A stretch of 64,000 nt of DNA from Nitrososphaerota archaeon (lineage in GTDB: Archaea > Thermoproteota > Nitrososphaeria > Nitrososphaerales > Nitrosopumilaceae), in NCBI GenBank assembly GCA_028867785.1, contig JAGWFS010000007.1, positions 1-64,000 of the forward strand, written 5' to 3'. The notes under the pieces are model-generated. The model worked only from the letters and a program-made list of their open reading frames with translations, did not search any database and was not told the DNA's origin. The position numbers were made by a program, and so were the translations under genes. How positions within the stretch are numbered: the stretch's first letter is position 1; each line of letters begins with the position of its first letter. Shown here one piece after another: positions 1-64,000 of this stretch.

Positions 1-579
1 CGATCTAAAAAGGTCACAGTCGGAGTTATCGTTGCAGTGTCTATTGTCGTTCTGATTCTAACAGGGATGGTATACTCTCAGAAGCATTACAAGACAATGG
101 AAAGCATGTTTGGTAATGCAACGCAAACATATCGGACCCACAATGATACGACGCTAATTCTTGATCAGATTACAAAGCTGGAATACAAAAATGGAGAGAA
201 CATAACAGTGACTCCAGAATTGATAAACATAGGAAATAGGAACATAGATATAGCTTATTGGGAACCTCTGACTGCTTTTGAAATTAAGGATATGAATAAC
301 AAAATCGTATGGCCTAAATTTGACGGAATAGGTTTTACTCCGGAGTGGCATGGCATAGTAACAATAAAGCCCGGGGAACATCTTGTCGAGCACGCATGGG
401 GACAGCGTTTTACACTTTATCCGCAAATACATGAGCCAGGAAATTATATTGTAAGGTCAGTTGCATTTTTTACGTTTGATACACATACCAAATATATGAA
501 CTCCGTACAACCTCTGTGGTCAAAACCTATCCAGATTACGGTATTGCCAGAAAAATACGTTGGTAATCACACTAATTGA
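1..579 (+). CDS. Secreted or membrane-anchored protein, 5' end outside window
   Basis: The frame is open from base 1 and begins with basic residues (RSKKVT) followed by one strongly hydrophobic segment, so the true start probably lies just left of the window; a GTG at 37 is an internal alternative inside the hydrophobic stretch. The remainder, about 160 residues, looks like a single extracellular beta-rich domain with aromatic and glycine-proline turns and no cysteines. Its general style resembles the protein at 30670-31293, but I see no diagnostic motif. Function unknown. Confidence 0.7.
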   Translation, partial: RSKKVTVGVIVAVSIVVLILTGMVYSQKHYKTMESMFGNATQTYRTHNDTTLILDQITKLEYKNGENITVTPELINIGNRNIDIAYWEPLTAFEIKDMNNKIVWPKFDGIGFTPEWHGIVTIKPGEHLVEHAWGQRFTLYPQIHEPGNYIVRSVAFFTFDTHTKYMNSVQPLWSKPIQITVLPEKYVGNHTN

Positions 580-705
580 GGCTTGGAATGATCCCAGTCT
601 CAACACTAGTTACAATAAGCAAGTCTAACTGTCTTTGTAATATCTCTAGTCAAGCATGATAGAATTAACGAAATGCCAAAGAAAAAAGGGAAGAGTGATT
701 TACAC

Positions 706-1152
706 TCACAAAGCATGTGCTGCAACTGCATATTCGGTAGGCTGTGCTCCTGCCGGCAAGGCGCCTGCAGTTACTTGTATGGTCCAAACTCCTGCTATGG
801 GACCAGCAATGTTGCATTCTGCAACAGTTAGTGTTGTACCACCTATTACTGGACATGGGTGTGCAGTGTTAGTAGGATCTATGGCCGTCAACGTCATCAC
901 TGGCTTGGAGTTGGCATTGTCAACCATCAATGCTACATGAAGATTGGCGCCTCCTGCAACGTTATAGTTGTAGGTGTTGACCTGCCCTGGATTTACAGCA
1001 TCCGTCCACATTGTGGGATTGCCTGGCAGATTTGCAAATGCGGCTGGTGACATTGACATTGCCATCACTGCCACTATGGCAGCAGAGATTGCAGCAATTC
1101 CAGCTTTATGTTTTTGGTTTCTGACATTTAGTCTTGTCATCGTTATCTTCAT
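706..1152 (-). CDS. Small secreted protein, Ala/Pro/Thr-rich
   Basis: A 148-residue protein with an n-region MKITMTRLNVRNQKHK, a hydrophobic Ala-rich core and a likely signal peptidase site near AFA-NLPG. The mature part, about 105 residues, contains two cysteines and beta-strand-like sequence ending AAHAL. The frame stays open up to 1353, but the translation above 1152 lacks protein character and would put about 67 residues before the signal peptide, so I start at the ATG at 1152 (1140 is also possible). Cell-surface or extracellular; function not recognised. Confidence 0.72.
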   Translation of the reverse strand: MKITMTRLNVRNQKHKAGIAAISAAIVAVMAMSMSPAAFANLPGNPTMWTDAVNPGQVNTYNYNVAGGANLHVALMVDNANSKPVMTLTAIDPTNTAHPCPVIGGTTLTVAECNIAGPIAGVWTIQVTAGALPAGAQPTEYAVAAHAL

Positions 1153-1649
1153 TTCTGAAATTAGTAAATAAATTGGTAGGATTATTGTGGCGACAAGTGA
1201 TTCGGTTGTGCTCGTGTTGATCCGTTGGATCTTGGTACATGATGACAAAATTTTTTCAACAAGAAAATTTTCAAGCAGAAAAATTATTGCATAAAAATAT
1301 CTGTGCTCACTTGTGCTCACGTGTCTCCGCTTGTCACCATGATAATCCGGCAATCAATAACTAGAATTTGCCAAAACTATTACCAACTTTTCCATCATTA
1401 ATAAAATGATATATGAAATTTGAATTTCAGCGAAACTTGTCAGTTCTAAAGGCATATCCCTCTTTGTGATATACTTATGATTTTACCAAAACGACACGAC
1501 TCATTTGGACAAAATTTAATATGTATGCCTGATGCATGCGGAACGATGCATTGTAAGATGCAAATCTACGCAATTCTTAAATTGTATACGGTACAAACAA
1601 AAAAAAAGAGGCGATAGATCATACGTTAGCATCAAGTACGTACAAGAGC
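1153..1649. other. Intergenic region between divergent genes
   Basis: About 500 bp, AT-rich, with no convincing gene. It holds a perfect tandem pair TGTGCTCAC at 1302-1310 and 1312-1320, with a related GTGCTCGTG near 1208, and a palindrome GAAAATTTTC near 1264. These sit upstream of the minus-strand secreted gene and could be regulatory, but nothing proves it. Confidence 0.4.
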
Positions 1650-2123
1650 GTGAACTACGTACCAAATCTGATAAAAATAGCGATCATCGTTTTATCACTT
1701 GCTGCAATACCTGTAGTGTATCACATACCTTTTGGATTTCAGTTTGGTGTTTATCATACAAGACAGAGATACGGGTATCACGATTTTACAACAGAACATC
1801 TTTTCCCGAATTTGTCCCAGCTTGTTTTTTCAACTAGCCGTTCATTCGATAAAACAAGAAGTTCATCAAAAATCGAATCGACAGTAATATTTAAGATCGA
1901 TATGCCACACCTGTACTGTATAATGAAGGCAATTGAAGAGAGCGGTTCAATCGGAAAGACAGCACTCTCGCAAAAAGTCAATATGAATCCCGTGAGAGTG
2001 AGGCCATATCTTGAGTGGATGTATAATAAAGTGCTCCTTGAATCGATCATAGAAGATGCGAAGGTAAAATTCAAGATGACTCCAGAGGGTCTTCAATTTT
2101 TAAAACAATATGCCAGCCCTTGA
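1650..2123 (+). CDS. Membrane-anchored winged-helix protein
   Basis: 157 residues starting at GTG; the frame is closed by a TAA at 1578 and has no upstream ATG. Residues 6-32 form a hydrophobic segment. Residues 87-155 look like a winged helix: a helix at HLYCIMKAIEES, a recognition-helix region at SQKVNMNPVRVRPYLEWM, then a wing and KFKMTPEGLQFLKQY. That C-terminal pattern is typical of archaeal single-domain wHTH proteins of the Sso10a/HTH_45 type. A membrane-tethered DNA-binding regulator is the simplest reading; ligand and targets are unknown. Confidence 0.6.
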   Translation: MNYVPNLIKIAIIVLSLAAIPVVYHIPFGFQFGVYHTRQRYGYHDFTTEHLFPNLSQLVFSTSRSFDKTRSSSKIESTVIFKIDMPHLYCIMKAIEESGSIGKTALSQKVNMNPVRVRPYLEWMYNKVLLESIIEDAKVKFKMTPEGLQFLKQYASP

Positions 2124-2186
2124 ATTGTGGGTTAATTAATTTTGTGTACAGATCTGTATGTAAAATGTACGAAAGTGTAAGCGCGG

Positions 2187-2195
2187 CTTATTAAC
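2187..2195 (+). promoter_or_regulatory. TATA box for the 2218 gene
   Basis: CTTATTAAC is centred 27 bp before the ATG at 2218, the spacing expected for a leaderless archaeal transcript. This also argues for the ATG at 2218 rather than the in-frame GTG at 2203. Confidence 0.5.
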
Positions 2196-2217
2196 AATTG
2201 TTGTGTTGTACCGTGCA

Positions 2218-2841
2218 ATGACAACTGATAACGTCAAAAACAACACAAAGAAATCCAGAAACCACAAAAGAGAGATTACTGCAATTATGGGAGTTACTAT
2301 TGCGACAGTTGCAATAGGCATGTTGTTTGGTCAGAATGTAACAGCAGCGTTTACTGCACATCAAAAGATGGAAGTACCAGTTGGGTTTGGCATTGGCTAT
2401 GAACCCTTTAACTTTAGACTTCCTGATGAGGCATTAGATGGCATACATTACACAGGCATACGACCAGGCGGAATGCCAGAAGCAACAATAGCAAAGGGAA
2501 GCATTGTTTCACTCCCGATCTCTATTGAACCAACTGGAATAGCGAAGAAGCCAATCACTATTCAGTTCACCACTACCTTTGGTGATCAACTAGGATTACC
2601 AAAGCTGCCACCCGGCGTCCATGTGACCATCCAACCTAATACTCTAGTATTACAACCAGGACAGGGAACAACAACTATCAACATGGTTGTTCAAGTAGAT
2701 GGCAATGCACCCGATGGAACCTACATGCAAAACATAGTGGGAAAGTGGGGAGGACCAAATGATTTCCTTGGTTCGGCAGTTAGTTTGAAAATAGGACATG
2801 GAACCCAACAATTTCTCCTGCCAAAGGATGTGGGACAATGA
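2218..2841 (+). CDS. Secreted protein with one N-terminal membrane segment
   Basis: 207 residues. A basic N-terminus (NTKKSRNHKRE) is followed by a hydrophobic segment at residues 24-43 ending near TAAF, then an extracellular beta-rich domain with many Pro/Gly turns (for example LPKLPPGVHVTIQPNTLVLQ) and a conserved-looking NMVVQVDG strand resembling Ig-like or CARDB-type surface domains. Its stop overlaps the next start by four bases (ATGA), so the two are probably one operon. Function unknown. Confidence 0.7.
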   Translation: MTTDNVKNNTKKSRNHKREITAIMGVTIATVAIGMLFGQNVTAAFTAHQKMEVPVGFGIGYEPFNFRLPDEALDGIHYTGIRPGGMPEATIAKGSIVSLPISIEPTGIAKKPITIQFTTTFGDQLGLPKLPPGVHVTIQPNTLVLQPGQGTTTINMVVQVDGNAPDGTYMQNIVGKWGGPNDFLGSAVSLKIGHGTQQFLLPKDVGQ

Positions 2842-3647
2842 AAGCAATATCTTACATTCTGACAATAGCTCTGGTTGGAACCTTATTTGCTGGAATCCAT
2901 GATTCATACGCTCAAAGCTCTTATGATCACGCACTCTTTGGGGGAATTTCCACACAACAAGCAGCAGGACAAAATATGGGAGATATCAATGTCAAACTGC
3001 TTTATCCACAAACATTTGTTAATAGTGGTGAAGATCACAATTGGCACTTGGATGTGGTGGACAACTCAGGTTGGACACACAACGTGGGATATTATGTAAA
3101 CAACGCAAATCAATTTGCGGCCTTTTTTGATGAAGAAATTTTCGGCGGCACATTGAAACATAATTACCAAGGAATGACCAATCTAGGAAGCAGTGGAAGT
3201 GCACAGGACTTTGCTTTAAGATATGATGGAACCGAATGGGATTATTATTTTGGGCCCAATCTTGAAGATTTTAGTACAAGTTCACCCGGTACTTCCTTTG
3301 ACACGTTCGATACGTATGCTCTAGCCGAGCAAATATGTCCAACATCACCCAACTGCACTAGCAGTAGTGGTAGAGGATCTATGCCTGTAATTGATATGCC
3401 ACACGCCGTACAATATGCTAATAGTGTCTCTTATCCACCCTCATCATGGAACCAATTAAGTGGAGCGCAGGCCTATTATCAGGCTATTTTGAATGGGGTC
3501 ACGTATGGCAATTCACAATCGGTACTCTGTCCTCCCATGAGTATGGCAGGCCATGACCAGATAAGCACTCTTGCAAGTAATGAACTGGAAACTGGAGATA
3601 ATGTGGTTGGTACATGTACTGCGGTCAATGTATTTCTTTGGCCGTAA
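2838..3647 (+). CDS. Secreted protein of unknown function
   Basis: 269 residues with a clear signal peptide (MKAISYILTIALVGTLFAGIH, cleavage near SYAQSS). The mature region is rich in Tyr, Trp, Asn and Ser, with four cysteines in the last 130 residues that could form two disulfides. It starts inside the stop of the preceding gene (ATGA overlap), so it is translationally coupled to another secreted protein. Not recognised. Confidence 0.7.
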   Translation: MKAISYILTIALVGTLFAGIHDSYAQSSYDHALFGGISTQQAAGQNMGDINVKLLYPQTFVNSGEDHNWHLDVVDNSGWTHNVGYYVNNANQFAAFFDEEIFGGTLKHNYQGMTNLGSSGSAQDFALRYDGTEWDYYFGPNLEDFSTSSPGTSFDTFDTYALAEQICPTSPNCTSSSGRGSMPVIDMPHAVQYANSVSYPPSSWNQLSGAQAYYQAILNGVTYGNSQSVLCPPMSMAGHDQISTLASNELETGDNVVGTCTAVNVFLWP

Positions 3648-3746
3648 CCCAATTTCTTTTTTAATGTGATGCCGTATAAACTGAAGTGATAACTAGAAGA
3701 AAGACACTAATTTTAGTTAGTATGTTCTATGGAGAGTTGAGGTCTA

Positions 3747-4775
3747 ATGAGATATCTTATAATGATCATTACCATAAGTATTGCATTTTTTGCCTTGTTA
3801 CAAGGAGCATACTCGACAAATTTTGAACCAAAAACGCTAACTTCTCTTTACCATGAATATGGGTTGATTGTAAGGGGAAAAGTACTTTCCATATCTTACA
3901 TACCTGAAAAAAATATGACTCAATATAATTTTCAGATTCTCGAATATGTTACTCCAACGCAACAATTCAAAACCATAACCGCTTTTTCAAATTCATCTGT
4001 TATACCAAATGTAAAAACTAATCAAACACAGACATCATTCTTCTCAGGTGATGTAGTTCAACTGTATTTAGATAATTCCACAAGTGGCTACTATATATCG
4101 CCATATTCCTTTGCGCTACCAGGAAACTGCAAAAATTCCAGCATAGGGCCAAACTATGTGTCTGTATCCACAATGCCGATATCTACCGCTGCTTACAGTT
4201 GGCGTTTATTTGATTCAAGAGGTAATTTGATAACAGGAGATGTACCAGTAAATAAAGAAATTTTTGTAAAAGCAAGTGGTGACATTATTAACGCTAGCCC
4301 ATTTGAAAACAGAACAATTGAAATATCAATAATCAGAGAAGGTGACACAAAACCGGTTCTTCAATATCTTAAACAAATTGACATGCAACCTTGTTCACTG
4401 ATTGACCCTAACTTGGAATTCACTCCTGAACAAACTGGCAATTATTCTATTAGTGTCAAGTTATTAGGTGGAATTTATGACGGTAAAATAATAATAGACA
4501 ATAGTACAGATTTTACTTCTAGCTTTTCTGTATCGAATTCAAACGGAGGAAACATTACGGGTACATCTGATACGAATTTTTCCGTCAGATCAGGCATGGT
4601 GCTATCCAATCAAATGTCTCCTCTTAAACAATTTCAGGTAGGAATACCTGTAAACAAAGTTACTTGTGAGCAAGGACTTGAAGTTATTCAGAGTGTAGCA
4701 GATGGTTCTCCAGCATGTGTAAAACCTGATACTGCCCATATACTTGTTAAACGTGGTTGGGGTCATTTGCCATAA
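3747..4775 (+). CDS. Secreted protein with thaumarchaeal C-terminal LKQF...DGSPACVKP module
   Basis: 342 residues, signal peptide at 1-23 (ending QGAYST). The body contains beta-strand-rich sequence with many potential N-glycosylation sequons. The C-terminus carries PLKQFQVGIPVNKVTC, DGSPACVKPDTA and RGWG, a short two-cysteine module that I recall at the end of many thaumarchaeal secreted proteins. The module suggests a shared anchoring or binding role; this is inference. Confidence 0.68.
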   Translation: MRYLIMIITISIAFFALLQGAYSTNFEPKTLTSLYHEYGLIVRGKVLSISYIPEKNMTQYNFQILEYVTPTQQFKTITAFSNSSVIPNVKTNQTQTSFFSGDVVQLYLDNSTSGYYISPYSFALPGNCKNSSIGPNYVSVSTMPISTAAYSWRLFDSRGNLITGDVPVNKEIFVKASGDIINASPFENRTIEISIIREGDTKPVLQYLKQIDMQPCSLIDPNLEFTPEQTGNYSISVKLLGGIYDGKIIIDNSTDFTSSFSVSNSNGGNITGTSDTNFSVRSGMVLSNQMSPLKQFQVGIPVNKVTCEQGLEVIQSVADGSPACVKPDTAHILVKRGWGHLP

Positions 4776-4816
4776 AACATTTTAATCTCAACTTACATTA
4801 CTAAATCAATATTGAA

Positions 4817-4842
4817 AAAACCGTTGCAAAAGGGGCGGTTTT
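4817..4842 (+). terminator. Hairpin after the 3747 gene
   Basis: AAAACCG (4817-4823) pairs with CGGTTTT (4836-4842), leaving a 12-nt loop, about 40 bp after the preceding stop codon. It could act as a terminator or 3'-end structure. Confidence 0.3.
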
Positions 4843-4914
4843 GGACGCTGCAGTTGGCGGAAACCACTAGACCCGCCTAAAATTATTAATTTTGTGTGTT
4901 ATGGAGTAAATCAT

Positions 4915-5318
4915 AATGTCTGAAGAGTTCTCAAGTGAAGATATTGAGTAGATAATACAAGAAAACAAAGATCTTGTTGAAGGAAGAGGAGAATCTTTTG
5001 GTGTAAACGAAGAGAGACTATTAGAGGTATTTTCTCGATTAAACTCATTTAACCACATTACCGACAAAAGAGACCGAATTATAAAGAAAGTAGCTCATAT
5101 TTTGGCAATGGTTGCTTGGCAGCAGTCGTTCAGTGATGGGAAAAGAAATTGCATTATCTGTAGCAAAACTATTCTTACGCAGGAATGGATTTGATTTACC
5201 ACTCCACACGCTAGAAGATGAGAAAGAACTTTTTGTTCTTCTTGTAAAAACCATATTCAAATTTGATGGTGATCCTACAATCATTGGCGAAATAGAGAAT
5301 ATCTATTCAAGAACGTAA
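4915..5318 (+). pseudogene. Doc/Fic-family protein, broken by a stop and a frameshift
   Basis: The conceptual protein starts MSEEFSSEDIE, meets an in-frame TAG, continues IIQENKDLVEGRGESFGVNE and reaches a degenerate Fic motif region (AWQQSFSDG). Near 5140 the reading frame shifts by one base, and the Fic helix continues as KEIALSVAKLFLRRNGFD followed by a typical Doc C-terminus. Restoring one base gives FSDGNK-like sequence, matching the Fic core (HPFxxGNxR) with the His replaced. A TATA box (TTATTAATTT, 4884-4893) remains 26 bp upstream, so the gene decayed recently or is still transcribed. Doc proteins are AMP/phosphotransferase toxins; no antitoxin is evident next to it. Confidence 0.68.
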
Positions 5319-5325
5319 CAAACTA

Positions 5326-5559
5326 TTAACCGAATTTGTCAAGGGATAACGCCTTAAATAAACGTGGATTTTCTTCCCTTATTTTTTTCAATTCGCTGCG
5401 CATGGATGATTTTGGGACCTTTTGTTCAATATGCTTTATGTATTCACTTGGCGTATGCTTCTTACCAGTAGCTTTACCAGATTCCATCTTTCTGACTTTT
5501 TCTTCAATCTCAGGAGAGAGTTCTGGCATTTCTTTTGCCCTCTTTGTAGAAGACTGCAT
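5326..5559 (-). CDS. Small charged helical protein
   Basis: 77 residues, highly charged, predicted mostly helical: SPEIEEKVRKMESGKATGKK, then SEYIKHIEQKVPKSSM and a Lys/Glu-rich end. It is convergent with the broken Doc gene. No membrane segment and no cysteines. Not recognised; composition looks genuinely coding. Confidence 0.5.
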   Translation of the reverse strand: MQSSTKRAKEMPELSPEIEEKVRKMESGKATGKKHTPSEYIKHIEQKVPKSSMRSELKKIREENPRLFKALSLDKFG

Positions 5560-5866
5560 GCACTAACTAGTACTAACTTCTTATTATTGCTATTTGTGGC
5601 ATAAATGCAATTTATGGAACAATACATGCATAGATGGTGTATGGGTGGAACTTGGGATGAACCTTGATAGCAAATCCAACCATGCCAGATTCTTCATCTG
5701 TCGGTGCAATGACTGACCATCAGTTCAAAAATCATCTGACCAGAATCACAAAATGTCAACAACAATGCAAATCTAGTCGACACTTCATTAACAAATATAT
5801 GGAAATTTACAACAGATTGAGAAATTTTTCTCTAGTTATGTATCTGATTTGAGAAAATAATTCATC
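5560..5866. other. Intergenic region, possible short ORF
   Basis: 307 bp. A plus-strand frame of 62 codons from a TTG at 5664 ends at 5852, but it lacks a good start, promoter or recognisable domain, so I do not call it. Nothing else is evident. Confidence 0.35.
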
Positions 5867-7582
5867 CTATCCGTGCGACATGTCATCAAGTGCATTTTTT
5901 CGAAGTATCTTTTTTCCGCTCTTGACTACTATCAATGGGTTGGCGTTTTCATAATCTGTAGGTAGTCTTACTGCGGAAATGCTTCCTTCCAGAACATGTC
6001 TTGGTTTGTCCAAGTTTGTATCTGTCCAGAAGCAGACTTGCTTATCACATAATATGATGCAATCCTCTATTGTCTGGCCGCTGTTTCGTATTCTGATGTG
6101 CGTGCTTGCATCCTGGACAAATTTTTCTATTGTAAAATGATATTCCCTTGCAATCTTCCTGGCTACCTTGGTCTTGACAATCCAAGTTATTATGCCAACG
6201 GCTCCGGAGGCTATGACTGATGTTATTACTCCTTCTAAGACTCTGTTGTCAAGATCACTGTTTGCAGGAGGATTTGGTGTAGGTTGTGTGAGGTTTGCTG
6301 GTTGTTCCTGTTTGACAGTTGGATTGTGGAGGTTCTGGTACCTGAGAATTCCTGACAGGTCGTTATTTATGGAGCTTGTAGTCATGGTAACATTGGATAT
6401 TATGCCTCTGGGATCTTTTATTACTATAAACTGCTGATATTCGTTCTGAGTCAGAACAACACTGTTTAATGTTACACCATCGGCCGCAGTGAAATCAAAT
6501 TCTACGTTGATCTGCTGAGAAGGATTCGGGCCTTGCGCATTTGACACAGGAAATGTAGCATTTGACTTGGGTGGCGTAGTGTTTGACCCAGATGGGGAAA
6601 TACCTGATACCGATGACGCATTGTTCAATGTTTTTTGCGTACCTGTGGATTGTAAAGAAGACAGTGGAGTTGCCGATGCTTCGTTTGACGGGTTGCTTAT
6701 TGTCTCGCTTGCAAAAACTGCAGAGACCCGGTATGTATAGGTGGTTCCAGTAGTCAGTCCATCAATAGTATATTTCGTATTAAGACTGACCGTATTGTCC
6801 TCAATGGACACATACACTCCAGATGCCTGCTTCCATTCTATTTTGTAACCTGTGATAACCTGTCCGTAGGTCTGCTCCGGGGCCAGCCAAGATAGGATAA
6901 TCTGTGTGTGAGATGTGGCAACTGCAATAAGCGGTGCAGGGACAGAAGTCGATATCTGATGATTATTCTGGTATGTGATAACGTTGTTTAAATCGCTATT
7001 TATCGACTGGGCTGTTTGCATGCTGTTGGAAATTATGCTTCTTGATTCAATTTTTGTGAGCAACTGTCCATAGTCTATCTGCGTCAGCACAACTCCATAC
7101 AGCGTTGTTCCGTCCGATGGCGTAAAGTCAAACCTTTCATTTACTGCAGGTGAGGAGCTTGGACTGGATACTGCTTGTGTTGAGGTTGTTGTTGGAGTTG
7201 CAGATGCCCATTTTGATGGGTCAGTTGTGGAATAATCAGAATATACCGCAGAAACTCTAAAAGTATATGTAGTTCCAGTCTTGAGTCCTGTCACAGAATA
7301 AGTGGGAAAAGTGCTTCCGGTGTTTGCCATTATTGGATCAAAAACACCCACCCCGACCATCTTTTCAATCTTGTACCCTATGATTGCTTTGCCATAGTTT
7401 TGTGATGGCGGCAACCATGTTAGAGTTATTTGTGTTGGTGATACCGCAGTAGCGTTTAGGTCTGTCGGGGTTTCTGTAGTGCTGGTAATTGCATAAGCAT
7501 TCTCTGACGTGACTGCACAAACTGCTACAAGTATGACAGATAATGTTATGATTGTGAAACCATGTCTAGATTTTATGTCCAT
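5867..7582 (-). CDS. FN3-containing single-pass surface protein with cytosolic tail
   Basis: 571 residues. Signal peptide at 1-32 (ending NAYAIT), then two fibronectin type III domains (about 36-130 and 210-305, each with the TYTFRVSAV/TYTYRVSAV strand). Each FN3 is followed by a repeated module of about 60 residues (FDFTPSDGTTLYGVVLTQ and EFDFTAADGVTLNSVVLTQ). A transmembrane helix lies at about 455-478, followed by a cytoplasmic tail of about 90 residues rich in beta strands with two cysteines. This is a type I-like topology with duplicated ectodomain units; it could be a receptor or adhesin. Function inferred only from architecture. Confidence 0.72.
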   Translation of the reverse strand: MDIKSRHGFTIITLSVILVAVCAVTSENAYAITSTTETPTDLNATAVSPTQITLTWLPPSQNYGKAIIGYKIEKMVGVGVFDPIMANTGSTFPTYSVTGLKTGTTYTFRVSAVYSDYSTTDPSKWASATPTTTSTQAVSSPSSSPAVNERFDFTPSDGTTLYGVVLTQIDYGQLLTKIESRSIISNSMQTAQSINSDLNNVITYQNNHQISTSVPAPLIAVATSHTQIILSWLAPEQTYGQVITGYKIEWKQASGVYVSIEDNTVSLNTKYTIDGLTTGTTYTYRVSAVFASETISNPSNEASATPLSSLQSTGTQKTLNNASSVSGISPSGSNTTPPKSNATFPVSNAQGPNPSQQINVEFDFTAADGVTLNSVVLTQNEYQQFIVIKDPRGIISNVTMTTSSINNDLSGILRYQNLHNPTVKQEQPANLTQPTPNPPANSDLDNRVLEGVITSVIASGAVGIITWIVKTKVARKIAREYHFTIEKFVQDASTHIRIRNSGQTIEDCIILCDKQVCFWTDTNLDKPRHVLEGSISAVRLPTDYENANPLIVVKSGKKILRKNALDDMSHG

Positions 7583-7607
7583 GTCTTTTGTATTCTAAAA
7601 ACATCGG

Positions 7608-8786
7608 CTATTTATCTTCATGACCAATTTCAGCCAGGCCCAATATGGCCCTTGGAAATACCTCCCTTGCCTGTTCTTCTTTTTTGAGGTATCGCTCATA
7701 GCCTGAAATGGGGCTGAGTGAATCTTCATCCATGATGGAATAGTTTGTCAACCCAGCTTCATTGAACAAACCCTCAAGTTCCTCTTTTGAAAACCATTTC
7801 GAATAAACCCCCTTTGTAGTCCTGAGGATGGAATTGTCTTCGTCTTCTTTTGAAGTAACTATGTCGCCCACTGTTTTTTTGACTTCTCTGCCGTAGAAAG
7901 TTTTCAGGCCAAAGCTTTTGAAGAGTTTTTTGTTGAACACAGATACCATTATGGTTCCATGCGGCTGGGCAAGGTTTTTCATTGATTTGAGCAGCTGCAC
8001 CTGCAAATCATGATTTTCTTGGTTGCCAAGGGTTTGGAATGTGCAAACTATCACTTTGTAGGTGTCGAAAAACATCTTATGGTTGAGACGAAAGTTTTGG
8101 GCAATTCCATTTATGGGGAATATCCTGTCATAAAAGTAGTGACCCAGACCGTATCTGCGCAGTAACTTGGCGGAATGGCTAGTCATTTCCATGGAATAAT
8201 CGATTCCAATAACATGAGACAAATTCCTTTCATAGGAAGAATCATATCTGTAAAGCATCCCAGTTTCAGGATTTTTTTTCAATTCTTTGCACGAGTCTGC
8301 GCTAATCTTTGATCCCAAAAGTAGAAGATATCGACCAGGCCCAGAACCTGCATCGATAAAAGCCACCTTTTTGTCTTTTAGCAATTTATCCAGATATTGT
8401 ATGACAAGAATGTCCTCGAATCGTTCGTAGGAACGGGCTGACCAGGCTGCATCTGTGGGATGGACAACATTTCTAAAGTATTGTTTTGCCATGTTGCTAC
8501 TTGCTAGAATCCCACTTATCAGATCATGTTCATCTTTTGTAAGTTTGCCTAAATGGAGTCTGTCTTTTATTTTCCGCGTCAAAATTCCTTTTGCACAAAT
8601 TTCTGCTCTAATCTTTGGAGGAATAAGATTTAGAGATCCATTCTCAAAAGGAAAATCTGCGTTACATTTACTGCATAAAAGTTCTATCTGCCTGTTACCT
8701 GATTTTTTGTCTTTAAAATTTAATGAAGAGCCGCACACTGGGCATTCTACTACGAACGTATTTTTGTAAAGCGCAGGTGTGATCAT
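7608..8786 (-). CDS. SAM-dependent methyltransferase with N-terminal zinc ribbon
   Basis: 392 residues. The N-terminus has CPVCGSSLNF followed by CSKCNADFPF, a Trm112-like zinc ribbon as in many methyltransferases acting on RNA or small molecules. The central class I methyltransferase motif I is AFIDAGSGPGRYLLLL; later acidic and aromatic motifs include VIGIDYSMEM and VIVCTFQTLGNQ. Substrate unknown. The ATG overlaps the stop of the upstream regulator (8783-8786, ATGA), so the pair is one operon. Confidence 0.75.
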   Translation of the reverse strand: MITPALYKNTFVVECPVCGSSLNFKDKKSGNRQIELLCSKCNADFPFENGSLNLIPPKIRAEICAKGILTRKIKDRLHLGKLTKDEHDLISGILASSNMAKQYFRNVVHPTDAAWSARSYERFEDILVIQYLDKLLKDKKVAFIDAGSGPGRYLLLLGSKISADSCKELKKNPETGMLYRYDSSYERNLSHVIGIDYSMEMTSHSAKLLRRYGLGHYFYDRIFPINGIAQNFRLNHKMFFDTYKVIVCTFQTLGNQENHDLQVQLLKSMKNLAQPHGTIMVSVFNKKLFKSFGLKTFYGREVKKTVGDIVTSKEDEDNSILRTTKGVYSKWFSKEELEGLFNEAGLTNYSIMDEDSLSPISGYERYLKKEEQAREVFPRAILGLAEIGHEDK

Positions 8787-9565
8787 TGAGAACCCTTGGC
8801 ATCACTTGGCTCCTCATTTCTCTTTTTGGGAATCTTTTGTTTTGACGAGCCTTCCTCCTTTAGGTACGTGTCATATGCACGATACACATTTCTAATCTTT
8901 TTGAGGTATCTCTCAAAGTCGGGCAATTTTATCGGGTCATAATAATAATGTGACACCACCTTGGTGAGACTGTTCTTTGAAAAACCCACCCCCTCAAGAA
9001 CATGAATGGGCTTGCTGTCTACAGAGTGGACCCAGCCAAGTGATCTCACCTTCTCTATCATTTCCTCAAAGGTTTCCATCTCGTTTGTTACAATTCTCAG
9101 TATGAAATCATAATTTTGACCCTCTCCCTGAAGCAAATCTATGGATGTTACAATATCATACTCTTTGCTTATCTCCACTAGGTTGCTGTACATCTCAGAA
9201 TATGGTATTACTCGTCTCTCAAAGAGCGGGTTCTGAGTCTTGATAAAAGTATACCACTGATAATCAAACAGCTTGCTTGGGTCTACCATGACCCACTTGA
9301 TTCTGTCGTCTTTCTTGCTTTCTTCGTTGTGATTGTGCTCAAGCAGAACACCCTTCTTTACAAGATCGTCTATTCTGTTTTTGACGTTATCGCGTGATAA
9401 AACATAGCCCCTCTGTTCCAATTCCTTTGATGCGGTATCAGGGGTTGACCCGCCCTGCAAGGCATGAAGTATGAGTAGATCCAAAGGACTTATTCCATTT
9501 TTGGTGAGGTTCTTCATGGGAATGTTGTTAGTCGTCGTCTCGCTCTGTGTTTCTCGTCCTACCAT
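8783..9565 (-). CDS. Winged-helix transcription regulator
   Basis: 260 residues. Residues 20-80 form an HTH (SPLDLLILHALQGG, then ELEQRGYVLSRDNVKNRIDD, and LVKKGVLL), comparable to Lrp/AsnC-type DNA-binding domains. The C-terminal half resembles a RAM-like alpha/beta ligand domain (VTSIDLLQGEGQNYDFILRI). A TATA box (TTTTTAATC on the minus strand, around 9591) lies 26 bp before the ATG at 9565, supporting this start over MKN at 9517. It is translationally coupled to the methyltransferase, which is a likely functional partner. Confidence 0.68.
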   Translation of the reverse strand: MVGRETQSETTTNNIPMKNLTKNGISPLDLLILHALQGGSTPDTASKELEQRGYVLSRDNVKNRIDDLVKKGVLLEHNHNEESKKDDRIKWVMVDPSKLFDYQWYTFIKTQNPLFERRVIPYSEMYSNLVEISKEYDIVTSIDLLQGEGQNYDFILRIVTNEMETFEEMIEKVRSLGWVHSVDSKPIHVLEGVGFSKNSLTKVVSHYYYDPIKLPDFERYLKKIRNVYRAYDTYLKEEGSSKQKIPKKRNEEPSDAKGSQ

Positions 9566-9710
9566 GAACTAGATGCGTAATATGCGATTAAAAACAATTA
9601 CTACATATTTGCCACAAAAATGTTGAAAGCCTCCGTGAGTTCAAATATGGAGACTTTTCACAGGCGTGGAAATTGACATATTTTTTGTTGCAAAAACAGC
9701 TAGAATTGAT

Positions 9711-9718
9711 TTATAATT
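9711..9718 (+). promoter_or_regulatory. TATA box for the 9738 gene and ribozyme transcript
   Basis: TTATAATT, centred 24 bp before the ATG at 9738, fits a leaderless promoter. Because no other obvious promoter precedes 10043, this one probably also transcribes the hammerhead and the next gene. Confidence 0.5.
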
Positions 9719-9737
9719 TTTCAGCCAACTAGAGTCC

Positions 9738-9965
9738 ATGACAGCAATACCAGCCCTTGAAAAAATTCAAGGCTCAAAATGTAACACATGTTTGCATGAA
9801 GGCGAACTAATGTGTGGAACATGCGGAATCACTTTTTGTACAAAACACATGCTATCTCACACAAAAAACTGCAACAACTATCGTGCAGTTATCAGGGAAA
9901 TACTTCGGGATGATTTTACATATGCAGCACATCAAGTCTGCGAGGCGGTCTTGAGAATCGCATAG
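9738..9965 (+). CDS. Small zinc-finger protein (AN1/B-box-like)
   Basis: 75 residues. The cysteine-histidine pattern CNTCLHEGELMCGTCG ... FCTKHMLSHTKNC gives seven to eight zinc ligands arranged like AN1 or B-box fingers. A shorter relative lies at 50438-50623 (CKVCSTIGDWHCYECS, FCSTHFHSHKD). Probably an RNA-, DNA- or protein-binding adaptor. Its stop codon directly precedes, and may take part in, the outer stem of a hammerhead ribozyme. Confidence 0.7.
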   Translation: MTAIPALEKIQGSKCNTCLHEGELMCGTCGITFCTKHMLSHTKNCNNYRAVIREILRDDFTYAAHQVCEAVLRIA

Positions 9966-10029
9966 GACAAGTCCCCTGACGAGTCCGTGAGATGCGGACG
10001 AAACAACAGGTGTTGTCGGGATGAATCTA
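9963..10029 (+). ncRNA. Hammerhead ribozyme, type I
   Basis: All conserved core residues are present. Core CTGACGA is at 9976-9982 and GAAA at 10000-10003. The cleavage triplet GTC is at 10015-10017, with cutting expected after C10017. Stem II: 9983-9987 with 9995-9999 (GTCCG/CGGAC, 5 bp, 7-nt loop). Stem III: 10003-10007 with 10012-10016 (closing A-U pair plus CAAC/GTTG, 4-nt loop). Stem I: 9971-9975 with 10018-10022 (GTCCC/GGGAT, one G-U). An outer helix TAGG/TCTA (9963-9966/10026-10029), separated by internal loops, could give the loop-loop contact. Both ends exit through stem I, making it type I. It lies immediately after a stop codon and ends at the Shine-Dalgarno of the next gene. Confidence 0.9.
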
Positions 10030-10042
10030 GGAGGTGAAAGGA

Positions 10043-10717
10043 ATGGAAAAACAACCAATGGAACAGGAAGAAAGACTGGCTACAAATGAGAATAAAAAAC
10101 TCAGCGTCAAACTCGCACCATGCCTTGCTTCAGGCACCCTTGCCGTGATGTTAATCGCAAGCGGCTTTGGATTTGCCTGGGCTGATACTGGAGTCACAGG
10201 CTCCGGCGCGGCCATAAAGGCAACTGATGCAATAAAAAACAATCCAACTGCAATGAGTATTCTTGAAAATATAGAATTGTTCAAGCAGAGATGGAACTCA
10301 TACCAAGGAGCACAAGCTGTTCAGGATCAGCAGAACAAAGTAGTAGAGCAGCAACGGGCACTTGCAAACGAGTACCTGCAAAATGATCTTAGCAAAATGG
10401 AAAATTCTAATGATCAAACGACACCTCAGCACGCATTTGCAAACTTTGTAAGTACCGTCAATACCTCGACGCAGGGAGTCTTCACGGATGAGTTTAACTA
10501 CATGCAAGAAAAAATCCAGGAAGCAACTGCAGCAAAGAACAGCATACTGCAAAATGGAGGAACAATGGATCAGGCTCTTCAAGCATTCAACAATGCCGCC
10601 TCCACCCATAAGGATCAGCTTGTAAGTGTCAACAACGAGTTGAACGTCAAATACCACCTTGCAAACCAGGACGTGCAAAGTCTGTTTGACAAGTGGGGCC
10701 AAATTTCACGAAACTAG
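10043..10717 (+). CDS. Secreted helical protein led by a strong Shine-Dalgarno
   Basis: 224 residues from ATG 10043, chosen because AGGAGGTGA at 10029-10037 gives a textbook Shine-Dalgarno spacing; a GTG at 10034 lies inside that motif. A signal anchor is at about 27-48 (ending GFAWADTG). The rest is predicted helical and Gln/Asn-rich. The segment from NNPTAMSILENI to the end is homologous to the middle of the 27631-30180 protein (shared pattern F-x-EFN-[YF]-MQ, then Q-GG-x-x-[DQ]QA, then NLNV-x-[YH]-LA). Its mRNA would be freed by the upstream hammerhead. Probably extracellular; role unknown. Confidence 0.72.
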   Translation: MEKQPMEQEERLATNENKKLSVKLAPCLASGTLAVMLIASGFGFAWADTGVTGSGAAIKATDAIKNNPTAMSILENIELFKQRWNSYQGAQAVQDQQNKVVEQQRALANEYLQNDLSKMENSNDQTTPQHAFANFVSTVNTSTQGVFTDEFNYMQEKIQEATAAKNSILQNGGTMDQALQAFNNAASTHKDQLVSVNNELNVKYHLANQDVQSLFDKWGQISRN

Positions 10718-10954
10718 AGCCCTTCTTCCTTTTTATTTACTTTTTTAATTTTATTTGATTCTATCTGATGATCCAACTTGAATAATTCCGATTTGGAATT
10801 ATTGAATCGATATTTGCCTTGTTTCATCTTTGTTTAATCTAGACTTGCAAGTGTTGATAGAAGAAAATAATCCAATTTTAGTTAATATACCAATCCAACA
10901 TTTTTTCTGCAAAATCATTTGAAATTTCTAAATAATTTTTCTGCAAAATAAAGC
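10718..10954. other. Intergenic: T-rich terminator and promoter
   Basis: A T-rich tract (about 10723-10759, with CCTTTTTATTTAC and TTTTTTAATTTTATTT) follows the secreted protein gene and probably terminates it. A TATA box TAAATAAT at 10929-10936 lies 23 bp before the next ATG. No gene is seen between. Confidence 0.45.
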
Positions 10955-11107
10955 ATGTATGGAGAAAAACAAGAAATGACAGACTCGAACACAATAGCAA
11001 GATGCCTCGAATATGCAACAAGCATAATGCAATTCATGGAAGGCAAGGAACACCTGTTTACCATAGGCAAAATGGTGCTCTTTACCGTACTCTTGGGTGG
11101 CACATGA
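10955..11107 (+). CDS. 50-residue protein, start of coiled-coil operon
   Basis: A short frame starting MYGEKQEMTDSNTIARC with a continuous predicted amphipathic-to-hydrophobic helix (SIMQFMEG, then KMVLFTVLLGGT). It has its own TATA box and its stop lies one base before the ATG of the coiled-coil gene at 11109, so the two are probably co-translated. The hydrophobic C-terminus suggests membrane association. Not recognised. Confidence 0.5.
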   Translation: MYGEKQEMTDSNTIARCLEYATSIMQFMEGKEHLFTIGKMVLFTVLLGGT

Positions 11108-11108
11108 T

Positions 11109-11699
11109 ATGAGCAATCAGGAGAAGACTAGCAAGCTGAAGGAAATAAAGGACTCGATTCTCGGCGCAGTCGAGATAATCCATCAAATCAAGGCATCTGA
11201 GACACTGGAATTTTTTGACAAAATCAATGATGCCTCATTTGTGGCAAAGGAAATAATCAACGGACTCAAGTCGCCTGAAATGGTTAAAAACATCGAGAAT
11301 CTTCGTTTGATTTCAGAAAATTTTAACGAAGCATCCGCTAGGACGCAAAACACGATAAAATATCTGGAGGAAACAGGCATCATCAACGAATCAGTCAGAC
11401 TTGTCAAATCAACACGAGGAACATTGGAATTTATCCATGAAGCAGGAAAAGACTTTCACGAGATATCAGACTCTGTAAAGGAGATATTTCATTCCGTTAG
11501 AACAGCTCAAAGCAAGATTCAGACCGTGAGTGAAAAATATCACAAGACACATCCAGACACAAATAATGCAGTGACAATACCTGAAGAATTGGTTGTAACT
11601 CCAGACGAAACAGAACACTATCTGAGATTTGGCTGGAGATATCTTGCAACCTTGCCAAATGGCAAGGTAATAGTCAAAAGATACCCGATGGAAAGCTGA
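11109..11699 (+). CDS. Coiled-coil protein
   Basis: 196 residues, almost entirely helical with heptad-like spacing (SEMVKNIEN-type repeats, LRLISENFNEASARTQ, SVKEIFHSVRTAQ) followed by a short beta tail YLRFGWRYLATLPNGKVIV. The ATG at 11109 is preferred over the GTG at 11097 because it abuts the upstream stop. The layout resembles phasin- or DUF1641-like helical proteins, but I cannot assign a family. No signal peptide; cytoplasmic. Confidence 0.62.
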   Translation: MSNQEKTSKLKEIKDSILGAVEIIHQIKASETLEFFDKINDASFVAKEIINGLKSPEMVKNIENLRLISENFNEASARTQNTIKYLEETGIINESVRLVKSTRGTLEFIHEAGKDFHEISDSVKEIFHSVRTAQSKIQTVSEKYHKTHPDTNNAVTIPEELVVTPDETEHYLRFGWRYLATLPNGKVIVKRYPMES

Positions 11700-11757
11700 G
11701 CCGGTATCAAAAAGAGAGACAAACCACTGGACACAACCGTGGTACTGTTAGACCGAA

Positions 11758-11952
11758 TTAGTGCATGCACTGACAGTCTACGAGTTTTGTGTCAAAGGTA
11801 CAGTCGTGCGGGCCCTCTGATCTACCATCAGTAGGAATCTGCTTCATGCATTCGTCATGTCGCCCCTTCCTGCAGAACCAACAGATGGGTCCCGCATCAA
11901 GATTTGGGCACTTGTCTAAAATACTGTGACATCTCCCGGTGCAGGCGAGTGC
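11758..11952 (-). CDS. Cys-rich zinc-protein frame with no standard start
   Basis: A minus-strand open frame of about 64 codons reads CTGRCHSILDKCPNLDAGP, then ICWFCRKGRHDECMKQ, then HDCTF and VDCQCMH before TAA. Ten cysteines and several histidines give a strong zinc-binding or metal-cluster appearance. The frame opens after a TGA at 11953-11955 and has no ATG, GTG or TTG before the first cysteines. It overlaps the end of the zinc-finger gene at 11916-12077 in another frame. Either a frameshift joins the two, a non-standard start is used, or the gene has lost its start. Confidence 0.45.
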   Translation of the reverse strand, partial: ALACTGRCHSILDKCPNLDAGPICWFCRKGRHDECMKQIPTDGRSEGPHDCTFDTKLVDCQCMH

Positions 11953-12077
11953 TCATTTGAATTCTTGTGAAACTCTACAAAGTCTTTGTGGTCAACTTCC
12001 TGATGTTTTCTCAACTCTTCCACATTTTCAAACACGTTGCTGCAAATGTAGCACTTGGGTTTGTGCTGGTCTGTCAT
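11916..12077 (-). CDS. C2H2 mini zinc-finger protein
   Basis: 53 residues (57 if the ATG at 12089 is used). A single C2H2 finger is evident: CYICSNVFENVEELRKHQ followed by EVDH. The C-terminus ends APGDVTVF, which I recall as a common tail of small thaumarchaeal zinc fingers. A TATA-like ATGATATTG and an 18-bp perfect palindrome (12103-12120) lie directly upstream. Probably a DNA-, RNA- or protein-binding regulator. Confidence 0.62.
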   Translation of the reverse strand: MTDQHKPKCYICSNVFENVEELRKHQEVDHKDFVEFHKNSNEHSPAPGDVTVF

Positions 12078-12102
12078 TGAAAGTACCATTCAAACCACAA
12101 TA

Positions 12103-12120
12103 TCATTTACGCGTAAATGA
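12103..12120. promoter_or_regulatory. 18-bp perfect palindrome, candidate operator
   Basis: TCATTTACGCGTAAATGA is its own reverse complement. It sits at the promoter of the minus-strand mini zinc-finger gene and just after the end of ilvE, so a dimeric regulator acting on the zinc-finger gene is plausible. A terminator role is less likely because no T-tract follows and a loopless palindrome forms a poor RNA hairpin. Confidence 0.5.
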
Positions 12121-12136
12121 ATCTTTCAGGAAAGAC

Positions 12137-13051
12137 TCAGATTGGTACAATCCAGTCGGAGAATCTGTCGTCTCTTCCTCTTGAAGCTTCATAGAATGCC
12201 TCCTGCAGCCTGCGTGTTATCTGTCCGGGCTTGCCGTCTCCCACAAGTACATTGTCAATCTCTGTAACAGACTTGACCTCTGCAGCAGTGCCCGTCATAA
12301 ATACCTCGTCTGCTACGTATAGCTCATCCCGGTCGATCTCTCTTTCAACAACGCTAATTCCCTCAGACCTAGCTATCTTGATGACACTGTCCCTTGTTAT
12401 CCCGTCCAAAATTCCGGCATTTAGTGGGGGAGTGGCGATCTCGCCCTTGTTTACCGTAAATATGTTTTCAGCACTTCCCTCTGAGACTCTGCCATGATAG
12501 TTTAGCATTATTGCCTCGTCGTATCCGTCCTTTAGTGCCTCCACTCTTGCAAGCGCAGCATTTGCATAGTTTGATGCAGCCTTTGCCTGCATTGGTTGGG
12601 ATCTGGAATCAATTCTCAGCCAGCTTGAAACCTTGCACCTTGCACCACGTATCTTTCCAGCGCTTGATTCTCCAGTGTTCCACTCCCAGCATGCAATTGC
12701 CACATCTATCTTGTTTGGAGTTGGAGTGAGGCCAAGCACACCATAACTATAGTATGCAATGGGTCTGATGTAACACTCTTTGAGTCCGCTTGACTGTACC
12801 GTCTTGATTATGCCGTCAGAAATTTCCTTTTTAGAATAGGGAATCTTCATCGAGTAAATTTTTGCAGATTTGAACAGCCTGTCCACATGTTCCTGAAGCC
12901 TGAAGATTGCAGGACCACTTGTTGTCTTGTAGCACCTGATTCCCTCAAAGACTGCAGTAGAATAATGCAATGCATGGGTAAGAACGTGTACCTTTGCGTT
13001 TTTGAACGGAACAAGTTTTCCATTCATCCATATCTTGCCATGCTCTTTCAT
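12137..13051 (-). CDS. ilvE: Branched-chain amino acid aminotransferase
   Basis: 304 residues, the usual length for class IV PLP aminotransferases. Recognisable features are WMNGKLVPF near the start, HYSTAVFEGIRCY, the PLP-binding lysine in QAKAASNYANAALA, YDEAIMLN, GSAENIF and ILDGITRDS. It makes Val, Leu and Ile from the 2-oxo acids with glutamate as donor; cytoplasmic. A TATA box (TTTAAATTAC on the minus strand, about 13073-13082) lies about 26 bp before the ATG, so it is probably leaderless. Confidence 0.92.
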   Translation of the reverse strand: MKEHGKIWMNGKLVPFKNAKVHVLTHALHYSTAVFEGIRCYKTTSGPAIFRLQEHVDRLFKSAKIYSMKIPYSKKEISDGIIKTVQSSGLKECYIRPIAYYSYGVLGLTPTPNKIDVAIACWEWNTGESSAGKIRGARCKVSSWLRIDSRSQPMQAKAASNYANAALARVEALKDGYDEAIMLNYHGRVSEGSAENIFTVNKGEIATPPLNAGILDGITRDSVIKIARSEGISVVEREIDRDELYVADEVFMTGTAAEVKSVTEIDNVLVGDGKPGQITRRLQEAFYEASRGRDDRFSDWIVPI

Positions 13052-13150
13052 ACAGATTCCAGCAAGTTTTGGTAATTTAAATAATTAATGGAATCAAGCC
13101 CGTTGCAGAAATTGGTTTTCTTTAAATGCGACAATGCATCATTGTATATC

Positions 13151-13360
13151 ATGAACTATATTGTCTCATTTGCAGCAGCCGCATTGTTGGTAATAGGTCT
13201 GGCTGGAAACGGGTTTGAGATGAGGAGGACTCGCCTGTCTGCTATAAGAGACGAGGAAATGGCTACAAAGACCGTTTTTGCAAGCAGGGGCAACTTCAAG
13301 TGGTACGCATGCATAGGGGCGGCCCTCGTACTGATGGCCGTAGGCAGTTCGTATACCTGA
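13151..13360 (+). CDS. Small two-helix membrane protein
   Basis: 69 residues: MNYIVSFAAAALLVIGLAG, a basic linker (EMRRTRLSAIRDEE), then a second helix with WYACIGAALVLMAVG. The frame is open to 13088, but a TATA box TTTAAATG (13121-13128) lies 27 bp before the ATG at 13151, which also begins cleanly with the first helix. Function unknown. Confidence 0.58.
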   Translation: MNYIVSFAAAALLVIGLAGNGFEMRRTRLSAIRDEEMATKTVFASRGNFKWYACIGAALVLMAVGSSYT

Positions 13361-13406
13361 TCTATATAGATCAACTCTAAATATTTCCTCCACGCTATAT
13401 ACAGTA

Positions 13407-13520
13407 GCGCGTGTTTTGGGTAACGCCGGGCTGATTCTAGATAAAAGGCCCAAGAACAAACCCAGTTTGACTTCCTACAGGTATAGGCTTGTAGGGGTCA
13501 AGCGTTACTTGGTTTTCTCA
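13407..13520 (+). ncRNA. Candidate structured RNA, not recognised
   Basis: A closing stem pairs 13418-13426 with 13502-13510 (9 bp: GGGTAACGC with GCGTTACTT, two G-U). Inside are a 5-bp hairpin at 13428-13432/13447-13451 and a 12-bp hairpin at 13467-13479/13490-13501 with one bulged C and a 10-nt loop. The latter stacks directly on the closing stem, forming a three-way junction. A TATA-like CTAAATATTT (13377-13386) lies about 26 bp before 13407, and the end is T-rich (TTGGTTTTCT). It does not match tRNA, 5S, SRP or RNase P RNA. The length and structure fit an independent small RNA gene. Confidence 0.5.
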
Positions 13521-13567
13521 AATTAAGACAGAAAGATACAAAACATACTGAATCACTCTACAAGCAA

Positions 13568-13642
13568 ATGGTTGCAAGAAAAAAAGGCAAGCATATGAGA
13601 CCTGCAGATCAAAAGGCTGCACGAAGAAAGAGAAAAAAATAG
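13568..13642 (+). CDS. 24-residue Lys/Arg-rich peptide
   Basis: ATG-initiated frame MVARKKGKHMRPADQKAARR followed by four more basic residues and TAG. It fills the gap between the candidate RNA and lysC. The composition is like the basic tails of ribosomal or nucleic-acid binding proteins, but nothing beyond composition supports it. Confidence 0.35.
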   Translation: MVARKKGKHMRPADQKAARRKRKK

Positions 13643-13672
13643 TCTCTCTCTTTTGATTTAGTTTTGTCCTAA

Positions 13673-15088
13673 CTAGACAAATTTTATTTTTGATCTTTCC
13701 GCATGGACTGTCCGGATTGCCCGCTCTATATTGTCCCCGCTGTCTTCTGTAACTATGATTATGCGTGATGTCTCCTCCTGGGCATCCATGTTGAGAATGT
13801 TGAGTCCTGCCTCACCAATTCTTGAGCTTGCTTTTGATGCAATCTGCTGCACCCTCCACATCTCGTCCCCAATCAGTGTAATGACTCCCCTGTTGTATGT
13901 AATAGATGCAAGCGGGTCAAAGGCCAGCACGTATCTCTCGTTGCGTTTCACATAATCCCCGTCCAGAAAGAGCATCCTGGTAAACTCGATATCGTCCTTT
14001 GTAAAAGGCGATAGGACCACGAACTCGCTGTATCTCTTGTCCTTTTCAAGTGATGTAAAAAGATTCTCAGCTGATTCGCTTTCCATCCTCAGTATGGCAC
14101 AGTTTTTCTTTCCGGTTACTATCTTCAGCGGATGGCCATTCTTGTCCCCCGGACTTCTCTCAATTGTTGTAATCCTATCGGGCCTTCCCATGTCTGTTAT
14201 TATTATTGGCATGTCAACGCCATTCTCAACTATCTCCTTTATCGCTATCGGGTCCAGTATTTTCATCCCAAACATGCCTGCAATCCGGGCTTCATTGTAG
14301 GAAAGATGAGTTATGTACTCTAGCTTGTCCTTTACAATCCGCGGATCTGCCGATAGTACGGCACTGTCCTTTTCAAAGTCAATCTTCGTACTGTACTTTT
14401 TGCTAAATAATATTCCAAGATCGGCAGCAGTCCTGTCAGAGCCTCCGCGCTCATAGGTAGTCTCAAGACCGTCTTCCGTCTTGCCGATAAATCCCCCGAT
14501 TGATATCACATCATTTTGTTCAAGCAGGATCTCCATTCCTTTGAGGCTCTGGGATGACTGGCAGGCAAGAAAGTTGGCCGACTCGATGTTTTTGTCGGTG
14601 ACAATCGGCCATGCGTCAAAGCTTGCAACGTCTGCCTTTATGCCAGCGCTCTTCAGTACAAAACTCATGACATTTGACATCAGTATCTCGCCGGAATATG
14701 CAAGCACCCTTGCGCGGGTCTCGTTTGCAAATTCCCTTTTCTGCGACGCTTCCTTGAGAGAGACTGATGCCTTTTCCAAGAAAGAGTCTATGGTTTTTCT
14801 GCATTCCTCCTGTAGTTTCTTGTCTACAAGGGCAAGTATCTTCAAGTAGGGTCTGCGAATCTCTTCAATGTCAAAGCCCTGGCCGCTCTCTGCCTTTTGG
14901 CCCATGCCAAGTGCAATGTCAGTAAGTGATCTCTGTCTGCCGTCATGTACGGTAAGGGGCGCCGAAAAAACCGCGATTACCTTTGCATCTTTTTTTAATT
15001 CGTTTATCCTCCCGATGATTGTAGGTATCAATACGCCGTCTGCTCCCACTGCACTTCCTCCAAACTTTGCTACAATCAGGTTCTGCAA
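13673..15088 (-). CDS. lysC: Aspartate kinase
   Basis: 471 residues. The amino-acid kinase domain begins VAKFGGSAVGADGV; later motifs include GGFIGKTEDG, TTYERGGSDRTAADLG and LSADPRIV. The C-terminal 160 residues contain two ACT-type regulatory repeats (GVITLIGDEMWRV, IIIVTEDSGDNIERAI). It phosphorylates aspartate for threonine, methionine and lysine synthesis, with likely allosteric feedback. The start is a TTG at 15088; the minus-strand TATA CTTTATAG (about 15115-15122) sits about 28 bp upstream, and no ATG is available. Confidence 0.92.
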   Translation of the reverse strand: MQNLIVAKFGGSAVGADGVLIPTIIGRINELKKDAKVIAVFSAPLTVHDGRQRSLTDIALGMGQKAESGQGFDIEEIRRPYLKILALVDKKLQEECRKTIDSFLEKASVSLKEASQKREFANETRARVLAYSGEILMSNVMSFVLKSAGIKADVASFDAWPIVTDKNIESANFLACQSSQSLKGMEILLEQNDVISIGGFIGKTEDGLETTYERGGSDRTAADLGILFSKKYSTKIDFEKDSAVLSADPRIVKDKLEYITHLSYNEARIAGMFGMKILDPIAIKEIVENGVDMPIIITDMGRPDRITTIERSPGDKNGHPLKIVTGKKNCAILRMESESAENLFTSLEKDKRYSEFVVLSPFTKDDIEFTRMLFLDGDYVKRNERYVLAFDPLASITYNRGVITLIGDEMWRVQQIASKASSRIGEAGLNILNMDAQEETSRIIIVTEDSGDNIERAIRTVHAERSKIKFV

Positions 15089-15253
15089 AACTTGATTACA
15101 TCTTGCTAAACTATCTATAAAGTTTGGCCGGTTGACGCAAGCACGATTTCATCTTCTAATGAGGAACGGCTAGTCGGAATGATTCGTACGCATTCCTTAA
15201 AAGTAAAAAACAGGCATCTGTAGTTATGGCTAGGATAGTCAGGTGTCTCTTAG

Positions 15254-15394
15254 ATGAGCATTGAGACAGGGGAGCTCTTCAAGGACAAGAACACAAACCA
15301 CATACTTCAGTATCTGCCTGAGGTGGGGCTTGTTCACAACGAAGAGCTGTGCAAAGAAATCACGGGATGCGTAGACTTTCAGAAAAACAACTAG
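15254..15394 (+). CDS. 46-residue protein of unknown function
   Basis: MSIETGELFKDKNTNHILQY, then LPEVGLVHNEELCKEITGC and a short basic end. AGGTG at 15241-15245 is positioned as a Shine-Dalgarno eight bases before the ATG. Its stop overlaps the stop region of the convergent glycosyltransferase gene (15391-15394). Looks like a real small soluble protein; no family recognised. Confidence 0.5.
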   Translation: MSIETGELFKDKNTNHILQYLPEVGLVHNEELCKEITGCVDFQKNN

Positions 15395-16410
15395 AGCAAT
15401 TTTTTTATCATCTCTGCAGCTATTCTTGCGCCATCAAACGGTCGGGGGTCACGTTTCTCGTCTATTTTTTCTAAAACAAGTTTTTCCAGCCTGAAAATGT
15501 CCTCAAAAGAATATCCTTCATCCCTTGCATTCTCTTCCTGCTCAAAATGCCCCTTTATTGGAATAAAGATCCCAGGCGTACCAAAGTGTCTTGACTCATC
15601 TATGGTGGACTTGCCTGCAAGCGATATCACAAGGTCTGCAGCAAATATCATCTCGTGCAAATTTTGTACAAAACCAAGGTTCCTGTATGGTGCCTGCTCC
15701 ATCTTGAGTGTGGGACCTGAAACTATCACAAGGTCTGCGTCAATCTCAGATTTTTTAAAAACCTCGACAGTTTTCTCGATTAAAAATCTCCCAATGTCGG
15801 TGCCTCCTATGCTTACCACGACAGTTTTCCTGTCAAACGAATATTTTTTTCGCAACTGGTCGCGTGACTCTGCCACGTCTCTTACTATGGGGCCAACTCT
15901 TGCTGTCTTGCCACTGCTCTGACCGTTTTCAGGGATGACGACAAGATCGCATTTTTCTATGATGTTTTTCATGCCACGGCTCATTCTTTTCTCGATTATG
16001 GAGCCCAACCCACTTGCAAAACGCGACTGCAAAATGTCGGTAACAACGACTGTCCTAATCCTTTGCTCTTGTGCTGTTACAAGCGATGCAAAGTCCTCGT
16101 CGCTTACCACAAGACTAGGCCGTTCCTTATCTATTACCTTGGCTGAGATCTTTTTGCACTCGTTATAGTATGAAAGATAACGAAAGAGCCATCTAAGGGG
16201 CTTTTGTAATTTGCCATTCTCTACTCTGAACGGAGGAGGACTGTACAGGTTGTCTGCATCAAGCCCGTATTCAGCAAGCAACCTGAACGCGCCTGCCCCG
16301 CTTACAAATTTTTTTGAAATGCCCTCAAGGTGATGTGCAATTGCCACATCTCTTGTAGCGTGTCCAAGTCCTATGGGGCTTGTAAAGAAAACCAAGTCTT
16401 TCACGTGCAT
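15391..16410 (-). CDS. UDP-glycosyltransferase-like protein (GT28/MurG fold)
   Basis: 339 residues from ATG 16410 (a TTG at 16425 is an alternative). The N-terminal domain begins LVFFTSPIGLGHATRD, the glycine-rich loop of GT-B transferases. The C-terminal domain has VVVSIGGTDIG, LVIVSGPTLKM and DLVISLAGKSTIDESRHFGTP, which match the nucleotide-sugar binding region of MurG and related GT28 enzymes, and FIPIKGHFEQEENA. Donor and acceptor are unknown; a role in surface polysaccharide or glycolipid synthesis is likely. Confidence 0.75.
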   Translation of the reverse strand: MHVKDLVFFTSPIGLGHATRDVAIAHHLEGISKKFVSGAGAFRLLAEYGLDADNLYSPPPFRVENGKLQKPLRWLFRYLSYYNECKKISAKVIDKERPSLVVSDEDFASLVTAQEQRIRTVVVTDILQSRFASGLGSIIEKRMSRGMKNIIEKCDLVVIPENGQSSGKTARVGPIVRDVAESRDQLRKKYSFDRKTVVVSIGGTDIGRFLIEKTVEVFKKSEIDADLVIVSGPTLKMEQAPYRNLGFVQNLHEMIFAADLVISLAGKSTIDESRHFGTPGIFIPIKGHFEQEENARDEGYSFEDIFRLEKLVLEKIDEKRDPRPFDGARIAAEMIKKLL

Positions 16411-16540
16411 CTGCTTGAAAAACAATCCTACACTTGCTAGTTATATTTGCAAAAGAATGACAGTATTTGATCTCTGAAACTGTATGTGGAAGAGCATACA
16501 GTGAACGGGTTGAAAAGTGGTTTGAGGTATTGTTGTTAGA

Positions 16541-16550
16541 CTTATATGCA
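16541..16550 (+). promoter_or_regulatory. TATA box for tRNA-Val
   Basis: CTTATATGCA lies about 26 bp before the mature 5' end at 16571, the standard archaeal tRNA promoter spacing. It lies outside the integrated element, so the host promoter still drives the reconstituted tRNA. Confidence 0.55.
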
Positions 16551-16570
16551 TTTTAAATTGGAGCTTGCTT

Positions 16571-16647
16571 GGGTTCATAGTCCAGTTGGTTATGACGTCG
16601 CCCTTACACGGCGAAGATCCAGGGTTCGAATCCCTGTGGACCCACCA
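16571..16647 (+). tRNA. tRNA-Val (anticodon UAC), CCA encoded
   Basis: Acceptor stem GGGTTCA/TGGACCC with one U-G pair, T-loop GGTTCGAATCC, and anticodon stem CGCC/GGCG with loop CTTACAC, giving anticodon UAC. The 3' CCA (16645-16647) is encoded. The 3' half of this gene is the attachment site of the element that runs to 26362: a 12-bp copy of its end is found there without the CCA. Confidence 0.95.
16633..16644 (+). other. attL, within tRNA-Val
   Basis: CCTGTGGACCCA, the T-stem 3' strand, acceptor 3' strand and discriminator base of tRNA-Val; identical to 26351-26362. After it the tRNA copy continues CCATTTCTAAG, while the distal copy continues TTTCTTATC, so the CCA belongs to only one junction. 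Confidence 0.7.
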
Positions 16648-16727
16648 TTTCTAAGGCAGGGGTTTTTTCTAGATTCATGCCTAATAGTATGAAGTTCTGA
16701 GCTTTATACTTTACTAATTTATTCAAA

Positions 16728-16811
16728 TTGTACGGAACTTTTTGAAAATCTGGTTTGATGTAGACTGGCTAGCCTTGAAGATGTCTTATTACGTATACTG
16801 TGAATTTTTCG
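16728..16811 (+). repeat. Diverged 84-bp repeat, copy A
   Basis: Starts TTGTACGGAA and ends ACTGTGAATTTTTCG. Copy B at 20089-20172 has the same two ends (TTGTACGGAA, ACTGTGAATTTCTCG) at exactly the same spacing of 69 bp between their first bases, with the interior roughly half identical without gaps. Found next to the 51-codon gene inside the element. No clear coding potential shared by both copies. Confidence 0.45.
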
Positions 16812-16814
16812 TCC

Positions 16815-16970
16815 TTATTGCAAGTCTCGGATGGTTTCACCGTCTTTTACATACCCATATGGGATACCATTGCAGTCAATATTCCCACTAAATTCTTGTG
16901 GTTTCTTTCTCTTTTCATCCCTGTCAGTCCACCATTTTGCAACTAGAAGCCCGATCAATAGGTCTATCAT
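16815..16970 (-). CDS. 51-residue membrane-anchored protein
   Basis: Begins with a hydrophobic helix MIDLLIGLLVAKWW, then a charged linker (TDRDEKRKKPQEF), then a compact segment NIDCNGIPYGYVKDGETIRD. The minus-strand TATA-like TTTTATTC is about 26 bp upstream. First gene inside the left border of the element. Function unknown. Confidence 0.55.
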   Translation of the reverse strand: MIDLLIGLLVAKWWTDRDEKRKKPQEFSGNIDCNGIPYGYVKDGETIRDLQ

Positions 16971-17020
16971 GTTCCTATTACTCTAATTTAGAATAAAACC
17001 AATGCTAAACAAAGTTCTCT

Positions 17021-19585
17021 CTAAACTTTGATTATTCCGATCCTTACTAGATATTCAATTCCTTTGATAAAATCATCATCAGACATCTTGCCACTGGCCC
17101 ACCATCCAGCAGTATTCTTTACCCATGCTGGAACCTGCTGGCCTCCTTGTCCTGTCTGGTTTTGAGTTGGAATGTGGATTATCTTTTGTTGTATGAGGTA
17201 TTGTATTCCTGAAGTGAAATCAGAGTCGCCCATCTGTCCCTGAGACCACCATTTAGCATTATTTTTAATCCAATTAGGAATGTTGTATGTAGTTGTGGGA
17301 GTGGTTGTTGAAAGAGAAGCTTGTGTTGTTGCCGAAGCTGTGCCAATCAGAGTAGAGTTTCCATTACTCACTGCATAGAGATTATAATAATATGTTGTAG
17401 ATGCCAACAATCCTGTATCGTTAAAAGAAGTATTCGATAAGCTGATTGCAACCGGATTGAAGGGGCCAAATTGAGAAGAATTAGATCTCATGACGTTATA
17501 GACTGTTGTCGTTGGATATGCATTCCATGATAGATGAATATAACTTGAAGATTGTGCAGAAGCCATGAAATTTGTCGATGTAGGAGCTATATTCTGTGCT
17601 GGTGCTTGATTTTGAGGTGTAACGGTTAATGATTGATTCAGGTTAGGTGTAACAGATGGTTTAGCTTGAACTGTAGTCGATTGTTGTGAATTTGATTGAG
17701 GGGCTTGAGTTGGGCTTGTAGAAGGTTGACTGTTTGTTGAATTAGATACTGTAGCTGTTGGAGATGAATTTTGAGATGATGTGGTAGTAGAAGGCAGTTG
17801 TACTGGGGGCGAAGAGGTATTACTAGAAGCTTTTGTAGTAACTGAAAGTTCATTTGATTCGGTAGCTGCTCTCGAGTTTTCTGCATCTACCATGTAATAA
17901 TATGTTGTAGATGGTGTCAGGCCCGTATCGGTGTAAGTTGTTGTTGAATTGTTAAGTAAAGGCGAATTCGAACTGAAAGGCCCATTAAAAGAAGTTGAAC
18001 GAATTAAGTAGTAGTTTGTGGCACCACTCGACGCATTCCATGAAAACGTTACTGAATTAGAGGAAATATTGATGGCAGTTACAGTAAATGCGGAAGGTGA
18101 ACTAACCGTACTTGTTTGTGTATTGCCATAGGAACATTTTGTAACAAGAGGATTTCCAGTAGCAGGGGTGCCTGATAAACTACCCCCACAAAATTCATAG
18201 ATGGCCCCATTATTCGTGAGTACCCCTAGGTTAGTAATTGTTTGGTAGTTGTTAATAGTACCGGAATTAGTGATCGTTCCACCGCTTCCATAACCGTAGG
18301 GACTGCCGTTTGAATTGTTGATTATACCGTTGTTTGTAATGGTGCCATCGTTGTTGATGGTAGCACCTTCGGAGTTGGTGATGGGAGTGGGTCCGGAATC
18401 GGAAATGGTTAGAGTTATGCCAGATGGAATAGTAAGTGTGGAACCTGAGTTTATGGTTATTGTGACACCTCTGGGTACCGTAGCGGAATAATTCAACGTG
18501 AAAGACGAGGCAAAAGTTGTTCCTTCTGCTTTAACACCACCACTGATAATCCCAGTGTTTACAATTTGGTTTAATGGAGAGGCGATCATCGAACCGGATA
18601 TGTTGATTGTACCAGAGTTGGAAATGGTACCCTTCGAGTTGTCGAAGATGTCAGAATTATTAATTGTTCCAGAGTTGGAAATGGTGCCAGGGTTTGATAT
18701 GTCATAGACTGAAATAATGCCTGAATTTATTATGATGCCATTATTTATGATTCTTGAAGGACCAGAGTTAGTTATAGTGATACCGTTTGGAATTGTAAGT
18801 GTGGAACCTGAGTTTATGGTTATCAAACCACCTTGCGGTAAAGTGACTGAGTAGCTTAAGGTATAAGGTGAGGCAAATACAGTATTGAAATCATCTCCTG
18901 TTACAACTCCTTTGATAGTTCCCGAGTTTATGATCTGGTTTAATGGAGACATCAAGGTAATTCCTGATGGGATCGTAAGTGTCGAGCTGGGGTTTATGGT
19001 GATAGTAACATCTGATATTGATTCGTATGTGCCTAGGTTTGTATTTGCCCTTGGTACCTTGACCGAATAAGTAAGGGTGTAGGATGACGCAAAAGTCGTA
19101 TTTGTGGCAATTACAAAACCTTTGATAGTTCCAGTGTTTACAATTTGATTCAGTGGTGATATGATAAAACAGTTAGAGGCAGAAATGCACGGGTTTGAGA
19201 TGGTTCCTGAATTGTTGATTGTGCCGCTACTGTCGGAAATGACTCCCGAGTTATTGATTGTACCAGAGTTGTTTATGGCGCCAGAGTTAGAGATAATGCC
19301 AAATTGGTTGATTGTGCCAGCGTTGTTTATGGCACCCGAATTTGTTATTGTGCCAATAGTCGTCACTGTTACACCCGAATCAACTGTTATAAGATTACCA
19401 GAATTAATCGTCAGACTATTAAAACTGCATGTACTAACAAAATCTGTCCAGTTTCCACCTAATGATTCACACATTCCGTTAGCATTTCGAGCCTCTAATT
19501 CGTAAGATGTTGCGTTTACATTATGCACAAAAATTGGAATAACAGTCACTATAACTACAATATAGAAGACTACATTTTTGTCCAT
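17021..19585 (-). CDS. Large surface protein: beta-solenoid-like repeats, FN3-like domains, WW-GIQYLI modules
   Basis: 854 residues. Signal peptide at 1-25. Residues about 55-470 are dominated by short repeats of the form GTI-[NS]-NSG and units SSTLTIPSGITL, typical of a beta-solenoid fibre or adhesin. Two FN3-like domains follow (TYTDTGLTPSTTYYYMVDAE; SFNDTGLLASTTYYYNLYAV), joined by a Ser/Gln/Pro-rich linker. The C-terminus has two copies of a module of about 35 residues (IPNWIKNNAKWWSQGQMGDS ... GIQYLI and VPAWVKNTAGWWASGKMSDD ... GIEYLV), the same module found twice in the 43683 host protein. A TATA (CTTTAAGTA, minus strand) lies 26 bp before the ATG. Probably a cargo adhesin or surface-remodelling protein of the element. 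Confidence 0.75.
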   Translation of the reverse strand: MDKNVVFYIVVIVTVIPIFVHNVNATSYELEARNANGMCESLGGNWTDFVSTCSFNSLTINSGNLITVDSGVTVTTIGTITNSGAINNAGTINQFGIISNSGAINNSGTINNSGVISDSSGTINNSGTISNPCISASNCFIISPLNQIVNTGTIKGFVIATNTTFASSYTLTYSVKVPRANTNLGTYESISDVTITINPSSTLTIPSGITLMSPLNQIINSGTIKGVVTGDDFNTVFASPYTLSYSVTLPQGGLITINSGSTLTIPNGITITNSGPSRIINNGIIINSGIISVYDISNPGTISNSGTINNSDIFDNSKGTISNSGTINISGSMIASPLNQIVNTGIISGGVKAEGTTFASSFTLNYSATVPRGVTITINSGSTLTIPSGITLTISDSGPTPITNSEGATINNDGTITNNGIINNSNGSPYGYGSGGTITNSGTINNYQTITNLGVLTNNGAIYEFCGGSLSGTPATGNPLVTKCSYGNTQTSTVSSPSAFTVTAINISSNSVTFSWNASSGATNYYLIRSTSFNGPFSSNSPLLNNSTTTYTDTGLTPSTTYYYMVDAENSRAATESNELSVTTKASSNTSSPPVQLPSTTTSSQNSSPTATVSNSTNSQPSTSPTQAPQSNSQQSTTVQAKPSVTPNLNQSLTVTPQNQAPAQNIAPTSTNFMASAQSSSYIHLSWNAYPTTTVYNVMRSNSSQFGPFNPVAISLSNTSFNDTGLLASTTYYYNLYAVSNGNSTLIGTASATTQASLSTTTPTTTYNIPNWIKNNAKWWSQGQMGDSDFTSGIQYLIQQKIIHIPTQNQTGQGGQQVPAWVKNTAGWWASGKMSDDDFIKGIEYLVRIGIIKV

Positions 19586-19625
19586 CTTGGTTTGGGGATA
19601 AGAAGAAAAAATACTTAAAGTGGAT

Positions 19626-19656
19626 CTTATGTTATATGATTATGATGTATCATAAG
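19626..19656. promoter_or_regulatory. Inverted repeat between divergent genes
   Basis: CTTATG (19626-19631) and CATAAG (19651-19656) flank an AT-rich centre that contains further symmetric TATGAT/ATCATA. It lies between the surface-protein promoter and the wHTH ATG at 19671, a natural place for autoregulation by the wHTH protein and co-control of the surface gene. Confidence 0.4.
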
Positions 19657-19670
19657 GACATACACTAACA

Positions 19671-19877
19671 ATGTCTCCCAAATTTGATGAAATCGATAAG
19701 AAGGTTCTCAGATACATAGAGAAAAGCGACTGGCCTGTAACGACAGAAATGGTCGCTAAGGGGGCAGGTGTTAGCTGGAATACTGCACAAATCCACCTTT
19801 ACAAGCTACAGGCAGAGGGCAAGATCAAAGGAAAACGAGTGGGTAGACAAAATCAATGGATGAGAATTAAGAATTAG
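19671..19877 (+). CDS. Small winged-helix DNA-binding protein
   Basis: 68 residues forming one wHTH: DEIDKKVLRYIEKSDWPVT (helix 1), TEMVAKGAGVSWNTAQIHLY (helix-turn-helix), KLQAEGKIKGKRVGRQNQW (wing). Divergent from the large surface protein, with an inverted repeat between them. Probably a regulator of the element's cargo gene; target inferred from position only. Confidence 0.72.
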   Translation: MSPKFDEIDKKVLRYIEKSDWPVTTEMVAKGAGVSWNTAQIHLYKLQAEGKIKGKRVGRQNQWMRIKN

Positions 19878-19895
19878 GTTCGGTATTGAACCATA

Positions 19896-20027
19896 TCAAG
19901 ATGTAAACGAGTCCAACTTGTTTGGGTCCTTCTTTATATGTGATTTTTCAACATGTAATTGAAGGCCCTCGTTTGAGTAGAAAACTAGGTCACATTCCTT
20001 GCATGCTGGCATGTGAATACTGAACAT
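19896..20027 (-). CDS. C2H2 mini zinc-finger protein of the element
   Basis: 43 residues (38 from the ATG at 20012). A single finger CKECDLVFYSNEGLQLHVEK followed by SH matches the C-x2-C-x12-H-x4-H pattern. Convergent with the wHTH gene. Single-finger proteins of this size are frequent in archaeal viruses and elements, where they act as regulators. Confidence 0.6.
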   Translation of the reverse strand: MFSIHMPACKECDLVFYSNEGLQLHVEKSHIKKDPNKLDSFTS

Positions 20028-20088
20028 ATTGATAATTTGAACAGTTGGAATGATTTGAAGCTACACACAAGCTGGTAGATTTCTTAGC

Positions 20089-20172
20089 TTGTACGGAATG
20101 TCTTGGATTTCTACCTTGGCGTATGCAAGTCAGCTAAAGCGTGATTAGATTCTGAACACTGTGAATTTCTCG
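20089..20172 (+). repeat. Diverged 84-bp repeat, copy B
   Basis: See copy A at 16728-16811; both end sequences and their spacing are conserved. Lies in the gap 20028-20389, which otherwise holds AT-rich sequence and no gene. Confidence 0.45.
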
Positions 20173-20389
20173 TTTCAACTCTTATAAATCTCAAAATGTT
20201 TTTCTGACATTTATAAATGATTGAACCCATTACGGAATCGTTTACATTTGTAAACAGGTGGATGCACCTATTAAAAGCCACGAACTAACCACAGATCTAT
20301 ATTAGCACATAAAACGAACAAAACTTCCAGAATCACGCTAATTAAAGGAACGAATTAAATCCCATGTTGAATTCAATATTTTGAGATAA

Positions 20390-20914
20390 ATGAAGTCTGC
20401 CATATTCATTGATGGGGCATATCTTGCAAAACTATCTAGCCAAGATAAAAGATGGGATTTTAAAAAATTAATCGATAAACTCACTGAAGGCACATACCGA
20501 TTAAGAACTTACTACTACAATTGTTTACCATTCGTAGACCATCCATCAAAGCCTGATCAGACTGAACTTTTCACTCGCATGAAATCCTTTTTTGATGCAT
20601 TAAGTAAAATACCACGATTCCAAGTAAAATTGGGCAGATTACAACGTATAGGTGATGAATTTACACAAAAAGGAGTAGATATGAAATTAGGTGTAGATCT
20701 TGTTCAGTTAAGTCTAAGTGGTCAAATTGACAAAGCGATAATACTTGCTTCTGATAGTGATTTTGCATATGCAATAGAAAAAGCTAGAGATTCAGGTGTA
20801 GTGATTGTCCTTGCACACTTCTCTGAATCCACCGTTAATGAAGATTTACTGAAAACTATAGATGAAGAAATATTACTTGATGATTTAGCTTCTGAATGTA
20901 CGTGGAAAAAATAA
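20390..20914 (+). CDS. NYN-domain (LabA/DUF88-like) putative RNase
   Basis: 174 residues matching a whole NYN domain of the PIN-like fold. The first strand carries an acidic residue (AIFIDGAYL), followed by RTYYYNCLPF, KGVDMKLGVDLVQLSLSG with the paired aspartates, and IILASDSDFAYAIEKARDSG with the Ser-Asp-Ser-Asp motif. This acidic set chelates metal for ribonuclease activity in family members. In an element it could act in RNA processing or defence; that role is inferred. Confidence 0.78.
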   Translation: MKSAIFIDGAYLAKLSSQDKRWDFKKLIDKLTEGTYRLRTYYYNCLPFVDHPSKPDQTELFTRMKSFFDALSKIPRFQVKLGRLQRIGDEFTQKGVDMKLGVDLVQLSLSGQIDKAIILASDSDFAYAIEKARDSGVVIVLAHFSESTVNEDLLKTIDEEILLDDLASECTWKK

Positions 20915-21113
20915 TTTTTAACAATTATAACTCTTTACGAATCATTCTATTATAATTCCATTTTTTTATATTCTCAAAAAAACCCAGGCTAGTAATGATA
21001 TATGGAGGCTCACCACCCCCACTGCCTAACTTTCGTCATAATCAAAACGAGGTTACCATTGTATTAGGTGAGGGTGTAGAACATATATCATCACTGAACC
21101 CTAACCGAAATGT

Positions 21114-23384
21114 CTAGTTTTGAACATATTTTTCAAGCGGTGAATCTGGTATGGATGGTGGAGATGTTACGGCTAACCTTCTGATGGTCACAATTTGGGT
21201 GTTTTTCTTGTATTTTCCATCGTTTTTGGTATAGTGTGACATTGTTACCTCAATTCCAATCTTTTTGAGTATTGGGATCAGAATCTTAAGTTCTCTTGTA
21301 AGCTGATTTGGGGCCTTGGGAAATCTCACATGAACAGATTTTGTGTCAATCCCTAACCCCTCCGACCTTTCCTTTAGCGAATTGAACAGCCTTGATGCCG
21401 TGTCTTCATACTCATTTCTTTCATTCATGATTTCTTCAATTGCAGCTACTACGGGGTGTGATTCTTTTGCCTCAAAGGACATCTCTTTTTGTTTTTCAAT
21501 ATATTTGGAAACAAACAAGTTTTTTTCATAACCCAACACTCTTGATATTGACTCGCCCCACATTTCAAAATCTGCAAGTCTTGTTCTTGGCCTAATCTCT
21601 TGTCTTACAATGTCATAAAGCTGCATTGCTTTTTGTATTGACATGAATATATTGCCTAGAACAAAAGGAAGCAACTTAGCAAATTTATTTTCAAAATCTC
21701 CTTCAGTTAGTCTCGTGTTATCGTCAAGCTGTATTCTGTTGTATGACAAGATTCTTTCTTGAAGATCGGGATAATCCAAGCTTGGGACTATACCATTTAG
21801 TATTATCTTTCTCATAAAACAAAGTATCGTCTCCTCGGAATTTGTATAAAGTTCGCGCTTTGAGTTGTTTCCACCTGTTATTGCCCTGCACAAAATGTCT
21901 GATGTTTCTTGTGTTATCTTGGTAACATTGTCAAAAGGACTGGCATATCTGTTGTAGAGTTGGATTATCAGATCATCATTTCTTGGTGACATAGAGTTTA
22001 GATTATCATCTTTTTTAGCACCAGATGGATCTACAATCCTCTTTATCGTGGATGTGGCTGTAGATTTCATGCTTCCCGCCTCACCACCAAATACCATGAC
22101 AGGGACTGGAATTGACTCAAGGAACATGGCTATCACATGCACCTCAAACACCTGTCTGTCTTGTTCTGAAATGTAGAGTAATTCAGAGAGTTTTTTTATT
22201 GCTGAATAATCACTAAAATCGGGTTGTACTTGAGTGTAAAGACTCTGCGTTCTACGAAATAGTGGCGTGTTTTCATCCAAGTCAACTAATTTGATTTCGT
22301 CTTTTGTTACCTTTACCGCCTTCCAGTCAGGTGTGGCTAAATCATAATACAATTCTTCGTTTTGAAGAGATAATCTTGTATTGATATTTTCTCTTTTTGT
22401 TCCATTCATCTGCGCGTGAGATATTATGGCTGTTAAAACATTTTTGTAAAATTCCTCGCCACGAATATTTGCAGATTTGTTCTCATTGTGATAGTTGTAG
22501 TTTAACCACTGAATCGCGCGCTTGCTTGATAGATTTAGAGTCTCCGTGTGGCCATTGTTCTCAATTATGGCGTAGACTTCGTTAGAGTTATTTTGTGATA
22601 TGACCAACTTTTTTATTTTTGACATTGCAAAATCATATAACGTCGTGGATTCAGCGAACTCATTCTCTGAAGTATTGTCAGAATATTTTTTGGCAGATTC
22701 AAAAAGTGTTTGAAGTTCCTTCAAGTCTAAGGGGGGTTTGTTTTTGTCATTTACTGTTTGTATTACTGCCCATGCAGTAGCCTCGTCATACTCAGTAAGA
22801 TATTTGCGTGACAACCTGAACATGGAATCATTTCGTGAACCCTCTTTAGCACCATTCCTTTCAACGACAATTAAGTTTGTAGTTCTTGCGGGTTCAAAAC
22901 CCATCTTTTCCAAATTTTCTATGATTTCCTGGAAATCAATGGTTGATATTCTGGTCGTTGTGCTAACAACTTCATAGATTGCGCCCGTTGGATGAGTTGA
23001 TGTGGGCCCAACTACATAAGTTCCCTCTGATTGGACATCTATTTTGCCTACATGGTTTTCTAATCTTAGTGTTTTAGGCAGTTTCTCGGTCTTTGTGTAA
23101 ACATGATATCCCTTTCCAGTTTTAACTACGAGTGTGCGGTTACAAGCATCGGGCAGAACTTTATCTAGTAAAGATTCATCGTTTGTGTCAATATCAACCA
23201 CTACTAGGTTTCCACTGATGGGACCGCAAACTACAGCTAGATTTTCATTTTCAGATATCACTCCCTCGTATTTCTTGGTTTGATAATCCTTCCACGAAAT
23301 GCTAGGGGTCTTCTCTTTTTCTTTTAACGGTATCAGGTTGAGGTTCTGCTCTTTTAGAACTGATATACAATCCGATCTATTCAT
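21114..23384 (-). CDS. PrimPol-helicase replication protein
   Basis: 756 residues. The N-terminal bifunctional primase-polymerase domain shows VVVDIDTND (D64, D66), KTGKGYHVY (His94) and KIDVQSEGTYVVGP (Asp116), the three PrimPol active-site motifs. Residues about 395-640 form an SF3/AAA-like helicase part with a P-loop GGEAGSMKST (433-442). A basic C-terminal region may be a winged helix. This fusion is typical of plasmids and integrated elements that initiate their own replication. It is the last gene of a four-gene overlapping operon (RHH, two zinc proteins, this gene); its ATG overlaps the preceding zinc-ribbon gene by 8 bp. Confidence 0.82.
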   Translation of the reverse strand: MNRSDCISVLKEQNLNLIPLKEKEKTPSISWKDYQTKKYEGVISENENLAVVCGPISGNLVVVDIDTNDESLLDKVLPDACNRTLVVKTGKGYHVYTKTEKLPKTLRLENHVGKIDVQSEGTYVVGPTSTHPTGAIYEVVSTTTRISTIDFQEIIENLEKMGFEPARTTNLIVVERNGAKEGSRNDSMFRLSRKYLTEYDEATAWAVIQTVNDKNKPPLDLKELQTLFESAKKYSDNTSENEFAESTTLYDFAMSKIKKLVISQNNSNEVYAIIENNGHTETLNLSSKRAIQWLNYNYHNENKSANIRGEEFYKNVLTAIISHAQMNGTKRENINTRLSLQNEELYYDLATPDWKAVKVTKDEIKLVDLDENTPLFRRTQSLYTQVQPDFSDYSAIKKLSELLYISEQDRQVFEVHVIAMFLESIPVPVMVFGGEAGSMKSTATSTIKRIVDPSGAKKDDNLNSMSPRNDDLIIQLYNRYASPFDNVTKITQETSDILCRAITGGNNSKRELYTNSEETILCFMRKIILNGIVPSLDYPDLQERILSYNRIQLDDNTRLTEGDFENKFAKLLPFVLGNIFMSIQKAMQLYDIVRQEIRPRTRLADFEMWGESISRVLGYEKNLFVSKYIEKQKEMSFEAKESHPVVAAIEEIMNERNEYEDTASRLFNSLKERSEGLGIDTKSVHVRFPKAPNQLTRELKILIPILKKIGIEVTMSHYTKNDGKYKKNTQIVTIRRLAVTSPPSIPDSPLEKYVQN

Positions 23385-23535
23385 GCCTGATCCTCTTTGT
23401 TATTTTATACTCCACCCTGCAACGTAGACAAATGCAGAAACTGCTACCAAGTTTTCCAGATATTATCCCCCCACATTGACAAAAAATCGGGATGAATATA
23501 CCACCCTCCCTGTTTGGTTTAAACTGGCTCATCAT
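23377..23535 (-). CDS. 52-residue zinc-ribbon protein
   Basis: MMSQFKPNREGGIFIPI, then FCQCGGIISG and FCICLRCRVEYKI: C-x-C and C-x-C-x2-C pairs forming a probable zinc ribbon. The ATG overlaps the stop of the upstream gene (ATGA at 23532-23535; a second ATG at 23532), and its end overlaps the primase start. Tight coupling suggests an accessory replication or regulatory role. Confidence 0.6.
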   Translation of the reverse strand: MMSQFKPNREGGIFIPIFCQCGGIISGKLGSSFCICLRCRVEYKITKRIRHE

Positions 23536-23690
23536 TGTAATCTTTTCTCCCTATACAGGAAATCACTTGATTCCATCTGTCTACATTTTTCGCAAAGTTC
23601 TATTGTGTAGTTACCTGTTATCTGGCACTGATATTCTAATTTGTATATTCTAGGTAAGTGTTCACATTTGAGAGATAAGGCGTCCATCAT
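23532..23690 (-). CDS. 52-residue Cys-containing protein
   Basis: Begins MMDALSLKCEHLPRIYKLEY, then QCQITGNYTIELCEKCRQM and a charged tail. Four to five cysteines (C-x2-C at the centre) suggest a zinc site. The start ATGATG abuts or overlaps the stop of the RHH gene (23687-23689). Part of the element's replication operon; function unknown. Confidence 0.58.
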   Translation of the reverse strand: MMDALSLKCEHLPRIYKLEYQCQITGNYTIELCEKCRQMESSDFLYREKRLQ

Positions 23691-23824
23691 GATACCCCTG
23701 TCCCCTCTAATGCTTTTCTAATCAATTCCGAAATAAACTTGGAACGATTAGAAGTCTTGCGGACATTTTCTACGTCCGCAAATAATTCTGACGGGATTGA
23801 GATCCCGATTCTTTTGTGGTTCAT
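23687..23824 (-). CDS. Ribbon-helix-helix (CopG-like) regulator
   Basis: 45 residues: HKRIGISIPSELFADVENV is the beta strand and first helix, followed by RKTSNRSKFISELIRKALEG, the second helix with the canonical S-R-S-x-F-I/V-x-E-L-I pattern. This is the size and sequence of a minimal CopG/RHH dimeric repressor. First gene of the replication operon and a good candidate for binding the TTCTGGT-N10-TCGAG sites 30 bp upstream. Confidence 0.78.
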   Translation of the reverse strand: MNHKRIGISIPSELFADVENVRKTSNRSKFISELIRKALEGTGVS

Positions 23825-23853
23825 ACTATGTAATTTTATTACTGGTTTCTATT

Positions 23854-23905
23854 TTCTGGTGGCAAAAAAATCGAGTTACTATATTCTGGTTATGGAAAAA
23901 TCGAG
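23854..23905. promoter_or_regulatory. Tandem operator sites upstream of the replication operon
   Basis: Two copies of TTCTGGT-N10-TCGAG at 23854-23875 and 23884-23905, a 30-bp period. The proximal copy starts exactly 30 bp from the RHH start codon; a third copy has the same offset before the integrase gene. On the minus strand the site runs into GAAAATA, the probable TATA box, so a bound protein would control promoter access. Confidence 0.6.
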
Positions 23906-23997
23906 CTTAAAGTGATATATTACTTCATAAAGAAATATAGATGTTGTAAACTAACAATAAAATTTATTAATTTAGAATCTTATGAAGTTCTGATTTT

Positions 23998-24999
23998 ATG
24001 AGTGAAACGAGGACAAAAGACCTACAAAAACAGATGATTCAGTTTGTAAAAGAGAACCCCTTTTGTTCTAAAGATAGCATGTTTACAAAAGGGAAAATCT
24101 GCAAGAGCAAAAAAACTGAGAATATTTTCGAACAATTAACTGCAGATCAGAAGATCAAAATAATTCATACCGAAAATGGTAAACCAAGATACTATGATCA
24201 ATCCTACAAAAATGACCTAAATCTGTTGAGATATTTGTTCAGAGACTTGGAACATAAATTGAAAGAGGCCACAAAACGATTTCCAGGATTAAAGCCGCTC
24301 TTGGAAAGATATGCTATAATATTCAGATTAAGAATGAAAGTACTAGAACATGAACAAAAAGTTCTGTCGACCAGCGACCCGCACAAGAATGTGTCTCTTA
24401 ACCTAGACGATACTGTTGAACTCCTACAAAAAATTCAGTCGTTTATGGATGATCCCCAAGATGCTGAGAGACACATTAAATCGATTGATATTGATATTAG
24501 GCGAGACAGATATTATCTAGAACACCAGCTGCATTCAAAACCCCGACTCATTTATCATTCATTCCAGAAGGAGAAATTCCGACACGTGAGAAGACCAGTT
24601 TATCAGTTGTTGAAAATGATGAAGGGTGATAGATTTGGTCTAAAAAAAACAGATTACGATAAGAATGTGAAAAAATTACGTTCTAATTCAGATTTTAAGT
24701 ATGAAGAGATCTTTAACCGTCTGATTGCTGAACATAATAGGACTCTTTACCACAACCCTGAGATGACTCCAAATGAAGTCATGCTTATGGTAACAAGGGA
24801 TAGGTTACGCGAGATTAATCGTAAACACTCTCTATCCAAAAATGATCAATATGAGAAGATAATATTGGAAGATTGGCAAGATGTTATTTCTAAGGTACCA
24901 ATGGAGGAATTACTCACCTCCCCAAAATATGAGATGGGTATTCCAAGACATCTTCTTTCACGATTTTCAAAAAAGAAAAAAATTCTTAAACCTAGTTAA
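23998..24999 (+). CDS. Element protein of unknown function with N-terminal wHTH-like region
   Basis: 333 residues, very Lys/Arg/Glu-rich. Residues about 8-65 resemble a winged helix (QKQMIQFVKENPFCSKDSMF ... QKIKIIHTENGKPRYYD). The rest is predicted long helices without recognised catalytic motifs. A TATA-like TTTATTAATTTA lies about 29 bp upstream. It diverges from the replication operon and ends four bases into the stop of the convergent integrase gene. Possibly a DNA-binding or partition protein. Confidence 0.6.
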   Translation: MSETRTKDLQKQMIQFVKENPFCSKDSMFTKGKICKSKKTENIFEQLTADQKIKIIHTENGKPRYYDQSYKNDLNLLRYLFRDLEHKLKEATKRFPGLKPLLERYAIIFRLRMKVLEHEQKVLSTSDPHKNVSLNLDDTVELLQKIQSFMDDPQDAERHIKSIDIDIRRDRYYLEHQLHSKPRLIYHSFQKEKFRHVRRPVYQLLKMMKGDRFGLKKTDYDKNVKKLRSNSDFKYEEIFNRLIAEHNRTLYHNPEMTPNEVMLMVTRDRLREINRKHSLSKNDQYEKIILEDWQDVISKVPMEELLTSPKYEMGIPRHLLSRFSKKKKILKPS

Positions 25000-26255
25000 A
25001 TCCTCTGATATTTTTCTAGCCTTTCCATTTTTGCCTTTAATTCTTCAACCATCTGCAAGGCGTTATCTTTCTCTTTGATCGTTTGCTGAAGTTTTTGGTT
25101 TTCATCCTTTAAAATTTGTAGATCCCTTCTGTTCCGGTATTCATCAGAAATCATCAATTCCCGCATTGCTTGAAGATACTGAGGTATAGACTCTTCTATT
25201 TCACTATAGAAGTAGCTGTTATCTAATTTAGTGACTCCGACCTTGTGACCAAACAGTCTTTCTTTTCTGATGAGGTTTGCTTGTGACTCACCATTGATTT
25301 TCTGTTCGCTCATGATCTTATTCCATCTTTTTCTCATGCCGTGAGTCATTGGGACCTCATGGTTTCTTTGGCCCTCCGTGAGAGGTTTCTGGACTCCTGA
25401 TTTTAGTATCAGTTTGTTAAGCTTGTTCTTGATGCCTATCTTAGAAAAAGCTCTTCCATCTTTGTATCTTGTTATGAATATCGGATCATCAGTCCTAGGT
25501 TCCCGCCCTCTTCTTCTAATCCATTTTTCTTTCACTGCTTGGAGCTTGTCCCATGCTTCTATAGATATTAAGGATAGGTATTTGGAAGAGGTTTCGTCGT
25601 ATACCACTATGCTCGCACATACGATTTTCGGTTTAGCCCCTGCTTTTATTACATCGTGAATATAGGTTCCATCGCCAGCATCATAGATCGGTCTTATGTT
25701 TCCCCATACTTGATCTTCCCATGCGCCAACACGTATCCCTGAGGACGATTCCGCTAAAATAGCAAAATCCATCTCAACATCTGTAGAATAATCCAAAATC
25801 CTTTTGATTTCTTCTGTTGTATATCCCCTAGTCTGCTGGATATTGTTTCTTTCCGGAAATATGGCTTCAATGTTAGCCCATTCTATAGGGATCTCGTTCA
25901 TTTTGAGGAACTTTTTGATACTCTTTAACTTGTTTGGCAAAGTGTTCGGATTAAGATACTCTGGACTTTCCCTCGGTTTTTCGGTTCTTTCCTTCAGATA
26001 GGCTGCGTAATTTTTGAGTAATTGTTTTGTCTCGCTAGGATTCTTTCTTGCATATTCTACAAATTGTCTTGCTCTTTCCTCAAACGTTCCATGAAACTCA
26101 ACAACAGAAGCCAGAAATTCTCTCAGCGTCTTTTTATACGCATACATAGTCTCTTTTGATTTGATGCCACTATAGAACAGCTTCAAAGGATCTTGTTCTG
26201 TCTCCACTTGAATCTTTGCAATGGAAAGTGAGGGCCTTGTTATGACTTTACTCAT
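24996..26255 (-). CDS. Tyrosine recombinase (integrase)
   Basis: 419 residues. The N-terminal half is a SAM-like core-binding domain. The catalytic half shows the first Arg in ESSSGIRVGA (R175), HGMRKRW (H305, R308), LFGHKVG (H337) and the tyrosine in NSYFYSE (Y348 or Y350). A C-terminal coiled coil of about 50 residues (LKDENQKLQQTIKEKDN) follows. It would recombine the element with the tRNA-Val 3' end next to it. A copy of the element operator lies 30 bp before the ATG. Confidence 0.88.
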   Translation of the reverse strand: MSKVITRPSLSIAKIQVETEQDPLKLFYSGIKSKETMYAYKKTLREFLASVVEFHGTFEERARQFVEYARKNPSETKQLLKNYAAYLKERTEKPRESPEYLNPNTLPNKLKSIKKFLKMNEIPIEWANIEAIFPERNNIQQTRGYTTEEIKRILDYSTDVEMDFAILAESSSGIRVGAWEDQVWGNIRPIYDAGDGTYIHDVIKAGAKPKIVCASIVVYDETSSKYLSLISIEAWDKLQAVKEKWIRRRGREPRTDDPIFITRYKDGRAFSKIGIKNKLNKLILKSGVQKPLTEGQRNHEVPMTHGMRKRWNKIMSEQKINGESQANLIRKERLFGHKVGVTKLDNSYFYSEIEESIPQYLQAMRELMISDEYRNRRDLQILKDENQKLQQTIKEKDNALQMVEELKAKMERLEKYQRI

Positions 26256-26284
26256 ACTTTATCCACTTCTTACCAGATAGTATT

Positions 26285-26306
26285 TTCTGGTTACGTGTTT
26301 TTCGAG
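26285..26306. promoter_or_regulatory. Operator site upstream of the integrase gene
   Basis: TTCTGGT-N10-TCGAG starting exactly 30 bp from the integrase ATG at 26255, matching the two copies before the replication operon in sequence, spacing and offset. The minus strand again continues to GAAAATA, the probable TATA box. A nearby ACCAG (26272-26276) makes an inverted partner with CTGGT. Confidence 0.58.
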
Positions 26307-26350
26307 CTTTGGGGGAATAGGTAGGACCCCTGCAATAGACAACAGGGAAA

Positions 26351-26362
26351 CCTGTGGACCCA
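26351..26362. other. attR, tRNA-Val 3'-end fragment
   Basis: CCTGTGGACCCA identical to the tRNA-Val end (16633-16644). Just before it, ACAGG-GAAA-CCTGT (26342-26355) forms a hairpin with a GNRA tetraloop, imitating the T-arm position. It marks the right border of the element, immediately before the host-type gene at 26399. Confidence 0.68.
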
Positions 26363-26398
26363 TTTCTTATCTTGCGATCCTATGGTATCATAGTTACA

Positions 26399-27274
26399 TC
26401 AAATCTTTTTCAAACCAAATCTCGCAGCTACCACCGCAAACATCATGACTGCTATCATCACAGAGGGAAATGGAAACTCTGGAACTGATTCTGGATTCAT
26501 CTTGTATCCTTCTACAAAATTGGGGTACATGCCAGCGTATACGTCAGATATGAGAGTATTGGGATCTGCCTTGCTGTCAAGATCGGAGATGTACTTTGTC
26601 ATGAAATAACCGATCTTATCGTTGTAGACTTGCTTGTCACCAGCATGTGTGACAAGCTGCTCATAAATTATGTTTGCCTCCTTGGCCAATTCCTTGGAAT
26701 TGTCATAAGCATACTCATTTACAATCTGTGTACCGGTTGATGTTACACCGGATTGAATGTTGTTTGTATTCATTGAGGATAGATTGCTAAGTTGGGAAGA
26801 TCCGATTGCATCACCATATCTCTCAAGAGATTCTCTTAGAACCATTGCAAAAGACATTACCTGAATGGTGGAATTTCCTGTCTGGATGGGATCAACTCTT
26901 ACCAATCCCGCCTGTTCCATATCGCCTGCAATGGTAAAGAAATCGGAATATGCCCTGTCGCCATTTCCAGCTTCGGATTGTGCAATTGTATCATTAATTG
27001 TGGCAGCTATCTCGCTTGCAAGCTGCGGGTTGCGCTCGTTCAAGTTTTTTGTGTCAGTAGGGGTCCAATACCTGTTCAACAAATTGACGTAATAGCTGAT
27101 GGCATTTTTGTCTCCAGGATGAGTTGCAATCAGCTCGGTTTCAACTTTAACTTCAGGAATCTTTGCAAGAAAAGACGCGCTCTCATAATCATTAAAGCTT
27201 AGTGCATATGCAGGATGAAGCACTAGACATGTAAAGAATATCGACGATAAAATGGCAGCAGCATTGCCTTGCAT
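26399..27274 (-). CDS. PEF-CTERM anchored surface protein
   Basis: 291 residues. Signal peptide at 1-24 (ending HPAYAL), a helical ectodomain with two similar halves (each with VETELIATHPGDKNA-like and YEQLVTHAGDKQVYN-like phrases), and a C-terminal VPEFPFPS followed by a hydrophobic helix and basic residues (RFGLKKI). The last feature is the PEF/PEFG-type sorting signal processed by archaeosortase-like enzymes in thaumarchaea. Function unknown. Confidence 0.75.
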   Translation of the reverse strand: MQGNAAAILSSIFFTCLVLHPAYALSFNDYESASFLAKIPEVKVETELIATHPGDKNAISYYVNLLNRYWTPTDTKNLNERNPQLASEIAATINDTIAQSEAGNGDRAYSDFFTIAGDMEQAGLVRVDPIQTGNSTIQVMSFAMVLRESLERYGDAIGSSQLSNLSSMNTNNIQSGVTSTGTQIVNEYAYDNSKELAKEANIIYEQLVTHAGDKQVYNDKIGYFMTKYISDLDSKADPNTLISDVYAGMYPNFVEGYKMNPESVPEFPFPSVMIAVMMFAVVAARFGLKKI

Positions 27275-27630
27275 ACAAAATTCGTTCTAATCTCACTTTA
27301 AAAATCTTACAAAAATCTCATCAAAAAATTACGGCATATGCAAGAAAACCAGACTGTGGTCTTGAGCCCTTTGCTTGTTATTCATCTTATCTTTGCAAGA
27401 GAGAGCCTGTCGTTGCATTCCACGCATAACCATGTGACGGTTCTGAAAAGTTGTCTCCACAAATAGTGTATAAAAATAGTTTCGTAGAAATCCTATCCAA
27501 TGTTTATATCATCGTTAACATTGTTCCTTAACAAGGTGTCACAATCCATTATTAATTACACGCAGACAAAACATCATGAGGCCTGGAAACTTCGAGGCGT
27601 ATTCAACCAAATTACGTGAGGTGCGTAGGT
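27275..27630. other. Divergent promoter region with structured leader
   Basis: No gene. ATTATTAATT (27549-27558) is a likely TATA box for the plus-strand gene, giving a leader of about 50 nt that ends in a Shine-Dalgarno GAGGTG (27618-27623). A weak hairpin GCCT/AGGC lies at 27581-27598. I checked it for a hammerhead because the downstream gene is related to the ribozyme-led gene; the core motif is absent. Confidence 0.45.
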
Positions 27631-30180
27631 ATGAGGCATTCTAATAGATCTAGCAAAAAGCATCCGACAACTAATCATGCACTGCCATATGGAAAAAGCC
27701 TTGTCTTGGCAGTATTTGTAGCGGTTGCAATCTCAACCGTTCTTCTTGTACCGCAAGATGCATTTTCGACTTTGATATTTACCGGCTATTCTAACAGTAC
27801 TTCAACCTCTGGTATCAGCAATTCTACGTTACAGACATCAAACAACACATCAAACCAATCGTCAAATACAACAGGACACTCTACTTCTACCACCAACTCG
27901 ACTGGCAACACGGGCTCTACCAGTTCAACGCAGAATACTGCAGGTACGAAACAAACGTCAACCAACCAAGCCTCTTCATCAGGGACAAACTCGACTCAGA
28001 CAAACACCAATGGCACAGGCTCTACACAATCCCACGTCAATGAAACTACAAACCAGTCATCCCAAACTACCGAGTCATCAAGCCCGGTGGCAAGTCCTCC
28101 TCCTGACGAGTCAGGCCCGGTTAACTCTGGCTCTGACGGCATAACAATACTTTCTCCTAATACGTCCAGCTCAAGCGAGTCTTCCCAGAGCAACGAGTCG
28201 GTTATCTCGCCTAGCATAGTAATCTCAGGCATTGACAATTCAGGCACAAACGATACGAAAAGATCTAGCACAATTTATTCTCCAACCGTATATACTGGAG
28301 CACCAATTCTGCCTTCTGATCTCTCACTTGCCAACGACCAGTCGTATTATGCGTACGGAGATGTCGTAACTATCAAGACAGCACTGCCAGGCCTCAGCCT
28401 GCAAAATGTAGCAATTGTGGTTGCAGACCCAACAGGAGACGACATTGTGTCCAGAACAGTGACAACAGACAAGAATGGAACTGCCCAATTGCAGTTCAAG
28501 ATTCCATCAAACTTTGAGACAGGCTCCTACAAGGATATTGCAACTGCGTTAGTTGAAGGAAAAAACTATACCAACTCGACCGAATTTAATGTGATAAAAA
28601 CACACGGGATATCGATAGATTCAGTACAGCTAATTGACCAGCAGGGCAATCCTGTATCCATGATAAAGAAAGGGCAGAACAACTTTGTACAAGTGTCAAT
28701 CTCCTCTGGGGAGAAGATGCCCGCACTTTTCACGCTCAACCTGTTTGACACAAACCAGAGCAGCATCGGCACTGCATCAATCAAGTCCACAATAACGCCG
28801 GGAGACTCGCAGATGACATTCTCATTTTTCATACCTCCCAACGCACATGTTGGAACCTCTGACATTTTCACCGATGCATATTCTGACTGGCCAAGCAACG
28901 GCGGGACTCCTCTGACTCTAGAGTCATGCCTCTCGGCAAGCCTGGAAGATCCTGCCACACTTCCAGTATCATATCAGCCGGTACAGCCGCAAACCTGTAC
29001 CCAGCATCCGGAAAACCTCACCGGAACAACGCTTGTATCAAATGCTCAGTACAAGATGACAAATGATCAGGCAACAGTTACACTTGGAATTGCGGTACAA
29101 AACGACAGCATGACATTCATGAGCCCGACCCAGGCCCACCTCCTGGCTCTTGCATACCAAAACGGAGCAGCATCAAAGACTGCAGACAAATCCATCTCTC
29201 TTGTAAGCTTGAACCTTGGCGCACTAAACTCTACCGTCACAAACACAACCGGTTCCTCAGGCATAACAAACTTTACAACTCTTCTTGGCCCGGCACTGCA
29301 AAATGATCCTATGGCGCAAAAGATACTCCAAGAGATTCAGATCTCAAAAAAACAGGTGGCAAACATAATTGGAAACGAGACTGCTGCACAGATCAACAAT
29401 GAATTGATACAAAAACAAAGAGTTGCAGCAGCAAGCCAGCTAAAGCAAGACCTGACGGCACTCCAGCAAGCCAACGTCGCAAGCACCCCAAGTGCACAAT
29501 ACTCGCAATTCCTTTCAACGGTATCAGACAACAGAACACAGCAAGTCTTTGAGGGAGAATTTAATTTCATGCAGCAAAGGGTGGCTGCCGCAAACGCAGC
29601 CATGCAAAATGTACTTGACCAGGGTGGAAGCTGGGATCAGGCAATCCAGACATTTGACAACTATGCAGCGGTAAACCACGCACAAATAGTGCAGATAAAC
29701 CAGAACCTCAATGTAGCCTATGGGCTTGCAGACAGCAGTGTACAGTCGTGCTTTGACAGCAACGGGGATCTTACAGTTGTAAACGGGACAAACCCGTGCA
29801 TTGCAAATCTTGGGAATAATTCCACAAGCCCTAGTGGAATCAAGATAGTATCAGTGCAGCCAACAGACCAGAGTGGAAATCCGGTCTCTCTGTTTACTCG
29901 TGGACAGAGCGGATTTGTCAGAGTACAACTGCAGTCAAGCTATGTCACTCCTACACTTGTAACAATAAACCTGTTTGACTCTAACCTTGACACGCTGGGC
30001 ACGACCTCGGCAAAATACACGCTAAACCCGGGAAAATCTGAAGTGGTACTTCCATATTACGTGCCACCGCAGGCAACAACAGGACTAGCTAGCATATATG
30101 CAGACACGCTAACAGACTGGCCAAACAAAGGAGGATCATCAGAATCACATGAATTGTCATACTTCGTCGGATTGTCATAA
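27631..30180 (+). CDS. Large Ser/Thr/Asn-rich surface protein with duplicated beta domains
   Basis: 849 residues from ATG 27631, chosen because GAGGTG lies 7 nt upstream (a GTG at 27616 would precede it). A signal anchor is at about 24-45. Residues 50-225 are a low-complexity Ser/Thr/Asn stalk. A macroglobulin-like beta domain follows (YAYGDVVTIKTALPG). Two related domains (IDSVQLIDQQGNPVSMIKKG; IVSVQPTDQSGNPVSLFTRG) flank a helical domain homologous to the 10043 protein. The end overlaps the next gene by 32 bp. Probably a cell-envelope fibre or adhesin, co-transcribed with the two following secreted proteins. Confidence 0.72.
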   Translation: MRHSNRSSKKHPTTNHALPYGKSLVLAVFVAVAISTVLLVPQDAFSTLIFTGYSNSTSTSGISNSTLQTSNNTSNQSSNTTGHSTSTTNSTGNTGSTSSTQNTAGTKQTSTNQASSSGTNSTQTNTNGTGSTQSHVNETTNQSSQTTESSSPVASPPPDESGPVNSGSDGITILSPNTSSSSESSQSNESVISPSIVISGIDNSGTNDTKRSSTIYSPTVYTGAPILPSDLSLANDQSYYAYGDVVTIKTALPGLSLQNVAIVVADPTGDDIVSRTVTTDKNGTAQLQFKIPSNFETGSYKDIATALVEGKNYTNSTEFNVIKTHGISIDSVQLIDQQGNPVSMIKKGQNNFVQVSISSGEKMPALFTLNLFDTNQSSIGTASIKSTITPGDSQMTFSFFIPPNAHVGTSDIFTDAYSDWPSNGGTPLTLESCLSASLEDPATLPVSYQPVQPQTCTQHPENLTGTTLVSNAQYKMTNDQATVTLGIAVQNDSMTFMSPTQAHLLALAYQNGAASKTADKSISLVSLNLGALNSTVTNTTGSSGITNFTTLLGPALQNDPMAQKILQEIQISKKQVANIIGNETAAQINNELIQKQRVAAASQLKQDLTALQQANVASTPSAQYSQFLSTVSDNRTQQVFEGEFNFMQQRVAAANAAMQNVLDQGGSWDQAIQTFDNYAAVNHAQIVQINQNLNVAYGLADSSVQSCFDSNGDLTVVNGTNPCIANLGNNSTSPSGIKIVSVQPTDQSGNPVSLFTRGQSGFVRVQLQSSYVTPTLVTINLFDSNLDTLGTTSAKYTLNPGKSEVVLPYYVPPQATTGLASIYADTLTDWPNKGGSSESHELSYFVGLS

Positions 30181-30673
30181 AAGCGACAAACTACAGGCAG
30201 CGTCCATTGCCTGCCTGTTTGCTGTATCGCTTCTAGCCCTTGGCATGCCAAGTTCCTGGGCCCAGGAAGATCAATCAATTACAATCAATGTATCAAAGAC
30301 AAACTATGGACCTGGGGATACGGTAAACCTTACTGGAACAGTAAACGGCGGAACTCTGGGGCAGCTTGTTGCGATACAGGTAAAGGATGCAAAAGGAAAC
30401 CTGATATTGATTCGAACCGTATCGACAGACCAGAACGGAAACTTTGCACTACAGTTCAAGGTTCCGCTAACTTCGTCCGCAGGGAACCTCAGCGTCACAG
30501 CAAGTGCACGAATCAACGGGTTTGTCGTGACACAAACTGCAGTACCTGCTAGGACAACAGTGCCAGAATTTCCAACCTCTGCACTTGTCCTTTCAGCATC
30601 GCTTGCATTACTTTTAGCTTTTCACAGAATCTTGTCAGGCAAAAAGTTTACAATACAGAAATTTGGTGCATGA
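30149..30673 (+). CDS. PEF-CTERM surface protein with Ig-like domain
   Basis: 174 residues. Signal peptide ends near SSWAQED. One beta-sandwich domain (ITINVSKTNYGPGDTVNLTG ... LIRTVSTDQNGNFALQFKVP) resembles macroglobulin/MG2-like domains also seen in the preceding protein. The C-terminus has TVPEFPTS, a hydrophobic helix and a basic tail, a PEF-type sorting signal. GGAGG at 30130-30134 lies 14 nt before the ATG. It overlaps both neighbours, so the three genes are one operon. Confidence 0.75.
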   Translation: MNCHTSSDCHKSDKLQAASIACLFAVSLLALGMPSSWAQEDQSITINVSKTNYGPGDTVNLTGTVNGGTLGQLVAIQVKDAKGNLILIRTVSTDQNGNFALQFKVPLTSSAGNLSVTASARINGFVVTQTAVPARTTVPEFPTSALVLSASLALLLAFHRILSGKKFTIQKFGA

Positions 30674-31293
30674 AGATGAAGACGTTGCATCTCTCAATAA
30701 TCATAGCGGCAGGAATAGGTGTTGCTGCGATGTTTGGAGGAATTATCCTGTTTTCCCCACATATGTTCAGCTTTCGCTCGCAAAACACAAGTGACGGCTC
30801 ACAGCTTGCACTTGCCGTATCGATAAATTCTACTCAAATCAAGACCGGACAGTCTATGGGAATGGACATATCGCTTGCAAACACGTCGCCTAACACCTTG
30901 GTTGTCAATCCACAGCACAACTGGCCTCTGCGAAAATGGAGTCTTGGACCATGTGTCTTTCACCTGCCATTTGGAATGGCTCTAATGCAAGGAGATTACA
31001 CACTGGATAACATGAGCCAAGGACAGAGACTTCCGTTATACCCAAGTGGAAGGTACATGTGCAAGACAATTGGTATAGTAGATTTTGTATTTGAGCCCTC
31101 CAGCACAAAGGCAACAATTGAGACATACAATTCCACTAACTATCATGTAAACATGCAGTACCACGTTGCATTCAATGGATACTACCAAGGTAAACAGTTT
31201 CAGCCGCTTACAGATGGGATGTATACAGTAATAGGGGATGACCAGTGGGGACACATCTCAGTAAACCACTTTACAGTAAGCAACACAAGCTAA
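30670..31293 (+). CDS. Membrane-anchored secreted protein
   Basis: 207 residues, starting in an ATGA overlap with the preceding gene. One N-terminal membrane helix (LSIIIAAGIGVAAMFGGIIL), then a beta-rich extracellular domain of about 160 residues with two cysteines (LGPCVFHLPF, RYMCKTIG) and a C-terminal GDDQWGHISVNHFTV strand. Its style resembles BsuPI-like or CARDB domains and the partial protein at 1-579, but no family can be assigned. Confidence 0.68.
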   Translation: MKMKTLHLSIIIAAGIGVAAMFGGIILFSPHMFSFRSQNTSDGSQLALAVSINSTQIKTGQSMGMDISLANTSPNTLVVNPQHNWPLRKWSLGPCVFHLPFGMALMQGDYTLDNMSQGQRLPLYPSGRYMCKTIGIVDFVFEPSSTKATIETYNSTNYHVNMQYHVAFNGYYQGKQFQPLTDGMYTVIGDDQWGHISVNHFTVSNTS

Positions 31294-31423
31294 AGGTGTA
31301 ACTCGAGGAAAAACACACTAGTTTTTTATATGTGGATGGCCATGACAGATCATGTTGGAGTTAATAACTTGGGCGCTTGCATTTTTGGCAAACTGCCACC
31401 ACATCTGTGTCGGCTGTTGATTT

Positions 31424-32302
31424 TTAAAACCCTCTAAAGCCAACCGGCCTGCAAAGTTCAGGATGCTGCCTCAGATATGAAATCCTATCAAGCATGCTCT
31501 GTTTTTCTTGTGGGAAAGTTCCGCTTATTGGATACGCATTGGAGCCGTGGTTTGCGCGAAATACAACAGGGGTTGCAGTCTCAATCTTGCTTACAAGTGA
31601 CTCTAGCTCATCTAGCGCACCTTCATCGTCAATTGGCAAAAACGGCTCTTTGAATTTGGCCAAAAACTCGTCATGTATTCCGTTGTCAAGGTGAAGTGTC
31701 AGTGCACCAACGTAGTGAGGTGACGTAACGCTTAGAATTTTTGCAGTGTCCTCTATGTGCTGCTTGGAGTATCTCTTGCCGCCTAGGCCCAGTATGACCA
31801 TGCATGATATTGTGTATCCTGCATCCTTTGCCTTTTGGCATGCTTTGATTATTGTCTGGCTTGTTGCACCCTTTGTGATTTTCTTCAGTATGGTGTCGGA
31901 GCCAGTCTCAATGCCAATGTAAAACATGACAAGGCCTGCAGCGTATAGTTTTTCCAAGTCTTCCGGAGACTTTTCCAAAATGTTTTTTGGCATTGCATAG
32001 CACGATATCCGCTCAAGGTTTGAAAACTTGCCACGTATGTAATCTAGGATCTGAATCAGTCTCTGAGTTGACAGGTTCAATGCGTCACCGTCTGCAAGAA
32101 ATATTCTCCGCGTTTCCGGCATGTGCTTTGCAGCAATGTCTATTTCCATCCTGATTTCCTCCCATGGACGTTCTTGGTATTCTTTTGTCCTGTACATGTC
32201 GCAGTACGAGCATTTGTTAAATGAGCACCCAAGGGTTACCTGAAAGATGAGTGACTTGCCTTCTGACGGCGGCCTGTATAGCGGATAGTCATAATTTAGC
32301 AT
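31424..32302 (-). CDS. Radical SAM enzyme
   Basis: 292 residues. The [4Fe-4S] motif CSFNKCSYC (C-x4-C-x2-C rather than the standard C-x3-C-x2-C) follows VTLGC, whose Cys gives CSFNKC spacing alternatives. Later strands are RRIFLADGDALN, FYIGIETGSDTIL and TISCMVILGLGG, as in the HemN/Elp3-like radical SAM group (B12-independent). Substrate unknown. A TATA (GATAAATCG, minus strand) lies about 26 bp upstream. Confidence 0.85.
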   Translation of the reverse strand: MLNYDYPLYRPPSEGKSLIFQVTLGCSFNKCSYCDMYRTKEYQERPWEEIRMEIDIAAKHMPETRRIFLADGDALNLSTQRLIQILDYIRGKFSNLERISCYAMPKNILEKSPEDLEKLYAAGLVMFYIGIETGSDTILKKITKGATSQTIIKACQKAKDAGYTISCMVILGLGGKRYSKQHIEDTAKILSVTSPHYVGALTLHLDNGIHDEFLAKFKEPFLPIDDEGALDELESLVSKIETATPVVFRANHGSNAYPISGTFPQEKQSMLDRISYLRQHPELCRPVGFRGF

Positions 32303-32416
32303 TCAAGCCTAATTGTGTCTTATCCGATTTATCAGTTTACTGATGTCATACAAAAACAACCAACGGAAAACAAGCATGAGATGTTTTAATTAGTTGGTGG
32401 TACAGCAAGGCATACA

Positions 32417-32719
32417 ATGCCTGCTGACCCTTATGCAAAACGCCTTCTCTGGTTCGTATTTATGGGCTCAAAGGGCGGAATGAACAGAATGAGGCTTGTT
32501 TCCGTAATACGCAAGACACCGCTTAACGCAAACCAGCTTGCAAAGGAACTTGACCTTGACTACAAGGCGATACAGCACCACATCGGCGTACTTGAAAAAA
32601 ACAATCTCATAACCCGTGTTGGGGAAAAATACGGTGCAACTTTTTTTCTATCTACCTTTCTCGAGGTCAATATTGAGGCATTTGACGAAATTGTAAGCAA
32701 ATTGGAAAAAAGTAAATAA
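32417..32719 (+). CDS. ArsR-like winged-helix regulator
   Basis: 100 residues: GGMNRMRLVSVIRKTPLNAN (helices 1-2), QLAKELDLDYKAIQHHIGVL (recognition helix), NLITRVGEKYGATFFLST (wing), and a C-terminal dimerisation helix. A TATA TTTTAATTAG lies about 27 bp upstream. It is followed at short distance by two small membrane proteins, a recurring archaeal arrangement in which the wHTH and membrane proteins form a regulatory unit. Confidence 0.78.
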   Translation: MPADPYAKRLLWFVFMGSKGGMNRMRLVSVIRKTPLNANQLAKELDLDYKAIQHHIGVLEKNNLITRVGEKYGATFFLSTFLEVNIEAFDEIVSKLEKSK

Positions 32720-32744
32720 GCTAACGGGATGAATATTTTTTCAA

Positions 32745-33029
32745 ATGGAGCTTTTAATGACTGCAAGCACAGTGGTCTCAGGCGCCAACATGGTGGCGCT
32801 AGGCATTCTCATGAAGGTCTTTGGAAGCATGTATTCAAAGACCAGGGCGCAGCTTCCTCTGGGAATGATCTTTTTTGCAGGCCTGCTTTTTTTGCACAAC
32901 GCAATCACAGTTTACGCGTACTTTTCCATGATGGATCTCTATGCCGCAGCCCTTTTGCCATATCTGCTGTCCATCTACGTAGCCGAGCTTGCGGGAATCT
33001 TGATACTTTTGAAAATAACACTCGAATAG
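32745..33029 (+). CDS. Small membrane protein, three helices
   Basis: 94 residues with hydrophobic segments at about 5-26, 37-60 and 67-90 (ASTVVSGANMVALGILMKVF; PLGMIFFAGLLFLHNAI; LLPYLLSIYVAELAGILILL). It starts 25 bp after the wHTH gene, so is probably in its operon. Possible signal partner of that regulator; inferred from position. Confidence 0.6.
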   Translation: MELLMTASTVVSGANMVALGILMKVFGSMYSKTRAQLPLGMIFFAGLLFLHNAITVYAYFSMMDLYAAALLPYLLSIYVAELAGILILLKITLE

Positions 33030-33064
33030 ACTTGGTTTATTTGTGAGCGAAGTAAAGAAAATCT

Positions 33065-33517
33065 GTGAAACAGCAATACAAGGAATATCTCAAGCTTAAC
33101 AAAAATATACTGCTTGGATTTTCCGCATCAATTGTAATTTCCGCTGTTGCATCCCAGTCCCTGTCAAGCCAGCAAAATTATGTCAACGCAACAGTAACGC
33201 TTGTGGTTGATTACATTGTATACTTTACAACTTTTGGGGCGCTTTTCTATCTGGATAACAGGAAAAAATATCTCCTAGAGTCCGGGCAAGTCGACAGGCA
33301 TGGGCTCAAAAGGGATCTTATCAAGGTGATTTCTTCTCTGGGAATAGGCGAGGTGATATATACAATAACAAGATGGTCCCTGCAGTATTCTCTTCTTGCA
33401 GATTCTTATCCTGCATATATGGCCTCTCTTGTCTCGCAAGCAATCTCCACCTGCATCTACATGGCTACTGTAAACCTGAGCGCCAAGATAATGAGGCTGT
33501 ACAAAGATGACACTTAG
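33065..33517 (+). CDS. Membrane protein, about four helices
   Basis: 150 residues from a GTG; the TATA-like GGTTTATTTG (33034-33043) lies about 26 bp upstream. Hydrophobic segments occur at about 14-33, 43-63, 90-108 and 118-140. A basic loop DNRKKYLLESGQVDRHGLKR separates the halves. Its end overlaps the RNase H gene start by 11 bp. Function unknown. Confidence 0.6.
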   Translation: MKQQYKEYLKLNKNILLGFSASIVISAVASQSLSSQQNYVNATVTLVVDYIVYFTTFGALFYLDNRKKYLLESGQVDRHGLKRDLIKVISSLGIGEVIYTITRWSLQYSLLADSYPAYMASLVSQAISTCIYMATVNLSAKIMRLYKDDT

Positions 33518-33863
33518 CATTTTCGTGGACGGCTCGGGAGGGCCAAGCTCTGGCTTTGGGTTTTTTGTAAAAGAGACAGGCGATTCGTTCTACCAGAAGG
33601 AATCCAACATGACAAACAACCAGGCCGAGTACAGGGCAATAATTGCAGCGCTAAAAAAATATCTTGACTCTGGAGATGAGATTACAATCTACAGCGATTC
33701 AAAAAACACCGTGTCTCAACTTAACCACGAGTTTGCAATAAACAGCGAACAGCTAAGGGCGCTTGCAATGGAGGCTTGGCAGCTAATCGGAAAGTACAAG
33801 ACACTCCAGATAAAATGGATCCCAAGAAATGAAAACCTGGCAGGCAAAATGCTTGGAAGCTGA
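33507..33863 (+). CDS. rnhA: Ribonuclease HI family protein
   Basis: 118 residues. The RNase H fold is clear: first strand FVDGSGGPSSGFGF (catalytic Asp), NMTNNQAEYRAIIAAL (catalytic Glu), ITIYSDSKNTVSQL (third acidic residue), and LQIKWIPRNENLAGKM. In classical type 1 enzymes the last motif contains a fourth Asp (N-x-x-AD); here it is AGKMLGS, so that residue is missing. It would remove RNA from RNA-DNA hybrids, but activity may be altered. Confidence 0.8.
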   Translation: MTLSIFVDGSGGPSSGFGFFVKETGDSFYQKESNMTNNQAEYRAIIAALKKYLDSGDEITIYSDSKNTVSQLNHEFAINSEQLRALAMEAWQLIGKYKTLQIKWIPRNENLAGKMLGS

Positions 33864-33927
33864 CTTGGAAACTTGTCTGATCGCGGATAACTTATTATAC
33901 ATAAAACTTTGAATCCATCTCGTTCAA

Positions 33928-36033
33928 ATGACAGATTCTTTGTTTCTCTCTCCAAAATCAATTGCCATAGTTGGCGCATCCGACAAGGAAGGAAGTGTTG
34001 GACGTGCAATCACTTCAAACATTATCAAGGGATACACAGGAAAGATTTTCCCAATCAGCCCAACTAGGGATGCCGTCTTTGACAAAAAGGCATTCAAGAC
34101 GGTTCTTGACGTTCCAGAGCCAATAGACCTGGCAGTGGTGGTTACAAAAAATGATGTCGTACCGGCAGTTCTGGAAGAGTGTGGAAAAAAAGGAATCAAG
34201 GGAGCTGTAGTGATCACAGCAGGATTCAAGGAGGTAAACGAGGAAGGTGCAAAACTTGAACGAAAACTTGCCGAAATCTCAAAACAATACAACATCAGAA
34301 TAATCGGACCAAACTGCCTCGGTGTGATGAATCTTGCCCCGCAGACAATGATGAATTCAACCTTTCTCAAGGTTACCCCAAAATCAGGCGGCATTGCGCT
34401 TGTCTCACAGAGCGGAGCAATCTGTGCCGCTCTAGTTGAGGATGCAAGCGCGCAAGGAATCGGATTTTCAGCAGTCATCAGCATGGGAAACAAGGTGGAC
34501 CTCAATGAGGTAGACATGCTCAAGATGCTGGCAGCACACGAGCAGACCAAAGTAATTGTCATGTATCTTGAAGACATGACAAACGGCAGGGAGTTTCTCA
34601 AGGTATGCAAGCAGATAACAAGATTGGGCCAGGCCAAAAAGCCAGTGCTTGTACTAAAATCGGGAAGGAGTCCCGAGGGTGCCAAGGCTGCCATGTCGCA
34701 CACCGGAGCGCTAATGGGCTCTGACGAAATTTATGATGCGTTACTTACTCAGGCAGGTGCAATCAGAGTTGATTCAATGGAAGAGCTATTCGACTATGCA
34801 ACAGCATTTTCAAAGCAGCCGCTTCCAACAAAAGGTGATCTAGTTATAGTTTCTAACGCGGGAGGTCCTGCAATCATTTCAACAGATGCGTGCTCCAAGC
34901 TTGGCATCAAGATGGCAAGCATCGAGGATGTCAGACCGCAGATAAACGCAGTAATTCCTCCGTGGGGCACATCAAGAAACCCTGTAGATATAGTAGGCGA
35001 TGCAGATTTTAACAGATTTGAACACGTGTTAAACCTAGTTCTTGCACACAAAAATGTCGGCTCTGTAATTGCAATGTGCACTCCCTCTGCAACACTTGAC
35101 TATGACAAACTTGCAGAGGTCATAGTAAGCGTCTCAAAAAAATATGACAAGACAATACTTGCAAGCCTTATGGGTCTTGATGAGGGAATCAGGAACAAGG
35201 AGATACTTGCAGACGGCGGAATTCCTCACTACAAGTATGCAGAGGGGGCAATTCGAGCTCTCAAGGCGATGGTGCGCTTTACCCAATGGTCTCAGGCACG
35301 TGAAGGAAAGGTCCACGAGTTCAAGGTAAGCAAAAAACATGTCGAGAAAATCTTTGCCAAGGTGAGGGCCGAGGGACGAAAGAATCTTTTGGAGGAGGAG
35401 GGCCAGGAGGTGCTCAAGGCATACGGCGTGCCGCTTCCAAAAAGCATTCTTGCAACAAAGGACAGGGAGGCAGCTGCCGCAGCAAAAAAGATTGGCTATC
35501 CAGTTGTAATGAAGATTGCATCTCCGCAAATCATACACAAGTCTGATGCAGGGGGAGTAAAGGTGGGACTTAAGACCCCGCAAGAAGTAAAGAGGGCGTT
35601 CAAGGAAATAATCAAGAACGCAAAGAAATACGACAAAAAGGCAGCAATCAAGGGGGTCTTGGTGCAGGAGATGGTAAAGGGTGGAAAGGAAACAATTGTA
35701 GGATCAAAACAAGAGCCAGGATTTGGGCCCGTGGTAATGTTTGGAATGGGGGGAATCTATGTTGAGGTGCTAAAGGACGTCACATTTAGAATTGCACCTG
35801 TCACAAACACCGAAGCAGAAGAGATGATCTCGTCAATCAAGACAAACAAGCTGCTGCAAGGTGTAAGGGGAGAGAAACCATCCGACATGGAAAAATTATC
35901 AGAATGCATCCAAAAAATATCACAGCTTGTCACTGACTTTGACGAGATAAAAGAACTTGATCTCAATCCGGTCCTTGTATTTGAAAAAGGCAAGGGCTGC
36001 AAAGTAGTTGACGTAAGAATCGGTCTAGCTTAG
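33928..36033 (+). CDS. 4-hydroxybutyrate-CoA ligase (ADP-forming)
   Basis: 701 residues with the fused architecture of ADP-forming acyl-CoA synthetases: CoA-binding domain (SIAIVGASDKEGSVG), succinyl-CoA-ligase-like domains with the phospho-His region AAMSHTGALMGS, and a C-terminal ATP-grasp domain (YPVVMKIASPQIIHKSDAGG; ELDLNPVLVFEKGKG). Family members act on acetate, 3-hydroxypropionate or 4-hydroxybutyrate; location next to 4-hydroxybutyryl-CoA dehydratase, as in Nitrosopumilus (Nmar_0206/0207), points to 4-hydroxybutyrate. It is an energy-saving step of the thaumarchaeal HP/HB carbon-fixation cycle. TATA upstream at about 33899. Confidence 0.88.
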   Translation: MTDSLFLSPKSIAIVGASDKEGSVGRAITSNIIKGYTGKIFPISPTRDAVFDKKAFKTVLDVPEPIDLAVVVTKNDVVPAVLEECGKKGIKGAVVITAGFKEVNEEGAKLERKLAEISKQYNIRIIGPNCLGVMNLAPQTMMNSTFLKVTPKSGGIALVSQSGAICAALVEDASAQGIGFSAVISMGNKVDLNEVDMLKMLAAHEQTKVIVMYLEDMTNGREFLKVCKQITRLGQAKKPVLVLKSGRSPEGAKAAMSHTGALMGSDEIYDALLTQAGAIRVDSMEELFDYATAFSKQPLPTKGDLVIVSNAGGPAIISTDACSKLGIKMASIEDVRPQINAVIPPWGTSRNPVDIVGDADFNRFEHVLNLVLAHKNVGSVIAMCTPSATLDYDKLAEVIVSVSKKYDKTILASLMGLDEGIRNKEILADGGIPHYKYAEGAIRALKAMVRFTQWSQAREGKVHEFKVSKKHVEKIFAKVRAEGRKNLLEEEGQEVLKAYGVPLPKSILATKDREAAAAAKKIGYPVVMKIASPQIIHKSDAGGVKVGLKTPQEVKRAFKEIIKNAKKYDKKAAIKGVLVQEMVKGGKETIVGSKQEPGFGPVVMFGMGGIYVEVLKDVTFRIAPVTNTEAEEMISSIKTNKLLQGVRGEKPSDMEKLSECIQKISQLVTDFDEIKELDLNPVLVFEKGKGCKVVDVRIGLA

Positions 36034-36086
36034 ACCGCATGTCTGCTCTTATAATATTTATATTGCTTTGAGAGGGTATAGCAGAT

Positions 36087-37595
36087 ATGCCAATTAAGAC
36101 AGGGGCAGAGTACATACAAAGTCTCAAAGGCAGAAAGATGAAGGTCTATCTTTTCGGAGAACTTGTCCCAGAACCGGTGGACCATCCGATGATTCGTCCC
36201 TCGATTAATGCCGTGGCAGAAACCTATGATCTAGCTGCTAGCGAATCCGAGCTGGCAAGCGTCAAGTCATCTATCAGCGGATTGCAAGTAAACAGATTTT
36301 TGCACATTGCAGAAAGTGCAGAAGACTTGGTAAACCAAAACAAGATGCAGAGAAAACTCGGGCAGCTTACAGGAACGTGTTTCCAGAGATGCGTGGGAAT
36401 GGATGCACTCAACTCGCTCTATTCTGTAACTTATGAGATTGATGAAAAGCACAAGACAGGCTATCACAAGAGGCTGGTTGAATTTATCAAAATGATTCAG
36501 ACTGAAAACTTTGTAATTGGAGGCGCCATGACGGATCCAAAGGGAGACAGGAGCAAGGCTCCACATGAACAGGAAGACCCTGATGTCTTTTTGCGCGTTG
36601 TCGAGAAAAATGACAAGGGCATAGTCGTAAGGGGTGCCAAGGCACACCAGACGGGATGCATCAATTCGCACTGGATAATATTCATGCCCACAATGAGGCT
36701 GCAAGAAAACGATGTCGACTATGCAGTAGTGGGAGCAGTCCCAGCAGATGCACCTGGCATCACATACATCTATGGACGACAGTCATGTGACACAAGAAGC
36801 ATGGAAGGTGGAGACCTCGACGCGGGAAACTCCAAGTTTGCAGGCCAAGAGGCAATGATAATTTTTGACAACGTATTTGTCCCGTGGGAATACGTATTCA
36901 TGAACGGCGAATACGAATTTGCATCGATGCTAGTTGAGAGATTTACGTGCTACCACAGAAGAAGCTATGTCTGCAAGACAGGCCTTGGGGATGTATTAAT
37001 CGGCGCATCAGCGGCAATTTCTGACTACAATGGAATTCCAAACGTATCTCACATACGGGACAAGCTAGTGGAGATGACGCACCTGAACGAGACGATATAT
37101 GCAGCAGGCATAGCATCGTCGTACCAGGCACACCGCACAAAGTCTGGCAACTGGCTAAATGACGACATGCTGGCAAACGTATGCAAGCATAACGTAACAA
37201 GATTCCCGTATGAAATAGGAAGACTGGCACAAGACATTGCAGGAGGGCTTATGGTTACACTTCCGTCAGAAAAAGATCTTCGTAACCCGGAGACTGGCCC
37301 GATACTGCGAAAATATCTGCGCGGACGCAAGGGCGTTGACGTGGAGGACAGGATGAGGATATTGAGGCTGATTGAAAACATGACGCTTGGAAGAAACGCA
37401 GTGGGGTATCTCACGGAATCAATGCACGGAGCAGGCTCGCCCCAGGCCCAGCGAATACAGATTGCAAGACAGATGCAGCTAGAGTACAAAAAACAGCTTG
37501 CTAAAAACTTGGCAAACGTAAAGGACGATACGCCGTCTTCGCCGGAAATGTCTGATTATTTCCAGCGAGTCTTTAAGACAAGCAGCAAAAATTAG
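36087..37595 (+). CDS. 4-hydroxybutyryl-CoA dehydratase
   Basis: 502 residues. Ligands expected for the [4Fe-4S] cluster are all present: C98 and C102 in GTCFQRCVGMDALN, and H290 and C296 in RFTCYHRRSYVCKTG. FAD-binding features of the acyl-CoA dehydrogenase fold follow. It converts 4-hydroxybutyryl-CoA to crotonyl-CoA, the radical dehydration that marks the HP/HB cycle of ammonia-oxidising archaea. TATA TTTATATTGC is about 26 bp upstream, so it has its own promoter besides following the ligase. Confidence 0.95.
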   Translation: MPIKTGAEYIQSLKGRKMKVYLFGELVPEPVDHPMIRPSINAVAETYDLAASESELASVKSSISGLQVNRFLHIAESAEDLVNQNKMQRKLGQLTGTCFQRCVGMDALNSLYSVTYEIDEKHKTGYHKRLVEFIKMIQTENFVIGGAMTDPKGDRSKAPHEQEDPDVFLRVVEKNDKGIVVRGAKAHQTGCINSHWIIFMPTMRLQENDVDYAVVGAVPADAPGITYIYGRQSCDTRSMEGGDLDAGNSKFAGQEAMIIFDNVFVPWEYVFMNGEYEFASMLVERFTCYHRRSYVCKTGLGDVLIGASAAISDYNGIPNVSHIRDKLVEMTHLNETIYAAGIASSYQAHRTKSGNWLNDDMLANVCKHNVTRFPYEIGRLAQDIAGGLMVTLPSEKDLRNPETGPILRKYLRGRKGVDVEDRMRILRLIENMTLGRNAVGYLTESMHGAGSPQAQRIQIARQMQLEYKKQLAKNLANVKDDTPSSPEMSDYFQRVFKTSSKN

Positions 37596-37599
37596 CCCT

Positions 37600-38247
37600 T
37601 TATTGTGGCGAGTCTTTCTTCTCGTCGATATTCTTGTCAGTATCAGAACTGTATGTTTCATCAACATTTTTGGCCTTGCTTGGAATGTCTGTCTTGGTCA
37701 CACTGGGAGTCTCCGGCTTGTCCGGCGGAGAATTGGCAAAGCCTACCTCCGAATCGCCTTTTTTACCAAACTGCTTTACTATCATTATGCCAACTATGAC
37801 GGCTATTATGATATAGTTGATTGGAGGAGTAAGAATTCTTGTAACGTATCCTATCTGCGGTATTACGTACACCACCTTTCCAATATAGTTCTGCTTTGCT
37901 ATTGGATAGTCAACCCCCGGTATGGAGCCTGGGTTTGCGTCTCCCTTTGTCCTGATTATGCGGGGATCTTGGTTTAGTATCTCGGCTACGCGATGAACTA
38001 TGACCTTGTCTTCAGCTGAGGCATGGAAAACTATGATATCCCCAATCTTGAGCTGATCAAAGGGATCATTTCCGTTTACAACAATCACGTCAAACACGTT
38101 GAGGTTTGGCACCATGCTTCCGCTTGATACCACATAGAATGGATTCTCAGTTCCAAATGTTACCCTCAGTCCGACCCAAATTATCGCAATTCCGATGACT
38201 ACAATTATTATGTCTTTTACAAAACCTGATGCAGCGTGTTTTTTCAA
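37600..38247 (-). CDS. Signal peptidase I (archaeal/ER type)
   Basis: 215 residues. N-terminal membrane helix (IIIVVIGIAIIWVGLRVTF), catalytic serine in VVSSGSMVPNL, catalytic histidine in KVIVHRV (His instead of Lys, as in Sec11-type enzymes), and TKGDANPGSIPG. A second helix lies at about 142-162, then a charged Ser/Pro/Lys/Asp-rich cytosolic tail. It would process the many secreted proteins in this genome. Convergent with the dehydratase, 4 bp apart. Confidence 0.9.
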   Translation of the reverse strand: MKKHAASGFVKDIIIVVIGIAIIWVGLRVTFGTENPFYVVSSGSMVPNLNVFDVIVVNGNDPFDQLKIGDIIVFHASAEDKVIVHRVAEILNQDPRIIRTKGDANPGSIPGVDYPIAKQNYIGKVVYVIPQIGYVTRILTPPINYIIIAVIVGIMIVKQFGKKGDSEVGFANSPPDKPETPSVTKTDIPSKAKNVDETYSSDTDKNIDEKKDSPQ

Positions 38248-38299
38248 TTATATTCTGTCCTCTGATTTCGTAAGATAAATCTTGCTTAACAATGTCTTT

Positions 38300-39013
38300 C
38301 TACTTTAGCTTATTTCCACAGCTTTCGCAGAATTTTGAGCCCGTGCTGTTTGCGCTTCCGCACCTGGAACATTTAGAGTCATCGCTTATCTGCCCACCTA
38401 GAAGAACAATCTCGCCTACCTTCCTTATCTCTTCCCACTTTATTGTAGAACTTGTGCCGTCATTTTTTGTTATCACAAGAATGATGCCAGACTGTCCCGG
38501 CTGGATGCCGATCTCCTTTACAACTCCAACTCTTCTTGCCTCGGAATCATATACTGAAAGTCCCGTGACAGAGCTGAATGTCTTTACGCCAGAGTTTTCT
38601 TGCGTTTGAAATGACTGAGCGGGTTGGGGACTTGACTGGGCAGCATATGCTGCCTGAGCCTCTGGTCTTGCAGGCCCGACATCTGCCTTTTCATCTGGCT
38701 TGCTAAAGTTTCGATATTCTGCAAGGACCGATCCACAGGTGGTGCACAGGTACTGGCCCTTTTCCAAAAGAACCAAGTTTTCTGCCACCACTTCATTTGG
38801 GGCCTCATAGTCTATTCTAGGGCTTCCCTCGTATTCCTTCTCGCATGTATTGCAGTAATATTTTGAAATTTTTTCCGAGTCTAGGCGGCCAATTGGCGCC
38901 AAAAACAGATCAGGCCCACCAAGGTTTCCCTTCCTCTGCTGCTCGTCGTCAACAGTTGCCATGACGTATCCTCCAGATCCTCTAAGTTTCTTCAAGCGCA
39001 GTTCACTGCTCAT
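38300..39013 (-). CDS. PRC-barrel protein with two zinc ribbons
   Basis: 237 residues. N-terminal zinc site YYCNTCEKEYEG ... YLCTTCGSVLAEY, a Pro/Ala/Gln linker, a PRC-barrel-like domain (VTGLSVYDSEARRVGVVKEI ... TIKWEEIRKVGEIVLL), and a C-terminal zinc ribbon CSRCGSANSTGSKFCESCG. PRC barrels in archaea occur in RNA processing and cell-division (CdvA) proteins. No coiled coil as in CdvA, so the role stays open. Confidence 0.7.
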   Translation of the reverse strand: MSSELRLKKLRGSGGYVMATVDDEQQRKGNLGGPDLFLAPIGRLDSEKISKYYCNTCEKEYEGSPRIDYEAPNEVVAENLVLLEKGQYLCTTCGSVLAEYRNFSKPDEKADVGPARPEAQAAYAAQSSPQPAQSFQTQENSGVKTFSSVTGLSVYDSEARRVGVVKEIGIQPGQSGIILVITKNDGTSSTIKWEEIRKVGEIVLLGGQISDDSKCSRCGSANSTGSKFCESCGNKLK

Positions 39014-39239
39014 GTTTCTAGTCTACAAAAAAGTCATTTAAGTATGTATATGACATCAACTAGTCAAATCTATAACACGTGCCGCACTGGCAGATTGCAC
39101 AATTTTAAAAAATTATGCACTTTTTTTCAATAATTTGGAAAGAGTTAATAGAGCCAGCTTGTAAGCTTAAACAAAAATAATGACGGAAATGTACCAAAAC
39201 ACTTCTCTGTCATTTCCAAAAAAAGATGATGATTAAAAG
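39014..39239. other. Divergent promoter and long leader of the DEAD helicase
   Basis: TTTTAAAAAA at 39103-39112 is a likely TATA box, implying a leader of about 100 nt before the TTG at 39240. An inverted repeat GGAAATG (39185-39191)/CATTTCC (39211-39217) can form a hairpin in that leader. Long structured leaders are common for cold-inducible helicases; regulation here is an inference. Confidence 0.4.
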
Positions 39240-40523
39240 TTGACAAAATTTGAAGAACTAGGGATAAAGAATCCTATACTCACAGCACTAAGCGAGATCC
39301 ATTTTGAAGAGCCGTTTCCAATCCAGGCTGCAGCGATTCCTGTACTATTGTCAGGACAAGATGTAATAGGACAGGCCCATACCGGAACTGGCAAGACAGC
39401 CGCCTTTTCACTTCCAATCATACAGACAATTGTGCCAAAAGGTGGCATACAGGCAATCATACTTGCGCCAACAAGGGAGCTTGCAGTGCAGATAACAGGA
39501 GAGATTCAAAGATTTTCAAGACATTCGGGAATTCGATATGTGACAATCTATGGAGGGCAGAGCATCAATGTACAGTTCGGCGAGCTGGAAAGGGGAGTCG
39601 AGATTGTTGTTGCAACACCAGGAAGACTCATCGACCACATAAAGCGAGGATCTGTAAGACTCAACAATGTCAAGTATGTCATACTTGACGAGGCAGATAC
39701 AATGCTTGATATGGGATTCATTGACGACATACGATTCATCCTGGATCTTGTTCCAAAGCAGCACATTACAGCATTGTTTTCTGCTACAATGCCGCCGGAG
39801 ATTCTCATGCTTGCAGAAAAGTACATGAAAAGCCCGCAAAGAATCTTCATCGACGCAGACGACCTCAGCGGAGAGGGAATAGAACAGGCATTTTTGGTAA
39901 TAAAGGACAGGGAAAAGACGGACTATCTTTTGAGATTCATCAAAGAGAACAAGGCAGGACAGACAATCGTATTCTGTTCGACAAAGGACAGGACAAGGCG
40001 GGTGGCACACGAGCTTGAAAAGGCAAGCAAGCTCACAGTCGTCTCGATTCAGGGAGACATGTCGCAATTTAGACGCGACAAGGCCATGTACATGTTCAGA
40101 AAAGGAAAGGCAGACATTCTTGTTGCAACCGACGTTGCAGCAAGGGGGATAGACGTACCCGAAGTGGCACTTGTCATAAACTATGACGTGCCAAGCCGAG
40201 ACATGGTGTATTTCCATAGAATTGGACGTACTGCAAGGGCAGGGGCAAAGGGCAGGGCAATCACGCTAGTATCGTATTCTTCGATTGGCGATTTCAAGGC
40301 AATCTCGAGCCAAACCAAGGTTGCCATGCGCGATCTAAACAAGGAGCTTGGGATAGAAGTAAAGATCCCAGATCCGCTGAAAAGAGAGATGCCGCAAAGG
40401 AGAGGATACGGCGGCAGATCTCAGAGCTGGGGAAGAAGACGTGACGACAGGAGAGGGGACGGAAGGCGAAGATATGGCAACGATGGCGGCAGAAACTATT
40501 ACGGCCTGAAAAGTCGCTGGTAA
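39240..40523 (+). CDS. DEAD-box RNA helicase
   Basis: 427 residues with all core motifs: Q-motif (FPIQAAAIPVL), motif I AHTGTGKTAAF, PTRELAVQ, TPGRLIDH, VILDEADTMLD, FSATMP, ARGIDVP and HRIGRTARAGAKG. The C-terminal tail of about 50 residues is Arg/Gly/Asp-rich (RRDDRRGDGRRRYG), a typical RNA-binding extension of DeaD/RhlE-like enzymes. The start is TTG: the frame gives MTKFEELGI and no better start exists. It unwinds RNA structure in ribosome assembly or mRNA decay. Confidence 0.9.
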   Translation: MTKFEELGIKNPILTALSEIHFEEPFPIQAAAIPVLLSGQDVIGQAHTGTGKTAAFSLPIIQTIVPKGGIQAIILAPTRELAVQITGEIQRFSRHSGIRYVTIYGGQSINVQFGELERGVEIVVATPGRLIDHIKRGSVRLNNVKYVILDEADTMLDMGFIDDIRFILDLVPKQHITALFSATMPPEILMLAEKYMKSPQRIFIDADDLSGEGIEQAFLVIKDREKTDYLLRFIKENKAGQTIVFCSTKDRTRRVAHELEKASKLTVVSIQGDMSQFRRDKAMYMFRKGKADILVATDVAARGIDVPEVALVINYDVPSRDMVYFHRIGRTARAGAKGRAITLVSYSSIGDFKAISSQTKVAMRDLNKELGIEVKIPDPLKREMPQRRGYGGRSQSWGRRRDDRRGDGRRRYGNDGGRNYYGLKSRW

Positions 40524-40566
40524 AAAAGCGTTCAATATATTTAGGGATACCACTCATTTATCAAGC

Positions 40567-40899
40567 ATGGATAAAGCAAAACCTGTTAACCAGCAAAACT
40601 GGGACAACGAAGTAATAAACTCTCAAATCCCGGTGTTTGTAGATTTTTGGGCCGAATGGTGCGGTCCATGCAGAATGGTCGGTCCTGTTGTCGAAGAACT
40701 TGCAGGTGAATATGCAGGAAAGGTCAACTTTGTGAAGGTAAACGTTGACGAGAACAACGAACTTGCATCAAAGTATAACGTGTTTAGCATACCGACACTT
40801 GCCCTGTTCAACAAGGGACAGATAGTTGCACAACAGGTGGGAGCCGCGTCAAAGTCTTCATACAAGGGAATGATAGACCGGGCTCTTGAAAAGGCCTAG
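40567..40899 (+). CDS. trxA: Thioredoxin
   Basis: 110 residues, standard thioredoxin length. Active site FWAEWCGPCRMVGP, cis-Pro region FSIPTLALFNKG, and a C-terminal helix. Cytoplasmic disulfide reductant. It follows the DEAD helicase by 43 bp and may be co-transcribed. A second thioredoxin lies at 55159-55542. Confidence 0.93.
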   Translation: MDKAKPVNQQNWDNEVINSQIPVFVDFWAEWCGPCRMVGPVVEELAGEYAGKVNFVKVNVDENNELASKYNVFSIPTLALFNKGQIVAQQVGAASKSSYKGMIDRALEKA

Positions 40900-40962
40900 A
40901 AACAAAACCTTACCTATCTTTTTTCGCTCTAAAATAAATACAGGTCAGAGTGAACAGTTTCC

Positions 40963-41487
40963 ATGTCGTTTGGCGGCGAAGTAGACACTCTTACTCTGTT
41001 ATTTGACAAGCTACAAAACTTACTCAATGATACACAAGGATACTACGAGTCATTCCTTGACGCAAACGGCATGTACAAGCAAGGAAAGCTGTCCGACAAG
41101 GAATTTTTCGAAAAACTTGGAGATTATGTTGTTGCTTATTCCACCCTAGAGTTTCTCTCAGTCAAGGTAATCTTTGAGCTAAAAAAAGCCCTTGGCAAGT
41201 CAGCCATAGGACAGGCAAGTCCATCAGGTGGCGGCACCATGCCAAGCGGAATGAGCTTCGGAGGGCAGCAGGCCTCTCATGTCACTGCGGCAACACTGCC
41301 GGGAGCGGGACGACCACCGTCTGTCATATCTGCAGCATCTGCATTTTCAACGCCGGGAGTTTTGCCGACACCAGACCCTGCACTCCTGCCAAAAGGTTCG
41401 CCCCAGTCAGGTCCGGTATGCAGTTCCTGCGGCGCGCCTGCCAAGACAACATCAAAGTTTTGCACCAAGTGTGGAAATAAAATCTAG
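40963..41487 (+). CDS. Helical protein with C-terminal zinc ribbon
   Basis: 174 residues. The first 90 are predicted helical (LTLLFDKLQNLLNDTQGYY; FEKLGDYVVAYSTLEFLSV). A Gly/Pro/Ser-rich linker follows. The end is a zinc ribbon CSSCGAPAKTTSKFCTKCGN. The same ribbon type ends the convergent 41484 protein and the PRC-barrel protein at 38300. Function unknown; probably a protein- or RNA-binding adaptor. Confidence 0.68.
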   Translation: MSFGGEVDTLTLLFDKLQNLLNDTQGYYESFLDANGMYKQGKLSDKEFFEKLGDYVVAYSTLEFLSVKVIFELKKALGKSAIGQASPSGGGTMPSGMSFGGQQASHVTAATLPGAGRPPSVISAASAFSTPGVLPTPDPALLPKGSPQSGPVCSSCGAPAKTTSKFCTKCGNKI

Positions 41488-41855
41488 TCCTGAGTCGCGC
41501 CACATTCCGTACAAAATCTGGCACTAGCAGAAAGTTTTGTACCGCATTCAGAACAGAATTTTGAGCTGGAACCAACCTCTGAACCGACATTTCCGTAAAG
41601 GCTATCCCCAATGGTTTTCACGGCACCTGTGGGGACAAACTTGTCATCGTCTACAATGTCTACCGGCGCAAAGTCCTTTTCTTCTACAAAAACCATGATT
41701 CTTGGCATCTGCTGTCCGGGGTTTTTTGTGTCTGGCACCATGTCGCCAAGCCAGAAAGCAAATCTCATAAGGGTAAGCTCCGGTGTGGAAAAAGTCAGCG
41801 TGTGATTTGACATATAATCTTCCGCTGCAGTCTTTCCGTTGAATACCTTCATCAT
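41484..41855 (-). CDS. Zinc-ribbon protein
   Basis: 123 residues. An alpha/beta N-terminal domain (TLTFSTPELTLMRFAFWLGD; PRIMVFVEEKDFAPVDIVDD) and a C-terminal zinc ribbon FCSECGTKLSASARFCTECG. Its last codons overlap the convergent gene by four bases. It shares the ribbon with neighbours, which suggests a set of related adaptors. Not recognised. Confidence 0.65.
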   Translation of the reverse strand: MMKVFNGKTAAEDYMSNHTLTFSTPELTLMRFAFWLGDMVPDTKNPGQQMPRIMVFVEEKDFAPVDIVDDDKFVPTGAVKTIGDSLYGNVGSEVGSSSKFCSECGTKLSASARFCTECGATQD

Positions 41856-41867
41856 TTGAACTGGTTA

Positions 41868-41996
41868 TCATGGATGTATATTGTTTTTTGTGTTGCCCGG
41901 TACCTGTTTTCTGCACTTGGGGCATCTTGGGCCATAGTCACGGTTGACACTTACTATGATCTTCTTGCAGCCAAGACAATAGTAATAGTTGGTCAT
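41868..41996 (-). CDS. 42-residue zinc-ribbon protein
   Basis: MTNYYYCLGCKKIIVSVNRD followed by YGPRCPKCRKQVPG: two C-x2-C pairs about 20 residues apart, a minimal rubredoxin-like zinc ribbon. It lies 12 bp upstream of the 41484-41855 gene on the same strand, so the two are likely co-transcribed. Confidence 0.62.
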   Translation of the reverse strand: MTNYYYCLGCKKIIVSVNRDYGPRCPKCRKQVPGNTKNNIHP

Positions 41997-42086
41997 CTAA
42001 ACCCAAGATAGGCGCATATCGTATGTAAGTCAATCTACACATTCGCATTTTTATAATCGATCTTACTATGCACATCTGAAATAAAA

Positions 42087-43580
42087 TTGAAAGAAAACCG
42101 GGAACGAATCTCAGAATCAAATCATGGCAATTCTCAGGCAGCCGTATCATCTTCTGCCTGGATTACGCTGGCCATCATAAGCTCTCTTGCCCTTGTCACA
42201 ATGTATGGCGAGACAATGGTCCTGCCTGCAATACCTGATTTTATAAAAGATTTTGGAATCTCATATGACGCCTCTTCTTGGATACTCTCTTCATATCTTA
42301 TCTCAGGGGCAGTCATGACTCCGATAGCAGGCAAGCTTTCTGATGTTTACGGAAAAAAGCGGGTGCTTTTGGTCGTAATGATGATCTATTCTGCTGGTAT
42401 GCTGGCTGGAGGGTTTTCAAACACATTTTCCTTCATGTTGTCGGCAAGGATTGCCCAGGGAGTGGGAATATCGATGTTTCCAATCGCCTTTGGAATTGTA
42501 CGAGACGTCTTTCCTGCTGAAAAGCTTGCAGTAGCCCAGGGCATATTTACTTCAACGTTTTTTGGGGGTGCCGTAGTGGGGCTGCTTGCAGGTGCAAAGA
42601 TAATCCTAGATCACGGATGGCATTACACATTCTTCTCCGTATTTCCAATTGCGATAGGATTGGCTCTAGTAATGGCAAAATTCATCCGCGTCAAAAAAAC
42701 TGACGAGCAGGAAAACAACATACAATCAACTAGAATCGATGTAAAGGGTGCCGCTGCATTGTCTGTCACAATAATTCTGTTCCTTATGGGACTGTCTTAT
42801 CTGCAGGATCTTCATTCTGGAAACCTGATCTCGCTGGTATTTTTTGCAGCGTCTGCATTATCAGTGGTGATTTTTGTGTTACTTGAGAAGAGAATTACGC
42901 ATCCTTTAATTGATCTCAAACTTCTTGCCAACAAGGTACTCCTGCCGTCAAACATCATACTGATGACAGTTGGGATATCGACATTCATGGTATACCAAAC
43001 AATTCCAATACTTGTACGCAGTCCCCAACCGCTTGGTTTTGGCGGAGACCCGGTAACAATAGCAAACGTCCAACTACCGTTCATGATTGTATCACTTGTG
43101 GTCTCTGCAGCGTCGGGATTTTTTGTATCAAGGGTGGGAAATTTCAGGCTAACTGCCCTTGGGACAATAATCTGCACGATTGGATTCTTTAGCATTCTGG
43201 CGTTCCATTCGACCGAACTCATGATATCTCTTACACTTGCAATAATTTCCGTGGGATTGTCATTTTCGTTTGTAGGCGGCTTTAACATCATCCTAGTGTC
43301 GTCTCCGCAAAAGGTGGAGGGAATCTCGCTTGGCATGACAGTTCTTTTGGTACTGGTAGGACAGTCACTTGGGCCTTCCCTTGCAGGCATGTACCAGCAA
43401 ATGCACCAAAGTACAATATATGGCATGTCTGGCAGCTTTCCCGCAGCACAATCTTATGACGAGATATTTCTAACTGCCTCACTTATCTCAGTGCTTTCAG
43501 TCATACTTGTGGCAGTGCTGAAAAAATCAAAGCAGACGAAAGAACATCCGACATCAAGCCTGACTCAGAACGATAACTGA
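42087..43580 (+). CDS. MFS transporter, 14-helix drug-efflux type
   Basis: 497 residues with about 14 hydrophobic segments. MFS signatures: SSYLISGAVMTPIAGKLSD followed by VYGKKRVLL (loop 2-3), and AQGVGISMFPIAFGIVRD. Resembles DHA2 (EmrB/QacA) proton-coupled exporters. The start is TTG at 42087; the N-terminal 25 residues are polar. Substrate unknown. Confidence 0.85.
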   Translation: MKENRERISESNHGNSQAAVSSSAWITLAIISSLALVTMYGETMVLPAIPDFIKDFGISYDASSWILSSYLISGAVMTPIAGKLSDVYGKKRVLLVVMMIYSAGMLAGGFSNTFSFMLSARIAQGVGISMFPIAFGIVRDVFPAEKLAVAQGIFTSTFFGGAVVGLLAGAKIILDHGWHYTFFSVFPIAIGLALVMAKFIRVKKTDEQENNIQSTRIDVKGAAALSVTIILFLMGLSYLQDLHSGNLISLVFFAASALSVVIFVLLEKRITHPLIDLKLLANKVLLPSNIILMTVGISTFMVYQTIPILVRSPQPLGFGGDPVTIANVQLPFMIVSLVVSAASGFFVSRVGNFRLTALGTIICTIGFFSILAFHSTELMISLTLAIISVGLSFSFVGGFNIILVSSPQKVEGISLGMTVLLVLVGQSLGPSLAGMYQQMHQSTIYGMSGSFPAAQSYDEIFLTASLISVLSVILVAVLKKSKQTKEHPTSSLTQNDN

Positions 43581-43682
43581 GAAGATAATCAAAAATAAAT
43601 GCTAATTGTCAAATATCAGTTTGATACATTGCAGGATTATGCCGTCTCAGGTAACTTAATTTTTAAGATAGAATATTATTAA

Positions 43683-44519
43683 ATGTTGGAAGAGACTCTC
43701 AAACATTTTTGCGCCGGGGCAATCTGTGCCGTTATGCTGCTTGGAATGTCATCTATTGTCAGTGGCCAGCAGTTCCACATTCCTTCCTGGGTTAAAAATA
43801 ACGCAAAATGGTGGTACGAAGGAAAAATCGGGAATCCTGATTTTGTAAAAGGCATCCAGTATCTCATACAGAATGACATCATGACAGTGCCACCAGTAAG
43901 CCCTACAATTGCAAAGGAAGACATGGTGCCAATCTGGGTAAAAAACGATGCCGGCTGGTGGGCAAACGGGACAATCTCTGACAGTGATTTTGTAAAAGGA
44001 ATCCAGTATCTGATCTACTCGGGTGTAATCCACATTGAAATTGTACCGAATTCCACAACTGCCAATCCAGAGTCACAGTGTTATAGTCTTGCGACACCGG
44101 CAGACAAGGAGACATGTTTGCAACAAATTGAATATGAGAACAGGATGAGGAACTCAATTGCATCATCCACTCCGTATGCCATAGGCCCAGTCACATTCTA
44201 TTATGCGGGAAGTGAACTGCTGCCAGCTGATGATGGCAAGTCCATACTGACCATTCATTTCGTGGTCAAAGACAATGCCGGTCAGGAAATAACAATGTCA
44301 TGCCAGAATCAGAATTCTTGTGATTATGCACTGAGTGACGGAGGAAACGAGATTCCATATGCGACCAACACACTGGTCTATGGTAGCCTCACCTTGTCAC
44401 CAGATACACCAAAATTTGTGGATTGGACCTTCTACGACGTAATTGATACTGCAAAGCATTACTCTTTCCTTGTAAAAGAACCGTGGGGCACAGGTTCCAT
44501 ACCGATAAAGATCCAGTGA
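43683..44519 (+). CDS. Secreted protein with two WW-GIQYLI modules
   Basis: 278 residues. After the signal region at 1-30 (VMLLGMSSIVSGQQ), two copies of a module of about 40 residues follow: IPSWVKNNAKWWYEGKIGNP ... FVKGIQYLI and VPIWVKNDAGWWANGTISDS ... FVKGIQYLI. The same module ends the element-borne surface protein at 17021-19585. The C-terminal 150 residues form a beta-rich domain with four cysteines. The module is widespread in thaumarchaeal surface proteins; its ligand is unknown. Confidence 0.74.
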   Translation: MLEETLKHFCAGAICAVMLLGMSSIVSGQQFHIPSWVKNNAKWWYEGKIGNPDFVKGIQYLIQNDIMTVPPVSPTIAKEDMVPIWVKNDAGWWANGTISDSDFVKGIQYLIYSGVIHIEIVPNSTTANPESQCYSLATPADKETCLQQIEYENRMRNSIASSTPYAIGPVTFYYAGSELLPADDGKSILTIHFVVKDNAGQEITMSCQNQNSCDYALSDGGNEIPYATNTLVYGSLTLSPDTPKFVDWTFYDVIDTAKHYSFLVKEPWGTGSIPIKIQ

Positions 44520-44637
44520 TTTTTGATCCTCTTAAGGTACTAGGGGTTGAATTGTACTTCTTGTGATTTTTCTGACTGGGGAATACATAGATTATGCATC
44601 ACACAAACGAGTCAGTATCATTGAGTTCTGCGCGCAG

Positions 44638-44994
44638 TCATGCATGTTTTATCTTGTTTAGATGGACGTAGCCAAGAACAATTGCCAATACTGCAATCAT
44701 GGACATCATGACTCCTGCCTTTTCATAGAGTAAAATCCACCCAACGCCGATTGCAAGCATAACAGCAGACCAGGCGAAATGGTATCCATAATCTCGTTCC
44801 ACGACGTGCCTCCTCTTGTTTATTCCAAGCGCGGTAGCGTATGCCGAGACTGGAATTAGAAACAATGGTGCTGCCAGTACAATTGGTATGATATCCAACT
44901 GCAGCAGGGCAATGACTCCGATGGCATCAAGTATTATTACAGTAGCGGCAGTTGTAGAACCCGATATCTTGCGTGTTTGGACGCTGGCCAACAA
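44638..44994 (-). CDS. Small membrane protein, about four helices
   Basis: 118 residues with hydrophobic stretches around 16-33, 35-53, 70-88 and 92-110 and a charged loop NKRRHVVERDYGYHFAW. The start is a TTG at 44994; a minus-strand TATA TTTATATC (about 45015-45022) sits 24 bp upstream, supporting leaderless initiation there. Function unknown. Confidence 0.58.
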   Translation of the reverse strand: MLASVQTRKISGSTTAATVIILDAIGVIALLQLDIIPIVLAAPLFLIPVSAYATALGINKRRHVVERDYGYHFAWSAVMLAIGVGWILLYEKAGVMMSMIAVLAIVLGYVHLNKIKHA

Positions 44995-45102
44995 AGATGA
45001 TTAGCTCATCCTTTGATATAAAGCAGGAGTTACACAGTTGAATCTTACAATGCTGTCCAAGGCATTATTTGTCATTTTTAGTTCCAAACCGTAATGTAGG
45101 AA

Positions 45103-45175
45103 TGGACCGAGGGGGATTTGAACCCCCGACATCCGCGTTGCGAACGCGGCATCACTACCACTAGACTACCGGCCC
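45103..45175 (-). tRNA. tRNA-Ala (anticodon CGC)
   Basis: Acceptor GGGCCGG/TCGGTCC with the alanine identity pair G3-U70, anticodon stem CCGCG/CGCGG with loop TTCGCAA (anticodon CGC), T-arm GGGGG-TTCAAAT-CCCCC, discriminator A. No CCA is encoded. TATA AATAAAAG (minus strand, about 45201-45208) precedes it; the same stretch may serve the divergent 45252 gene. Confidence 0.95.
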
Positions 45176-45251
45176 CTTTTGTTATCAAGAATAGTATCTG
45201 CTTTTATTCATTTACTCAAAGAATAATACTGGGATTTTGGCAAAGTTTACG

Positions 45252-46643
45252 ATGACTTTTGACGCAGTAATTCTTGACTCACACGTTGTTCTGCCAACCG
45301 GGATTGTCGATAAAAATATTGTAATTGATCAGGGAAAAATAGTCAAACTGACAAGTGACATTCCACAGTGCGACAGCAAAATTAATGCACGCGGGCTTGT
45401 TGCACTGCCTGGAATAATTGATCCGCACGTGCACTATGGCGTATATTCACCAATCGAGCAGGCTGCTGTGACCGAATCCAAAGTTGCAGCGGTGGGGGGA
45501 ATAACAACCATGATGAGGATGCTGCGCATGGGAGGATCCTACAGAAAAAATCTGGATTCGCACCTTTCTGAAAGTGCCAAGTCTCATTATGTGGATTACA
45601 CAATCCACGCATCAATCTTGCATGAAAGCCAAATTGACGAGATGGAGTTTTGTATGAAAAAAGGAATCACGTCATTCAAATTGTACATGAATCTCGGAGA
45701 CGAGGTAGGGCATGTCTATATGGACATGGTGCCGGGAAAAAATCTGCTTGTAGAAGACAAAGTGGAAATAAGTTCAAAAATTGTCGAGCGTGTAATTGAA
45801 AAGGCATCAGCGCTTGGCTGTAATGTGCTTGTCCATGCTGAAGACTATCAGATGTGCTCCTGCGGCATACGCGAGGCAAGAGAGAAGAACAAGAACGGCC
45901 TTGGTGCGTGGTCTGAGAGCAGGCCTGCAGAATCAGAGGTAAAATCAATCATCACTGCATCTGAGATGGCAAGAAAGGCAGGATGCACCATCTATTTTGT
46001 GCATATTGGTTCCCAGACTGCAATGGATGCAATACTGAAAGAAAGAAAGAATGGCACCAAGATTTTTGTGGAGACCTGTCCGCATTATCTGACACTCTCG
46101 CACGAATCCCAGCAGGGGTATCTTGCCAAAGTAATGCCTCCAATCAGGTCATCAAAGGACACCGAAAGGATCTGGAGAGAGATGCAAGGAAACACGATAG
46201 ATACAATTGGCACAGACCATGTGGCAAACCAACTCAGGCTCAAGATTGGCGGAAATACCGTCTGGGACGCTCTTGCTGGATTCCCAGGAATGGGAACCAT
46301 GCTGCCGATTCTGCTAAGCGAAGGAGTAAACAGGGGAAAAATCACGCTGCCGCAGCTTTCAAACCTTACCAGCCTGAATGCCGCAAAAATATTTGGAATG
46401 TATCCGAAAAAAGGCATCATCCAAAAGGATTCCGATGCAGATCTAGTGCTTGCAGACCTCAAGGCTGAAAAAAAGGCAAGCGCCGAGCTCCTAGGGGGAT
46501 TCTCTGATTATACCGTGTACGAGGGATGGACACTGAAGGGCTGGCCTGTCAAGACTCTGGTCAGAGGAACCATGATTGCAGAGGATTTCAAAGTGGTTGG
46601 AAATCCAGGGTTTGGCAAGTTTATTCCAAGGCCGACATCATAG
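45252..46643 (+). CDS. Dihydroorotase/dihydropyrimidinase-family amidohydrolase
   Basis: 463 residues. Amidohydrolase motifs are complete: metal-binding DPHVHYG, the carbamylated lysine in SFKLYMN, VLVHAED, YFVHIGS, ETCPHYL and the catalytic Asp in TIGTDH. The family hydrolyses cyclic amides (dihydroorotate, dihydropyrimidines, hydantoins); motifs alone do not settle which. I prefer ATG 45252, with AATAATAC 27 bp upstream, over TTG 45237. Stops overlap the convergent rpiA by 6 bp. Confidence 0.85.
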   Translation: MTFDAVILDSHVVLPTGIVDKNIVIDQGKIVKLTSDIPQCDSKINARGLVALPGIIDPHVHYGVYSPIEQAAVTESKVAAVGGITTMMRMLRMGGSYRKNLDSHLSESAKSHYVDYTIHASILHESQIDEMEFCMKKGITSFKLYMNLGDEVGHVYMDMVPGKNLLVEDKVEISSKIVERVIEKASALGCNVLVHAEDYQMCSCGIREAREKNKNGLGAWSESRPAESEVKSIITASEMARKAGCTIYFVHIGSQTAMDAILKERKNGTKIFVETCPHYLTLSHESQQGYLAKVMPPIRSSKDTERIWREMQGNTIDTIGTDHVANQLRLKIGGNTVWDALAGFPGMGTMLPILLSEGVNRGKITLPQLSNLTSLNAAKIFGMYPKKGIIQKDSDADLVLADLKAEKKASAELLGGFSDYTVYEGWTLKGWPVKTLVRGTMIAEDFKVVGNPGFGKFIPRPTS

Positions 46644-47309
46644 AATCTCAAACCTGCCGTTCTTTCTTGTCTTGTAGATTACATCAGGTTTTGAAAATAT
46701 TCCGACTTCCATGACTCCGGGGATTTCTATTATTTTTGTTGCAAGCGACTTGGGATCTGAAATCTTGCCAAACTCGCAGTCAAGTATTATGTTGCCGTTT
46801 TCTGTCACAAACGGATATCCCCTGTCAAGCAGTCGTATGTGTGGCTTGCCTCCAAGTTTTCTAATCTTTATTGCAGTCGTGTTTCTTGCAAACAGGTGTA
46901 CCTCAACTGGTACGCTTCGGTCGAGTTTTTTTACAAATTTTGTCTCGTCTGCAATTATCACAGTTTTTTTTGCCATGCTGATGAGGATTTTTTCCCGGAG
47001 CAGAGCCCCTCCGCCGCCCTTGATCATGTTTCCTTTAGTGTCGATTTGGTCTGCTCCGTCAAAGACCAAGTCGACGTGATCTATCTGATCTGGTTCTATG
47101 ATTGGTATGCCGCCTTTTTCTGCCTCCATTTTTATTTGCAGGGATGTGGGTATGGCCTTGACAGAAAAATTGCTCTTCCTCAAGTGTGTTGATAATAATC
47201 TGACAATTGCAGTTGCCGCCCTGCCGCTGCCAAGGCCGACGACATAATTGTTCTTGACCATCTTTAGCACTTGAGGCGACAATGCCTTTATGGCATCATC
47301 CACTGTCAA
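46638..47309 (-). CDS. rpiA: Ribose-5-phosphate isomerase A
   Basis: 223 residues, the family's usual length. VVGLGSGRAATAIVRLL (phosphate loop), DLVFDGADQID (catalytic Asp pair), KGGGGALLREKI and KFVKKLDRSVPVEV are diagnostic. Interconverts ribose 5-phosphate and ribulose 5-phosphate for nucleotide synthesis. Its ATG abuts the stop of the upstream gene (47310). Confidence 0.95.
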   Translation of the reverse strand: MTVDDAIKALSPQVLKMVKNNYVVGLGSGRAATAIVRLLSTHLRKSNFSVKAIPTSLQIKMEAEKGGIPIIEPDQIDHVDLVFDGADQIDTKGNMIKGGGGALLREKILISMAKKTVIIADETKFVKKLDRSVPVEVHLFARNTTAIKIRKLGGKPHIRLLDRGYPFVTENGNIILDCEFGKISDPKSLATKIIEIPGVMEVGIFSKPDVIYKTRKNGRFEIL

Positions 47310-48254
47310 TTACTCTACCTCTACTTGTTCCAGCTTGGAAAGTGCCCTCATTATCTCGCTTTTTATCTTATCTAGATCCTTGTCATCGTCTTCAATTTTT
47401 TCTTCGTCTGGAATCTTCATCGGCGTTGGAAGCTGAATCTTCTTCTCTATTACTGGTTCGATTTTTGGTGTCTCTGTTACTGGTACATCTTCAACTGGAA
47501 CTAGTGGAGCAGACTCTAATGGAACAATCAACTTTGGTGCCTCAACTATGTGTTCTACAATTTTTGGAGTTTCAACGGTACTTGTCGGTTTGATAAACTC
47601 TATTGGAAATTCTGGCATCTTGTTTGGAATTGCAGTAAGCGTACTAAGCTCAACTGAAACGTGCTTTTCCGGAAGACGTATCTCTGCTGGTGGAATCTTT
47701 TCTTTTGGAATCTCTACTGCTTTCTGTATCTCACTTTTTGATTCTTTTCCAACTTGGGGTCTTTCTTGGACGATCTGTTTTGGCTCTTTTGTTTGCTGGG
47801 CGGGCTGTTGTACCTGCACCTGAGTTGATATTGTTTGTGTTGCAGGCTGTGCGGTGCTGACTGTAATCTTGGATGAAATCTCATGCAGCCTCTGGTCCAT
47901 CTTTGAGAGCTTGTTGTCCATCAGTGTAATCAGACTGTCCCCTATTGGACCAAGGTCAGGATATCTGCTTGCGACTTCTAGTTTTTCTATCTTGGCAGAT
48001 ATTGCACCAAGCTGGTGTTGATACCTGATAAGCAGCTTGTCACGCTGAACTCCTGAAACATTTGAATCATCATTGTGAAGCCTTGTAATTGTCTTGGTTA
48101 GAATTTCCTTTTCAATTCTTAGTGAATGCAATTGATTTTCTACTGCAGAGCTTACGGTAACTGCTTGTTTGTACTTGCGTTTTGGAATCTTGTCTAATGC
48201 AACAGCAGTGCAGGCGCCCGCCAGAGAACTAAAAACGAGGGCGATTTCTTCCAT
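47310..48254 (-). CDS. Coiled-coil protein with N-terminal membrane helix
   Basis: 314 residues. A hydrophobic N-terminus (IALVFSSLAGACTAVALD) is followed by a coiled coil (about 35-130), a Gln/Pro/Lys-rich linker and a Pro/Glu/Val repeat region (EAPKLIVPLESAPLVPVEDV) ending in an acidic helix. It follows the LSm-L37e pair on the same strand, three bases apart at 48254/48255, and abuts rpiA. Possibly a scaffold; no family recognised. Confidence 0.65.
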   Translation of the reverse strand: MEEIALVFSSLAGACTAVALDKIPKRKYKQAVTVSSAVENQLHSLRIEKEILTKTITRLHNDDSNVSGVQRDKLLIRYQHQLGAISAKIEKLEVASRYPDLGPIGDSLITLMDNKLSKMDQRLHEISSKITVSTAQPATQTISTQVQVQQPAQQTKEPKQIVQERPQVGKESKSEIQKAVEIPKEKIPPAEIRLPEKHVSVELSTLTAIPNKMPEFPIEFIKPTSTVETPKIVEHIVEAPKLIVPLESAPLVPVEDVPVTETPKIEPVIEKKIQLPTPMKIPDEEKIEDDDKDLDKIKSEIMRALSKLEQVEVE

Positions 48255-48422
48255 CTACGTATACCATTTGATCCAGGTGTATTTTCTTATTTTTGCCTCG
48301 GGGTATCCACAGCTGGCACATTTGTTGTGTCTTGCATGATAGGAGTTTTTACCACATCTTCGGCATCTGATATGGACGTGCTTCTTTGTGTATCCTCCCA
48401 TGGAGGTTGTGCCTTTAGTCAT
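48255..48422 (-). CDS. rpl37e: Ribosomal protein L37e (eL37)
   Basis: 55 residues: [20 protein letters not shown], then [20 protein letters not shown] and a basic tail. Two C-x2-C pairs form the zinc finger of L37e. A large-subunit protein that binds 23S rRNA. It lies 7 bp after the LSm gene, a conserved archaeal pair. Confidence 0.93.
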
Positions 48423-48429
48423 TGTACTT

Positions 48430-48660
48430 TCACTTTGGTGGAGGAGATATGATAACTACGTTGTCTCCTCTTACAACTATGGTTCCTAGACTTTTTGCTT
48501 CTCCTTCTGAAGGGATCTCTTCTGAAGAATCAAGCAGCAGATTCATGTGCTGGTCAAAGCCATGTAGGTTACCTCTTATCACTTTGCCTCCTTTGAGCTT
48601 GATAAGAACAACCTTGTTGATGCTTTCATCAAGTACTTTTACTGCCATGTCGACTGACAT
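48430..48660 (-). CDS. LSm (Sm-like archaeal) RNA-binding protein
   Basis: 76 residues covering Sm1 ([21 protein letters not shown] ... NLLLD) and Sm2 ([16 protein letters not shown]). Forms heptameric rings that bind U-rich RNA. Adjacency with L37e is conserved in archaea and supports the call. Confidence 0.94.
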
Positions 48661-48705
48661 TTATTTCACTTATTACCACCTCTATCGAGGGTATATATTA
48701 AAATT

Positions 48706-49428
48706 TCATTGGTGTAATTTTCGGCTTTTCCCGGTGAGGCAAGTTTGACTCTCTTTTACGATGGAACTGATCACTTCGCTTAGGATCTTCCTTCCTTCTT
48801 TTGCAGTGGCGCCTCTAGGATCTCCCCAGACGCCATTTTTTGTGACTGAAACAAAAGACTTGTTTGCAATCCTGCTCATCTTGGCAAGTTCTTTTTTCGT
48901 ATATTCCTCCTCGACAAGCCCTTTTTCCGCCTTTGACATCTCCGCATGTTTTGATATTGCACGCATAATTGACGTTTCCACAAATCCCGCATGATCAAAT
49001 CTGCGCTTCATAAAATGCCAGTATGAATAGACGAACACACGCTGTCCTGTGTTTTTTGCGACTCTGGAGGGTATGCCTTTTAGTGCCTTTTGATTGCCAT
49101 GATGCCCATTGAGTATTAGTACCACCTTTATCTTGTTTTTCCAAAGAGACAGGCACATCTCCACTAGGTATTTCTGCAGGGTATTGGAGCCCACACTCAG
49201 ATTGAAAAATGGGTGGTGTTCAAACGATACTCCACACTGTATGGTAGGCAGGAGCAGAAAGTTTGTCTTTTCTGAAACCTTGTCTGCAATGTATGATATA
49301 ATGTCCGAATCGGTGGATACTGGCAAGTGTGGGCCGTGCTGCTCTATTGAACCCACCGGAACTATGGCAACGGGATTTTTGCTAATTTCCCTGCTTATGC
49401 GAAGATGTGAAAGGTTCCAAGACATCAT
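48706..49428 (-). CDS. Creatininase-family amidohydrolase
   Basis: 240 residues. Metal-binding motifs: GSIEQHGPHLPVSTD, GVSFEHHPF and LILNGHHGNQKAL, then KNGVWGDPRGATAKEGR. Archaeal relatives (ArfB) hydrolyse a formamidopyrimidine in riboflavin and F420 biosynthesis; others act on creatinine or mycofactocin. ArfB is plausible here, not proven. The ATGATG start overlaps the purU stop (49425-49428). Confidence 0.85.
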   Translation of the reverse strand: MMSWNLSHLRISREISKNPVAIVPVGSIEQHGPHLPVSTDSDIISYIADKVSEKTNFLLLPTIQCGVSFEHHPFFNLSVGSNTLQKYLVEMCLSLWKNKIKVVLILNGHHGNQKALKGIPSRVAKNTGQRVFVYSYWHFMKRRFDHAGFVETSIMRAISKHAEMSKAEKGLVEEEYTKKELAKMSRIANKSFVSVTKNGVWGDPRGATAKEGRKILSEVISSIVKESQTCLTGKSRKLHQ

Positions 49429-50282
49429 TTAGATCGTCTTTTTCTGACATGGACCTTTCCCCAGTATACCTCAAGTCTTCCATCAAGGTGCATCTTTACT
49501 GCCTCAAGGAGCGTCCTTGCCTCTAGCCTCTGTCCCTTTTTCTTCAGGGATTCTAACGTCTCGTCTTCGTCAATTGCAAAGGCATCCTGAAATATTATGG
49601 GTCCTTGATCCAGATCTTCTGTAACATAGTGTGCGGTACATCCAACAATCTTTGCGCCTCGTTCATATGCCTGCACATACGCAAAGGCTCCGGGAAACGC
49701 AGGCAAGAGCGACGGGTGGATGTTGATTATTCTATTTGGGTATCTCCACACAAAGTTTGGAGATAGTATTCTCATGTATCTTGCAAGAACCATGAGATCA
49801 ACATTGTATTTCTTTCCAATGGTAATTATTTTTTCTTCTGCGCTTGATTGATCCTTTTCATCTACCATAACAAATGGAATCTTTGCCTTTTTGGCAAGCC
49901 TTGATAATGTGTTTTCAGTACCGATGACTACGGCAATCTCCCCCCTAAGCTGCCTTTTTGTTCTTGCGTCAAGTATTGCCTCAAGGCAGTGCGGCTCTTT
50001 TGTGACCAGGACTGCAACTCGCTTTCTCTTTGATACCTCGTAGTGAATGTTGACCTCCATCTTGAGATTTTTTGCAATCTTTTCTGCCTCGTCATTGAAT
50101 TTTTTTCTGTCAATTTTTCCTGTAAAGGATGCTTCCATGTACATTCCAAAAAGGCTCTTGATGACATTCTGGTTTATCTTCTCTATGTTTCCCCCGTTTT
50201 GAAAAATGAAATTGGTAAAACCTGCAACCACTCCCTCATGGTCTTTTCCCACTATTGTGAGTTCTACGACTGTCTTTTCCAT
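49425..50282 (-). CDS. purU: Formyltetrahydrofolate deformylase-like (PurU)
   Basis: 285 residues: an N-terminal ACT domain (VELTIVGKDHEGVVAGFTNF) and a formyltransferase domain with the catalytic NIHPSLLPAFPG, the histidine in CTAHYVTEDLDQGPII, and FVMVDEKDQS. PurU releases formate from 10-formyl-THF; archaea vary in pterin use, so the true substrate could differ. Coupled to the creatininase gene by an ATGA overlap. Confidence 0.85.
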   Translation of the reverse strand: MEKTVVELTIVGKDHEGVVAGFTNFIFQNGGNIEKINQNVIKSLFGMYMEASFTGKIDRKKFNDEAEKIAKNLKMEVNIHYEVSKRKRVAVLVTKEPHCLEAILDARTKRQLRGEIAVVIGTENTLSRLAKKAKIPFVMVDEKDQSSAEEKIITIGKKYNVDLMVLARYMRILSPNFVWRYPNRIINIHPSLLPAFPGAFAYVQAYERGAKIVGCTAHYVTEDLDQGPIIFQDAFAIDEDETLESLKKKGQRLEARTLLEAVKMHLDGRLEVYWGKVHVRKRRSK

Positions 50283-50437
50283 TTTGTTTGGTACGCACTA
50301 TGCGCTTTATTAATGCTTAAATAGCCTTTCGAAATATCACGTATTATCAAATGCTAGTAGAACTAGATACTTGTCTCTGTAATGAGTGATTGAATGGACG
50401 AACTTGCTTTCTCAATTTTGTACTCTGAGGAAAAATA

Positions 50438-50623
50438 ATGGACAGATCAAAGAATTCTAACAAAACCCGAGGTAGAGTAAACAGTTATGATCATAACAAT
50501 CCAATCAAGACCTGTAAGGTCTGCTCTACCATTGGTGACTGGCACTGCTACGAGTGCTCAAATAACTTTTGCAGCACCCACTTTCACAGTCACAAAGACA
50601 TGCAGCTTTGCATAATTCAGTAA
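50438..50623 (+). CDS. Small zinc-finger protein (AN1/B-box-like)
   Basis: 61 residues with CKVCSTIGDWHCYECSNNFC followed by STHFHSHKDMQLC: the same zinc-ligand pattern as the 9738 protein. N-terminal 25 residues are polar and basic. Ends 5 bp before the convergent tRNA-Leu. Likely adaptor or regulator. Confidence 0.65.
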   Translation: MDRSKNSNKTRGRVNSYDHNNPIKTCKVCSTIGDWHCYECSNNFCSTHFHSHKDMQLCIIQ

Positions 50624-50628
50624 AAAGA

Positions 50629-50713
50629 TGCGGGAGGTGGGATTTGAACCCACGAACTCCTAAAAGACAGGGTCCTAAGCCCTGCGCCTTTGACCAGGCT
50701 TGGCAACTCCCGC
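50629..50713 (-). tRNA. tRNA-Leu (anticodon UAG)
   Basis: 85 nt with a long variable arm. Acceptor GCGGGAG/CTCCCGC, anticodon stem CAGGG/CCCTG with loop CTTAGGA (anticodon UAG), T-arm GTGGG-TTCAAAT-CCCAC, discriminator A. No CCA encoded. A TATA-like CTTAAAAG (minus strand) lies upstream near 50730. Confidence 0.95.
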
Positions 50714-50763
50714 ATGCACCATGACTTTTAAGACAAATTTATCTATTGTTGATGATGGTGCAA

Positions 50764-52110
50764 ATGACAAGATTGTTTGGTACTAACGGGGTACGGGGAA
50801 TATTTGGTGACGACTTAACTCTTGATTTTGTGTCTGATATCACCTCATCGATTGGGACTTTTTTCAGAAAAGGTCCCATACTTGTAGGCTATGACGGAAG
50901 AGAATCAAGCAAGGTTCTCTCAAAAATAGTATGCTCGTCGCTTGGTGCGCTAGGACTTGATTCTATGCTGTGCGGCCTTGTACCTACCCCGTGTCTGCAG
51001 CTTGCAACAAAAAAACTGGGATATGGAGGAGGAATAATGATTACTGCTTCGCACAATCCTCCGCAGTATAACGGGCTAAAACCCACTGCAAGCGACGGAG
51101 TCGAGATCTCGCGTAAGGATGAGTTGAGCGTGGAAGAAATTTATTTCAAAAAAAGATGGCCTCTCTCTAAAAAGCCAGGTGTTACGGGATATGACAAGCG
51201 TGCAATCAGGACGTATCTTGATGGAATAAAATCCAAAGTAAACTCAAAAAAGATTAGATCAACCAAGTTCAAGGTTGCACTTGACTTGGGAAATGGAGCC
51301 CAGGCAACAACTGCGCCGCTTCTCTGCAAAGAACTTGGATGCGATGTGGTGGCAATAAATGAAAAAATAGATGGGACATTTCCGGGAAGGGGCTCTGAGC
51401 CCACACCGCAGAACTTGGGCAGGCTCTCGCATGCTGTAGTAAAATCCAGAGCAGACCTGGGCGTTGCCTTTGATGGGGATGGGGACAGGAGCATATTCTG
51501 TGACAACGAGGGAAAGATTCTCACAGGGGACAGGTCAGCTCTTCTCATATCGCGATTCATCCTGACAGCCCATCCAAAATCAAAGGTAGTGACAACAATC
51601 AATTCTACCTCTGCAATTGAAAAAATTGCAGAAAAGACAGGCTCTAGAGTATTGAGAACAAAGGTTGGCAGTGTTGAAGTTTCCCGAAAAATGGTTCAGG
51701 AAAATGCAATAATTGGATTTGAAGAAAATGGCGGATTCATGTATGGGAGACACAATCAGGTAAGAGATGGTGCAATGACGCTTGCACTTGCACTAGATCT
51801 TTTGTCAAAAACCAGCAAGACCATGTCGGAGGAGATGGACAGCCTGCCATCGTCATTTACTGCAAAAGGCAAGCTAGAATGCTCAAAGGATGATTTCAAA
51901 AAAATACTTTATGCTCTAAAAAACGAGTCATACAAAAAAGATCTTACCGACGGCATCAAGATGTTTATTGACAAGTCAAGCTGGGTCATGGTAAGACTCA
52001 GCGGGACTGAGCCAATAGCAAGGATATATGCGGAATCTGATACCGAAGACAAACTCGCTGAAATTTTCGATAAATACATGTCGAAAATAAAGCGGGCAGC
52101 TGGCAGATAA
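50764..52110 (+). CDS. Phosphohexomutase (phosphoglucosamine/phosphomannomutase family)
   Basis: 448 residues from ATG 50764, 26 bp after AAATTTATC; upstream in-frame ATGs at 50752 and 50755 are possible. Motifs: TRLFGTNGVRGIFG, the phosphoserine loop ITASHNPPQYNG, metal-binding AFDGDGDRS, sugar-binding GFEENGGFMYG and the phosphate-binding RLSGTEPIARIY. Interconverts hexose 6- and 1-phosphates for nucleotide sugars; GlmM-type is likely. Confidence 0.9.
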   Translation: MTRLFGTNGVRGIFGDDLTLDFVSDITSSIGTFFRKGPILVGYDGRESSKVLSKIVCSSLGALGLDSMLCGLVPTPCLQLATKKLGYGGGIMITASHNPPQYNGLKPTASDGVEISRKDELSVEEIYFKKRWPLSKKPGVTGYDKRAIRTYLDGIKSKVNSKKIRSTKFKVALDLGNGAQATTAPLLCKELGCDVVAINEKIDGTFPGRGSEPTPQNLGRLSHAVVKSRADLGVAFDGDGDRSIFCDNEGKILTGDRSALLISRFILTAHPKSKVVTTINSTSAIEKIAEKTGSRVLRTKVGSVEVSRKMVQENAIIGFEENGGFMYGRHNQVRDGAMTLALALDLLSKTSKTMSEEMDSLPSSFTAKGKLECSKDDFKKILYALKNESYKKDLTDGIKMFIDKSSWVMVRLSGTEPIARIYAESDTEDKLAEIFDKYMSKIKRAAGR

Positions 52111-52170
52111 CACTTTTAAAACCAATTAAAATCAACCAAGGAATGGAAATGATCCCGTTGGGTGATACCT

Positions 52171-52557
52171 GTGGCTAAGGCTTATTACGTAAAGTTTCAA
52201 GTCCCAGCTGACCTAGTTAGCCCTATCTATGAAGCAGTGAGGGTTGCCTATCAGAGTGGTAAAGTAAAGAAAGGTACGAACGAAGTCACAAAAGCAATAG
52301 AGAGAGGAGTAAGCAAGCTTGTAGTTATAGCTGAAGATGTAGAACCACCAGAGGTAGTGGCACATTTACCAATACTCTGCGAGGAGCACAACATAGCATA
52401 CGCCTTTGTGCCAAACAGACAGGAATTGGGCAAGGCATTGGGAATAGATGTTACAGCCGCAGCTGCTGCGATAATAGATTCAGGAGATGCTCAACACATT
52501 GTTGACCAGATTGTTGCATCGCTGTCGCAGATTAAAGGCGGTCAAGCTAGCAAATGA
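52171..52557 (+). CDS. rpl7ae: Ribosomal protein L7Ae
   Basis: 128 residues starting at GTG 52171 (MAKAYYVKF), with GGTGA five bases upstream; a GTG at 52162 is an alternative. [20 protein letters not shown] is the diagnostic K-turn-binding motif, followed by [14 protein letters not shown]7Ae binds K-turns in 23S rRNA, C/D and H/ACA RNAs and RNase P. The stop overlaps S28e (ATGA). Confidence 0.95.
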
Positions 52558-52760
52558 GTACTGAAATACCAACTCCTGCAGAAGTAATACAAATTGTCGG
52601 CCGAACAGGCATAGCCGGAGAAGTTATCCAAGTAAGAGTAAAGATACTAGATGGGAAGGACAAGGGAAGAATTCTGACAAGAAACGTCAAGGGATCAGTA
52701 CGAATGTCAGATATCCTTATGTTACGTGAAACAGAGCGCGAAGCAAGGAAGATAAAGTGA
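52554..52760 (+). CDS. rps28e: Ribosomal protein S28e (eS28)
   Basis: 68 residues, whole family length: [20 protein letters not shown], then [19 protein letters not shown] and a basic end. Small-subunit protein near the mRNA exit. Second gene of the L7Ae-S28e-L24e-Ndk-IF2 cluster, a conserved archaeal order. Confidence 0.95.
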
Positions 52761-52767
52761 TTAGAAA

Positions 52768-52971
52768 TTGAGCGTTCTAGTTAAACCATGTAGCTTTTGC
52801 AACAGGCCCGTAGCCAAGGGTTCAGGTACCATGCTTGTAAAAAACGATGGTACGGTATTTTGGTTCTGTTCTTCTAAATGCAAAAAGAACATGCTTGTAC
52901 TCAAACGTGATCCTAGAAGACTAAAATGGACAAACAAGTACGTCAAAGGCGGAATCAGGGTCAAAAAGTAA
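52768..52971 (+). CDS. rpl24e: Ribosomal protein L24e (eL24)
   Basis: 67 residues from a TTG at 52768, 7 bp after S28e. [19 protein letters not shown] and [12 protein letters not shown] give the zinc-binding C-x2-C/C-x3-C pair of L24e. The TTG start is forced because the frame has no other start before the zinc site. Confidence 0.94.
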
Positions 52972-52972
52972 A

Positions 52973-53374
52973 ATGACTGAGCAAACATTGTTCATAGTGA
53001 AGCCCGACGGTGTAGAAAGAAAAATTGCAGGAGAGGTTATTGCAAGGTTTGAAAGAAGGGGCTTTAACATTGTAAAACTAAAGATGTTTACTTTTACAAA
53101 ACAGATGGCAGAGGAATTCTACTCTGTACACAATACAAAACCATTCTTTGGAGATCTGGTCTCTTTTATTACATCGGGAAGGGTTGTTGCAGCAGTAATA
53201 GAGGGAAACAATGCAATTGCAACAACACGACTCATGATAGGCTCCACAAAATCCTATGAAGCAGTTCCAGGTACAGTGAGAGGAGACTTTGGACTTGGAA
53301 TATCTGATAACATAATTCATGCCTCCGATTCTAAGGAAAGTTTTGAAAAAGAGGTAGCTGTAATATTCAAGTGA
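52973..53374 (+). CDS. ndk: Nucleoside diphosphate kinase
   Basis: 133 residues. [20 protein letters not shown], and the active-site region [20 protein letters not shown] with the phosphorylated histidine. Transfers gamma phosphate among nucleoside triphosphates. It begins one base after the L24e stop. Confidence 0.96.
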
Positions 53375-53380
53375 AAGTGG

Positions 53381-55165
53381 TTGCAAATACGACAGCCAAT
53401 AGTGGCAGTTCTAGGTCACGTAGACTCGGGTAAGACCTCGCTATTAGACAAGATCAGGGGAACCGGAGTGCAGGCAAGGGAAGCAGGCGGAATCACGCAA
53501 CACATTGGAGCGAGTTTTCTCCCAACTGAAGCAATCAAGAACGCCTGCGGGCCGCTCTTTGCAAAGATGGCAGGAGACAAGCAGGAAATTCCAGGCCTGC
53601 TGGTAATTGATACTCCTGGGCACGAAATCTTTACAAACCTGAGGGCAAGAGGTGGCTCTGCTGCTGACATTGCCATCTTGGTAGTTGACGTAAATCGAGG
53701 CTTTCAGCCACAGACAAATGAAAGCCTGAAAATACTACAAAGCAGAAAGGTTCCGTTTGTAATTGCACTTAACAAGGCAGACATGATATCTGGCTGGAAA
53801 AAAAATCCAAAAACACAGTTTATCACCCAATCCATAAAAGAACAGGAACCGTCAGTGCAGACAGCGCTTGATGAACTGCTGTATAATGTAGTAGGAACAT
53901 TATCCATACTTGGATTCAGCTCCGAGGCATTTTACAGAGTAAAAGATTTCACAAAGGAGGTCTCAATCGTACCAGTCAGCGCAAGGTCGGGCGAGGGAAT
54001 TCCAGAACTCCTGGCTGTGCTGGTTGGTCTTACACAACAATATCTGCAAAAGAAACTTGATCAGACAGAAAAGGTAACACGTGGAATAGTCCTAGAAGTA
54101 AAAGAGGAGGTCGGCCTTGGAGTCACTGCCAACATAATCCTGATTGATGGTGCGCTTCGAAAGACAGATTCTATAGTTCTTGCCAAAAGGGATTCTACAG
54201 TCATCACAAAACCGAAGGCGATACTTTTACCAAAACCGCTCGACGAGATGCGTGATCCGCGGGACAAGTTTAGACCAGTAAACGAGGTGTATGCAGCCGC
54301 GGGGATAAAAATCGCATCCCCTGATCTGGAGGGAGTTCTGCCTGGGAGCCCTGTCTATGCATCTGATGACGAATCAAAGATAGAGGAGTTTAAGAAATCA
54401 ATTGAATCTGAGATGAAGTCAGTATTTGTCAAGACAGACAACAAGGGAGTCATTCTAAAATGCGATACTATTGGTTCGCTTGAGGCAATCACTGACATGC
54501 TCAAGCGACAAAACGTTGCAGTATCAATGGCAGACATCGGCCCTGTCACAAGAAGAGATGTTGTTGAAGCTCAGGCAATAAAGGAAAATGACAGGCATCT
54601 TGGAGTGGTTCTTGCGTTCAACGTAAAAATATTCCAGGATGCGCAAGAAGAAGCCGATTCAAATCACATTCGAATCTTCAGTGATCAAGTAATCTACAGC
54701 CTGATTGACAATTATATGCAGTGGGTACAGGAGGATACTGCAAACGAAGAAAATGCCATTTTTCAAGAACTTACGCCAGTTTGCAAGGTCACATTTCTCA
54801 AGGGATTTGTATTTAGGAAGAGCAACCCGGCAGTGTTTGGCGCACGCGTAGATATCGGAACACTCAAGCAAAAAATCCCAATAATGAATGCAAGTGGAAG
54901 AAAGGTTGGCATCGTGCACCAACTGCAAGACAACGGAAAAAACATTGACTCTGCCAAAAAGGGACAGGAAATAGCAATGTCAATACAAAATGTTACAGTT
55001 GGAAGACAGGTATCTGAAGAAGAAGTGTTCTACTCACTGCCTAATTCGCGTGAAGCAAAACTGCTGCTAAAACAGTTTTCACACAAGCTAAACCCTGAAG
55101 AGTTTCAAATTCTAAAAGAGATCATAGACATTCAGAGAAAATTAGATCCCGCCTACGGCTATTGA
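53381..55165 (+). CDS. infB: Translation initiation factor IF-2 (aIF5B)
   Basis: 594 residues, the archaeal length. GTPase motifs: G1 VLGHVDSGKTS, G3 IDTPGHEIF, G4 ALNKADM; then domain II and the C-terminal domains with KCDTIGSLEAITDML. Promotes subunit joining. The start must be the TTG at 53381, because an in-frame TGA (the ndk stop) lies 7 bp upstream. Confidence 0.95.
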   Translation: MQIRQPIVAVLGHVDSGKTSLLDKIRGTGVQAREAGGITQHIGASFLPTEAIKNACGPLFAKMAGDKQEIPGLLVIDTPGHEIFTNLRARGGSAADIAILVVDVNRGFQPQTNESLKILQSRKVPFVIALNKADMISGWKKNPKTQFITQSIKEQEPSVQTALDELLYNVVGTLSILGFSSEAFYRVKDFTKEVSIVPVSARSGEGIPELLAVLVGLTQQYLQKKLDQTEKVTRGIVLEVKEEVGLGVTANIILIDGALRKTDSIVLAKRDSTVITKPKAILLPKPLDEMRDPRDKFRPVNEVYAAAGIKIASPDLEGVLPGSPVYASDDESKIEEFKKSIESEMKSVFVKTDNKGVILKCDTIGSLEAITDMLKRQNVAVSMADIGPVTRRDVVEAQAIKENDRHLGVVLAFNVKIFQDAQEEADSNHIRIFSDQVIYSLIDNYMQWVQEDTANEENAIFQELTPVCKVTFLKGFVFRKSNPAVFGARVDIGTLKQKIPIMNASGRKVGIVHQLQDNGKNIDSAKKGQEIAMSIQNVTVGRQVSEEEVFYSLPNSREAKLLLKQFSHKLNPEEFQILKEIIDIQRKLDPAYGY

Positions 55166-55542
55166 GAATATTTCTGCGCTAGCATGTGCAGGCCTGGTTC
55201 TCCTACTGCCCCAACAGCCTTGTCTACAAGTTGTCCCTCTTTGAAGACAAGAAAGGTAGGAATTGCATACACTTGGTATCTCTGGGAGATTCCTTGGGCC
55301 TCATCTACATTTACCCGCGCAAATCTGACATTCTTGTATTTTTTTGCCATTCTTTCAAATATCGGTAGCATGAACTGACACGGTCCACACCACGTGGCCC
55401 AAAAATCTACTATCACCGGAGTACTGCCAGCTATTCCTTTATCAAAGGTTGAATCGTTTAATTCTAAAATTTCCTGTTCTTTTCGTGAAGTCATTTCGGC
55501 AAGTTTCTTTTTCATTATCTTTTCTATCTCTTCGTCTGGCAA
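55159..55542 (-). CDS. Thioredoxin with N-terminal helical extension
   Basis: 127 residues. Residues 1-28 are a charged helix (PDEEIEKIMKKKLAEMTSRK); then a thioredoxin domain with FWATWCGPCQFMLP and YAIPTFLVFKEG. Stops overlap the convergent infB end by 7 bp. Cytoplasmic; partner unknown. Confidence 0.9.
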   Translation of the reverse strand: MPDEEIEKIMKKKLAEMTSRKEQEILELNDSTFDKGIAGSTPVIVDFWATWCGPCQFMLPIFERMAKKYKNVRFARVNVDEAQGISQRYQVYAIPTFLVFKEGQLVDKAVGAVGEPGLHMLAQKYSQ

Positions 55543-55578
55543 CCTGATGAGGTAGAATCATACGATATTTAATTTCTA

Positions 55579-55995
55579 CTAGAGATCCAGAATAAATCTC
55601 ATAACGACAGGATTTTCCTGTTTTATCTCCATCAGGTGAAATGTCGGTGCCTTGATCTCGAGCTTAAAGTGATGCTTTTCAAAATCAAGATCCTCCCCCC
55701 TTACTGTTGCATTCAATACATATTGCTCTGACTTGGTTATCCTTACGTCAAAACCAGACGCTGCATATCCTTCTGTTATCGTAAGTATGATTATCTCCTC
55801 AAGCCAGCTGTAAAGCAGGTTGTTCAGGTCATGAGATTTTATCTCGATTTTTCTTTCTGTTTTTTGTTCAATTGACCTGATGTCAATGATGGTATCCACC
55901 ACTGAAATTCCAGAGGTGGCAAAGGCCTCCTCTAGGGTACTGCCTGTTACTTCGATGAATGCGTCTGTCATGTGCTCCAAGTGCCTGTATGTCAT
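55579..55995 (-). CDS. Archease
   Basis: 138 residues. Conserved EHMTDAFIEVTGSTLEEAFA (metal-binding Asp), SHDLNNLLYSWLEEIIIL and the C-terminal KAPTFHLMEIKQ match archease, which activates the RtcB tRNA ligase in tRNA splicing. Confidence 0.93.
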   Translation of the reverse strand: MTYRHLEHMTDAFIEVTGSTLEEAFATSGISVVDTIIDIRSIEQKTERKIEIKSHDLNNLLYSWLEEIIILTITEGYAASGFDVRITKSEQYVLNATVRGEDLDFEKHHFKLEIKAPTFHLMEIKQENPVVMRFILDL

Positions 55996-56092
55996 CGTAG
56001 ACCTTTGCTAGGCTTCACTCGGATTATTAATTTATCACAATCGAGATTTTTTAAAATCAGAAAGTCTAAATGCATTAGAAAAACACAGAGTC

Positions 56093-57373
56093 TTGAATTT
56101 GGACTTACCACGTGGGATGAGAGACATAGAGCCCAAAGAGTCTGCCATGCTGGAATATGTGAGACAGAAATTCATAGAGACGTCAAATCTATTTGGATTC
56201 CAGTTCATGGAACCGTCTCCAATAGAGATGGTATCGGTAATTGAAACCAAGAGTGGTCCTTCAATAAAAAATGAAATTTACTTCTTTAAGGACAAGGGTG
56301 ACAGAGAGATTGCACTGAGGTTTGATTTTACTATAGGTCTTACAAGATATGCAGTATCGCAAAAATCCATGAGGCTTCCTGCCAAGCTTTCTACCTTTGG
56401 AGGAGTGTGGAGATATGACGAGCCACAAAAGGGCAGATACAGATTCTTTCACCAGTGGGATGTGGAGATATACGGTGAACCAAACACCGAATCCGATGCA
56501 GAAATAATAGATTTTATCGCCAAGTTTTTCTCAAATCTAAAGCTGCAGAATATCACAATTGACATATGCGATAGGGGGCTTGTAGAATCATACGTAAAGG
56601 ATGTCTTCAAGACCGATTCGCCTGAGGTAATAGGCGACATTCTAAGAGCTGTAGACAAGAGTCAGAAGAAAAGAAGGCAGGAAATAATCAAGGAATATCA
56701 GGAAAAGGGATATTCCCAAACAGATCTGGAAAAGATCCTAGAATTTTCACAAACCAAGGGAACCGTACAAGAAATTGAAAAACAAACTGATGTTGCTAAA
56801 CTCAAAAACTGGGATAAAATTTTACAATTATTTGAATCGCTAAAGAACAGGAAGGTGGAAAATGTCAGGATAAACTTTGGCATTGTACGCGGACTTGACT
56901 ATTATTCCGGAATTGTCTTTGAGGTATTTGATAGTAGCTCTGATCTTGGAGCGCTTGTTGGCGGGGGACGCTATGATACTTTGACAAAAGCGTTTGGACG
57001 AGCAGACATGGGCGCAACCGGTGCGGCAGGGGGGGTAGAGCGTATAATGCATTCTCTTGAGAAGCAAGGTATTGCAAACCTGTCAAATGGAAACCGGGTA
57101 TGGGTTGCTTTTGTCAACAATGACATGAAAAAAATTGCAATCAATATAGCATCAGCCTTGCGGCTTAAGGGAATACCTGCGGAAGTAGACCTTGCAGGAA
57201 AGTCCCTCAGAAAGCAAATGGACTTGGCATCTGGTTCCAAATATGCCATAATAGTCGCTCCAAAAGAATATGAAGAAAAGTCCGTCGTAGTACGAAACAT
57301 GACTGACGGTTCTGAAAAACAGGTTAAACTAGACTCTCTTTTAGACGACCCAGGGTCTAGTCTTCAATTCTGA
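56093..57373 (+). CDS. hisS: Histidyl-tRNA synthetase
   Basis: 426 residues. Class II motif 1 (PRGMRDIEP ... GFQFMEPSPIE), motif 2 (FGGVWRYDEPQKGRYRFFHQ), histidine-A motif RGLDYYSGIVFE and motif 3 (GGGRYDTL ... GAAGGVERIM), then an anticodon-binding domain. The frame starts at a TTG. The end overlaps the convergent aIF6 gene by 17 bp. Confidence 0.95.
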   Translation: MNLDLPRGMRDIEPKESAMLEYVRQKFIETSNLFGFQFMEPSPIEMVSVIETKSGPSIKNEIYFFKDKGDREIALRFDFTIGLTRYAVSQKSMRLPAKLSTFGGVWRYDEPQKGRYRFFHQWDVEIYGEPNTESDAEIIDFIAKFFSNLKLQNITIDICDRGLVESYVKDVFKTDSPEVIGDILRAVDKSQKKRRQEIIKEYQEKGYSQTDLEKILEFSQTKGTVQEIEKQTDVAKLKNWDKILQLFESLKNRKVENVRINFGIVRGLDYYSGIVFEVFDSSSDLGALVGGGRYDTLTKAFGRADMGATGAAGGVERIMHSLEKQGIANLSNGNRVWVAFVNNDMKKIAINIASALRLKGIPAEVDLAGKSLRKQMDLASGSKYAIIVAPKEYEEKSVVVRNMTDGSEKQVKLDSLLDDPGSSLQF

Positions 57374-58028
57374 ATGCCTTTGTAAGCATCACAAGCTCAG
57401 GACCGTTTGTAAGCGTACCTACTACTAAAGATCCGTTGTTTGCCAGTATTCCGGAGGAAACATAGGGAGTTCCGCCATTTATGGTTGCAGGTTCCAACTC
57501 AACTCCAAGAACCTGTGATATGGCTCTAATGTCCTCCTCTTCGGTTGCAGGATGTATTATTCCCCCATGTGATGTTGCAACCGCCATCGCTCCTGCCTGG
57601 TGATATCCTGCAATTCTTTTTCTTATCACCTCGATTCCAAGTACGTCCTCGACTTTTTTTACATATTCGGAAGGTATGAGCGGAGACATGATGCCTCCCT
57701 TGTCGTTTACACATATCAAGTTGCCAAGAGCTGTGTGTTTTGTATCGAGAATGTCTACATTGAGACCGGTAGATTTTTTCAGGTGGACAACTTCCTCCTC
57801 GAGAGAATTTCGAGGTAAAAGCAGACCATTGTTGTTTGCTACCATTAACACACCAAGAAGCCTAGTGTTGGCAACTGATGTAAAAACATGTTTGGTTTTG
57901 AGAAACTCGCATAAGTTCTCAACCTTCGTTGTGGCAAAGCCATTTGGAATGAAGACGAAACTGTCATTACACTTTGCATAAATGCCTACGTTAGGACTGC
58001 GATAGACATCATACTTGAAAATTCCCAC
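57357..58028 (-). CDS. Translation initiation factor 6 (aIF6)
   Basis: 223 residues with the pentein repeat layout: YRSPNVGIYAKCNDSFVFIP, VANTRLLGVLMVANNNGLLL, NLICVNDKGGIMSPLI, and YVSSGILANNGSLVVG. Binds the large subunit and prevents premature joining. Length matches the archaeal family. Confidence 0.95.
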   Translation of the reverse strand: MGIFKYDVYRSPNVGIYAKCNDSFVFIPNGFATTKVENLCEFLKTKHVFTSVANTRLLGVLMVANNNGLLLPRNSLEEEVVHLKKSTGLNVDILDTKHTALGNLICVNDKGGIMSPLIPSEYVKKVEDVLGIEVIRKRIAGYHQAGAMAVATSHGGIIHPATEEEDIRAISQVLGVELEPATINGGTPYVSSGILANNGSLVVGTLTNGPELVMLTKAFRIED

Positions 58029-58104
58029 TTGTTACAACCGATTTCTGAAAGATATGAATTTATCTTGTCTACACTTTAAATAACTAGTAAATCTCTGCAA
58101 CACT

Positions 58105-58551
58105 GTGCCAATAGATCCAAACTTTCCTATAAACCACAAAGTAACAGAGAAATTCAAAGATCCACTAAGTGAAAACTATCATCTGGTCTGGGGACCGGGA
58201 CGTCTTGCAGAGGCAGCATCCGATCCAAAGGTAGTGGCAGATTACAAGGCGACAGGCGAAAAAATTGCCCAGATGGGAGTGCATGGGACCTATGTGGCAG
58301 TAGACTGGGACTCTTGTGTTGCCGATGGCATATGTCTGCTTAGCTGTCCGGTAAAAGTATTCGAGTGGTACAAAAATCCGGGAGAGACAGGCAGAAACGA
58401 CAGGAAAGATTTCACGGATAAAGCAAATCCTGTAAAGGAAGCTAATTGTATCTGGTGCATGGCATGTGTGGAGGTCTGTCCCACAAAAGCTATCAAGGTA
58501 GATCAGGCAAACCAAGAAATTCACGAAAAAGAGATCGCTAGCATATCTTAG
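58105..58551 (+). CDS. Ferredoxin, Sulfolobus zinc-type
   Basis: 148 residues from a GTG. An N-terminal extension with DPNFPINHKVTEK precedes [17 protein letters not shown], giving a first cluster C-x5-C-x3-CP (as in zinc-containing 7Fe ferredoxins, where this cluster is often [3Fe-4S]) and a second standard [12 protein letters not shown] [4Fe-4S]. Low-potential electron carrier. Paralog of the next gene. Confidence 0.9.
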   Translation: MPIDPNFPINHKVTEKFKDPLSENYHLVWGPGRLAEAASDPKVVADYKATGEKIAQMGVHGTYVAVDWDSCVADGICLLSCPVKVFEWYKNPGETGRNDRKDFTDKANPVKEANCIWCMACVEVCPTKAIKVDQANQEIHEKEIASIS

Positions 58552-58589
58552 TTTAAACTATGTCTAGGTTTAAATAACATATCCTGTGA

Positions 58590-59129
<540 letters not shown>

Positions 59130-59271
59130 AAACTTACGTTCTTTTTATTTTTTAGTCTGCTAGTAGATATTATAGAAATGGACTTGGTAACTCTTCTGTT
59201 GTTTGCAGAATTTCCAGTACGATAACAGTATAACCAAGTTCTTTTCTTGCATGCAGATCCTCACTTGATAA

Positions 59272-59498
59272 TTGTATGCCATAAAATCCATCAAGCAGTC
59301 TTATCATCCAGATCCTCAGCTTGGTACCATGATGAACACATTCAAAGAGATGATAAATCACTACATTAGGATTGGACTTGAAAGCAACGTATCAACACTG
59401 AGGCGTTTTTCCTCGATGTTCTACCATGAACTTGACTGCTATCTAGCAAAACATCCTGTTCTTAAACAAATTTTAACAAGTCTTTCTGAAAAAGAATT
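59272..59498 (+). pseudogene. N-terminal remnant of a TnpB-like protein
   Basis: The frame reads KSIKQSYHPDPQLGTMMNTF, then KEMINHYIRIGLESNVSTL and FSSMFYHELDCY, which I recognise as resembling the N-terminus of archaeal IS605-type TnpB (the pattern N-x-CIRIGLE ... YHxLxxY). The catalytic RuvC-like part is absent: the frame runs into tRNA-Ser, whose own promoter lies inside it. Probably a decayed insertion beside the tRNA gene. Confidence 0.5.
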
Positions 59499-59582
59499 GC
59501 AGAGGTCGCCTAGCCCGGCATGGCGTGGGCCTTGAGAGCCTATGTGCGCAAGCACGCGGGGGTTCAAATCCCTCTCTCTGCG
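59499..59582 (+). tRNA. tRNA-Ser (anticodon UGA)
   Basis: 84 nt. Acceptor GCAGAGG/TCTCTGC, anticodon stem TGGGC/GCCTA with loop CTTGAGA (anticodon UGA), long variable arm TGTGCGCAAGCACGC, T-arm with GGTTCAAATCC, discriminator G as expected for archaeal Ser. No CCA encoded. TATA ATTTTAAC lies near 59473. Confidence 0.94.
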
Positions 59583-59585
59583 TTA

Positions 59586-60539
59586 TTACTTTCCTATCTT
59601 TCCAAGCTCTGCCAAAAGTGCGGAAAGCTGAATCTCTGGATTGGCACCAATGATGAGCCTATAATCGTATTTTGCTATGGATTCTAGAATCTCTGAGATA
59701 TTTCCTGTCTTTAGCTTGTAGCATTCCTCGTTGAGGTACTTTAGAAAGTCAGACTCTGACATTCCATATACCTTGATGAGCTCAATCATCTTGTTTCTTG
59801 CATCAGCCAGTTTTCCAGCCAATGCAAGCTTTAGGACTTCGCCTACATCACCTGTCTTTGAAAGTCCAGCAGATGATTTTACGTTATCATCGTTTATTGC
59901 TCCGAGGCTTGCAGCTGCCTGTAACATGTTGATAGAATGTCGCATGTCTCCTTCTGAATGGGAATAGAGCGCCTTGAGGCCTTCTTTTGTGTACCTGATC
60001 TTCTCCTTTTTGCAAATTCCTTCCAAGTAATCTATTATCTCTTCTTCAGATATTCTGGTGAACTTGAATACGGCACACCTGCTTTGAAGCGGCTCTATGA
60101 TCTTTGATATGTTGTTTGCAATCATGATAAACCTGCAATGGCCAGCAGTATCCTCGATAATCCTCCTAAGTGCTGTCTGGGCATCAGAGGTCATCTCGTC
60201 TGCCTCATCTAGTATGACAAGCTTGAACGGTATACGCGTATCAAGCCCGGAAAACCTCGCAAATTTTTTCACTCTGTCCCTTACCATGTTTATTCCCCTT
60301 TCGTCGGAAGCATTCAGTTCCAAAGTATATTCTCGCCACGAGTCTACAAGGATCTCTCTTGCTAAACACAAAGCGGTAGTTGTCTTGCCAACTCCTGCAG
60401 AGCCAGAAAACATCAGATGTGGCATCTCGGAAGTATTTTTTAAAAGGGCCTTCAGGCTGCCTATTACGTCTTTTTGGTTTACTACATCTGATAATTTCAT
60501 GGGACGGTATTTTTCCACCCACATGAAAGACTCGGTCAT
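59586..60539 (-). CDS. rfcS: Replication factor C small subunit
   Basis: 317 residues. WVEKYRPMKLSDVVNQ, Walker A GSAGVGKTTTALC, Walker B ILDEADEMTSDAQTALRR, sensor 1 MIANNISKII and arginine finger region PLQSRCAVFKF. Clamp-loader subunit that loads PCNA. Ends 4 bp from the tRNA-Ser 3' end. Confidence 0.95.
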   Translation of the reverse strand: MTESFMWVEKYRPMKLSDVVNQKDVIGSLKALLKNTSEMPHLMFSGSAGVGKTTTALCLAREILVDSWREYTLELNASDERGINMVRDRVKKFARFSGLDTRIPFKLVILDEADEMTSDAQTALRRIIEDTAGHCRFIMIANNISKIIEPLQSRCAVFKFTRISEEEIIDYLEGICKKEKIRYTKEGLKALYSHSEGDMRHSINMLQAAASLGAINDDNVKSSAGLSKTGDVGEVLKLALAGKLADARNKMIELIKVYGMSESDFLKYLNEECYKLKTGNISEILESIAKYDYRLIIGANPEIQLSALLAELGKIGK

Positions 60540-60780
60540 AGGCTCTTTACCTCTTTGTCCTACTAATAAAATTGTCCGGAATCTTGGTTATACCTCAATT
60601 ACCCTCCAGATTAATTGGATAGAGGGAATACTCATCTGAGGCGATAGTTTGGATGAATACTGCACTAAATGGGACCATGAGGGAAAGCAACATAAGTATT
60701 AGATCAAATGATCAGAGCAAATGGTAAATAGAATTGATCGATCGATCCCATTAAAGACTTGGGGAGGATCATGACATAAT

Positions 60781-61296
60781 TTGGATATTTCAGAACTAAT
60801 ACAGGTGCATACCATAGGATATCACCTACAGGATGTTAAGGTCAATTTTGCCCATGATATCAAGATAGAAGTTCCTGAGGTATCAATTGACGCAAAACAT
60901 GGTGAAATATTGAGCATTCCAAGGTGGGTATCAGATGTTTTGTCGTCAGAGAAGCTTGCCGAAGTACAAGATACTGACATGGTAGTGGCCCTGAAGCAAG
61001 CAATTGTAAAAGAAAATGTTCAAGGGGATTTTGATCTTTCTACGCTAGAATCAGAATTTTATATAAAGATGAATTCCTTTATGCAAAGGTTACCGCAGCA
61101 GGACAGGGACAAACTAGAAAGCATGCTAAACTCTCTTGTTCGAAAACGACAAGGCAAGATAATAAAACTGGCAGACTCGTCAAAGCTTACTGCTGAATCT
61201 GCAAAGAAGCTGACAGTAGAGGAGAGGGCATTATTTGATTATATTTACAATAACAGCGTTGCTTTCAAAAAACAGGTGTTAAGTGACAAGAAATGA
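60781..61296 (+). CDS. GINS complex subunit (Gins51-type)
   Basis: 171 residues. N-terminal beta segment and helical A-domain with SIPRWVSDVL and FYIKMNSFMQ followed by LVRKRQGKIIKLA, which is the GINS helical signature. GINS activates MCM, the next gene, which it overlaps by ATGA. The frame begins at TTG 60781; a better ribosome site (GGGGAGG then ATG at 60771) opens only a two-codon frame, ATG-ACA-TAA. Confidence 0.82.
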   Translation: MDISELIQVHTIGYHLQDVKVNFAHDIKIEVPEVSIDAKHGEILSIPRWVSDVLSSEKLAEVQDTDMVVALKQAIVKENVQGDFDLSTLESEFYIKMNSFMQRLPQQDRDKLESMLNSLVRKRQGKIIKLADSSKLTAESAKKLTVEERALFDYIYNNSVAFKKQVLSDKK

Positions 61297-63374
61297 CAGT
61301 ACCGCCAGAATCTATTTCATCAAGTAAACTACAAGATCACGTAAAAGACTTTCTAAGTCAGTTCAAAGACAAGTCTGGCTCGTACAAATATGTTGAAGAA
61401 ATAGACCAGATGATGGCAAAGAAAATACAATACATTGTAGTGGATTACAATGATCTAGTCTCGTATGCTGAAATTGAATCTATTTTTAACAAGGATCCAG
61501 ACGAAATCCTGCATGCCTTTAGCAGTGCAATCAAGGATATCCTAAAGGAAAGGTTCTCGCAATATGCAGAAAAAATTCGTCATGATATTAGGGCAAGAAT
61601 ATCGAATTATCCAGCACAGCGAAGCCTGCGGGAAGTAAACGCAGAGGTAATTGGAAGAATGATAAGCGTTTCTGGAATGGTCGTTAGATCCTCTGAGATA
61701 AAACCACTTGCAAAAGAACTGGTCTACATATGTCCAGAGGGACACCAGACCAAAAGAGTTCAAGAAAAAGGACTTGAATTCAAGGAACCAATGAAATGTG
61801 ATAATGGCAAATGTACTCATAGAGAACTAGAACTAAATCCCGAACAAAGTAAATTCATTGACTTTCAAATGGTACGACTTCAGGAACTCCCAGAGGATCT
61901 TCCACCTGGACAACTGCCTCATTATCTAGATGTTACAGTATTACAAGACTTGGTTGACAATGCAAGGCCAGGAGACCGTGTAATTCTTACCGGAATTGTG
62001 AGAATTGAGCAGGAGCATATTCCTTCTATGAAGGGGAAGAGTGGAATTTACAGGCTAAGAATTCAGGGTAATAATATTGAATTCTTGGGTGGTAGGGGAA
62101 ATAAAAGCTCTAGAAGTACAGAAAGGGAAGAAATCTCTCCAGACGAGGAAAAGATAATAAAATCACTTGGGAAAAATTCTGATATCTACGACAGGCTGGT
62201 TGCTTCATTTGCCCCTCATGTTCACGGCCATGACATCATAAAAGAATCAATCTTGCTGTTGATTGTAGGTTCTACCCAGAAACTGCTTGCAGACGGTGCC
62301 AAGATTCGTGGAGACATCAACGTATTTCTTGTAGGTGATCCAGGTACAGCCAAGAGTGAGATGCTAAAATTCTGTGCAAGGATTGCTCCTCGAGGGCTCT
62401 ATACATCTGGGCGAGGTTCTACTGCTGCGGGCCTTACAGCTGCAGTTGTACGGGACAAAATCGGAATTATGATGCTGGAAGCGGGCGCTGTAGTTTTGGG
62501 CGATCAAGGTCTTGTCGCTATAGATGAATTTGACAAGATGAAACCCGAGGATAGAAGTGCACTACACGAAACAATGGAACAACAATCTGTCAGTATTGCA
62601 AAAGGTGGAATTGTTGCAACACTTAACGCAAGGACATCAATCCTGGCTGCTGCTAACCCAATGTATGGGAAATATGATCCATTCAAAAACATTACAGAGA
62701 ACGTGAACCTACCTGTCCCACTTTTGACACGTTTTGATCTCATCTTTGTTGTTCGAGATATTCCGTCAAAGGAACGAGATACAAGAATAGCTAAGCACAT
62801 ACTGAATCTACACAGAACTACTGGAACCGACACCAAATCACTAATTGATGTGGACATTCTCACAAAATACCTTACATATGCAAAAAGATTTGATCCAATA
62901 CTTACACCGGAAGCAGAAGAGAAGATCCTGCAGTATTACATGACAATGAGAAATGTGGAATCCGAGGGAATGATAACAGTAACTCCAAGACAACTTGAAG
63001 GCTTGGTACGATTGGCTACTGCAAGGGCAAGATTATTGATGAAGACACAGGTTGAGGGTGAAGATGCAGAAAGGGCAATATTTCTGATACAAAGCATGCT
63101 GCAGGATGCAGGAGTTGACGTGAACACTGGCAAGGTAGATCTCGGGGTTCTACAAGGACGCCCTCACAGCGAGGTCTCTAAAATGCAACTATTCATGGAT
63201 GTGATGAAATCATTGGAGGGAGATGAGAAGAGGCCTGTAGAAGAAAAAACTTTTGTAAAAGAGCTGATCAAGACAGGAAAATTCAATGAAGAGGAGGCAA
63301 GAAAATATATCAAAAAACTGCAACGAGAGTCAGCTATTTATGAATCAAAACCTGGTCATTATAACCGGGTATGA
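61293..63374 (+). CDS. mcm: MCM replicative helicase
   Basis: 693 residues. N-terminal OB domain with a zinc site (YICPEGH ... KCDNGKCTH), then the AAA+ domain: Walker A GDPGTAKSEMLK, Walker B LVAIDEFDKM, sensor AAANPMYGKY, arginine finger LTRFDLIF, and a C-terminal winged helix. Hexameric 3'-5' helicase of the replication fork. Overlaps GINS and the next helicase by ATGA on both sides. Confidence 0.97.
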   Translation: MTVPPESISSSKLQDHVKDFLSQFKDKSGSYKYVEEIDQMMAKKIQYIVVDYNDLVSYAEIESIFNKDPDEILHAFSSAIKDILKERFSQYAEKIRHDIRARISNYPAQRSLREVNAEVIGRMISVSGMVVRSSEIKPLAKELVYICPEGHQTKRVQEKGLEFKEPMKCDNGKCTHRELELNPEQSKFIDFQMVRLQELPEDLPPGQLPHYLDVTVLQDLVDNARPGDRVILTGIVRIEQEHIPSMKGKSGIYRLRIQGNNIEFLGGRGNKSSRSTEREEISPDEEKIIKSLGKNSDIYDRLVASFAPHVHGHDIIKESILLLIVGSTQKLLADGAKIRGDINVFLVGDPGTAKSEMLKFCARIAPRGLYTSGRGSTAAGLTAAVVRDKIGIMMLEAGAVVLGDQGLVAIDEFDKMKPEDRSALHETMEQQSVSIAKGGIVATLNARTSILAAANPMYGKYDPFKNITENVNLPVPLLTRFDLIFVVRDIPSKERDTRIAKHILNLHRTTGTDTKSLIDVDILTKYLTYAKRFDPILTPEAEEKILQYYMTMRNVESEGMITVTPRQLEGLVRLATARARLLMKTQVEGEDAERAIFLIQSMLQDAGVDVNTGKVDLGVLQGRPHSEVSKMQLFMDVMKSLEGDEKRPVEEKTFVKELIKTGKFNEEEARKYIKKLQRESAIYESKPGHYNRV

Positions 63375-64000
63375 AAGTAGAAGAGATCGATATTCCAAAA
63401 TCTGCAGTTGAGTTTCTCCGCAAAAACGGGATTATTTCCCTTTATCCTCCGCAAGAAAAAAGTGTAAAAGCAGGCTTGTTGAATGGCACCAGCATTCTAG
63501 TTTCTGCCCCGACTGCAAGTGGAAAGACGATAGTTGCCTTACTTGCCATCGTGGCACACCTGATTGAAAAAAGGGGCAAGATAGTATACCTAAGCCCTCT
63601 CAAAGCACTGGCATCTGAAAAATTCACTGAATTTAAAAAGTTAGAATCCGTCGACCTTGGCAGGAAAGTCAAGATCCAAATTTCAACAGGAGACTATGAT
63701 CAGACCGACAAGAACCTAGGCTCAAATGATATACTTGTCATGACCAACGAGAAGATGGACTCTGTCATAAGGCAGGGGGCAGAATGGATAAATGACATCA
63801 GTCTTGTCATTGCCGACGAAGTTCATCTGCTGGGAGACGAGGACCGGGGACCGACGCTTGAAATCGTGCTCACAAAACTGGCATCACTTCAGAAAAGACC
63901 GCAAATACTTGCGCTTAGTGCGACTGTGACCAATGCTGATGAGATATCAAAATGGCTTGGCTGCAAACTTGTAGAAAGCAACTGGAGGCCTGTTCCGCTA
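63371..64000 (+). CDS. hel308: Hel308-like DNA helicase, 3' end outside window
   Basis: First 210 residues only. Q-motif LYPPQEKSVKAGL, Walker A SAPTASGKTIVAL, motif Ib YLSPLKALASEK, DEVH box VIADEVHLLGDE and motif III LALSATV, as in Hel308/Ski2-like SF2 helicases that act at stalled forks. Starts in an ATGA overlap with mcm, so GINS, MCM and this gene are translationally coupled. Confidence 0.9.
   Translation, partial: MKVEEIDIPKSAVEFLRKNGIISLYPPQEKSVKAGLLNGTSILVSAPTASGKTIVALLAIVAHLIEKRGKIVYLSPLKALASEKFTEFKKLESVDLGRKVKIQISTGDYDQTDKNLGSNDILVMTNEKMDSVIRQGAEWINDISLVIADEVHLLGDEDRGPTLEIVLTKLASLQKRPQILALSATVTNADEISKWLGCKLVESNWRPVPL

Follow-up and report, generated by a model that had tools for sequence, protein, structure and literature searches.

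Positions 9971 to 10022 of a 64,000-nucleotide stretch of Nitrososphaerota DNA (contig JAGWFS010000007.1, forward strand; here called the window) almost certainly form a complete type I hammerhead ribozyme, located between a small zinc-finger gene and a gene for a predicted secreted protein. Its retention with little change at one position in 24 species suggests that the cells use it to divide a single two-gene transcript into separate messages.

A hammerhead between two co-directional genes

On direct reading, the type I consensus core (C3U4G5A6N7G8A9 ... G12A13A14 A15.1 ... U16.1H17) was found at 9976-9982, 10000-10003 and 10016-10017, in the consensus layout of three helices round the core, with stem I open and stems II and III closed by loops (Table 1). 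This bears out the initial annotation, which had described a type I hammerhead with every core base and three helices. Its predicted cleavage after 10017, its 25-nt leader before the ATG at 10043 and its placement of the element between the zinc-finger stop codon and the Shine-Dalgarno site of the downstream gene were correct as well. An outer stem I helix that it had also proposed was not conserved among orthologs and was dropped.

Table 1. Features of the ribozyme locus (window coordinates)
Feature	Position	Strand	Details
TATA-like promoter element TTTATAATTT	9710..9719	+	before the zinc-finger gene; conserved
Upstream gene	9738..9965	+	ORF; 75-aa zinc-finger-like protein; UAG stop 9963-9965
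Stem I, 5' strand (G)UCCC	9971..9975	+	pairs with 10018-10022
Stem I	9972-9975/10018-10021		UCCC/GGGA plus G9971-U10022 wobble, 5 bp
Catalytic core C3 U4 G5 A6 C7 G8 A9	9976..9982	+	CUGACGA
Stem II	9983..9999	+	GUCCG/CGGAC with 7-nt loop UGAGAUG; strands 9983-9987/9995-9999
Core G12 A13 A14	10000..10002	+	GAA; invariant
Stem III	10003..10016	+	ACAAC/GUUGU, loop AGGU; strands 10003-10007/10012-10016; first pair A15.1-U16.1
Cleavage-site nucleotide C17	10017	+	GUC; scission predicted between 10017 and 10018
Predicted 25-nt leader of downstream mRNA	10018..10042	+	contains stem I 3' strand and Shine-Dalgarno GGAGGUGA (10030-10037)
Downstream gene	10043..10717	+	ORF; 224-aa protein, predicted secreted or membrane-anchored, largely helical

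The product of the upstream gene showed weak B-box/AN1 similarity (Pfam). GATT(T/A)ATAATTT precedes the zinc-finger ATG in 20/20 orthologous loci, and this ATG lies 28 nt after the first base of the TATA-like element, a distance that suggests a leaderless start. The downstream protein, annotated from the outset as secreted, indeed looks so, having a hydrophobic N-terminus that ends in AWA. Its AlphaFold model was all-helical and of low confidence (pLDDT 37.6). Among named sources, the Thaumarchaeota metagenome assemblies REEA19, TA_9 and 13_1_40CM_4_38_7 held the nearest relatives of this protein.

Detection of the element depended on the model that was used. The Rfam model Hammerhead_1 (RF00163) gave the site 22.2 bits against a gathering cut-off of 34, a score that is a curator's threshold and not a mechanistic feature; the site is therefore invisible at Rfam's threshold. 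Across the window, Rfam at gathering score returned tRNAs only, and RF00163 rose above its cut-off in 0 of 300 genomes in the order. Membership in the RAGATH-1 hammerheads (RF03152) was rejected, with 14.8 bits against a cut-off of 56.3 (E 8.1). As Rfam missed the site at gathering score, a clade-specific model was needed. Searching the whole 2.5-Mb genome with model R3, a covariance model made from 49 hammerheads of virus contigs only, recovered the ribozyme as the single clear match (61.6 bits, E 1.2e-14; next match E 0.8), a result that is partly dependent, since the virus contigs had been chosen by a motif resembling the stem II and core of the window and were aligned with the broader model R2. 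Stems I and III were absent from that motif. The covariance-model search proposed in the initial annotation fell short at the Rfam cut-offs, and the viral model supported the assignment. With a strict descriptor, this site was the only match in the window, and 300 simulated 64-kb windows of the same dinucleotide content gave no match.

Conservation of the ribozyme and its locus

Model R1, built from orthologs, gave one strong match per genome (73 to 85 bits) in 20 of the genus's 37 genomes and in four genomes from a second genus. In all 24 species the ribozyme occupied the same intergenic place, downstream of the zinc-finger gene (truncated by a contig end in one genome) and upstream of the secreted-protein gene. 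A close ortholog of the secreted protein was present in exactly the 20 ribozyme-bearing genomes of the genus (fragmented in G036), and the zinc-finger ortholog in 19 of them, the remaining locus (G025) being situated at a contig end. The other 17 genomes of the genus had neither this gene pair nor the ribozyme. More distant paralogs of the secreted protein occur elsewhere, unaccompanied by a ribozyme. Ten loci were inspected over their full length; in 10/10, one side was occupied by shared methyltransferase and regulator genes, after which came the zinc-finger gene, the ribozyme and the secreted gene. A fibronectin-type-III-like secreted gene (window 5867-7582) was also near the ribozyme locus in 10/10 loci inspected. 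Weaker R1 matches at the family level, near 20 bits, were rejected after reading in G121, G211, G221, G129, G170 and G177, as they lacked an intact core and helices (G220 and G037, with the same score, were left out of this reading), and a match in G360 was spurious.

Mean pairwise identity was 85% for the ribozyme, 55% for the zinc-finger coding sequence and 54% for the start of the secreted coding sequence. The distance from the predicted cleavage site to the ATG was 20 to 30 nt in 24/24 loci. The initial annotation had named unconserved core bases in relatives as grounds against its reading; the core was conserved in all 24 orthologous loci and invariant apart from N7 and H17. In A1, C3 to A6, G8 and A9 were invariant and core position 7 was A, C or U, as the consensus allows, while the cleavage base in relatives was C or A (GUA in five), so that the H17 rule holds in all. 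These comparisons indicate that the ribozyme is under strong purifying selection in the 24 species.

The helices were maintained as well. Across families, the UCCC/GGGA pairs of stem I were either kept or altered on both sides, two-sided changes were seen at 3/5 stem II pairs, and stem III was maintained while its length and loop differed between species. In a set of 27 sequences, some of them from other families, standard pairs made up 98.9% of pair cells and 10/14 pairs had two-sided changes, and the covariation score was reached by 0/500 shuffles; with virus contigs added, 299 cells had two-sided changes versus 80 in shuffles, although A2 and A3 were fitted to the hammerhead structure and these counts lean towards it. 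Inspection of the alignments showed conservation of loop II (UGARANN in relatives) and of A-rich flanks, and revealed no Watson-Crick pseudoknot or conserved outer helix that could represent a contact between loop II and stem I. By thermodynamic folding alone, the minimum-free-energy fold was not the hammerhead for the window or for many orthologs. The folding program favoured a competing hairpin of CUGACGA with UUGUCGGG, which was rejected, as its covariation was not above that of shuffles.

The element could in principle be catalytically weak or dead and be kept as an intercistronic hairpin for RNA stability, protein binding or ribosome spacing. Such a role would agree with the failure of thermodynamic folding to favour the active form and with the very short stem III of several species. 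However, the bases that catalysis needs but that lie outside the helices are invariant, and variation at positions 7 and 17 stays within what catalysis allows. Neither constraint would be expected of a plain hairpin, and we therefore consider this explanation very unlikely.

Probable splitting of a two-gene message

Splitting of a bicistronic mRNA in cis is the probable role of the ribozyme, a reading to which we give considerable confidence. The zinc-finger and secreted genes would be transcribed together from the conserved promoter upstream of the first gene, and the hammerhead would sever this putative bicistronic transcript in cis, on the 3' side of C10017. This would leave the ribozyme body, with hairpins II and III and a 2',3'-cyclic phosphate, at the 3' end of the zinc-finger mRNA, and the secreted-protein mRNA would start with a 5'-hydroxyl and a 25-nt leader carrying its Shine-Dalgarno site. 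Once separate, the two messages would be uncoupled in their stability and translation, and we infer both that cleavage occurs in the cell and that message separation is the selected trait. As an alternative to the joint transcript, the secreted gene might have a promoter of its own within the zinc-finger gene. A contact of the stem I/loop II type normally speeds the hammerhead reaction. Counting against the reading, stem I is only 4 to 5 bp long here and has no conserved outer helix, stem III is about 3 bp in several relatives, whose ribozymes may be slow, and energy folding fails to return the hammerhead for the window and for many orthologs.

We also considered a regulated switch, in which cleavage is controlled by a bound protein (perhaps the upstream zinc-finger product) or by a ligand and sets downstream expression. 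The zinc-finger gene, the ribozyme and the secreted gene do form one inseparable unit, conservation from stem I up to and including the Shine-Dalgarno site exceeds what catalysis needs, and folding prediction gives an alternative pairing that hides the core. That pairing, however, lacks covariation support, no aptamer-like domain is attached, and the same type of ribozyme adjoins unrelated genes elsewhere. A model in which cleavage unmasks the Shine-Dalgarno site was rejected, since accessibility before and after cleavage showed no consistent change. A regulated switch thus seems improbable to us, and control through the zinc-finger product is conceivable but unsupported.

Related hammerheads and known systems

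Further hammerheads were found between co-directional genes in the same order and phylum (L070-L075, L216-L218). They lie between cupredoxin-like and DsbD-like secreted or membrane genes in L070 and L072, and between other secreted genes in L071, L216 and L218. In tailed viruses integrated into thaumarchaeal genomes, the hammerhead is located between tail-terminator and tail genes (L074 and L075), before head genes (L073) or after a probable head gene (L217). The name cupredoxin-like and the gene names of L216, L217 and L218 were given from sequence alone; the viral gene names of L073-L075 and the DsbD-like gene of L070 carry further support. Virus contigs showed the same layout, with a median of 30 nt from the cleavage site to the next start (start found in 31/38). 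A group of hammerheads from Thaumarchaeota and viruses goes unseen at the Rfam threshold. Two IMG/VR contigs (L136 and L110) carried eight and six hammerheads per stretch, ahead of successive genes. In virus contigs and in L216 and L218, the upstream gene often terminated at a stop codon located in stem I or in the 5' flank of the ribozyme.

Since the intercistronic hammerheads of tailed viruses share the layout of the host element, the latter was probably acquired from such viruses, or exchanged with them, and then retained by the host lineage. No direct viral donor was found, as neither the exact pattern of the genus form nor the downstream protein had a match in the virus contigs. The closest layout being that of virus contigs and proviruses, the element might also be read as a recent viral or mobile-element relic without host function. 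This reading is highly implausible, as the ribozyme is orthologous, syntenic and single-copy in two genera, is strongly conserved over large protein divergence, and shares its flanking chromosomal genes among the ten inspected loci. Beyond message splitting itself, we propose only tentatively, and with more doubt than belief, that archaeal cells kept a virus-type hammerhead in a chromosomal operon where it replaces protein ribonucleases in messenger maturation, and that the zinc-finger protein may feed back on the cut.

The element resembles Hammerhead_1 (RF00163) in its core, its three-helix layout open at stem I, its GUC/GUA triplet and its GUCC/GGAC stem II, but differs in having a stem I of 4 to 5 bp without a conserved outer part and a conserved UGARANN loop II. 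By analogy, the hammerheads of haloviruses HF1 and HF2 are the best precedent for message splitting. As described by Perreault et al. 2011 (PMC3088659), the hammerhead there lies 13 nt ahead of a start codon, and the mapped 5' end of a polycistronic transcript is at most three nt from the cleavage site. The archaeal setting and the position a few nucleotides upstream of a start codon are thus shared with the present element; in contrast, the HF1/HF2 hammerheads are viral, whereas here the operon is that of a host, and they are placed among high-salt variants with short core insertions near C3, which are absent here.

Bacterial prophage hammerheads flanking single genes are likewise intercistronic in polycistronic RNA, and tested examples self-cleave in vitro; they are phage-linked, however, and vertical inheritance at an orthologous host locus is not reported for them in the accessible parts of the two sources (PMC3088659, PMC6155905). 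Such retention at an orthologous host locus over many species is described in PMC3088659 for the mammalian and amniote hammerheads of C10orf118 and RECK, but these are eukaryotic and intronic, whereas the present element occupies an intergenic gap of an archaeal operon. This class of ribozyme, its occurrence in archaea and the intercistronic hammerheads of prophages are thus known, and vertical inheritance of a hammerhead within an operon of an archaeal host appears to be new. In the portions of the literature that we covered, no report was found of such a hammerhead or of hammerheads in Thaumarchaeota; a survey with the words "hammerhead ribozymes in archaeal" in its title (cited in PMC4926735) fell outside this scope. 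The biological roles of prokaryotic hammerheads are an open question according to PMC6155905, partly because most known cases sit in prophages beside poorly conserved genes. The host locus described here has a fixed gene pair, a nearly fixed distance from cleavage site to start codon and a ribozyme under strong purifying selection in 24 species, and ribozyme function is therefore open to ordinary experimental testing.

Hammerhead-like elements with UUGAUGA or UUGAUAA instead of CUGAUGA were also observed in L076 (5221-5281), L211 and L213 (genomes G381, G380 and G379), where they precede a small ORF of zinc-finger type and a molybdopterin oxidoreductase. In these elements, the change C3U, combined with G8 or with G8A, would preserve the tertiary pairing between C3 and G8, in the form of U-G or U-A.
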